Assembly: GCA_902779865.1 (NCBI GenBank)
Contig: CACZDG010000034.1
Location: 5,724 to 39,521 of the forward strand
DNA: 33,798 nt
From: an uncultured bacterium
Lineage (GTDB): Bacteria; Verrucomicrobiota; Kiritimatiellia; RFP12; UBA1067
Reading direction: 5' to 3'
Shown: positions 1 through 33,798 of the stretch, piece after piece
How the letters are laid out: each line of letters starts with the position of its first letter
Position numbering within the stretch: position 1 is the first letter of the stretch
Position numbers and translations under genes: made by a program
Notes under the pieces: model-generated
Told to the model about the DNA's origin: nothing
Database searches by the model: none
What the model saw: only the letters and a program-made list of their open reading frames with translations

Positions 1-27
1 AAATAATCGGTTTTACAGTGCTAGTGT

Positions 28-81
28 AACGGGAGTCTTCACCCGTTGCATACTGAAAGAACGGGCGTCTGCCCGTTCTTT
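28..81 (+). terminator. Tandem GC-rich hairpins with flanking T tract
   Basis: Two adjacent hairpins. The first pairs AACGGG (28-33) with CCCGTT (42-47). The second is a perfect 11-bp stem, AAAGAACGGGC (56-66) with GCCCGTTCTTT (71-81), around GTCT, followed by TTATT on the plus strand. They lie about 100 bp beyond the stop codon of the minus-strand gene at 179 and could end it from the other side, because the stem itself gives TTCTTT on the minus strand. The T run is better on the plus strand, so a plus-strand gene may end just outside the window. Confidence 0.55.
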
Positions 82-178
82 TTATTGAAGTCTCACACAG
101 AGACACAGAGAATTGAGAAATCCAGGATTGCCACTATCTCAGCGGAATACATCCCAACTGCGTTTTTGTAGTGCTGAA

Positions 179-2692
179 CTATTCCAACGGAGGAGGCACT
201 TCTTTACCGTCGCGCTGCGCGTCGATCTTGTAGTCATGGCCCATGTATTGCGCGTTTGATCCCATGAATACGAGGAGGCGTTCCCATTCCTCCGGCGTGA
301 GCTTCACGTCGTGGTGGCCATTCTTAAGGATGGCGTAGAGCCGCGAGGCGCGCGCGCCCGTCGTACATGGCGCCGTATAGGCCGGTTCGATGAACGCCTG
401 GTAACCGCGGCGCTTGTGCGTAATCTCATAGTCGTATGCGAAGAAGTGGACATACGGCATCAACGATTTGAAAGACGTCGAGAAGCCGTTACGATCCTTG
501 CGCCAGTCGCCTGCGCGGAGGTCCGGTGCCTTCGGCGCGCGCTTCTCGCCGTGGCACGAGACGCACTTGGCGTTCAGGACCGGCTGCACGAGGCGCATGA
601 AGTTGTACGGATTCGCCCCCTCCGGCGCGGGCTTGATGCGGCTCGGCGCACGGCGCATCGCCAGCGGGTTGGACGCGCCCGCCGGACGCGCCGCGCCCGT
701 GCGCTCCTCGTGGCAGCCATTGCACATCAGCTTTTCGCCTGGGTGTACGTATGTATCGCTGCGCATGTTCTGCACGGTGCATCCCTCGGCGTCGAGCGCC
801 TGGAAGTAAAGCGGCACATCGACAGGTGCCTCGAAGAACGCGCTGCCGTCCTTCTCCACCGGCACCGTGCCGAGGCACTGGCGGGCGACCTGCTGGGTTT
901 CCGCGCCGAGGCGCGGACGGCTATTGAGGGGGCTGGTCTTCGGCAGCACCTGCCACACGCGCAGCGCAGCCACCTTTGCGTCGGGCGGGAACGGAATCTT
1001 GCTGTCGTAAACGTTCACGAGGCCGATCAGCGCGGTCTTGGGAAGCGCATCGGGCGGAATGGTGGCCGGACGCGTACCGTCGGGATTCGCCGGACGCCCA
1101 ACGAGCGTACCGTGCGCGAGAACCGGCGGGCGTTTGCGCGCCTGGAGCGGCATCGGGTCGAGGCAGGAGATCGTGGGGTGCGTGTAGAGGCGCGTCTTGT
1201 TGCCGAACACATCGACGAGCGTGATTGCGTAGCGGCGGACGGAGCGCACGTCGTATTTGCCGTTGGCGAAGCCGTCGTACACGCAGATGAAGTACTTATC
1301 GCTCAGCGGCCAAGGCGTCGCGTACGCACCGCTTGTCTGCCGCCCGCCGCACGTCTCGCTTTCGGGAAGCGGCTGGTCCGGCGTCACGCGGCGCACCTGC
1401 GACATCCTGTCGTCGTCGCGCTTCGCGGGATCGACGAGAATGATCGAACCGTATGCACAGCCGTGGTGCGGCGCGGCCACGGCGGAGTAGAGGCGCGAAC
1501 CCGGCACGGCGCGTCCGCTCATCTCCATGAGCGGACTGGAGCCGGAGTGCTTCTCGCGCGTATTGCCGTTCACCGCGCGCGGATCACGTCCGTCGGGCGT
1601 GGTGCGCCAAAGGTGGTGCGCCTGGCTGAAACCGCGATCTACGTAGTCCCAGCGCGTGTAGAGGATCATGCCGTCGTGATCGACGCTGGGATGCCACTCG
1701 TTCGTCTCGTGCGGACTCAGCTGGACTATGTCCGTCCCGTCCGGGAACATGGTGTGCAGCGTGAACGTGGGCACGGGGCGTCCGTGGCAGCGCCCGAAAC
1801 CGCCGCGTCGCTCGGAGATGAACGCGAGGCGTCCGTTGGGGAGCCAGCAGGGGTCGAACTCGTTGAAGCAGCCTGACGTCAGCTGGCGGAGCGACGAGCC
1901 ATCTGCGGCACAGGTGAAGATGTGGTAAACCGTATCGTCATTCCACTTGCGAATCTCCGGCTTGCCACGCGTGTAGGCGAAGGCGATGGACGTGCCATCC
2001 CACGAGACATCCGGCGAGAGGTAGCCGCCCTGACCGAGGGTTTGCCCTTTCCAGTCACCCTTTTCGACGATGCGTCCGTCGAGAAGGTCGCGCGCCACGG
2101 GGTGGTCGGAGAACGGATTCTCCAGTACGTAGAGTCCGTCGCCCACGGTCGCGCCATGCATAGTGGCGTGGAAGCCGAAGTACTGGTCGCACATGTGCCA
2201 ACCGGCTTTATACTCGTCGAGTGGAAGGGCCTCGTGCCCGACGAACAAGAGGCGGTCAATTCCCTTTAGGAGAGGGTTCTTCAATGCGACACGGCGGTTA
2301 AGGGCGTGTACGGCGGAGAACGCGGGGAAGCGCGTCTCGCGCCAGTCGCGGCGGGACGCCGCCGTGCGCGACACGATGCCGTCGAGTTCGCGCAGTTCGG
2401 CGGAGAGATCCACCCCGGCGGCGGAAAGGTCGGCTATGAGGGTGCGTGTGCGGCGAATTACAACGTCAAGCGGATCCTTGTCGTCCGGCAGGATACAGGC
2501 GGCGGAGTTCACGCTCTGCGACATGGTAAGCGCCGGCAGACTACTCCAGTTCTTGATGTCGCGCTCAATGAGGTCCCAATCGAGGCGGGCGTACTCGTGC
2601 GCACCGCCGGCATCTGGCCATTCACGGGCGGACAACGACGACACGATGGATGTCAATACAACAACCAATGCTGCAATATGCCTTACGTCCAT
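179..2692 (-). CDS. Secreted PD40 propeller / hydrazine synthase alpha-like dihaem protein
   Basis: An 837-residue exported protein. Residues 1-22 form a signal peptide ending SSLSA, and AGGAG lies 6 nt before the ATG. Residues of about 220-360 carry repeats typical of PD40/TolB-like beta-propeller blades, such as PDVSWDGTSIAFAY and PCWLPNGRLAFISE. The C-terminal third resembles the hydrazine synthase alpha middle domain (VPLYFQALDAEG, around 630), followed by two c-type haem motifs, CNGCH near 657 and CVSCH near 710. Members are common in planctomycetes and verrucomicrobia that do not make hydrazine, so the name reflects fold, not activity. A periplasmic electron-transfer or oxidoreductase role is inferred. 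It is transcribed downstream of tRNA-Asp, with a terminator between them. Confidence 0.8.
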   Translation of the reverse strand: MDVRHIAALVVVLTSIVSSLSAREWPDAGGAHEYARLDWDLIERDIKNWSSLPALTMSQSVNSAACILPDDKDPLDVVIRRTRTLIADLSAAGVDLSAELRELDGIVSRTAASRRDWRETRFPAFSAVHALNRRVALKNPLLKGIDRLLFVGHEALPLDEYKAGWHMCDQYFGFHATMHGATVGDGLYVLENPFSDHPVARDLLDGRIVEKGDWKGQTLGQGGYLSPDVSWDGTSIAFAYTRGKPEIRKWNDDTVYHIFTCAADGSSLRQLTSGCFNEFDPCWLPNGRLAFISERRGGFGRCHGRPVPTFTLHTMFPDGTDIVQLSPHETNEWHPSVDHDGMILYTRWDYVDRGFSQAHHLWRTTPDGRDPRAVNGNTREKHSGSSPLMEMSGRAVPGSRLYSAVAAPHHGCAYGSIILVDPAKRDDDRMSQVRRVTPDQPLPESETCGGRQTSGAYATPWPLSDKYFICVYDGFANGKYDVRSVRRYAITLVDVFGNKTRLYTHPTISCLDPMPLQARKRPPVLAHGTLVGRPANPDGTRPATIPPDALPKTALIGLVNVYDSKIPFPPDAKVAALRVWQVLPKTSPLNSRPRLGAETQQVARQCLGTVPVEKDGSAFFEAPVDVPLYFQALDAEGCTVQNMRSDTYVHPGEKLMCNGCHEERTGAARPAGASNPLAMRRAPSRIKPAPEGANPYNFMRLVQPVLNAKCVSCHGEKRAPKAPDLRAGDWRKDRNGFSTSFKSLMPYVHFFAYDYEITHKRRGYQAFIEPAYTAPCTTGARASRLYAILKNGHHDVKLTPEEWERLLVFMGSNAQYMGHDYKIDAQRDGKEVPPPLE

Positions 2693-2709
2693 ATAACGCT
2701 CCTAAAATA

Positions 2710-2730
2710 AAACCGCCATAACGGCGGTTT
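2710..2730 (-). terminator. Terminator of tRNA-Asp
   Basis: A perfect 8-bp stem, AAACCGCC (2710-2717) with GGCGGTTT (2723-2730), has a 5-nt loop and is followed on the minus strand by ATTTTA. It begins 3 nt after the encoded CCA of the tRNA and ends 17 bp before the start of the next gene, so it probably separates the two transcripts. Confidence 0.6.
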
Positions 2731-2733
2731 GAA

Positions 2734-2808
2734 TGGCGGGCTCAGGGAGAATCGAACTCCCCTCTTCGGATCGACAGTCCGAGGTCCTAACCGATGAACG
2801 ATGAGCCC
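2734..2808 (-). tRNA. tRNA-Asp (GTC)
   Basis: A full cloverleaf folds on the minus strand. The acceptor GGGCTCA (2808-2802) pairs with TGAGCCC (2744-2738), the D stem is GTTC/GGAC, the anticodon stem is TCGGA/TCCGA around CTGTCGA (anticodon GTC), and the T stem is GGGAG/CTCCC with loop TTCGATT. The variable loop is 4 nt and the discriminator is G. CCA is encoded in the DNA (2736-2734). The mature length without CCA is 72 nt. Confidence 0.97.
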
Positions 2809-2841
2809 ATTGAGGTGGAAAACACCAATAGTTTATCATAT

Positions 2842-2863
2842 CCCCCTTGATTGCGCAAGGGGG
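2842..2863 (+). terminator. Hairpin with plus-strand T tract, no matching gene
   Basis: CCCCCTTG (2842-2849) pairs with CAAGGGGG (2856-2863) around ATTGCG, followed on the plus strand by TATTTTGATTTTTT. This is a textbook intrinsic terminator for plus-strand transcription, but no plus-strand gene is visible before it. On the minus strand no U run follows the stem. Confidence 0.5.
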
Positions 2864-2897
2864 TATTTTGATTTTTTGTATTTTCTTGAAACCACGG

Positions 2898-3141
2898 CTA
2901 CTCCACCACCACGACCTTCGGACAAACGAGCCTAAACGGCTTCGTTTCGAGCGTGTTCGCGCCGGGCTTGACGTAGTGGTTCACGGCGAGCATGCGCCCG
3001 TCGGCGGCGGAAAGAACGCGCGCACGGCGAGCGGAATTCCTCGCGCAGATCAGCCACGGCGGCGAATGGCAAAAGCACAGCGCCCATCACGGCAACTGCA
3101 TTGAATGCTCCTGTCATTTTCAGTTTCATATTTACCTTCAT
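2898..3141 (-). pseudogene. Secreted-protein remnant: signal peptide plus frameshifted tail
   Basis: The ORF starts with a clear signal peptide (M1 to about A31, ending PFAAVA) and then turns into arginine-rich sequence until a stop at 2932. In the neighbouring frame a natural-looking C-terminus reads on past that stop (AADGRMLAVNHYVKPG and then VCPKVVVVE) to TAG at 2898-2900. It therefore looks like an N-terminus and a C-terminus joined after loss of the middle, with a frameshift. It starts 5 bp after the stop of the gene at 3147, as the last member of the glycan cluster. The parent family is not recognisable. Confidence 0.5.
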
Positions 3142-3146
3142 TTCGC

Positions 3147-4724
3147 CTACTTCTCCGGGCGCGCACGGGCGCGGGCGCGGCGGGTAATCTCGTCCCAGGA
3201 GTCTTTCGTGCTCCAGAAGAGCTCGGACTGACAGAACGTCGCGAAGCTGTACGGCGGGTTGTATTCCGCCACGGCGCTGTACTCCTTCGGCTGGTGCTTG
3301 CCTTCGCGGACGTGCTTCACGAAGTCGTACGCAAACTTGCCGTTCTTGATCCAGTATTCGTCGATCTGCACGTGGCGCGGCAGCGTGAGCGCGCGGTCGC
3401 GCTCGATCAGCTGCTCACTGGCGCAGCCGAGCAGGAACGGACCCGCGAGCGGACGCCTGAAGTGGCTCCAGTCAATGCGCAGCTGCGCCTTCCAGCAGAA
3501 GCCGACGGTCGGCGTGAGCGCGAGGATCTTGTCGCAGTAGCTGATCATCTTCGGCGAGAGGCCCGTGTCGTGGAACGGAAACGCGCCGCAGTCCTCCCAG
3601 AGGATTTCCAGGGACGGATCGGTGCGCGCGATCGCCTCCGTAGCGCCCTTCTTGTGGATGGAGGAGGCGTGGAGTCCGAAGATGATGTCCGTATCCGGCG
3701 ACTCGTCGTGTATCTTCTTCGCCGTCTTGTTCACGAGCTCCGTCACGATGTCGGCGATGAGGCGCCCGCCCATCTCCTGCTGGCTCGTCTCGGTGAAGCT
3801 CTGGAAGTAGATGCCGTCGCCGCCCATCGGCTTCCAGATGCGCCGCCATTCGTCCACGATTGAGTCTGAGAGCGCGTCGAGCTTGCTGAGGTCGTTGAAT
3901 TCGATTCCCCAACCCCAGTGGAATCCCCAGTACACCTCGATGCCCCAGCTGTGGGCGCACTCGACGACCTGCTTCGCGTTCACGATCTGGCGGTCGTTCC
4001 AGATGATTGCGCGGTTGAAGCGGGCGCGGGCCATTTCGCGGAACGACGCGTTGTAGTCGTTGATGACGTGGCCCCACATCCAGGCGCTCCTCACCGGCGT
4101 CTCGGGCGCGGTGGCGTATTCGAAGGACGGAATCTTCTCGCTCCTAAAGAACGTGCCTGGGTAGCAGCAGTGGGCGTTCTTCAGCCGCGCCTCGAGGTCG
4201 GGAACGACCACGTCGAGGAAGTCGAACGTTCCCCAGAGGACGGCGGAGGGATTGTCGCCGGCGATGATGACGATGTTCCTTCCGTTCTTGTGCATCGTCT
4301 TGATTAGGTATCCGCCGGCGGGGACCTTCTTGTCGCCGAGGAGCGCCCGCAGCATCGCGTTCTTCTCCGGCACGCCGACCACGAACGCATCCCGCTTCGT
4401 ATCGACAATCTCGCCGCCGTCCTTCTCGAGCGGCAGCACGAACGGCGTCGCGAAGTGCGCCTCGCGCAGGAAATACGTCCCCGCGCGCTTTGTGAGCACT
4501 TCGAGGGCGCGCCCTTCCGGCCCCTCCGCCGACGAGTATATCACCTTCCACGTGCCGCCGCGCATCGTCTCTGGGAACTTCTCGCCCAAGGACGGCGCAA
4601 CCGTCGTGTCGAGCGAATGCGTGACCGTTTGCGAAACGGCATCCGCCTGCGCAGCCGCCAGTCCTGCGGCTGCGGAAATCACCACGGCCATCGCCGTCTT
4701 GAACTTCTTGTTTATCTGTGCCAT
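3147..4724 (-). CDS. Secreted glycoside hydrolase-like protein (GH20/GH67-type N-terminal domain)
   Basis: A 525-residue exported protein. The frame stays open to 4985, but the start at 4724 is preferred: it has AGGA upstream and opens a signal peptide (KKFKTAMAVVISAAAGLAAA). Residues of about 90-160 read like the small alpha/beta domain found before GH20 and GH67 barrels (GGYLIKTM, NIVIIAGDNPSAVLWGTFDFL in part). The rest has barrel-like strands such as EVYWGFHWGWGIEF, DGIYFQSFTETS and LEILWEDCGAFPF, consistent with a TIM barrel using carboxylates. The exact family and substrate are not certain. It lies 50 bp after the SUMF1 gene in the same direction and is probably cotranscribed with it. 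Confidence 0.6.
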   Translation of the reverse strand: MAQINKKFKTAMAVVISAAAGLAAAQADAVSQTVTHSLDTTVAPSLGEKFPETMRGGTWKVIYSSAEGPEGRALEVLTKRAGTYFLREAHFATPFVLPLEKDGGEIVDTKRDAFVVGVPEKNAMLRALLGDKKVPAGGYLIKTMHKNGRNIVIIAGDNPSAVLWGTFDFLDVVVPDLEARLKNAHCCYPGTFFRSEKIPSFEYATAPETPVRSAWMWGHVINDYNASFREMARARFNRAIIWNDRQIVNAKQVVECAHSWGIEVYWGFHWGWGIEFNDLSKLDALSDSIVDEWRRIWKPMGGDGIYFQSFTETSQQEMGGRLIADIVTELVNKTAKKIHDESPDTDIIFGLHASSIHKKGATEAIARTDPSLEILWEDCGAFPFHDTGLSPKMISYCDKILALTPTVGFCWKAQLRIDWSHFRRPLAGPFLLGCASEQLIERDRALTLPRHVQIDEYWIKNGKFAYDFVKHVREGKHQPKEYSAVAEYNPPYSFATFCQSELFWSTKDSWDEITRRARARARPEK

Positions 4725-4774
4725 TTTCTTTTCCTTTTCTTTCTTTGATTTGAGAAATTCATCCTTCTTTTCAC

Positions 4775-6013
4775 TCACTTGCCCGCGTTGGGTACGATGT
4801 ACGCCATACGGAAACTGTACCCCACGCCGCTCTTGGAGAACGCAGAGCTCCGAACGTCGGCAGACAATCGCGCCGGGTCGGTGGGGTAGATGTTCTCCCC
4901 ACGTACGTACCAGCGGTCGGACGATCCCTTGCCCGGCGTGAACACATCCGGCGGTTCGCCCTCGCCCACATACGTTCTGCACCACTGCCAGTCGTTGCCG
5001 ACCATGTCGTAAAGTCCCCAGGCGTTTGGCTTACGCGTACCAGGGGGATCGGCATACTGCGAATCGGTGTGGCGTCTTGAAATCCCATAGACCGCGTATT
5101 GCGGGGCAAGCGACGCGTCTTTTCCCCAGAAGAACGTGGTCGTAGTGCCGGCGCGGCAGGCGATCTCGTGCATAAGTTCGGTGGGGATGTCGAAGGCCAT
5201 CCCCGTCTTCGCGTTGAGCAGCTCAAGCGGACGCCACTTCTTCGCGTCGATTGCTGCGTCGGCGCTGGGATACGTTGCGATTCTTCCCGACGGAACCGTA
5301 TTCCCGCGAATGTCACAGGGCGTCCACCTGCGGGATTTCAGACTGAAATCCGTCCACGGGGTGGCGTCCTGTCCGTTCGTCCGCTTGATCACGTGTCCGT
5401 AGTGCGCCGTCGTCCAGCAGAATATCCCGATGTAGTAGTCCCTGTCGGTCGTCCAACTTCTGAACGCCCCCGTCCCGCGCTTCGCCTTGTAGGTGCCTTT
5501 GGGAATCTTGCGCAGAACGTAGTGCGTCGTTTTGTACTTGTCGGCGTTGTAGCGTGCGTTGGACATCTGCTGCCCCGTAAAGGAGGCAAACTTCGCGTTC
5601 GGCACGAAGAGTCCCTCGTAGGTGACGGCGCCGGACACGAGATCGACGATCATGTAGTCGTCGCCAGACGGAACGGGATCGGAGAGGAACAGCTCGGCAG
5701 ACGTCTTGCAGTCGTCGCATTTCACGCCCCGTGGCGGATTCGTCCATGCGACGGTGTGCTGCCCGGGGCTGGAAATGCCGTCGTAGGCAACGTACTCAAC
5801 CCCGTTGACGACACTCTTGATGCGAACCCTGCCCACGCGGGTGTCGAAGCATCCGTCGCTGTCGGTCACGGTGAACGTGACATTGACATTGTTACTCCAC
5901 GGGCAGTGCTGCCGCACGCCATCAATGGAAATGCCTACGGCATTCGCCAACTCCGTCATCGCAGAAATCGCAACGACCACCACCGTCTTGAACATCTTGT
6001 TCTTCTCTTTCAT
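4775..6013 (-). CDS. Secreted SUMF1/formylglycine-generating-enzyme family protein
   Basis: A 412-residue protein with signal peptide (KMFKTVVVVAISAMTELANA). Residues of about 25-125 form an N-terminal domain with the RQHCPWSNNVNV pattern seen in front of SUMF1 domains in this bacterial group. Residues of about 130-410 are the SUMF1/FGE-sulfatase fold: PTELMHEIACRAGTTT, NAWGLYDMVGNDWQWC and a GYSFR end. The cysteine of the WxWC motif is present, but no sulfatase gene is in the window, so formylglycine formation is unproven and a binding or structural role is possible. Its ATG directly follows the TAA of the upstream gene (TAAATG), so translation is probably coupled. Confidence 0.85.
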   Translation of the reverse strand: MKEKNKMFKTVVVVAISAMTELANAVGISIDGVRQHCPWSNNVNVTFTVTDSDGCFDTRVGRVRIKSVVNGVEYVAYDGISSPGQHTVAWTNPPRGVKCDDCKTSAELFLSDPVPSGDDYMIVDLVSGAVTYEGLFVPNAKFASFTGQQMSNARYNADKYKTTHYVLRKIPKGTYKAKRGTGAFRSWTTDRDYYIGIFCWTTAHYGHVIKRTNGQDATPWTDFSLKSRRWTPCDIRGNTVPSGRIATYPSADAAIDAKKWRPLELLNAKTGMAFDIPTELMHEIACRAGTTTTFFWGKDASLAPQYAVYGISRRHTDSQYADPPGTRKPNAWGLYDMVGNDWQWCRTYVGEGEPPDVFTPGKGSSDRWYVRGENIYPTDPARLSADVRSSAFSKSGVGYSFRMAYIVPNAGK

Positions 6014-8335
6014 TTACATTTCCTTTTTTACAGACTCCGCATCGCGGCACTTCACGACATTTGGCAAACCTGCCGGCGCGGTGGCGAGCTCCTTCTCGCT
6101 ACCGAACAGCACAATGCGTCCGCCGTTCTCCGCAAAGGCGCGGATGTAGCGCGTGAAGTCGTCCTTCGTCGGATGGCAGATCACGAGCACGTCGCAGTGC
6201 TCCAGCTCGCCGTAGCCGATCGTCTCGTGTGCGACGGCGCGCAGGTCGATGGACGGTTCGCGGTAGAGCTCCGAGACGAGCGTCGCGCCGTCCTTGCGGA
6301 TGTGCGAGGCGAAGAATCCGACGGCAAGGTTCCCGCGCGTGCGCTGCGGGTACTCGGACTTGAATTCGCGTCCGGTGATGTACGTGAGGCCGCCGCGGAT
6401 GATGTCCTGCGTGTGCGTGTAGCTTTCGGGGTGCGGCGACGTGCAGGCGAGCCGTCCCTTACCGAAGGTGCCGGCGAGGACGGCGGGGTGTCCGGCCATG
6501 ACCGGCGCGGTGTTGGTGTTGAAGGAGTAGACGCCGTCGCAGGCGTAGGTGGCGATCTCGTGGATGTCCGCGCCTGGGATGGGAACGTCCTTCAGCGGCA
6601 CCGGTCCGCCATGGTAGCGCACGACGCGCTTCTCGCCGGGCTTCAAGCCAAGCATCTTCGCGTCTTCGGTGAACTGGATCGTAAGTTCGGCTCCGCCGCG
6701 GTAGGGGCAGATCTGCGCCTTGTACGGCATCATGCCGAGACGCCCCGATGTCACCTTGCTCTCACCCAGCGCCATCGCGAGGTAGCATCCCGCGCACGTT
6801 CCGAAGTACCCGCCGCCGCCGCGCACGAATTCAACGAGGTTCGTGCAGCCCTTCGCCTGGAGCGTCTGCATCTGCGTGCTGCTCATGCCGCCGGGAGCGA
6901 CGTAGAGATCTGCGTCCTTGAGCGCGCCGTCGCGCACGTCCTGCGCGCTGACCGCCTTGAATTCGCAGTCGGGCGAGAGGGAAAGGAGCTTGACCCAGCG
7001 AATGGACGCGCACCCGCCCACGCCCTTGTCGAAGTACACCACGGCACGGACCGGTTTCGCGACTTTCGGCGCGGGGGCCGCGCGCGGCGGAGGCGGAGGC
7101 TGCTGCTTGAGCGCCTTCAACCCCGTCCAGGCGTCGGCGCCGTCCGCCGCCACCACGAGGTTCGCGTGCGGCTTGAACGCCTTCGCCGCCGCGCCCCAGG
7201 TGTAGACCTTCCCGCCGCGGTCCATGAACGCCGTGAACTTTTCCATCATCTTTCCGCCGGGAAGCTTGGACACGAGGTTGGTGTCCGCCGCGTCCGGCAC
7301 CACGAGTGCGTCCACGTGGCGCAGGTCGGTGCGCAGTACCTCTTCGTTCGAATACGGCACCACGTCGAGATCGTCGTCGCGCACGAGCTGGCACGCAATC
7401 CACGCCGCCTTCGGACCCGGGCCGGGCTTGCACCACCAGCCGACGGCCAGCTGCCCCTTCTTGCGTTGCGGGACCTTGAATTTGACGTCGCGTCCGGTGA
7501 GGTACTTGAACGCGCCCTCCACGTATTTCCACGTCTTGGGGTAGTATTCGGGATGGGTGGAGAAGAGCCACACGCGCCCCTTCCCGAACGTCCCGGCCAC
7601 CGCGCTCGCCGCGCCGCCCATGCTGGGCAGGCCGGGCTTGCACGATTCGCTGTGCAGGTTGCTGTTGAAGCGGGACATCACCTTGAAGTCCGCGCCAGGC
7701 ACGGCCTTCGACGGAACCATCACCGGACCGCCGTTGAAGCGCTCGGTATGGCTTCCCGTCTTCATTCCGGTGAAGGCCGCGAACGCCTTTGTGCTCGCCA
7801 CCTCCAGCATGGCCTCTCCGCCCCATTCGCCCCTGATGTGTTTGAACGGCGCGATGGCCAGTATCTTCTTTTCTGGCTCCGCGCCGGCCATCAGCAAAAA
7901 CGCGCCCGCGCAAGAACCGATGTACGAACCGCCGCGCGCGATGAAGGCGCGCAGTTCGCGTTGTCCCCTTTCGCCGAGTTCCGCCGCCTCGACGTTGCTC
8001 TTCCCGCCGGGCATCACAAGGATGTCCGCGCGTTCCAGTGCGCCGTTGCGGATCGCCTCGCCATCTACAAAACTCGCCTCAACGCCCTCTGTCTGGTCCA
8101 TCAGCTGCATCCATCTGAACGCCCCCACGCCGCGCGCGCCCGGGCCCACGTACACCGCCGCACGCACAGGCGCGCCGTTGGTAATCGCCGCCCACGCCTC
8201 GTCGGACCCTCCGATCGGACGCGGTGGAAGATTGTCGCAGAGCACGCAGCCGCTGAATGCCAACATCGCAGCGGACGCCATTCCAACGAACGCGCGCCGG
8301 GTACAACTACCAACAGACCAACTACATTTTCTCAT
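6014..8335 (-). CDS. Tat lipoprotein with two BPL_N/class-I glutaminase-like domains
   Basis: A 773-residue protein whose N-terminus has a twin-arginine motif (TRRAF, 12-16) and a lipobox-like LAFSGC (Cys30), suggesting a folded lipoprotein exported by Tat. The body is an internal duplication. Half 1 (about 55-410) has RAAVYVGPGARG, ILVMPGG and SYIGSCAGAFLLM. Half 2 (about 455-770) has RAVVYFDKGVGG, LYVAPGG and GYFGTCAGCYLAM. Both continue with FNGGPV or YHGGPV, GTFGKGR and a HPE(Y/S)Y motif. The CAG nucleophile elbow is kept in both halves, as in the biotin-protein-ligase N-terminal family. A proline-rich linker (near 425) separates them. Substrate unknown. AAAGGA lies 7 nt before the ATG. 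Confidence 0.8.
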   Translation of the reverse strand: MRKCSWSVGSCTRRAFVGMASAAMLAFSGCVLCDNLPPRPIGGSDEAWAAITNGAPVRAAVYVGPGARGVGAFRWMQLMDQTEGVEASFVDGEAIRNGALERADILVMPGGKSNVEAAELGERGQRELRAFIARGGSYIGSCAGAFLLMAGAEPEKKILAIAPFKHIRGEWGGEAMLEVASTKAFAAFTGMKTGSHTERFNGGPVMVPSKAVPGADFKVMSRFNSNLHSESCKPGLPSMGGAASAVAGTFGKGRVWLFSTHPEYYPKTWKYVEGAFKYLTGRDVKFKVPQRKKGQLAVGWWCKPGPGPKAAWIACQLVRDDDLDVVPYSNEEVLRTDLRHVDALVVPDAADTNLVSKLPGGKMMEKFTAFMDRGGKVYTWGAAAKAFKPHANLVVAADGADAWTGLKALKQQPPPPPRAAPAPKVAKPVRAVVYFDKGVGGCASIRWVKLLSLSPDCEFKAVSAQDVRDGALKDADLYVAPGGMSSTQMQTLQAKGCTNLVEFVRGGGGYFGTCAGCYLAMALGESKVTSGRLGMMPYKAQICPYRGGAELTIQFTEDAKMLGLKPGEKRVVRYHGGPVPLKDVPIPGADIHEIATYACDGVYSFNTNTAPVMAGHPAVLAGTFGKGRLACTSPHPESYTHTQDIIRGGLTYITGREFKSEYPQRTRGNLAVGFFASHIRKDGATLVSELYREPSIDLRAVAHETIGYGELEHCDVLVICHPTKDDFTRYIRAFAENGGRIVLFGSEKELATAPAGLPNVVKCRDAESVKKEM

Positions 8336-8357
8336 ACACTATTCCTTTCTTTTCCTT

Positions 8358-10040
8358 TCATTTCCGCTTTGCGAGATCAAGGAGCTCTCGGGCGTGCTGC
8401 GCGACGACGCTCGTCAGCGACGCGCCGCCCAGCATCCGCGCAATCTCCGCGACGCGCGCTTCACCTTCCAGCACATGTATCGCCGTGCGCGTGCGCCCGC
8501 CGGAAACCGTCTTCGCCACGGCGAAGTGACTGTCGCCCCACACCGCGCTCTGCGGGAGGTGCGTGATGGCGACTACCTGGTGGTGGCGACTCACCGCGCT
8601 CAGCTTCTCGCCCACCGCGCGCCCCACTTCGCCGCCGATGTTGGAGTCGATCTCGTCGAACACGAGAACGGGGATGGAGTCGTGCTCCGCGCTCACTGCC
8701 TTTACCGCCAGCATCACGCGCGCGATCTCGCCAGTGGATGCGATGTCGCGGAGCGGACGCGACGGTTCGCCGGGATTCGGCTCGAAGTGGAAATCGACCG
8801 AATCGCAGCCGCTTGCGTCAGGCGCGCGTTCCGCGATGCAGACACCAAATCCGGCCTTCATGAATCCGAGGCCGTGCAGCTCCTTCGTGACAGCCTTCGC
8901 GAAACGTTCCGCCGCCTTGCGCCGCGCAGCGCCAAGTGCCGCGCCAAGTTTCCGCACGGCAGCCTCGCCCTTGCCGACGCCTTCCTCCAGCTCGCGGATG
9001 CGCCCGTCGCGCCCCTCCAGCTCCGCAAGTCGCGCCGCACGCGCGTCACGCAACGCTAGAAGCGCGGCGACGTCCGCGCATCCGTACTTGCGCTTCAGCC
9101 GGTTGACAAGCGAAAGCCTGTCGTCAAGCGCCTGGAGTGCGTCGGGATCGGCGTCAAGACGGCTTACGGAATCCTCCACGCTTCGGGAAAGTTCCTGCAC
9201 GCGCACGGCTACGGACTCCAGCTCCTCGCGCCATTCGCGCGCGGGCTCGTGGTACTTCGCCATTTCCGCGATGTACGAGGCCGCTGCCGCTAGCGCGTTC
9301 GCAGCCGACGCGCCGTCGTCCCCGGCAAGAGCCGCAGTGGCCGCATTGGCAGATTCAAGTATCTCCGCCGCATGGGCGGCGGCCGCGTGGCGGGCGGGGA
9401 GTTCCGTCTCGTCCTCCTCGCACAGCTGCGCGGCGTCGATCTCATCTACGGCGTACCTGAGGCGCTCGCATTCCTCGGCGAAGTCGCCCGCGTCGCCGCG
9501 CAACTCGGCGAGTTCTTCGCGCATCGCACAAAGATCGCGCCATGCGGCGGAGTAGGCGGACGTATCAATCTTGCCATAGGCGTCGAGCAAACGGCGCTGA
9601 AACGATTCCTCAAGCAACGACTGGTGGTCGTTCGGGCCGTGGACGTCCACGAGAACCCGCCCAAGCGCGCGCAACGTCTGCACCGTGGATGCGGCGTCGT
9701 TCACATGTACGCGCCCGCCTCCCGACGCTGAAACCATGCGTCGCACAACCAATACGCCGTCCTCGCACGGCGGCAACCCCGCTTCGTCCAGTATGCGCCC
9801 CACCTCCGTACGGGCGTGTGACCCGTCGTCCAGCGAGAACTCCGCCTCAACACGCGCGTCCTTCGCGCCGTCGCGCACCGCCGATGCGTCCGCGCGCGCA
9901 CCGAGCACCAGCTCAAGCGCCCCCATGAGAACGCTCTTGCCCGCGCCGGTTTCACCGGTGATGATGTTAAGGCCACTGACAAACTCAACGTCAGCCGATT
10001 CGACGATGGCCAGGTTACGTACTGAAAGACGGGCGAGCAT
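8358..10040 (-). CDS. recN: DNA repair protein RecN
   Basis: A 560-residue SMC-like ATPase of usual RecN length. The N-terminus is the head domain with Walker A GETGAGKS (29-36). A long alanine/glutamate-rich coiled coil follows, and the C-terminal head has VLVFDEIDSNIGG as Walker B. RecN works early in double-strand break repair. Its ATG immediately follows the TAA of the rhamnosidase gene (TAAATG), with GAGAGG in the rhamnosidase 3' end as possible ribosome binding site. The next gene starts 22 bp after its stop. It thus lies inside a run of secreted glycan enzymes, an odd place for a housekeeping repair gene. No SOS box was seen. Confidence 0.95.
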   Translation of the reverse strand: MLARLSVRNLAIVESADVEFVSGLNIITGETGAGKSVLMGALELVLGARADASAVRDGAKDARVEAEFSLDDGSHARTEVGRILDEAGLPPCEDGVLVVRRMVSASGGGRVHVNDAASTVQTLRALGRVLVDVHGPNDHQSLLEESFQRRLLDAYGKIDTSAYSAAWRDLCAMREELAELRGDAGDFAEECERLRYAVDEIDAAQLCEEDETELPARHAAAAHAAEILESANAATAALAGDDGASAANALAAAASYIAEMAKYHEPAREWREELESVAVRVQELSRSVEDSVSRLDADPDALQALDDRLSLVNRLKRKYGCADVAALLALRDARAARLAELEGRDGRIRELEEGVGKGEAAVRKLGAALGAARRKAAERFAKAVTKELHGLGFMKAGFGVCIAERAPDASGCDSVDFHFEPNPGEPSRPLRDIASTGEIARVMLAVKAVSAEHDSIPVLVFDEIDSNIGGEVGRAVGEKLSAVSRHHQVVAITHLPQSAVWGDSHFAVAKTVSGGRTRTAIHVLEGEARVAEIARMLGGASLTSVVAQHARELLDLAKRK

Positions 10041-12590
10041 TTAGGGAAGACGCCTCTCGATTGTGTATGTGCCGGGACGGAAGGTCGTGGCCTCCGTTTC
10101 GCCGGGGACAGTCACCGAGGCCGTTGCATCGGCTGGAACGGTGAACGTCCATATCCAAGTGTTGCCATTGTAGCGCCATGCGCTCTTCACAAGGCCGTGC
10201 GGGGTCTTGTATTCCGCCTTCACGTATCCGATGCGGCGGTCGGGTTTCGGTGCCATGACGATGTTCTTGAACCCTGGCGACTTGGGATCGGCGGCGATGC
10301 CTGCCGCCGTCTTGTATATCCACGCAAGCACCGCGCCGTAGGCGTAGTGGTTGAAGCTGTTCATGCCCACCGGCCCGAAGCCATTCGCCTTCACGTAGCT
10401 GTTCCAACGCTCCCAGATCGTCGTCGCGCCCTGATCCACGGAATAGAGCCAGCTCGGATTCTTGTGCTGGAGGAGGAGCGTGTAAGCGACGTCGGCCATG
10501 CCGTTCTCGGTGAGAGTGTCCATCAGTATCGACGTACCGAGGAAGCCGGTCTGAAGGCAGTCGCCGTGGTCGGCGATGTTCTGCTTGAGCGCGGCGGCCA
10601 TGCGCGTCTTCGCCTCGCCCTCGACGAGTCCGAGCTTGAGCGCGAAGAGCGCCGGCGTCTGCATCGTGTTGAGCAGTTCAAGCTTGAACTTACCGGATGC
10701 GTCGAAGAACTTGTCCTTCAAATACGACTTCGCCCCTTCCGCCATCTTCGCGTACTTCTCCACATCTGCGGAACGGCCGGTGGCAAGAGCCATCTCACGC
10801 ATCATCCCGGCATCCCACAGCCAGTAGCATGCGCCGAGGTAATCCCAGTAGTGGAGCGCCTCGGGCTTGGGCCCGCGGCGGCCATTGACCGTCGTCGCGA
10901 ACTTGCCACCGCAGGACTCCAGCGGCTCGTAGCTGAGCCAGTCGGCCCACTGGAAGTTGCGGCACTCCGCCGCGATTGCCTCGTGTTCGTAGCGCGTCTC
11001 GGCGCAACGCGCCACGTACTTCTCCATCGCGACCCAGTTCTCCTCGATGATCTTCACTTCTCCGAACTGCTTCCACATCTGGTAGGGCACGATCACGCCC
11101 GCGTCGGACCAACCGAGACGCATCACCTCGTCGCTTCCGTATTGCCCACGCGGCGCCACGCCGGGGAAACCGCCCTTCTCGTGCTGCGTGTCGCGCATGT
11201 CGCGCATCCACTTGTGGAAGAAACGCAGGGTGTTGGCGTTGAACGACCCGGCCTCAGCGAACACCTGCGTGTCGGCCGTCCAGCCAAGGCGCTCGTTGCG
11301 CTGCGGACAGTCAGTCGGTACGGAGAGGTAGTTGGAGAGCTGTCCCCAATAGACGTTCGAGATGAGTTTGTTCACGTCGGCGACGCCGGTCTCGATGCGG
11401 CCGGTTTCCATCTCCTTCGTTATGGAGGTGACGGGCACGCTTTCGACAGTGAGCGTGACGTCGTCGGTGGCGGTCACGGAGATGTAGCGGTAGCCGAAGA
11501 AGGTGAAGCGCGGGAAGTAGTCGGCAGGCGCGTTGCAGAAGGTGTATTCAAGGCGCATTCCCTGCCCGGGCATACGCAGGTTCTGCCGGTAAACCGATCC
11601 CGCCGGACCGTCGTTGCCACGGCTGCGTTCGCCGTTCGCCTCGTTGAGCATTTCGGCGGGAAGGCACGTGAGCGTGGTACCGACCTTGGCAATCATCCTG
11701 AAGTGCGGCACCGCTGCGGCGTTTTGTCCGAAATCGACGACAAGCGTCTCGCCGGGCCTGACCGAAAGATCCTCGCCCCTCTTGAACGTGCGCGTCTTGA
11801 CGACCGTGCCGAACACGTCCTTCGCCTCGCCCGTCACGCCCTTCCAGCAGTACGCCTCCACGGGCTTCAGCGCGAGGTCGAAACGGCGCACCACCTCCGC
11901 ACCGACGTTCGGCAAAAGAAGCCCCTGGAACTCCGTGTTGGCCTCGGCGGGCTTGTACGCAGCCGCGTCCGCCGCGACGCGCGCGTCGTAGATTTCTCCG
12001 CCGAAGATTGATGCGCGCTTCACGCAGCCGCCCACGCCCGCAAGCCATTCGCCCGCGCGCGTACCGATCACCTTGCGTGTGCCGTCCACGAACTCTAGCT
12101 CCAGCTCGCCGCGGAACGCGCTCTTTTTGCCGGGGTAGTTCACAATCTTGTCGCGCCACCATCCGGCGGAGACCTCCGCCGAAAGGACGTTCTTCTCGTC
12201 ACACGCCTTATTAAGCAAGGAAGTTACGTCGTAAGTGAAGAAGTACTTCGTCTTCTTCGCGTGTGTGAATCCCGGCTTCAGCGCGTCGTCTCCGCCCGCA
12301 CGCGCGCCGTTCACAAACACCTCGAACACTCCGAGGCCGGCAACCGTCCACGTTGCCTTCCTTACCTGCGCCTGGTTCTTGAATTCGTATTTGAACATGC
12401 TAGTGCCGTCGGCAGAAAGCTGAGACCTCCTGCGCGCGCCGTCCGCCACCGGTGCGTCAACGGCTGATATCCACTCGCTCACCACGCCCGGCACTCCGGC
12501 ATACTCGCGCATGGCGGCTTTCTGCTCCGCCTCGACCGCCGCAACGGCCAACGCCGCACACACAATTGCGGTAACTGACTTTGACTTCAT
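10041..12590 (-). CDS. Secreted alpha-L-rhamnosidase, GH78
   Basis: An 849-residue GH78 enzyme that removes terminal alpha-L-rhamnose from plant polysaccharides or glycosides. The frame is open to an ATG at 12611, but AGGAGA lies inside those first codons and exactly 6 nt before the second ATG, so 12590 is the chosen start; it opens a signal peptide (MKSKSVTAIVCAALAVAAVEA). The centre holds the GH78 active-site signature PTDCPQRNERLGWTAD, followed by FAEAGSFNANTLRFF and DQGATTIWERWNSY, all typical of the (alpha/alpha)6 barrel, with a C-terminal beta-sandwich. With the GH28 remnant upstream it points to rhamnogalacturonan use. Confidence 0.93.
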   Translation of the reverse strand: MKSKSVTAIVCAALAVAAVEAEQKAAMREYAGVPGVVSEWISAVDAPVADGARRRSQLSADGTSMFKYEFKNQAQVRKATWTVAGLGVFEVFVNGARAGGDDALKPGFTHAKKTKYFFTYDVTSLLNKACDEKNVLSAEVSAGWWRDKIVNYPGKKSAFRGELELEFVDGTRKVIGTRAGEWLAGVGGCVKRASIFGGEIYDARVAADAAAYKPAEANTEFQGLLLPNVGAEVVRRFDLALKPVEAYCWKGVTGEAKDVFGTVVKTRTFKRGEDLSVRPGETLVVDFGQNAAAVPHFRMIAKVGTTLTCLPAEMLNEANGERSRGNDGPAGSVYRQNLRMPGQGMRLEYTFCNAPADYFPRFTFFGYRYISVTATDDVTLTVESVPVTSITKEMETGRIETGVADVNKLISNVYWGQLSNYLSVPTDCPQRNERLGWTADTQVFAEAGSFNANTLRFFHKWMRDMRDTQHEKGGFPGVAPRGQYGSDEVMRLGWSDAGVIVPYQMWKQFGEVKIIEENWVAMEKYVARCAETRYEHEAIAAECRNFQWADWLSYEPLESCGGKFATTVNGRRGPKPEALHYWDYLGACYWLWDAGMMREMALATGRSADVEKYAKMAEGAKSYLKDKFFDASGKFKLELLNTMQTPALFALKLGLVEGEAKTRMAAALKQNIADHGDCLQTGFLGTSILMDTLTENGMADVAYTLLLQHKNPSWLYSVDQGATTIWERWNSYVKANGFGPVGMNSFNHYAYGAVLAWIYKTAAGIAADPKSPGFKNIVMAPKPDRRIGYVKAEYKTPHGLVKSAWRYNGNTWIWTFTVPADATASVTVPGETEATTFRPGTYTIERRLP

Positions 12591-12667
12591 AGCATTTCTC
12601 CTGTTTAGCAATGTTTTAGACGCTTCTCATGCCCGTCAGCCAAACTAAAGGCCTCCGAACGCATACA

Positions 12668-12697
12668 ATTTTACCACATCTTCCTCTCATGGCGCAA
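12668..12697 (-). promoter_or_regulatory. Possible promoter of the rhamnosidase-recN run
   Basis: On the minus strand TTGCGC (12697-12692) and TAAAAT (12673-12668) are 18 bp apart, about 80 bp before the rhamnosidase start. The -35 match is weak. The rest of the 227-bp gap between the two neighbouring genes shows no ORF. Confidence 0.3.
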
Positions 12698-12817
12698 GCC
12701 CTGCTTGTCTGCGGTCGCAGAAGTCGGGGCCGGCATAACGGCGCGTAAGGAATGGATTTTCAAGTCGCATGGCGCTATACCACAACTCGCCGCCTCGGCA
12801 ATCCGCCAGTTCCTGCG

Positions 12818-13384
12818 TTAACGACGCGATTTTGCTGATAGCGAGAACTTCGTGTCGATGAACTCGAAGCCGTCAACAGCCCTGAAGATATCGGCGGCGG
12901 ACAGTTTCTTCGCCCATCTCATACGCTTGAAGTCGAACGTCACATTGTGGAAGCGCCAGTTGTAGAAGTGCCCCTTGTGCCCGGCGAATACTTCGACGTG
13001 CGGGGGAAAGCCGCTCCTGAACGTGCAGTCTGAGAACGACACGTCCTTCATGTACTGGAACGGCGTCCATTTGTCCACCCTGAGCCAGATCGGTTCGTCC
13101 TCGCACGTGATGTGGACGTTCGAGAACCGGATGTTCTCGGCGTAGAACGGAATCAGCGTTTCGGGCGGAGGCGGCTCAAGCCCCTGGCCGCCAGGCACGA
13201 GGACGCGCCCGCCGCCCTTGGCGGAGCAGTCGTCGATCGCCTTCTGGATGGCGGCGGTGTTGTCCGTCACGCCATCCGGCTTCGCACCGTAGCGCGTCAC
13301 GTCATACTCCGCGGCCGTGGCGCACAGCGCGGCAACTGCCGTCGTCAATGCCAGAACCGCACACTTGCAGAATAGTTTTCGCAT
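12818..13384 (-). CDS. GH28-like pectin hydrolase lacking its middle
   Basis: An intact 188-residue ORF with signal peptide (MRKLFCKCAVLALTTAVAAL). Residues of about 29-65 are the N-terminus of a GH28 polygalacturonase-type beta-helix (YDVTRYGAKPDGVTDNT, then GGGRVLVPGG). The sequence then jumps to what resembles the late coils and end of such a protein (PFYAENIRFSNVHI, MKDVSFSDCTFRSG). GH28 proteins usually exceed 400 residues; the central coils with the catalytic aspartates are absent, so it should be inactive. The join at VLVPGG/QGLEPPPPE keeps the frame. AAAGGA lies 8 nt before the chosen ATG; the frame is open further upstream to 13462. Confidence 0.65.
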   Translation of the reverse strand: MRKLFCKCAVLALTTAVAALCATAAEYDVTRYGAKPDGVTDNTAAIQKAIDDCSAKGGGRVLVPGGQGLEPPPPETLIPFYAENIRFSNVHITCEDEPIWLRVDKWTPFQYMKDVSFSDCTFRSGFPPHVEVFAGHKGHFYNWRFHNVTFDFKRMRWAKKLSAADIFRAVDGFEFIDTKFSLSAKSRR

Positions 13385-13533
13385 CGCATGAATCCTTTCT
13401 CTTGTATCCCGCCGGCAGATTCCCAGTCCACTTCGGCAATGGCCACATGTCTGCCGCGGCATTTCGGCAGCAACGAGTCGAGATTCGCATCATACCAGAC
13501 CGAATTCGCTTTAAGCTTTTCAAGACTACGCAT
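13345..13533 (-). CDS. Small ORF overlapping the GH28-like start
   Basis: A 62-residue ORF with a strong ribosome binding site (AGGAG, 4 nt before ATG) downstream of a TATAAT box. It reads MRSLEKLKANSVWYDANLD, then PKCRGRHVAIAEVDWESAG, which looks like real protein, but ends abruptly after running out of frame over the first 13 codons of the GH28-like gene. It may be the stump of a larger gene fused to the GH28 leader, or a coupled leader ORF. No family is recognised. Confidence 0.4.
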   Translation of the reverse strand: MRSLEKLKANSVWYDANLDSLLPKCRGRHVAIAEVDWESAGGIQEKGFMRCENYSASVRFWH

Positions 13534-13559
13534 GATTCTCCTTTGCTTAGACGCCGTGT

Positions 13560-13565
13560 ATTATA
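13560..13565 (-). promoter_or_regulatory. TATAAT box upstream of the 62-residue ORF
   Basis: A perfect minus-strand -10 box (GGTATAATAC) lies about 27 bp before the ATG at 13533. No convincing -35 box is seen. It would start the GH28/rhamnosidase/recN direction. Confidence 0.4.
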
Positions 13566-13607
13566 CCAGAATTCATCCCCGTCGTGTTGGACGATTTTCA
13601 AAATGGA

Positions 13608-13633
13608 GAGGGACGCAACAAGTTGCATCCCTC
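13608..13633 (-). terminator. Terminator-like hairpin after the 820-residue surface protein gene
   Basis: GAGGGACGCAAC (13608-13619) pairs with GTTGCATCCCTC (13622-13633) with one C-A mismatch and an AA loop, followed on the minus strand by TCCATTTTG. A second, smaller hairpin, ACGGG/CCCGT (13666-13679), lies between it and the stop codon. Confidence 0.45.
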
Positions 13634-13690
13634 CCGTGACTTTCATAATCTGCCGCTGGGCGCGGACGGGTTAGCCCGTTGCAATGAATC

Positions 13691-16153
13691 CTACTTGACC
13701 AAGATAACCAAGCCATTGGAAATCACGGTCAACATGAGATTCCCGTTTTCGTCAACCGAAACGCCTCTTGCCCACTTCGGCTTGTCGATCAAGTTGACCG
13801 TCTTGCCAGTGAAGTCCATCCCGCTCGTGAGCGCGTACTTTCCGACCTTCGGCGCTACTCCGACGGATGCCGACACCTTCACGTCAACCGTCCCTGGAAG
13901 CGAACTCGTCCCGTTAGACCCGAGCGCAAGCACGGGCGCAACCATCCTGTCCGTGAAGTTGAACGCGAGCGTCGCGCCGCTGTTGATTATGGTCTTGTTA
14001 AAGCCGAGTGTCGTCGTGCCGGATGCGGGAACCTCCAGCGTGGCGCCTGAATTGATCGTAAACGTCTGGTCGCCCGCAGACGTGGTGCTGCAGCCTGGCG
14101 TCATCGCGAGTGTCGCCCCGTCGTTCACCGTCAACGCGCGGTCGGTATATGAATCGGAGGTGAAGACTACTCTTCCGCAGCCTGTCACCGCCACCCCGTT
14201 CCAATAATTTCTCACGCCGCCGATTCTTCCGCTGAACGTGATAGTCGCGGGCTGGTCCGACTCGAACTGCGTCGTGCAGATCGTGAACGTGCTTCCGTTG
14301 TTTACGCTGTATGCGTTTAATCCGGCCGTGCCCATGGACGCGGTCGCGCAAAGCGGATACAGCGAGGCGTTGTTGAAAACACATAATCTGCAGTTCTCTC
14401 TGCTGAACGCTATGCCGTCTTCGCCGACGGCGAGCGCCTTCGCGCTTAACACCACCCAACCGGGGGAGTTGAGCGTAATTCGGCCATCGACCGCGACGGC
14501 GCCGGCGGAATTGTTCTGCGTGAAATAGAAATCTCCGGAAGCGTGTGCTATGGTGAGCGATCCCGTGACGCGGAGTTTGCCGCCCGCCGCGACGGCGTTG
14601 CAAAGGATCTTGTTGTTGCCGGTGAACGAAAGACTGTTGTCTATCGTGACGGAGGAATTCGCCCCGACCGCTATCCTGGAATAGTCGCTGAACGCCGACG
14701 CCGTGAGCGCCCCCGTGAAGGTGATCACGCCGGAGCCCATCGTCAGCACGTCGAAAGCGGCGTCTGCGATGTCGGCATTGACGGTCGTGGCGATGGCCAC
14801 GGCCGAGAAATCAAGCGCCGAACCGCCAGACGGGGCAACGCCGCCGCCCCAATTCGCGCCGTTGGACATGTTGCCGTCGCCGGCGGCCCCCGTCCAGCGG
14901 TTGGCGGGAACGGAGCCGACCGTCAGGACAAGTCTGTTGCCGACGACGCTCCAGGCGGCAGGTTCTCCGCCTGTTGAGAAACTGAACTTTTCGCCCATTG
15001 CCGCAGTCACGCCGCTGTTCGCGAGAATCACGTAAACGCCCGGCGTGAACGCGCCTCCGTTCAACGTGAGGTTGACCGTGCCGCTCGACGGAAGCGTCAG
15101 CGTCTGACTAACCGAAAGCACCGCATATCCGGCAGAGCAGGCGGCGATGTCTAGCGTGGAGCCGGCCGCAAACGTGAGGTTTCCACTGGTTCCGACAGTC
15201 CCCGCAGCGGCGACTTCAAGCGTCGCGCCCGAATTTACCGCGAGAGTCTCGCCGCCCGCCCTCGTCATGTTGACGCCGGGGGTCATGGCGAGCGTCGAGC
15301 CGTCGGTGACCGTAATTCCGCGGTTTGAGCTTGAAGTGGAAGGGAACACGACCTTTCCGCAGCCTGTCACCACCCCTGCTGCCCAATAATTCCTCCTGCC
15401 TGTAAAATTCCCGGCGAACGTGATCGTTGCTGGCTGATCCGACTCAAACTGAGTCGTGCAGATCGTGAGCGGCGTGCTGCCACAATACGATCCCATCCCC
15501 GCCGTGCCAAGCACTGTCGTTGCGCCAAGCGAATACACCGTGCCGTTGTTCGTGAAAATGAGCGGAACGTCCTTGCTAAAGGATATGCCTTTCAGCCCAA
15601 GGACAAGCGCCCTCGTATTCATCACCGTCCAGCCCTTCCCCGCAATCGTAATGCCGCCCTCGGCCACGACGGCGCCGTCGCAGTTGCTTTTCGCAAACAG
15701 GAAGTCGGCTGCCGTGCCATGCGTGAGCGTGAGCGATCCCTTGAGGTGGAGTTTGCCGCCCGCCGCAATCGTATTGCAAAGGGGCTGGCCGGCGGCGAAG
15801 GAGAGGTTGTTGTTGATGGTGACGGTGGAATTCGCCCCTACTGCGACGTTGGCATAATTGCTGAACGACGCAACCGCAAACGCTCCCGTGAAGGTGATCA
15901 CGCCATTGCCCATTGTCACTGCACCAAACGTGCGGCCATCGCCGAAGTCCGCATTGAGCGTGGTGGCGGAAGCGATGGAAGAGAAGTCGAGCGCGTCGCC
16001 CGCAACGGGCGCAACGCCGCCAACCCAGTTGCCGCCGTCGCTCAGGCTGCCGTTTCCGGCTTCGCCATTCCATTCGACTGTATCCGCATACGCCGGCAAG
16101 AATACCACCGCTACGCAGACCGCCGTTACTGCCATCAGTTTGTTCATGTTCAT
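13691..16153 (-). CDS. Autotransporter-like surface protein with two tandem repeats
   Basis: An 820-residue exported protein; the start at 16153 was chosen because GGAG lies 11 nt upstream and a signal peptide follows (MNMNKLMAVTAVCVAVVFLPAYA). It consists of two homologous units of roughly 390 residues (about 25-418 and 419-800). Each begins with W(N/T)GxAGxGxxSxGxNW and GGVAP, then beta-strand-rich sequence (GVITFTGA, VGANS(T/S)VTI, AAGGKL). The stretch TICTTQFESDQPATITF is identical in both. This is the beta-helix composition of autotransporter passenger domains, but no beta-barrel is visible. The C-terminus ends VDENG then SNGLVILVK, a short hydrophobic tail resembling that of the protein at 17326. 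Function unknown; an adhesin or glycan-binding role is a guess. Confidence 0.75.
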   Translation of the reverse strand: MNMNKLMAVTAVCVAVVFLPAYADTVEWNGEAGNGSLSDGGNWVGGVAPVAGDALDFSSIASATTLNADFGDGRTFGAVTMGNGVITFTGAFAVASFSNYANVAVGANSTVTINNNLSFAAGQPLCNTIAAGGKLHLKGSLTLTHGTAADFLFAKSNCDGAVVAEGGITIAGKGWTVMNTRALVLGLKGISFSKDVPLIFTNNGTVYSLGATTVLGTAGMGSYCGSTPLTICTTQFESDQPATITFAGNFTGRRNYWAAGVVTGCGKVVFPSTSSSNRGITVTDGSTLAMTPGVNMTRAGGETLAVNSGATLEVAAAGTVGTSGNLTFAAGSTLDIAACSAGYAVLSVSQTLTLPSSGTVNLTLNGGAFTPGVYVILANSGVTAAMGEKFSFSTGGEPAAWSVVGNRLVLTVGSVPANRWTGAAGDGNMSNGANWGGGVAPSGGSALDFSAVAIATTVNADIADAAFDVLTMGSGVITFTGALTASAFSDYSRIAVGANSSVTIDNSLSFTGNNKILCNAVAAGGKLRVTGSLTIAHASGDFYFTQNNSAGAVAVDGRITLNSPGWVVLSAKALAVGEDGIAFSRENCRLCVFNNASLYPLCATASMGTAGLNAYSVNNGSTFTICTTQFESDQPATITFSGRIGGVRNYWNGVAVTGCGRVVFTSDSYTDRALTVNDGATLAMTPGCSTTSAGDQTFTINSGATLEVPASGTTTLGFNKTIINSGATLAFNFTDRMVAPVLALGSNGTSSLPGTVDVKVSASVGVAPKVGKYALTSGMDFTGKTVNLIDKPKWARGVSVDENGNLMLTVISNGLVILVK

Positions 16154-16338
16154 TGTCTGTTTTTCTCCTTTGGGTTTGTTTTCATGCCGTCGGGCATAAA
16201 TGGTTTTCGTCATGAAGCGGAAGCCTCTGGCGTGGGGACAGTCCCCGCCACCGTCAAAAATACAAAAACGCCACGGCGCGGCGACCTGAAAGGCCGCACG
16301 CGCCGCGTGTATGCATCAAAACTATCAGACAGGGCTAG

Positions 16339-16366
16339 GCTATAATTACCCCCCCCCCCCCTGCAA
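16339..16366 (-). promoter_or_regulatory. Possible phase-variable promoter with 13-G tract
   Basis: On the minus strand TTGCAG (16366-16361) is followed by 12 more G (13 G in total, 16361-16349), TAAT, and then TATAGC (16344-16339). Read as -35 and -10 boxes they are 16 bp apart, so the homopolymer forms the spacer. The surface-protein start is about 185 bp downstream. The remaining sequence of the 16154-16403 gap holds only a small GGGGAC/GTCCCC hairpin. Confidence 0.45.
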
Positions 16367-16403
16367 ATCAGGCAGTTTTGCGCAGTTATGATCAGTGCGT
16401 CCC

Positions 16404-17288
16404 TCATGCCATCTCCGCCTGAAGCTTTTTGACTTGCGCAAGCGTGAGACCAGAATACCTTGCAATGTCCTTCAACGCAAGGATCCCGTCCTTCAGCATC
16501 CGCTTGGCCGTCGCAAGCATGGTTTCGCACTTGCCGCGCGCTTCGCCACGCGCCTCGCCGCGTTTCACGAGTTTTTCAACTGCCTTGCACATAACGCGCC
16601 TCCCTTCTTCTGAATTCTTGAATTGACTGACTCTCTTTTTGAGAACGTCGAAATACATTTTCGCCGCGTCGCGGCAAAGCAAATCATGCACCAATTTGCC
16701 TACTTCGGTCTCGCTTCGCGTTGCGCCGTTCACATAGACGATGTGCGATCCGTCGCCAAACTTCTTCCCTCTCATCTGGCGGATTGTACGATCTATCTCG
16801 TAAATCTCCTTGCCGCCGCCCATCACGTCGTTCTCGGTGATGAAGATGACGTAAGTGTCGCGCAGCTTAGCGAAATCCTCACCGGAATCAAGTGCGTTCG
16901 CGTCCATCAGCGCGGAGTTGTACCGCGCCCGCCTCGGCTCCGCACCGTGGTCGGAACGCTGGATTTCGATGTCGTACTCCCTGCCCTTTGAATCCCTCGC
17001 AAACACGTCGAAACGAACGCCGCGCCCCTGAAGGCTCTTGATAGGATACTCGGTCTGCGATTTGACGACCTTCAGGTCTTTCTTGCCGATGATGATTCGC
17101 AACATCAACTCGATGCACTCCGGCGCATTCTCAAGGCATTTCGACATGAAGTCATCGTCCATGAGCCGGAAGTCCGCGAGCAAGGCAAGGCACTCCGGAT
17201 CCATCACGGGCGCAGAACGGCTTGCCCTCGCCTTTCGGGCGACGGCCTTGACCGCTTTCCGCGCTTCGCTCTGCATACTCTTCGTCAT
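16404..17288 (-). CDS. PD-(D/E)XK nuclease family protein (Rpn/transposase-like)
   Basis: A 294-residue protein of the PD-(D/E)XK nuclease family that is often named putative transposase or Rpn-type recombination-promoting nuclease. The N-terminus has LMDDDFMSKCLEN and ELMLRIIIGKKDLKVV. The core has VRFDVFARDSKGREYDIEIQ, giving the D and the ExQ of the active site. The middle (TYVIFITENDVMG, HIVYVNGATRS) and a charged C-terminus with GEARGEARG repeats match the family. ATG 17288 was chosen; a TTG nine codons upstream is an alternative and has no better ribosome binding site. It starts 38 bp after the stop of the 1553-residue gene, so it may be cotranscribed. No terminal inverted repeats were found around it. 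Confidence 0.8.
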   Translation of the reverse strand: MTKSMQSEARKAVKAVARKARASRSAPVMDPECLALLADFRLMDDDFMSKCLENAPECIELMLRIIIGKKDLKVVKSQTEYPIKSLQGRGVRFDVFARDSKGREYDIEIQRSDHGAEPRRARYNSALMDANALDSGEDFAKLRDTYVIFITENDVMGGGKEIYEIDRTIRQMRGKKFGDGSHIVYVNGATRSETEVGKLVHDLLCRDAAKMYFDVLKKRVSQFKNSEEGRRVMCKAVEKLVKRGEARGEARGKCETMLATAKRMLKDGILALKDIARYSGLTLAQVKKLQAEMA

Positions 17289-17325
17289 GTCGCTTCTGTC
17301 CAATTTTTCGCTCAAGAGGACTACG

Positions 17326-20300
17326 TTACATAATGATTATGCTGAGGCCGGCCTTGAACGACATGCGAAGGCCGTTCTCGTCCGGCACGACGCGGAACCG
17401 GGCATCCGTCGCGGCGTCCGGCCTGAACGTGACGCCGGTGGGAATCGCGTCCCAGGAGAGCAGATAGCCGTTGCGCTTCCCGGTTTCCGCGTCCTTCGAC
17501 CTTGCCAGAGCCGTAAGGGCCGTCGTCGCCGGTTCAAGCTTCAAGGTTATGTTCGCGCCGGAGGCGTAGGAGATCGTCGGCGATGCAACAGGGAACTCCC
17601 CCGTCCACTGCGTGAAGTCGAGCGTCGCGCCGTCGGCGAGCGTGATGGTATGCGCCGCCGTGCCGGAGACCGGCGCGAACGAACCTGCAACCGAGATAGC
17701 GTTTCCGCCGAGCGTCACCGTGCCAGTGACAACGCTTGTGCCGCAGTTCGCGACGGCGAGCGTGCCGCCCGCGATGTTGACGACGCTCGTGCCGGCGGAG
17801 CCGACGGACTTCGGCACGGACACCGTCGTGCCGCTTGCCGCGTTGATCGGGCCGCCGTAGGCGAGCGCGCCACCCATCGACAGCGTTCCCGCCTGCACCT
17901 CGATTCCGACGGTGAAATATTGCCCCGTCGTCGGCGCGACGAGCGTCCCCGTGCCATCCTTCACGATCTTCACATTGCCCGCGATCTTAGACATGTCGGC
18001 GAGCGAGAGCGTTGCATTCTCCGCCACGGTGATGTGCAGTTCGCCGCCACCGCCAGTCGCCGAATATGCAAGTGTCCCAATATTGAAATCAGCAGTGCTG
18101 GCACTGTTGCCGTTTACATAGAACTTGTTGTTTTTCCTGTCGAACATTCCGGGCTTGCCGTCGGTAATCCTCATCGCAGGCACAAAGTCGCGTATGACGG
18201 TTTCGCCCTCGCTTATCTTGCAGTAATACACGCGCACACCCACATAGGGATTGTCGTAAAGCGTCCCGTTAAGGTTATGATGGCCGAAGATGTATGCCGT
18301 GACGGGAGTCGTCGAACCCCAATCCACGCCGTTGCCGGTGCAATATGTCGACCCGTTGATGGTGCAATTTCCGCTCTTGTTCAAATGGACCGTGAATGCA
18401 GTATTGTTTTTCGCGGTTCCCCAAGTGCCTTCAGGCGATGTTCCGGCAGATTTCCAGTAACTTGCTTTGTACATCCACCCGCCCAAGGCGTAGTTCTGTC
18501 CCGCCGAACCGCTACCGTTGCGTCCGCCGCCGCCGAAATACGAATACCAATTACCACTACCATCCAGAGACGGATTGTATTCAACTTTCATATCGACTAC
18601 TGTTCTTGGATTATGGCAGTAGCCCGTGTCGATAAACTGTTTTCCGGCCGAGGTGGAGTGCAACCACGTCGCTTCCAGACAGACATCGCCATTTTCTCCA
18701 TAGTAAATACCGCTGGACTGGCAAGAAGTGTCGATTATCGCGCCTCCCGATACGCTATTCGCCACGATGAGCTCCTGTCCGTTGAGGTCGAGCGTTACGC
18801 CATCACCAAGAGTTATCGCGCTCTTGGCCGTCCAGTCGGCGTCCGCCGCAAGACGGAAGGTGAGGGTCGTGTTATCGGGAAGCGTCGTATTGGCGAGCGC
18901 GACGCCGTATTTGTTCGAGCAGCTCCAGTTGCCCGGATCGTCGAAGTTTCCTGCCTCGCCGAGGCCCGTCCACACCGCCGTCCTGGGCGAAGTCAAACTC
19001 TCCACCTTGATTGCCGTGCCGCCCTCGATGCTCGCCTCGTATGCGGTCGGGTCGGCGAACGAGACGAAGCCGGGAGCAGCAGTCACGCCGGAGCCGACAT
19101 TGAGCGCCGTCGTGTTCAGCTGGAACGTCGCGCTGGAGCAGTCCGTCATGTCGATGGAGACGACCGGCTGCGCGTCCGCCGCGCCGGTTTCGAGCGCGAG
19201 CGTTCCGGCGATAGTCGCCGTCGTGGTGGCGCTCGTGCCGGAAGCGATCACCTTGAGCGTGCCGCCCGCGAGCGTAAAGTCGTTGGCGTAGGACGCGCCG
19301 TCGGACGCCGCTATCTCTATCGTGCCGCCCGCCGTCGCGACAATCGGCGTTCCGGCGAGGAAGGCCGCCGTCTGCGTCAAGGAGAGCGTTCCGCCCGCGA
19401 TCTCGAGGCCGCCCGCGAAATACTGCCCGTCCGCCGGAAGCGTCATCGCGCCCGCGCCTTCTTTCACCACCTTGATGCCGCCATAGATGCTCGTCAAAGC
19501 TCCAAGCGAAAGCGTTGTGTTTTCCGCCACAGTGATGTGGAATTCGCCGCCGGACGTTTCGCTTTGCACCACCGGGCCGGCGGTCAGGCTGCCGTAGCCG
19601 CTGTTGCCGTAGAACTTCTCCGTGACGTTGCACCAGAAGCCGGCCTGGCCGGCCTTCGCGCCGGAGATGCAACGCACGGGGACGAAGTCGCGCTCGAGCG
19701 TGTCGCCCGTGTAAACCTTGCAAGAATAAACCTTGCACTTGCACGGCCAGTATTTGCCGCCTTGCGGCACCTGGTTGTTGGCGAAGATGTAGTCCGTTCC
19801 GTATGTGTTGCTTTCGCCGGCTTTGTTGCCGGTGCCGAGCCCCGAAGCGCGCGTCCCGTCCGTGTAATTGGCGTAGCTGGAACCGCCTTTATCAAGACGG
19901 ATGTCGTATATTCTGCCGGTATAGGCGGTCGAGCCGTCGTGTTCGCTCGTATCGTAGTAGTAGAACTTGCTGTTGTGCAACCAGCCGCCGAGCTGGGCGG
20001 TTTTATAATTGTTCTGATCGCGGCAGCCGTAGTAAACCGCATAGCCGTAGTTGCCGGAATAGCTCACGTCCTGGAACTCGACGCGGATATCGACCTTCGT
20101 GGTGCCGATGTGGTAGTATCCCGTATCGACATACTGTATCTTGTTCTGGGCGCTGTTGCTCGCGCCGTCCTGCGTAGCCTGGACGTACTTGATTTTCTGG
20201 TACATCGAACCGTCGTCCGCGACAATGATGTCGGCGGCGGTCGTATCGGTGACGACGCCGTCGCCGGTGATAGATGTCGCAGTCAGGTTGTGTCCATTGA

Positions 20301-21987
20301 GGTCGAGCGTCACGCCCGCACCGAGCGCGATCGCGCCCTTCGCCGTCCAGTCGGCGTCGGCATCGAGACGGAAGAGGACGGTATCGGAGTTGGGAAGCGT
20401 CGTATTGTCGAGCAATCCCCCAAGTTTGTTGTAGCAATTCCAGTTGCCCGGATCGTCGAAGTTCCCTGCCGTGCCATTGCCCGTCCACACGGCGGTAATC
20501 GGTGCGGTCAGGCGGTCGAGCCGTATCAATGTCGTGCTTTCGAGCGTCACGCCGTAAAGCGGGTTCGCCGTCGCAATACATTCGGATGCCGTCGCGCCCT
20601 CGCCGAACGTGATGCCGCCGACCGCGAACTCCAATCCGGCGCCGGAGAAAGCGGTTGTGTCGAAGAGCAGTTTCGCACCGGCCTCCAGCGACACCGCCGC
20701 CGGCATGGTGGCGCTCGCCGCGCCCGTACATGCAATCGACACCGTGGCCCCCGCCTTTATCGAAAGATCGGTCTTTATCGACGCGGCCAGCGCGTCAGTG
20801 ATCTGGAACCGCCCGTCCTGCACTTCAATTCCGCACACCCAGTCCGCCGAGACGTCCTGCACAAGCGTTCCCTTGCCTGTCTTCACGAGTTTCACCTTGC
20901 CGTAGAGCTTCAGCGAGGAAAGATTGACGCTGTCGCCCTCGTCGATGTCGAGGACGAGCGTTCCGGCGGCGGCGATTTCCGCGGCCGTCGCGGTGAGCGT
21001 CGTCGCCGTTGCAGGACCGGCCGTGAAGTCTGCCGTGCTGTCCGGGTTCGCGTTCGTGTAGAACTTATTGTTCACCTTGTCCATCATGCCCGGCTTGTCG
21101 TCGGCGCGGCGTTTCATCGGGATGAAGTTGCGGACCAGATTGGCGGCGGCGGTGCCGCCGTCCTTGATTTCGCAAAGATAGATGCGCGAACCGACATAGG
21201 AGCTGTTCAAGGTTCCATTGAGGTTGTGGTGTCCGAAGAGATACGCCGTCACCGGCGTGACGTCGTCAGGCCACCCCGTCGCGCTCGCCGTTACCACTCC
21301 TGCTACCACACCGCTGTTGTTTGCGTTCGCGACATAGCAGTGGCCGCTGTCGCCGGCCGCCGAACTCTTCCTGATGAAGAGATGGTAGTCGGTGTTGGCG
21401 CTCGAACCCGCCCAAGTGCCCTCGCCGGTTCCAAGCGACTTCCAATGGTAGTATCTGTTGCTGGTATAGGCGATCCAGCCGCCGAACGAATACTTCGCGT
21501 CGCGCCCGCCGCCGCCGAAATAGGAGAACCACGTATAATTCTTCGGATAGGACGGATGCCGGAACTTGATGTGGACGTTCGACCTGGTGCTGTGGATGTA
21601 TCCGGTATCGATGAACTGCTTCCCCGCCGTGGTCGATTCAAGATATGTCAGTTCCTGATAGAGCGCGTACTGGTCGTTCAAGGTGTCGGTAATGACACCC
21701 TGACCGGTCACACCCTTCACGGTGAGCTTGTGGCCGTTGAGGTCGATTGCCGCGCCGTCGAGGATCAGCTGCCCGTTGACGGTGACGTCTTCGGTCAGGT
21801 TCGTATCGGCGCTTATGGTATGGTCGCCGTCAATCGTCTGGGCGAACGACGGCGTTGGCGCCAGCGCGGCGCAGATTGCGGCCGCGACAAGCGCGGACCT
21901 CCCGATGCGGCGCGTGAGGACACGCGCCCTCCCGATGCGGACGCGACGAAGCGCGTCCCTCCCGATTTTCAACAGCTTGAACGACAT
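17326..21987 (-). CDS. Giant surface protein with three LamG-like/beta-helix modules
   Basis: A 1553-residue exported protein with AGGAG 6 nt before ATG. The signal peptide is unusual: about 30 basic residues with IGRDALRRVR, IGRARVLTRR and IGRSALVAAA in tandem, before the hydrophobic core and cleavage near PTPSFA. Three modules begin near residues 50, 497 and 1004. Each has LDLNGH or LDLNGQ-type helix turns, a concanavalin/LamG-like domain (QFIDTGY, FGGW, AYLFGHHNLNGT, VNNKFY) and further beta-strand repeats. Modules 2 and 3 open with AVWTGxGxAGNFDDPGNW, like the units of the 820-residue protein. The end is DENGLRMSFKAGLSIIIM. Likely role: carbohydrate-binding or adhesive surface protein. 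Confidence 0.75.
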   Translation of the reverse strand: MSFKLLKIGRDALRRVRIGRARVLTRRIGRSALVAAAICAALAPTPSFAQTIDGDHTISADTNLTEDVTVNGQLILDGAAIDLNGHKLTVKGVTGQGVITDTLNDQYALYQELTYLESTTAGKQFIDTGYIHSTRSNVHIKFRHPSYPKNYTWFSYFGGGGRDAKYSFGGWIAYTSNRYYHWKSLGTGEGTWAGSSANTDYHLFIRKSSAAGDSGHCYVANANNSGVVAGVVTASATGWPDDVTPVTAYLFGHHNLNGTLNSSYVGSRIYLCEIKDGGTAAANLVRNFIPMKRRADDKPGMMDKVNNKFYTNANPDSTADFTAGPATATTLTATAAEIAAAGTLVLDIDEGDSVNLSSLKLYGKVKLVKTGKGTLVQDVSADWVCGIEVQDGRFQITDALAASIKTDLSIKAGATVSIACTGAASATMPAAVSLEAGAKLLFDTTAFSGAGLEFAVGGITFGEGATASECIATANPLYGVTLESTTLIRLDRLTAPITAVWTGNGTAGNFDDPGNWNCYNKLGGLLDNTTLPNSDTVLFRLDADADWTAKGAIALGAGVTLDLNGHNLTATSITGDGVVTDTTAADIIVADDGSMYQKIKYVQATQDGASNSAQNKIQYVDTGYYHIGTTKVDIRVEFQDVSYSGNYGYAVYYGCRDQNNYKTAQLGGWLHNSKFYYYDTSEHDGSTAYTGRIYDIRLDKGGSSYANYTDGTRASGLGTGNKAGESNTYGTDYIFANNQVPQGGKYWPCKCKVYSCKVYTGDTLERDFVPVRCISGAKAGQAGFWCNVTEKFYGNSGYGSLTAGPVVQSETSGGEFHITVAENTTLSLGALTSIYGGIKVVKEGAGAMTLPADGQYFAGGLEIAGGTLSLTQTAAFLAGTPIVATAGGTIEIAASDGASYANDFTLAGGTLKVIASGTSATTTATIAGTLALETGAADAQPVVSIDMTDCSSATFQLNTTALNVGSGVTAAPGFVSFADPTAYEASIEGGTAIKVESLTSPRTAVWTGLGEAGNFDDPGNWSCSNKYGVALANTTLPDNTTLTFRLAADADWTAKSAITLGDGVTLDLNGQELIVANSVSGGAIIDTSCQSSGIYYGENGDVCLEATWLHSTSAGKQFIDTGYCHNPRTVVDMKVEYNPSLDGSGNWYSYFGGGGRNGSGSAGQNYALGGWMYKASYWKSAGTSPEGTWGTAKNNTAFTVHLNKSGNCTINGSTYCTGNGVDWGSTTPVTAYIFGHHNLNGTLYDNPYVGVRVYYCKISEGETVIRDFVPAMRITDGKPGMFDRKNNKFYVNGNSASTADFNIGTLAYSATGGGGELHITVAENATLSLADMSKIAGNVKIVKDGTGTLVAPTTGQYFTVGIEVQAGTLSMGGALAYGGPINAASGTTVSVPKSVGSAGTSVVNIAGGTLAVANCGTSVVTGTVTLGGNAISVAGSFAPVSGTAAHTITLADGATLDFTQWTGEFPVASPTISYASGANITLKLEPATTALTALARSKDAETGKRNGYLLSWDAIPTGVTFRPDAATDARFRVVPDENGLRMSFKAGLSIIIM
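21874..21963 (-). repeat. Three tandem 30-bp hairpin repeats inside a signal-peptide region
   Basis: Three contiguous 30-bp units (21874-21903, 21904-21933, 21934-21963), each starting GAT(T/G)GCGG and ending CTCCC on the plus strand. Each contains its own palindrome with a different sequence: CGCG(T)GAGGA-type, GGACGCG/CGCGTCC, and GCCGCG/CGCGG arms. Because 30 is a multiple of three, they encode three 10-residue repeats starting IGR. Confidence 0.85.
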
Positions 21988-22015
21988 ATCATACTCCTTT
22001 TCTGTAAACCGGCAC

Positions 22016-22040
22016 CCCGAGGAAACCTACCTTCCTCGGG
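22016..22040 (+). terminator. Hairpin with plus-strand T tract upstream of the giant gene
   Basis: A perfect 9-bp stem, CCCGAGGAA (22016-22024) with TTCCTCGGG (22032-22040), is followed on the plus strand by TTTCGTTTTG. It lies 30 bp before the start of a minus-strand gene, so either it ends an unseen plus-strand or antisense transcript, or it acts as a hairpin in the 5' leader of the giant gene. Confidence 0.45.
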
Positions 22041-22089
22041 TTTCGTTTTGTATTTTAGCATTTTTCTTTGTTTGCCGTCAAGTGGCTAT

Positions 22090-22161
22090 TTCCGGAATTT
22101 CGGGATTTTCCGGAGGTTCCGGATCTTCCGGATTTTCCGGAATTTCCGGAGGTTCCGGATC
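22090..22161. repeat. 9-bp minisatellite, eight units of TTCCGGANN
   Basis: Eight contiguous 9-bp units with consensus TTCCGGA plus two variable bases; one unit has TTCGGGA. The pair ending GG then TC occurs twice, suggesting duplication of a block. Read on the minus strand it gives SG-rich tripeptides, on the plus strand FPE/VPD; neither lies in a convincing gene. Confidence 0.85.
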
Positions 22162-22229
22162 TGTCCCCGCAGTCGTCGAAAACGAACTGCTTGCGGGCGT
22201 CTGGCGAACTGGGCGTGACCGTGACGTTC

Positions 22230-22433
22230 TCAAACTTCCCACGGCAGATTGTCGATGGCAAGCCCCTTGAAGAGTTCACGCCGTCCCTCGAACATCGCCT
22301 TGAGAGTGGAGATCATGAGAGACTTGCCGAACCGCCGCGGACGCGAGATGAACAGCTTCCCCCCAAGTATCAGACTCGGAAAGTCGAACACGCACGTCGT
22401 AGGCACCTTGATTTTATCGCCACAGTTTTCCAT
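22230..22433 (-). pseudogene. N-terminal fragment of an AAA-ATPase-like protein
   Basis: About 67 residues match the beginning of the predicted AAA-ATPase/PD-(D/E)XK family common in gut bacteria: [14 protein letters not shown], then the Walker A region [17 protein letters not shown] and [14 protein letters not shown]. Full members exceed 450 residues, but this one stops after NLPWEV. Just downstream, another frame reads ENVTVTPSSPDARKQFVF before the minisatellite, possibly the tail of a different gene. A GTG at 22439 is an alternative start. It lies between the HAD phosphatase and the minisatellite, so recombination at the repeats may have removed the rest. Confidence 0.75.
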
Positions 22434-22441
22434 TGCCACGT

Positions 22442-22471
22442 ATTATATCAAAATACCCAGTTTCACCGCAA
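22442..22471 (-). promoter_or_regulatory. Promoter of the AAA-ATPase fragment, leaderless geometry
   Basis: Minus-strand TTGCGG (22471-22466), 18-bp spacer and a perfect TATAAT (22447-22442). The ATG at 22433 lies 8 nt beyond the -10 box, where transcription would start, and there is no Shine-Dalgarno sequence. Confidence 0.5.
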
Positions 22472-23467
22472 GGGGGACACGGCGTAAATGGTTTTCCAGT
22501 CGTCGCGCATCGAAATGGGAGTCCACCCGAACTTCTTGCACTCCTCTTTCATCTCCGCCGCCTTTTTGGGGTTGCCGTTCTCGCGTTTCATGTCGTCGCA
22601 AACGAGCATGAACGCCGCAGCCCTGTAATCGTTTCCGCCGATTACGTAGTTCGCCATGCTCGCGTCCGTGTGGCTGTTGCCGAAGGAAAGGACCGGCTTC
22701 ACGCCGATCTCGCGGATGAGCGCCGACACCTTGTTCATCTGGAGGTTCTTCACGATCTGCGTCCCGTCCAGAATCGGCACGTCGTTCTGGACAAACACGT
22801 AAAAAAGCCCGTCTTCGCCGTTCTGCGCCTTCGAGACAATCGTGTAGTCCGACCCTATCACTCGCCACGGCGGAACCGGCAGCCTGTCGCACACCAACGC
22901 GCGAACGATAAACCTTTCAGATCCACTGACGACATAGACGGCGAAGCCCTTCTCGACCAGGTATTCGACGAGCTGCACCATCGGGAGGTAGAACATCTCG
23001 CCACGCTTCATTCCCGGATATCCAGGTTCGGGTTCTTTCATGAATTGGCGGATCATTGCCTTGAGTTCTTCGACCGATACGCCCTTGTACGCCTCGGCGG
23101 TCATGCGCTCGCGTTCATTGCCGAGCGGTGGGTACACTCCCTTCTCGCGCGACTTTCTGGCGGCATCCTTCAGCCTCTCGGCGGCGTTTGACGATGGATC
23201 GTCCAACACTCGCTTCTCAAACAGCTGCCAGTCGAAATACGTGGGGTCCGTCTCGCAGAAAAGAGTGCCGTCGAGGTCGAACACCGCTATGCGCCGCTCT
23301 TGCGGGATGAAGTCCGGAGACGATTCATCCGTCACGGCGGCAACGTACTCCTCAATCGCGCGCTTCGAGGCCGCGCCGTCGGTCCAAAGCGACAGCGCAT
23401 CGCCCGTGCGGCACCCTGCGGCGACGCACACCAGCGCCGCCACGACCATCAGCTTGATCATTTTCAT
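22463..23467 (-). CDS. Exported HAD-family phosphatase lipoprotein
   Basis: A 334-residue protein. Start 23467 was chosen because AGGAAGGA lies 9 nt upstream; an in-frame GTG at 23488 sits before that site. The N-terminus has a hydrophobic segment and a lipobox-like CVAAGC (Cys19). HAD motif I is FDLDGTLF (Asp64, Asp66), motif II is in VVSGS, and motif IV is in FGNSHTD. The long cap between motifs I and II and the overall order resemble phosphoserine-phosphatase-like secreted acid phosphatases. Last gene of an apparent operon with two metallophosphoesterases, 22 bp after the second; together they suggest phosphate-ester scavenging in the periplasm, an inference from context. Confidence 0.8.
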   Translation of the reverse strand: MKMIKLMVVAALVCVAAGCRTGDALSLWTDGAASKRAIEEYVAAVTDESSPDFIPQERRIAVFDLDGTLFCETDPTYFDWQLFEKRVLDDPSSNAAERLKDAARKSREKGVYPPLGNERERMTAEAYKGVSVEELKAMIRQFMKEPEPGYPGMKRGEMFYLPMVQLVEYLVEKGFAVYVVSGSERFIVRALVCDRLPVPPWRVIGSDYTIVSKAQNGEDGLFYVFVQNDVPILDGTQIVKNLQMNKVSALIREIGVKPVLSFGNSHTDASMANYVIGGNDYRAAAFMLVCDDMKRENGNPKKAAEMKEECKKFGWTPISMRDDWKTIYAVSPLR

Positions 23468-23489
23468 TTCAGCTAATCCTTCCTTCACA

Positions 23490-24944
23490 TCACTTTGCAG
23501 CCGAGCGCGGATGAGAATGCCACACGCCGGATACGAGCGGTCGCGACGCCTTGCCGAAGCAGTTGCACGCCCTCACTTCAAGCCTGTAGTCCACTCCCTG
23601 CGGCACTTCCGCCACGTCGAACCAGAAGCGCATCGTCTTCGGCTCGTACTTCGCCAGCCTCGAATAGGCCGGTGAGAGGAACTTCTTCACAAGCGGTTTC
23701 GAACCGTCCGTCGGCACGGCGCGTATTTCGTAGTCGAACACGCGCGTATTCTTCGGCGGAATCGCCGCCGGGAACACGCAGTTCATCGCCACCATCCATT
23801 TGCCGACGCGGTTGTCCGTAATGCGCGTATCAACACGCAGCGTAGCGCCATCCGGGAACTGCGGCGCAACGGACGCCGCCGTCCTCGTGGCGAGGCCGAA
23901 CGGACGTTCCCCGCCCACGAGCGGAACAATCCACGCGGGAGCGCCCTCCACGCAGTCCTCCTCCACGTCGATGCGCTCCACCACCATCCTTTCGCCGTAA
24001 ACTGAAACTACGTACCCCTGTCCTCCGCGCAAGTCGCGCCTGTCGGGGATCGCGGGCATTGCGGGCGGATTCGGCCCGATCTTCCTGTCGCGGCTGTTCT
24101 CGTGCCCGGCCGGAAGGCTTGCATACGAAAGCGACGGCGTGGCGAACGCGGTGAACTCGCCCTGCCAGATGGAGCGTTCGTCGTTGAACGGACGGTGGGA
24201 GTGCCCGGTGAACGACACGGCGTTGGGGAATCCCTTCAGAGCCTCGAACGCCGCACCCTTGTCCGCCCAGCCGTCGCCGTCCGGCGTAGTGCCCTTCGCC
24301 GGCGGATGCTGGAAATAGAAGAACGGCTTCGTCCCCTTGAACCGCGCGCCGTTCTCGGCCATCCACTCCGGGAACTTCTTGAACGAGTCCCATTCGGCTG
24401 ATATGAAATCGTAGCCATTCACTGTGCGGACCCTTATCGGCGCGTACTTCTCGCCGAATATGCGCTCCCATTCCGCTGGAAGCCCCAGCTTCACAAGCGC
24501 CTCATCCTCCGAGTGCCCGTGCGCCCGCATGTCTATCGCCATGTCGCTGTAGCGCCAGCCCTCGAAATCGTGGTTGCCCGTGCAGAAGAGCGGAACTACG
24601 CCCGTTCCGGCGAACACCCTGTCCCACGTAGCCTTCACGTACTCAAGGCTGCTCCTGATTCCCCAGTCGGCGAGATCGCCGGAGACGAGGACCGCATCCA
24701 CGTCCCTCGACTTGAAGTAGCGCAGCGCCTTCTCGAACATCGCGCACGACTCTGGCGTGGTGACGTGTATGTCGCTCACCGCGCCAAAACGGAGGTTCGG
24801 TTTTCCGGCGAGCCACCCGCCGGTCCTGCACCCCGTCACGAAAAACGCCGCCGCTCCGCCGGCATACCTTAGAAATGCCCTGCGGCTAACGCTATGTCCT
24901 TCGCCGGTCTGCGATACAGACCCATCCTTCTCTTCTGTTCTCAT
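23490..24944 (-). CDS. Tat lipoprotein metallophosphoesterase
   Basis: A 484-residue calcineurin-like phosphoesterase. Start 24944 (AGGAG 10 nt upstream) was chosen over an ATG at 24995. It has a twin-arginine motif SRRAFL (20-25) and lipobox VTGC (Cys39), so it is probably folded in the cytoplasm and anchored to a membrane after export. Metal-binding motifs appear in order: SDIH (57-60), SGDLAD, CTGNHDFEG, QHPP and TGHSH. A C-terminal beta-rich domain follows. It is a diverged paralogue of the next upstream gene, 13 bp away, sharing the GKPNL(R/V)FG(A/V)VSD opening. Substrate unknown. Confidence 0.87.
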   Translation of the reverse strand: MRTEEKDGSVSQTGEGHSVSRRAFLRYAGGAAAFFVTGCRTGGWLAGKPNLRFGAVSDIHVTTPESCAMFEKALRYFKSRDVDAVLVSGDLADWGIRSSLEYVKATWDRVFAGTGVVPLFCTGNHDFEGWRYSDMAIDMRAHGHSEDEALVKLGLPAEWERIFGEKYAPIRVRTVNGYDFISAEWDSFKKFPEWMAENGARFKGTKPFFYFQHPPAKGTTPDGDGWADKGAAFEALKGFPNAVSFTGHSHRPFNDERSIWQGEFTAFATPSLSYASLPAGHENSRDRKIGPNPPAMPAIPDRRDLRGGQGYVVSVYGERMVVERIDVEEDCVEGAPAWIVPLVGGERPFGLATRTAASVAPQFPDGATLRVDTRITDNRVGKWMVAMNCVFPAAIPPKNTRVFDYEIRAVPTDGSKPLVKKFLSPAYSRLAKYEPKTMRFWFDVAEVPQGVDYRLEVRACNCFGKASRPLVSGVWHSHPRSAAK

Positions 24945-24957
24945 CGGTATAATACTC

Positions 24958-26364
24958 CTAACAAGATAAGACCAAAGGCGCTCCTGACGTACCAAGGCAG
25001 GAACGCGGCGTGACGGTGAACGTCAGCACATCGCCGGACGGTAATTCGTCCTTCTTGAACTCAACCGTTGTTACGCCGCCGTGTTGCGCGTGCGCTGCGT
25101 TCACGTTGCAGCCAGTAGCTAAAACGCACTTCACGGGCTTGGGTGTTTTCGTCGGCTTCTCCGCAGTCACTGCAACGTCGTACGCGAACACGCGGCACTT
25201 CGGATTGCCGTCCGCCTGCGGGATGGAAAGCTTGATTGTTTGAGGGTTTGAAGAATCGATGGCCAGCTTCGCATCAGGCTTGAACTGCGGCTTGCCAATC
25301 ACCTTCAGGAGTTCCGTCCGGACGAACGGATGCGGATCGTACTTTCCCAGCGGCATGATCCAATCCGCGCCGATCTTGCCACCCTTCCCGAACTCGTGGC
25401 GCTCGAACACGACCATGTCGTCAAAGACGCGCACGATGTAGCCCTGGCGACTGCGGCCGTAATCGTCCTGCGTGCCTTCCGCAAACGGTGCCTTCGCCCA
25501 TTTGCATGTGCCAGACGAAAGGCTGTTCGATCCCATTGGCGCGCACGACGGACACTGGAGCGTCGGTGAAGTGCTAAACATGTGGATGACGCTCCAGTTG
25601 GACGCGCTTGCGTGCCAGTGTCCGAAGAACCCCACCGCGTTACGATACGGAGCCATCGCCTTGTTGAAAGCGGCATGAGCCCGGATGTGCGAGAAGTGGA
25701 AGAACGGCTTCTTGTCCTTTGCAAGTCCGCACTTCGCATCGACTTCCTTCACGAGCGCAAGGGTTTTTGCCTCGCATGCTTTGAAATCCTTTCCCGCATA
25801 GTGGCGTCCGAAGAAGTGGTATCCCTTCACCTCTTTGTGCCACGCCTCGGCGTAGGGCTCGCCCCAGATGCGCTGCCAGTTGCCGGCGATATCGGTGCAG
25901 AGAACGTGCTTCTTGAACTCCTCCGGATCGGGATACAGCTTCTTCACGAGCTCGCCGATGCCGTAGGTGGTTCCGTCGAGGTCGTGGTTTCCGGCCACGA
26001 ACAAACGCTCCACCTTGTGTCCGTCTGGCGCGAGGTCCTTCGGGAACACCTTGCGCCACGCGGCGGCGTGGAACTCCATCTCGGCGATCTGTCCGGTGTG
26101 CGCCATGTCTCCAAGGTGCAGAACGGCATCCACGTTGTTGTCGCGGAAGCAGCGCAGCGCGGCGACGAGCCATTTGTCCGACCAGTACTTAGTACTGTAC
26201 TTTCCGTCGGCAGTGGTACGCAGATGCGTATCGCTCACCACGCCGAAGACGAGGTTCGGCTTTCCTGACGGAGTCCATCCGGGCGGTGCCGCGAAGAGCC
26301 TTGCGCCGAACATCGCCGCAAAACCCTTAAGAAAACCCAGTCGCGTCATGCGCATTTCGTTCAT
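24958..26364 (-). CDS. Secreted metallophosphoesterase, paralogue of the next gene
   Basis: A 468-residue calcineurin-like phosphoesterase. ATG 26364 was chosen (AGGAG 8 nt upstream). The N-terminus resembles a degraded Tat signal (MTRLGFLKGFAAMFGARLFA): the second arginine of the twin pair is missing, so export may be Sec-dependent or lost. Metal motifs: SDTH (44-47), LGDMAH, AGNHDLDG, FSHI and FFGHWH, the last differing from the usual GHxH by Trp. First gene of the three-gene phosphatase operon, preceded by a TATAAT box. Confidence 0.85.
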   Translation of the reverse strand: MNEMRMTRLGFLKGFAAMFGARLFAAPPGWTPSGKPNLVFGVVSDTHLRTTADGKYSTKYWSDKWLVAALRCFRDNNVDAVLHLGDMAHTGQIAEMEFHAAAWRKVFPKDLAPDGHKVERLFVAGNHDLDGTTYGIGELVKKLYPDPEEFKKHVLCTDIAGNWQRIWGEPYAEAWHKEVKGYHFFGRHYAGKDFKACEAKTLALVKEVDAKCGLAKDKKPFFHFSHIRAHAAFNKAMAPYRNAVGFFGHWHASASNWSVIHMFSTSPTLQCPSCAPMGSNSLSSGTCKWAKAPFAEGTQDDYGRSRQGYIVRVFDDMVVFERHEFGKGGKIGADWIMPLGKYDPHPFVRTELLKVIGKPQFKPDAKLAIDSSNPQTIKLSIPQADGNPKCRVFAYDVAVTAEKPTKTPKPVKCVLATGCNVNAAHAQHGGVTTVEFKKDELPSGDVLTFTVTPRSCLGTSGAPLVLSC

Positions 26365-26386
26365 CGTCTTTTCTCCTTTGCCAGTT

Positions 26387-26392
26387 ATTATA
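26387..26392 (-). promoter_or_regulatory. Promoter -10 box of the phosphoesterase operon
   Basis: A perfect TATAAT on the minus strand, followed by the AGGAG and ATG of the first phosphoesterase. TCCACA lies 17 bp upstream as a weak -35 box. A run of seven T precedes the -10 box. Confidence 0.5.
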
Positions 26393-26439
26393 CCAAAAAA
26401 ACGCTCTTCTGTGGATAACAAAAGTCAGTACGCTGGAGT

Positions 26440-26666
26440 GGGCGCATCTGCATAATTCACCGCCGAGCCTTCTGATGATTGAAAACAACTTGTTAGAAAC
26501 AACTTTCCTTTAGCGCACGGGCGCGGGGCCTTGCGGCTGCTTCGCAGTTCGCGCTTCGCGCTCACCCAACCTGATCGCTTCGCGACAGGCGCATCTACTC
26601 GCCCGCGCCCATTTGCTGGTTGTTTCCAAGTCCTAATACGAATGGGTGAAAAACGCAGATGCGCCC
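26440..26666. repeat. MITE-like palindromic element
   Basis: The ends are inverted copies: GGGCGCATCTGC...TTCACC (26440-26461) and GGTGAA...GCAGATGCGCCC (26645-26666). Nested inside are GAAACAAC/GTTGTTTC (26496-26503, 26619-26626) and GGGCGCGGG/CCCGCGCCC (26519-26527, 26602-26610). The core has three small hairpins, all with a TTC loop: CTGCTTCGCAG (26537), GCGCTTCGCGC (26551) and TCGCTTCGCGA (26575). TGGAGT occurs just outside both ends. It has no coding capacity and fills the gap between two genes. Confidence 0.65.
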
Positions 26667-26685
26667 GAGTGGAGTGCTATCTCGG

Positions 26686-27357
26686 TCAAAAGGCGTATGC
26701 CACCTCGAAGCCGAAGATGTTGAGTGGCGACCAGTCACGCGCTCCGTCGCTGATGGAATGCAGAACCATGAAATAGAGGTTGCAGGCAAGGGCGTCGTTG
26801 GACGGAACGGGATGGAAGGTGAGGCCGACTTGCGAACGGGTGGCGTCGAATACGTCCGAACTGCTGACGCCGGGCTTGTCGGAGAAGAACAGCTCCTCGC
26901 TTGCGTATGGCGATATCTTGAAGTCGGTTACGCTCCAGCTCGTACGGACGCGGAAGCGCTCCCTGTAGCGCATATAGGGCTGGGCAAACCTCTTGTCGCG
27001 GTACTCGAAACGCGAGCGAAAGTCGAAGCGGAGCGTCCAGAATTCCGGCGCGGCGAGACGCAGTTCGAGGGTAGGGCGTTGTTCGGTGTGGAATTTGTTG
27101 TCGCCGCCGCGTTCGCGCACGATCCGGTGTCCGAACGCCAACATGAAGTACGGACAGAACTCGTACCCTGCGAGAAGGTAGCTTTCCTCGTTCACGAGCT
27201 TTGAATTATCAAACTCAATCTCCTGGTCGAAGTGGAGCAGCCAGTCTGCGTAAACCTTGTAGTCAACGCCCGCATTTAACCATTCCTGGTCGTTCCGCGC
27301 AAATGCGCATATCGTCAACGACAGCATTGCCGCCATCAAATATAAACGCGCTTTCAT
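26686..27357 (-). CDS. DUF2490-like outer-membrane protein
   Basis: A 223-residue protein with signal peptide (MKARLYLMAAMLSLTICAFA). Alternating beta strands rich in aromatic residues and arginine (TLRFDFRSRFEYRD, RYRERFRVRTSW, ISPYASEELFF) and a terminal phenylalanine (VAYAF) fit a small outer-membrane beta-barrel of the DUF2490 type. Start 27357 lies 2 bp after the transporter stop, with GGAGGG in the transporter's last codons. Last gene of the methyltransferase/FmdB/transporter operon. Function unknown. Confidence 0.75.
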   Translation of the reverse strand: MKARLYLMAAMLSLTICAFARNDQEWLNAGVDYKVYADWLLHFDQEIEFDNSKLVNEESYLLAGYEFCPYFMLAFGHRIVRERGGDNKFHTEQRPTLELRLAAPEFWTLRFDFRSRFEYRDKRFAQPYMRYRERFRVRTSWSVTDFKISPYASEELFFSDKPGVSSSDVFDATRSQVGLTFHPVPSNDALACNLYFMVLHSISDGARDWSPLNIFGFEVAYAF

Positions 27358-27359
27358 AT

Positions 27360-28724
27360 CTATCGCAACCCTCCAACAATGATTCCAAGCAGGATGGCAG
27401 GCAACAACCAGCGCATATATGGTTTCCAGACGGCTGGCGTATTTAGCCCAGCACCGGAACCCGCCTCGTCGCGAAACCCATTCCAGCCGAATCCAATCGG
27501 CCATGTGCAGAACACGCACGTCGCAAGTGCGCCGAGCGGCAGCCAGAGTTGACTGAACACGAAATCCTCCGCGTCCAGAACCGACATGACTCCACCCGGC
27601 AGACGTATGCTGCATCCAAGCGCAACAGGCAGGGACAGCGCCGCAACCGCGCCGCCCACCAGCAATGCGGTCTTACCGCGCTTCCACCGCGTTTCGTCCA
27701 TCAGCCCACCGATCAAGCACTCGAAAACGGCAACAATCGTCGTCAACGCGGCCAGCGAAAGGAATAGGAAGAACACCGCTCCCCAAAGCCGTCCTCCGCC
27801 CATGTGCGCGAACACTTCCGGCAACGCGATGAAGATGAGCCCCGGCCCTGCGGTGACGTCCACCCCGAACGCCGCGCACGCGGGGAACACGACGAGTCCA
27901 GCTAGTAACGCCACGCACGTATCGATTGCCGTAACCCACAGCGACTCCGTGACGAGCGAATGTTCCCGCCCCACGTAGCTGCCGAATATCGTCATGCATC
28001 CCACGCCAACCGAGAGAGTGAAGAACGCCTGCCCCATCGCGTCGAAGCAGACGCGGAATGGATGTTCGCAAAGCGGCGTCCAGTTTGGCGCGAGGTAGAA
28101 CTCCACGCCCTTCATCGCGCCGGGTAGCGACAACGCCTTCACGGCGAGCACGCCCAGAAGCGCAAGGAGCGAGAGCATCATCCACTTCGTCACGCGCTCA
28201 ACGCCGCGCTGCACGCCGGCGAGGCACACGCACGTCGCCAACGCCACGGCAAACAGCATATACTTCGTGCAGGTCGATGGGTCTGCAAGAAGTCCGTCGA
28301 ACGCGGCTTTAGCGCCCGCGCCTGTGAACGAAATCCCCTGCGCGGCGTATCCCGCAGTGTACCTAAGCAACCAGCCGCCGACAGACGTGTAGTACATCAT
28401 CAGCAGCAGATTGCCGCCGAACACCACGCAGCCGAGCACGTACCAAAACTTCCGCGTCCGCTCCGGCGCAAGCGCGCGCATCGCGCCCGCGACGCCCTTC
28501 CGCGCCGCTCGTCCCACAGCAAGTTCCGCCGTGAGCAGGGGAAAGCCAAGTAGCGCGAGAAACACGAGATAAACAAGCACGAACGCGGCACCGCCGTTGC
28601 GTCCCACGATGAACGGGAAGCGCCACACGTTCCCAAGGCCCACGGCGCATCCCGCCGCAACCATGAGAAACCCGAGCCGCGATTTCAGTCCTTCGCGCCC
28701 GCCGCTGTCCACCTGCGCGCCCAT
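27360..28724 (-). CDS. Sodium-dependent transporter, NSS/SNF family
   Basis: A 454-residue inner-membrane symporter of the neurotransmitter:sodium symporter family, which in bacteria usually imports amino acids with Na+. TM1 carries the family signature GCAVGLGNVWRFP followed by NGGAAF, including residues that bind Na+ and substrate. About eleven to twelve hydrophobic segments follow. ATG 28724 lies 1 nt after the TGA of the zinc-ribbon gene, so translation is probably coupled. Substrate cannot be told from sequence. Confidence 0.92.
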   Translation of the reverse strand: MGAQVDSGGREGLKSRLGFLMVAAGCAVGLGNVWRFPFIVGRNGGAAFVLVYLVFLALLGFPLLTAELAVGRAARKGVAGAMRALAPERTRKFWYVLGCVVFGGNLLLMMYYTSVGGWLLRYTAGYAAQGISFTGAGAKAAFDGLLADPSTCTKYMLFAVALATCVCLAGVQRGVERVTKWMMLSLLALLGVLAVKALSLPGAMKGVEFYLAPNWTPLCEHPFRVCFDAMGQAFFTLSVGVGCMTIFGSYVGREHSLVTESLWVTAIDTCVALLAGLVVFPACAAFGVDVTAGPGLIFIALPEVFAHMGGGRLWGAVFFLFLSLAALTTIVAVFECLIGGLMDETRWKRGKTALLVGGAVAALSLPVALGCSIRLPGGVMSVLDAEDFVFSQLWLPLGALATCVFCTWPIGFGWNGFRDEAGSGAGLNTPAVWKPYMRWLLPAILLGIIVGGLR

Positions 28725-28725
28725 T

Positions 28726-28974
28726 TCAGTACATCGGCTCGTATTCGCCCTTCTGCACACGCTTCAGGCACTTGAACCCCGCGCGCTTAGCGCGGTAGTG
28801 GAGGTCGGTTTCGGAATGCCCGAGCCCAGGCGCCTGTATGACGCGGAAAATCTCCGCGCCGCAGTCTGGACACCGCGTCAGCCGCTCGTCATTCAGCGAC
28901 TGCATGATCTCGAATCCTGGCGACTTGCACTTCGCGCATCCGCCGTCCTTCGCCTCGTAAACGTACATCGGCAT
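28726..28974 (-). CDS. FmdB-type small zinc-ribbon protein
   Basis: An 82-residue protein starting MPMYVYEA, typical of the FmdB zinc-ribbon family. Two CxxC pairs (CAKC near 13-16 and CPDC near 35-38) would bind one zinc ion. The C-terminal half has LHYRAKRAGFKCLKRVQKG. Its ATG overlaps the TGA of the methyltransferase gene by one base (TGATG) and the transporter follows directly. Role unknown; the family is often called a regulatory protein without direct proof. Confidence 0.8.
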   Translation of the reverse strand: MPMYVYEAKDGGCAKCKSPGFEIMQSLNDERLTRCPDCGAEIFRVIQAPGLGHSETDLHYRAKRAGFKCLKRVQKGEYEPMY

Positions 28975-30224
28975 CAGTTGTATCTCCTCAAAAGCGGTTC
29001 AAGTCGTGACGCCAGCCGGCTTTCCAGCCACGGGGTGACGTGCCAGAAGTCGCGCAGATTCAAGTAGTCGCTCACCGGTCCGGCCTGTCCTGGTTTTGCG
29101 CCGTACTCAGCGCGCAAGAGGATGTTCCGCGCAGTGGCGTCCGGCGAGACGAACTCCACCACCTGCGTCTTGAATCCAAGGATCCGCAGGATCATCGCAC
29201 GGAAGGCGTCCGTAAGAATGTCACACATCCGCTCGCGCAAGATGCCGTGACGCAGCACTCCCGCGAAAGACGCATCGGACTGCGGCCCTATCGCCTTCTG
29301 CAGCTCGTGCTGACAGTACGGCGCGCTGACGATGTATCGGCTTCCCCACTCCACGCCCTTCGCCATCGCCTCGTCGGTGGCCGTGTCGCAGGCATGGAGC
29401 GAAATCACCATATCGACGCGAGGCTTCTGGACGTCAGGCAAAGCATTCTTGATGTCGAACGACGACAACTCCGTCGCTACGAACTCGACCTGATCCGAGA
29501 CATCCAACTGCTGTGCCATCTTCTGCGCGGCGGAAATCACGTCCTCTCGCCGATCCACGCCGATTACGCGCACGGCCGGGAACTTCATTACCTGCGTGAG
29601 GTAGAAGTATAGCGCAAGCGTCAGATACGCCTTTCCGCACCCGCAGTCCACAACGGTAAACTCTTTCCCGTTCCCCGTTTCCCGTTCCCCGTTTCCACCC
29701 ACCACGTCCTCGACAACCTTGAGGAACTCGTTCACCTGATCGTACTTACCGCGCATGGAGGCGCGAACGCGCCCGTCACCATCCGATATCCCCGTGACAC
29801 TCAAGAGCGCGGCGGAGTCAAACGCCGCGAGCGGAAGATTCTTTGCGCGGTCGTGGGGCTGCACCTTTGCTACGCGGTCCATCTGTGCGGAACGCGATAC
29901 GAGCACGTGACCCTTTCGCGTCACGCGCACGTGAAGATCACCGGACGCCGTCATGAGGTGCAAGTCGCGCGCACCCTTCTGCGCGATTATTTCCTCCAGA
30001 CCCTCCGCAGCGCCGTTCGCGTCGAAGTTCTTGACGCGAACCTGTCCCTCGTCGTTCATCTCCGCCTGGAAGCGCTTTTCGCCGCCGATCAGGACAGGAC
30101 GCATCGAGATGCGAAACGTCTTACCGTTGCGCCTCACCGACTGGACGATCTTCATAAAGCCCTCGCCCAGCACGCGGGCACGGATTTCCTCCGCCAGGGC
30201 CTTGTCTAACTCGAATTTCTCCAT
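28974..30224 (-). CDS. Class I SAM-dependent methyltransferase
   Basis: A 416-residue protein. The C-terminal half has the SAM-binding glycine motif VVDCGCGKAYLTLAL, then VIGVDRREDVI (motif II), ISLHACDTATDEAMA and APYCQHEL, matching the Methyltransf_32-type family. The N-terminal half (30-150) is beta-rich without an identified domain. ATG 30224 was chosen: a strong promoter places the transcript start at or next to this codon and there is no Shine-Dalgarno sequence. Heads the operon with the zinc-ribbon, transporter and outer-membrane genes. The methyl acceptor is unknown. Confidence 0.8.
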   Translation of the reverse strand: MEKFELDKALAEEIRARVLGEGFMKIVQSVRRNGKTFRISMRPVLIGGEKRFQAEMNDEGQVRVKNFDANGAAEGLEEIIAQKGARDLHLMTASGDLHVRVTRKGHVLVSRSAQMDRVAKVQPHDRAKNLPLAAFDSAALLSVTGISDGDGRVRASMRGKYDQVNEFLKVVEDVVGGNGERETGNGKEFTVVDCGCGKAYLTLALYFYLTQVMKFPAVRVIGVDRREDVISAAQKMAQQLDVSDQVEFVATELSSFDIKNALPDVQKPRVDMVISLHACDTATDEAMAKGVEWGSRYIVSAPYCQHELQKAIGPQSDASFAGVLRHGILRERMCDILTDAFRAMILRILGFKTQVVEFVSPDATARNILLRAEYGAKPGQAGPVSDYLNLRDFWHVTPWLESRLASRLEPLLRRYN

Positions 30225-30231
30225 GGGTGAA

Positions 30232-30260
30232 ATTATACCACAACATAGCCCAATCATCAA
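30232..30260 (-). promoter_or_regulatory. Strong promoter for a leaderless methyltransferase mRNA
   Basis: TTGATG (30260-30255), a 17-bp spacer and a perfect TATAAT (30237-30232) on the minus strand. Seven nucleotides later comes the ATG at 30224, so the message would begin at or beside its start codon. Confidence 0.65.
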
Positions 30261-30369
30261 ACCCCATCACAGATTTTCTCATCGGTAATTTTCCACTTGC
30301 CATCATAATGGCGATTTGATATGCTTTCCATGTTCCGCGAGGAATCGCAGAACATAGTTCTTTGACATA

Positions 30370-30489
30370 CCGGCGGTTGTGAGCCGCCGGATCGGTCGCC
30401 ACAACGGTAGAGTCACGCATCCGGCGTGATAAACTCCGGTGGAGAGCGACACAACAACTGCCGCGCACACGGGTGTGTGCCAACGGCAG
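30370..30489. repeat. Cluster of hairpins, first one repeated at 33671
   Basis: No gene is supported here. Hairpins seen: CCGGCGG/CCGCCGG (30370-30390), CTCC/GGAG (30434-30444), and a two-part stem CTGCCG/CGGCAG enclosing GCACAC/GTGTGC (30459-30489). The first hairpin with its 3' flank (30371-30405) recurs at 33671-33705 with 26 of 35 bases identical. Together with the large palindrome next to it this may be a structured RNA or a mobile-element end. Confidence 0.45.
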
Positions 30490-30516
30490 GACGTACGCAA
30501 CCAGCGTATAGTAGCT

Positions 30517-30636
30517 TCGTCGAAAAGACCGCTAATCTGAATGTCTAAGCGAAATACGGTGGTGCGTCGCGTGGTAACACGCGGCGCACTTTCCAATTCA
30601 TGTTTAGACATAGGTTCTTAGCGGTGCCTTCGACGA
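30517..30636. repeat. 120-bp nested imperfect palindrome
   Basis: Four paired segments share one centre near 30576: TCGTCGAA/TTCGACGA (30517-30524, 30629-30636), ACCGCTAA/TTAGCGGT (30528-30535, 30618-30625), ATGTCTAA/TTAGACAT (30541-30548, 30604-30611) and a 12-bp stem with one G-T pair, GTGCGTCGCGTG/CACGCGGCGCAC (30562-30573, 30578-30589), closing on GTAA. It lies just upstream of the gene at 30728. ORFs through it on the minus strand are not credible. Confidence 0.7.
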
Positions 30637-30727
30637 GACAAGGATTTCGAGAGTGCGCCGCTCAATTTTTGCCTCGGTGCGCCGCACTCCATTTATGAAC
30701 AAAGGAGGCAACGAAAGGAGTAGTCGA

Positions 30728-32281
30728 GTGGCGCAATTTGAGTACAACTGCCCGAAATGCGGCGAATCGATAGTTGATGATGATTCGTTTCGCGGGCATG
30801 TGACAAAATGTTCTACGTGTGGCAAAGTATTTGTCATTCCGCATGATGCCGAAACCAATCGCCCGGCTGGCACAATAGATGTTCCGATGCGCGGGAATGC
30901 TCCTTTACAAAGCGATATCCCAGTGCCGAGCTTCATCGTAGAGGCCTCCAGGCAAAATATTGAATCAATGAGGGATTCTTTCAACAGGGAAATAAGGGTT
31001 ATAAAGAACACTGCCAGTATAATGCTTGTACGTGAGATGGTGTTGCTTGTCACTGTCGCACTTGTGATTGCGGGTTCAATCGGGGGGATCTGGTACCACT
31101 ACAAGAAACGCAATCAGGCAACACAACTTACATGGCAGCATGAATTAGAACGTCAGAGGCAGATGGCGGAAGAGCGCATTAGAAAAGACGAGGCGCAAAA
31201 GAAGGCCAGAGAGGAAATGCTTCTTGCGAGGGACCGTGAACGGCAACGCATTGAGATGGAAAAACAGGCTAAAGAAGAGGCGCGAAAAGTGGCAATACAA
31301 CGCCGTAAGAAATTCGAGGCCCTTGCCACTGATTACCGGGAATTCGAGCTAGACTATCTTTGCAATGCGCCAAAGTCAACGTTGCCTGAGAGGGTGGCTG
31401 GCAAGACGGTTTACAGTTGCCTAATGGCTGATGACGTGGACGATTTTGTCTTTTTCCGCGTCACCGTCACACCAGGTATGCCGATGGCGGTGCAGCGGCT
31501 ATCAATGAACGATGCTCCAGTAGATGTGTCTGAACGCGAATTCAACGAGCGTTGCCGGACTGAGACCTACTTGATGATAGCAGGCGGACGACCGTACGTT
31601 AGTCCATACAAAAAAGCATCGCGGCTTTATCCTATTCCTCACGATGGAGAGATATTCAATCCTGGTGTTGAAGACTTGGGAAGCCGCTTCTGCAAAATAA
31701 TAACGGATCTTGAGCTCAAAACTAACATCATAAGGTACGATGTATTTCTCTATCCGAAAGATGAATATAGTTTTGACCTGAAACCATTGTTTATATGCCA
31801 GACGGGGTTTGGCAAAGGAATTTCCGTTCACGATTTACGAACTCCAATTCGAGCGAAACTTGAGGCAAAGGCACGCGAACGCGCTGATGAATATAAACGG
31901 CGAACATTGTCAAGGGGGAAAGGATATGGTAAAACTCGTTCCCAAGCCGCACTTGAGCGCAATATCGCCATATCCAAGGCAGGGGTCAATGCATCGCATT
32001 ATCGCCGTTCACATACTTCAATTGCACCTCTTCCGGGGCATAGCATAATTTATCAAAGTCGGAATGTGCGCACTGGCCCTTCGAAATACCAACTTGGGAA
32101 AATAGCGGATATGGAGGCGCGTTTGAATGCGGCAGAAGAGGCCAGAGTACGTCGGCAAATGGCCAAGGAACAGCGTCATGCGGCAGAAGATGAAGCGTTT
32201 TACAGGAACAATGCCGTCACGGAAAAAGACGTTGATGAGTTACTGCAACGCTATATGGTAACATTTCGATTGGCAAAATAA
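30728..32281 (+). CDS. Unrecognised zinc-ribbon, membrane, coiled-coil protein
   Basis: A 517-residue protein of no family I recognise. GTG 30728 was chosen because AAAGGAG lies 7 nt upstream; ATGs upstream have no ribosome binding site. Residues 8-31 form an MJ0042-like zinc ribbon (CPKC and CSTC). A single transmembrane helix lies near 104-122 (MVLLVTVALVIAGSIGGIW), then a highly charged coiled coil (about 125-205) rich in E, R, K and Q, a mixed alpha/beta region (about 210-380) and a second charged, arginine-rich tail. No signal peptide. The zinc ribbon is predicted cytoplasmic with the coiled coil on the other side. Base composition is less GC-rich than in the genes to the left, and orientation is opposite. 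Confidence 0.75.
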   Translation: MAQFEYNCPKCGESIVDDDSFRGHVTKCSTCGKVFVIPHDAETNRPAGTIDVPMRGNAPLQSDIPVPSFIVEASRQNIESMRDSFNREIRVIKNTASIMLVREMVLLVTVALVIAGSIGGIWYHYKKRNQATQLTWQHELERQRQMAEERIRKDEAQKKAREEMLLARDRERQRIEMEKQAKEEARKVAIQRRKKFEALATDYREFELDYLCNAPKSTLPERVAGKTVYSCLMADDVDDFVFFRVTVTPGMPMAVQRLSMNDAPVDVSEREFNERCRTETYLMIAGGRPYVSPYKKASRLYPIPHDGEIFNPGVEDLGSRFCKIITDLELKTNIIRYDVFLYPKDEYSFDLKPLFICQTGFGKGISVHDLRTPIRAKLEAKARERADEYKRRTLSRGKGYGKTRSQAALERNIAISKAGVNASHYRRSHTSIAPLPGHSIIYQSRNVRTGPSKYQLGKIADMEARLNAAEEARVRRQMAKEQRHAAEDEAFYRNNAVTEKDVDELLQRYMVTFRLAK

Positions 32282-32447
32282 CCCAAAGAGATTGAGATTC
32301 TTATTCAGTCCCCCACTTCTGCAAGATGAAGATCGGGTTGTCGTAGAAGCGCCACCAAGATGTCGGCGTTCCCAGTTAGCACGGCGCACGACATTGTGAA
32401 GTTTTTGTCGCCACATGTTTTTGCCACCCAACGTGCGAAAACCATGT

Positions 32448-32453
32448 TATACT
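32448..32453 (+). promoter_or_regulatory. -10 box of the toxin-antitoxin remnant
   Basis: TATACT lies 31 bp before the antitoxin ATG, followed by AAGGAG 9 nt before it. No good -35 box at normal spacing. The 200-bp gap before it (32282-32484) shows, on the minus strand, a short coding-like tail (GNADILVALLRQPDLHLAEVGD in two halves) ending at about 32300, too short to call. Confidence 0.35.
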
Positions 32454-32484
32454 ATGTGCGGTTCAAGCGAAGGAGTCATACGAT

Positions 32485-32709
32485 ATGCCATCAGTAATAG
32501 ATTATGAGGAGGTGAAGACGACCTTCCCCGACATATTCGAATATGTCTCGGGGAAGAAAGGCGTTGTCACCGTAACGTATAGGGGCAAGGCTGCCGTTAG
32601 GATTTGACCGATAAACGTGTTTCGTACGACTGAGCCGCTCCCCGAACTTAGCGGACAGATAAATTGCGATCTGTTCGCAGATGAATCTTCCGATTGGGAG
32701 AACGCGTAA
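32485..32709 (+). pseudogene. Phd/YefM-type antitoxin interrupted by TGA
   Basis: The frame encodes MPSVIDYEEVKTTF, then FEYVSGKKGVV and YRGKAAVRI, and meets TGA at 32605-32607. Beyond that single stop the same frame continues as PINVFRTTEPLPEL to TAA at 32707, one base before the toxin ATG. The total of 74 codons is normal for a small antitoxin of this class, so a nonsense mutation in an otherwise intact gene is the simplest reading. AAGGAG is well placed. Confidence 0.65.
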
Positions 32710-32710
32710 C

Positions 32711-32881
32711 ATGTCAGCAATACTGCTTGACACCTGTGCATTGCTCTGGCTTGGGTTTGGCGATCGAAGTCTATCGCTGAATGCACGGCAAGTGATCGAG
32801 GAGACCGACACTGATTCGGCATGGATGCGCCCCACTAAATCCGCCCACCGATTCTTCAAGGTGAAGATGGAGATGCCGTAG
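32711..32881 (+). pseudogene. Truncated VapC-like PIN-domain toxin
   Basis: The first 38 residues match the start of PIN toxins: ILLDTCALLWL carries the first catalytic aspartate, then SLSLNARQVIEETDTDSAW. The reading then turns into unrelated sequence (MRPTKSAHRFF) and stops at 56 residues, against about 130 for an intact toxin. The other acidic active-site residues are missing, so it should be inactive. It forms a decayed pair with the antitoxin upstream. Confidence 0.7.
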
Positions 32882-32885
32882 GGGA

Positions 32886-32903
32886 TTTGCTGTCATCATG
32901 ACC
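32886..32903. repeat. 18-bp repeat, copy 1 (TTTGCTGTCATCATGACC)
   Basis: This sequence recurs at 33718-33735 with a single C/T difference. Its core GTCATnATGAC is an odd palindrome, as in a protein-binding site. Copy 1 begins 4 bp after the VapC fragment ends. Confidence 0.6.
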
Positions 32904-32996
32904 TGCATTCACTCCCTGCCACCGAGGATCACGGGCAGATGACTACGACTGCATTCGACCATCCGCGTTTTTGCGCCCTTCTTGCCGCCCGACGAG

Positions 32997-33064
32997 TTAA
33001 CCTAAAAGCAGTTGAATAATCCCTTCTAATTTCTATTAGCCACAACTGCTGAATTTAGGGTTAA
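32997..33064. repeat. Inverted repeat at the 3' end of the ORF at 33036
   Basis: TTAACC, TAAA and AGCAGTTG (32997-33014) pair with CAACTGCT, TTTA and GGGTTAA (33043-33064) around a 28-nt AT-rich loop holding the stop codon of the minus-strand ORF. It could be a terminator without a clear U run or the end of a small mobile element. Confidence 0.5.
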
Positions 33065-33266
33065 TTGAGACGAACACATCGCGATATGAAGACCGGGCGT
33101 GCAGGGTTATGCCCTTGAACTCCTGTGGATACGGCACCACGATCCGCGTATCCGAATGTTCCTTTATGTTTTCGCGGAAAAACAATACCATTACCTCCTT
33201 CAAGTGCTCGTCGTGCGTCATCAACTTGCGGAACTTGCGCTTCTCGGGCTGTGTCTTGCTCGGCAC
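33036..33266 (-). CDS. Small hypothetical protein, possibly the 3' part of a broken gene
   Basis: A 76-residue ORF from a GTG with GAGG 5 nt upstream. It reads EKRKFRKLMTHDEHLKEVM, then SDTRIVVPYPQEFKGI and SYRDVFVSI, which looks like genuine protein of no recognised family. The same frame stays open upstream without an ATG, while a good ATG with AGGAG (33319) begins 53 bp earlier in another frame, downstream of a TATACT box at 33385-33380. A frameshifted gene starting at 33319 is therefore likely. Confidence 0.5.
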   Translation of the reverse strand: MPSKTQPEKRKFRKLMTHDEHLKEVMVLFFRENIKEHSDTRIVVPYPQEFKGITLHARSSYRDVFVSINPKFSSCG

Positions 33267-33378
33267 CTTGACCTCGCTAAGCTTGAACGAGGGCGCACAT
33301 TGACTTTCTGTATGGACATAACCGTTTTTCTCCTATATGGGAACCGCCTCTCAAGAGGATGGGTCGTCTTGACGCAAG

Positions 33379-33564
33379 GGAGTATAACACAACTACCCAT
33401 GGAGTATAATAGAATAATGTGGCATATTAATAAACATAATGTGGCACATTATTTATATTATTATGGCACAATATATATCTTAATGTGGTACATTAATATA
33501 TATAATATGCCACAATATATAATATATTGTGCCACATTAATACAAACAATGTGCCATATTAACT
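33379..33564. repeat. Array of 22-bp iterons with odd palindromes
   Basis: Seven copies of a 13-bp odd palindrome, consensus AATGTG-(G/C)-CACATT, have centres at 33422, 33444, 33466, 33488, 33510, 33532 and 33554, exactly 22 bp apart. The centre base is G in copies 1-4 and C in copies 5-7. Between copies lies only AT sequence. GGAGTATAA also occurs twice at the same period (33379 and 33401), giving two TTATACTCC boxes on the minus strand that point at the ORF ending at 33036. No gene overlaps the array. Confidence 0.9.
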
Positions 33565-33670
33565 TATTTTCCTCCCACAGGCACATTGACACCCACCCTT
33601 ACCAGGAAACAGCGTCACATGCCACGTGACGTTGGGGATATAACACCCATACATGGTCTATCCTAGCCTA

Positions 33671-33705
33671 CGGCGGTTACGAACTGCCGAGCCGGTCGTC
33701 ACATC
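33671..33705. repeat. Diverged copy of the 30371 hairpin element
   Basis: Gap-free alignment to 30371-30405 gives 26 identities in 35; eight of the nine differences are transitions. The stem CGGCGG/CTGCCG is kept, using one G-U pair. Confidence 0.55.
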
Positions 33706-33717
33706 CTACCGATGTCG

Positions 33718-33735
33718 TTTGCTGTCATTATGACC
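33718..33735. repeat. 18-bp repeat, copy 2 (TTTGCTGTCATTATGACC)
   Basis: Second copy of the sequence at 32886, in the same orientation, so the pair brackets the small hypothetical gene and the 22-bp array. Confidence 0.6.
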
Positions 33736-33755
33736 ATAGTTTCAATCAAATTAGT

Positions 33756-33786
33756 ACGACAGCGGCTACGCCGGATATGGTATAAT
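33756..33786 (+). promoter_or_regulatory. Promoter reading out of the window
   Basis: A perfect TATAAT (33781-33786) with ACGACA 19 bp upstream as a possible -35 box. Only 12 bases follow, so the gene it serves is not visible. Confidence 0.45.
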
Positions 33787-33798
33787 TGTAGGCGAAAC

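Follow-up and report, generated by a model that had tools for sequence, protein, structure and literature searches.

Palindromic arrays with a 22-bp period upstream of HU-like genes in uncultured Kiritimatiellia: probable private operators of the adjoining proteins

We describe an array of seven palindromic boxes, exactly 22 bp apart, found in a stretch of 33,798 nucleotides from an uncultured bacterium of the Kiritimatiellia; this whole stretch will be called the window. In uncultured bacteria of the gut, regular arrays of this kind are placed upstream of many genes which code for HU-like, DNA-bending proteins, mostly with one motif for each module of gene and array, and there are also copies without a gene. 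We think it probable that the array is a private operator of the adjoining protein of the HU/IHF superfamily. Gene and array would form a dispersed module, of which the window holds a decayed copy.

Structure of the array in the window

The window belongs to contig C34 of a 4.3-Mb genome in 272 contigs; the end of the window is the end of the contig. Its array, which we call fam1, has seven odd near-palindromes of 13 bp (Table 1), defined by at most three mismatches to AATGTGSCACATT: one of them is perfect and the others have 1–3 mismatches. Every step from start to start is 22 bp, so the spacers have 9 bp. This regularity had been claimed in a sequence-only reading of the window and it is confirmed: in positions 33376–33575 the longest run in register has seven boxes. 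None of 2000 shuffles that preserve dinucleotides goes beyond two, and the highest period score among them is 24.0, against 57.3 in the real sequence. Tandem Repeats Finder also calls a period of 22. Over the whole window there are 10 matches to AATGTGSCACATT with up to three mismatches, when 4.7 are expected by chance: it is the register which is remarkable, not the number of matches. The same reading correctly noted that the central base changes from G in boxes 1–4 to C in boxes 5–7. This order is common to all five fam1 copies of the genome, except for one centre mutation in the copy on contig C57, and in other arrays the centre flips at other positions or never. The order is therefore inherited and does not follow a rule. 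CRISPR repeats, which are identical and have unrelated spacers of 26–40 bp, are a different kind of array: here the spacers have 9 bp and the boxes are imperfect.

Two GGAGTATAA boxes next to the array had been considered part of the same period and -10 elements of the minus strand. They are indeed 22 bp apart (starts 33379 and 33401), but the distance from the second one to the first palindrome is 15 bp: they share the spacing of the palindromes and not their phase. One of them does give a promoter-like match, but there are 2 such matches where shuffled sequence leads one to expect 2.5, which is not above chance.

An Rfam scan of the window has a single match, a tRNA gene (2737–2808, minus strand). 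There is also a 9-bp tandem repeat TTTCCGGAT with 8 copies in positions 22089–22160. Two stretches, 26440–26671 and 30287–30489, recur on contig C191 (L007:50-362 and 2964-3167, with 87–89% identity), so that the window contains further dispersed repeats besides the array unit. An identical stretch of 62 bp is found at window 33737–33798, L003:1-62 and L007:4482-4543, two of them at contig ends: it is probably a repeat which breaks the assembly.

Table 1 Array, gene remnants and neighbouring features, with positions in the window
Feature	Position	Strand	Evidence
TTTGCTGTCATCATGACC, one of two near-identical 18-bp direct repeats bracketing the unit in the window copy	32886..32903	+	
3' remnant of HU-like gene, about residues 231–261, one internal stop	32912..33004	-	
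59-bp insertion in gene remnant, inverted ends CCTAAA..TTTAGG, between GTTAA 32996–33000 and 33060–33064	33001..33059	.	
Further remnant of HU-like gene, about residues 178–236	33051..33227	-	
5' remnant of HU-like gene: start codon 33319–33317, then about residues 6–34	33213..33319	-	
Second GGAGTATAA box, 22 bp nearer the gene; the aligned stretch of C57 likewise reads GGAGTATAA	33379..33387	-	
GGAGTATAA box (TTATACTCC on minus strand)	33401..33409	-	
Promoter-like match TTAATA, 16 nt, TATACT; -35 hexamer overlaps box 1	33403..33430	-	not above shuffles
fam1 array of seven boxes	33416..33560	.	box scan, shuffles, Tandem Repeats Finder
Box 1 AATGTGGCATATT	33416..33428	.	box scan
Box 2 AATGTGGCACATT, perfect	33438..33450	.	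box scan
Box 3 ATTATGGCACAAT	33460..33472	.	box scan
Box 4 AATGTGGTACATT	33482..33494	.	box scan
Box 5 AATATGCCACAAT	33504..33516	.	box scan
Box 6 ATTGTGCCACATT	33526..33538	.	box scan
Box 7 AATGTGCCATATT	33548..33560	.	box scan
Outer flank kept in C16, C191 and C21 (partly C57); contains short inverted repeat CGGCGGTT..AACTGCCG	33561..33705	.	
TTTGCTGTCATTATGACC, the other 18-bp direct repeat bracketing the window unit	33718..33735	+	

The HU-like gene and the copies of the array in the genome

The fam1 array has five copies in this genome (contigs C16, C21, C34, C57 and C191), each with seven units at exactly 22 bp. Only in C57 is the gene intact: there the array precedes L006:4827-5618, which codes for a protein of the HU superfamily with 263 aa. 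This protein matches HU-DNA_bdg (PF14848) with 30.8 bits, for a curated cut-off of 30 (E 3.4e-7), and PF14848 is matched at E <= 0.01 by 18 of 20 aligned members of its clade. A profile built from clade members has a weak match in the PDB, chain 4fmr_A (E 0.004). A C-terminal DUF4469 is above cut-off in two of the eight proteins scanned (G103:C81 and G000:C103), below threshold in C48 and absent in C57. None of the 20 clade members has a match in PHROGs or PADLOC; NCBIfam gives one weak, irrelevant match in one of the 20. In public genomes, four named relatives of the C57 protein are found, in the uncultured bacterium RUG12612, in two entries named uncultured Verrucomicrobia bacterium and in a Kiritimatiellae bacterium from yak reticulum.

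In the other four copies the gene is broken or deleted. The window has only pieces of it, about residues 6–34, 178–236 and 231–261 of the C57 query, and the middle is missing. The 59-bp insertion in these remnants resembles a very small MITE that duplicated a target of 5 bp, since C57 has a single GTTAA at the site where the window has two. The array, the outer flank and the 3' end of the gene are kept in C16, C34 and C191. All three lack the central part of the gene, and in C16 and C191 most of the gene is gone. In C21 the array and the outer flank are kept. The short contig of the C191 copy also has a gene for an EcoRI-type adenine methyltransferase (L007:3410-4465; PF13651, E 7e-146). On the contig of the C16 copy, L003:3469-6000 has long internal tandem repeats, visible as dense self-matches at shifts that are multiples of about 69 bp. 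Outside the arrays, matches to TGTGSCAYATTA are found in a single place of the genome, on C145. A DNA-level search of 40 related genomes did not find the fam1 array.

Two other families of arrays are dispersed in the same genome. In fam2 the exact sequence ATCTAYCGRTAGAT occurs 23 times, always in one of four 22-bp arrays (C8, C71, C95 and C135), and C135 is the only one with an intact gene. The C8 copy has five units instead of seven, and the loss is in register. In fam3 the matches to CAARTAGKRCTAYTTG, with at most one mismatch allowed, are grouped into seven arrays (C8, C20, C62, C67, C76, C77 and C157), with a core conserved for about 60–90 bp on either side of the array. The assembly, with a completeness of about 92%, yielded no gene of the clade which matches fam3. 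The sequence-only reading had taken irregular spacing and the lack of a linked gene as the marks of a neutral satellite: most copies in this genome do lack a linked gene, but their spacing is regular.

Boxes and spacers do not vary in the same way in the three families. In fam2 there are 2 variable columns out of 98 in boxes versus 16 out of 48 in spacers (p 2e-7), as counted in three of the four copies: C8 was left out because it has lost two units. In fam3 the values are 14 out of 64 versus 11 out of 18 (p 0.003, seven copies), with p = 0.02 after dropping the most diverged copy. In fam1 the boxes have no such advantage over the spacers (22 of 91 versus 15 of 54 columns, p 0.69). The fam2 spacers are specific for each unit and common to the copies, so that a recent copying of units does not explain why the boxes are alike. 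Near flanks have hardly any indels either: their scarcity in the arrays is thus nothing special. Given that boxes are conserved in fam2 and fam3 but not in fam1, the best reading of the array of the window is that it belongs to a functional kind but is itself in decay.

Association of the arrays with HU-like genes

We looked upstream of five other HU-like genes of this genome and of one in a relative. Regular palindrome arrays with different motifs are present in five of the six, the exception being C45. A search with PF14848 gave matches in 38 of 115 genomes of the taxonomic family and in 18 of 387 of the phylum, and the stretches around the hits of the family were fetched for the analysis of arrays. 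The 107 gene hits include a few found by the C57 protein and not by PF14848, two of which are from another family of the order. After removal of 10 hits without a fetched locus and 4 with less than 120 bp upstream, there are 93 upstream regions, nearly all of them from one taxonomic family.

A significant period in the range 14–40 bp is found in 61 of these 93 regions. It is 21–24 bp in 56 of them (22 bp in 39, 23 bp in 9, 21 bp in 5 and 24 bp in 3) and takes any other value in just 5. No significant 21–24-bp period is present in 37 of the 93, which include whole PF14848 subfamilies. Clearly palindromic arrays are found in 46 of the 56, from 23 genomes, and 39 of the 46 have 4 to 8 units. This palindromic set was obtained from 59 arrays with periods 21–24. 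Eleven were removed by hand because of low complexity, masking, short length or the lack of a clear palindrome (G101:C39, G143:C118, G139:C51, G010:C108, G007:C194, G013:C218, G100:C121, G140:C35, G058:C1:13133, G142:C9:28646 and G051:C207), and two did not have enough boxes to derive a motif (G002:C234 and G002:C382). Ten of the 13 removed arrays are still counted in the 56, whose test concerns the period alone.

The 46 arrays form about 32 motif clusters at similarity 0.2. Examples are GGTCWGACC (C48), ATCTACCGATAGAT (C135), TCTCCATTGGATGGAGA (C103), AACCGTGCCCACGGTT (G002) and TTTCTACCTGTAGAA (G103). The clade which holds the window gene (support 81, in a tree of 95 proteins rooted at midpoint) has a 21–24-bp period in all of its 29 rows, 25 of them in the palindromic set. 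The search for a 22-bp-spaced motif linked to one gene family, which had been proposed for the window, is positive: the linked family is constant and it is the motif which varies.

A -10-like hexamer, by a crude consensus match, is found in 43 of the 46 arrays, often near one edge of the array, either downstream or upstream. The distance from the end of the array to the guessed gene start goes from 21 bp inside the gene to 173 bp before it, with a median of 69 (43 arrays). By their position, judged with crude promoter matches, the arrays thus lie where the operators of an autoregulator would be, at the promoter of its gene. The suggestion of a switch with multiple operators is supported in outline, by the place of the array at the promoter end of HU-like genes and by the period in 56 of 93 upstream regions.

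As a control we used 16 further PF14848 hits, 14 of them outside the species group of the window (order or phylum), mostly with far better scores (E down to 1e-23). Two of the 16 were dropped for too little upstream sequence. A significant 21–24-bp period is present in 3 of the 14 remaining regions (L135, L145 and L148), and palindromes are seen by eye only in L148. As far as sampled, the arrays are therefore a feature of the taxonomic family of the window and not of PF14848 at large. A sliding scan of 1065 stretches of 600 bp, from the window and 25 fetched loci, gave 28 places with a score of at least 25: 26 are such arrays, of which 19 precede HU-like genes and 7 have no intact gene, and 2 are others. 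It shows specificity and not prevalence, since the loci were picked for having such genes or arrays.

The surroundings of the modules are diverse. We compared 20 contexts by crude ORF calling and blastp and found few shared neighbours; no widely recurrent operon partner appeared. The gene which follows the HU-like gene in L174 and L175 has a relative in L161, far from a HU-like gene; by Pfam the L174 and L161 members are AraC-type regulators with a periplasmic-binding domain. Near the G021:C47 module, gene L169:3653-6115 matches the PF05925 profile (IpgD, a family name only) with E 7.6e-64. Some genomes have tandem pairs of different HU-like subfamilies (for example at L060, L061, L063 and L127); among those examined, no palindromic array goes with the longer partner. 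The search for viral carriers gave 56 pattern matches, none of them confirmed.

Relation between motif and protein

The motif follows the protein at close range. For the 52 protein pairs at a tree distance below 1.5 the mean motif similarity is 0.161, as compared with 0.045 expected by permutation; 0 of 5000 permutations reach the observed mean. The same result (0 of 5000) is obtained with the 40 pairs at distance 0.6–1.5, when closer pairs are excluded. Little similarity is left beyond a distance of about 2. Over all distances the correlation of motif and protein is not significant in a Mantel test (Spearman -0.053, 184 of 2000 permutations as low). This is expected if similarity saturates, although it is weaker than hoped. 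Array motif and HU-like protein are linked and diverge together at close range. Within a genome, only 3 of 49 module pairs reach a motif similarity of 0.2. The nearest relatives of the window gene have GTC-W-GAC sites, and the window family has GTG-S-CAC in a similar frame. A search for residues which determine specificity gave a best column difference of 0.090 for a 95% permutation bound of 0.080, which is marginal and which we do not trust.

Origin and function of the arrays

An autoregulatory operator, filled in a cooperative way, is the simplest reading of an array placed beside the gene start, with -10-like hexamers and next to a gene with an HU-type domain. Each HU-like dimer would bind one palindromic box. 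Boxes 21–23 bp apart are two helical turns from each other, so that successive dimers would lie on one face of the DNA. Their cooperative assembly may bend or coat about 90–260 bp at the promoter of the gene, with repression of this same gene as the simplest consequence. Paralogous modules would drift to new motifs along with their protein and would thus become independent of each other; copies which lost the gene would leave orphan arrays.

The dispersion of the arrays could have another meaning: they might be mobility sites, the ends or platforms of non-autonomous MITE-like elements, with the HU-like protein as an architectural helper for an enzyme supplied elsewhere and autoregulation as a secondary feature. 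The sequence-only reading had also seen signs of mobility, which are supported in part by the five copies in the genome, four of them with a broken or deleted gene. The three motifs have 5, 4 and 7 dispersed arrays; fam1 and fam2 resemble MITEs in having short gene-less copies related to a fuller one, with a single intact gene each. The loss of the gene middle between a kept array and a kept 3' end (C16, C34 and C191) and the conserved core around the fam3 arrays agree with this. However, no terminal inverted repeats or target-site duplications were recognised when the unit ends were inspected by eye; one copy is flanked by the 18-bp direct repeats. Furthermore, no transposase or integrase is found among ten nearby genes scanned with Pfam, few neighbours are shared among the 20 contexts, and plain decay after duplication could also yield gene-less copies. 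We consider this reading rather unlikely as the main explanation. A neutral minisatellite, with tandem repeats which slip and decay and stay near the gene family only by descent, would agree with the similar variation of boxes and spacers in fam1 and with the in-register loss in the C8 copy of fam2. On the other hand, unrelated sequences in front of one and the same gene family keep a period of 21–23 bp, in fam2 and fam3 the spacers vary more than the boxes, the unit-specific spacers of fam2 are shared between copies, and the motif tracks protein divergence at close range. We find it very unlikely. As a general reading we reject a neutral satellite because of the linkage with one gene family, the close-range co-divergence and the box conservation in two families.

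Arrays of sites about two turns apart which serve as operator of the neighbouring gene are also known in plasmids: parC/ParR, omega-type partition loci and iterons are helically phased in this way. Partition sites and iteron origins had been among the suggestions for the window; in such a reading the array would be the centromere or origin of an integrated plasmid and the HU-like protein its adaptor or initiator. Those loci use a different protein fold, and here there are many arrays per genome, on different contigs. No motor NTPase or Rep gene is found among the ten nearby genes scanned with Pfam, and a search of 72,556 plasmid records (E 0.01) gives no relative of the protein of the window family. 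On these results the proposal is not supported, and we give it very little chance. Even less probable is that the array acts as RNA, through hairpins or processed repeats. Some modules do have a -10-like hexamer immediately before the array, which could then be transcribed. But the window has no Rfam match besides the tRNA gene, in several arrays the centre switches strand from one unit to another, as suits dyad sites in DNA, and an exact period of two turns has no obvious meaning for RNA.

Going beyond the private operator, the modules might be a self-diversifying form of chromatin. HU-like protein and array would co-evolve their specificities, so that each genome would have several assemblies blind to each other. 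Each protein would coat its own and the orphan arrays in trans and shut or cluster these loci; the unit that spreads, as a non-autonomous element, would be the array. On this view BrickBuilt and similar minisatellite elements of Bacteroidota are such arrays, seen without their protein. We put this forward as a tentative idea, which has a minor chance of being correct as a whole.

Comparison with known systems

The proteins next to the arrays belong by profile with PF14848 HU-DNA_bdg plus DUF4469 proteins and with the HU-HIG clade (PF18291). Burroughs et al. reportedly described in 2017 a rapid lineage-specific expansion of HU-HIG proteins in Bacteroidetes. Sequence-preferring members of the HU superfamily are known, such as IHF and TF1 of phage SPO1, which bend DNA. 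They have single sites and are not known to have a private motif for each paralog, as opposed to the strict 22-bp arrays found here. When PF14848, PF14734, DUF4469 and HU-DNA_bdg are searched for as whole words in 5.39 million papers, a paper on TrtA of Treponema denticola is the only result. It has TDE_2259, a PF14848/PF14734 protein, among the genes changed in the mutant, and the part of it used here gives no DNA site.

The closest precedent which we have found is the BrickBuilt MITE of Porphyromonas gingivalis, which has intergenic tandem arrays of 23 nt, with 19 copies in one strain, a conserved leader and tail, and promoter activity in some copies (PMC4596501). One of them, BrickBuilt_14, adjoins PGN_0872, listed as a PF00216 DNA-binding protein; in the portions of the report considered here its authors do not tie the element to a DNA-binding protein, whereas in our case a HU-like gene is linked (PMC4596501). 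Both are dispersed tandem arrays with a similar repeat, 23 nt versus about 22 bp, but BrickBuilt has one motif in direct repeats without spacers, as far as described there, and our arrays have palindromic boxes within variable spacers. PF00216 is the Pfam family of HU; one BrickBuilt array beside a HU-type gene and many without it would fit the pattern of our arrays. In the same species the HU protein PG0121 has been studied with a nearby inverted repeat of 77 bp at the capsule locus (PMC3969353). From what this source describes, the likeness lies in an HU-type protein together with an inverted-repeat region; it is a single long inverted repeat, as opposed to a phased array of short palindromes (PMC3969353). 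Apart from this work, we found nothing on point in the literature on HU proteins together with 22-bp arrays or repeated palindromes. Private phased arrays for HU-like paralogs thus appear to be undescribed in the literature searched, which excludes subscription papers and preprints.

Most work on proteins of the HU superfamily treats them as having little preference for sequence when they bind. In our data dozens of HU-like paralogs each appear beside a predicted target, most of them with a target of their own. They also offer a candidate protein partner for the MITEs with minisatellites which have been reported without one. The 46 pairs of motif and protein are open to bench tests of what proteins of the PF14848/HU-HIG type recognise, and of how an HU-like fold gains a sharp specificity.
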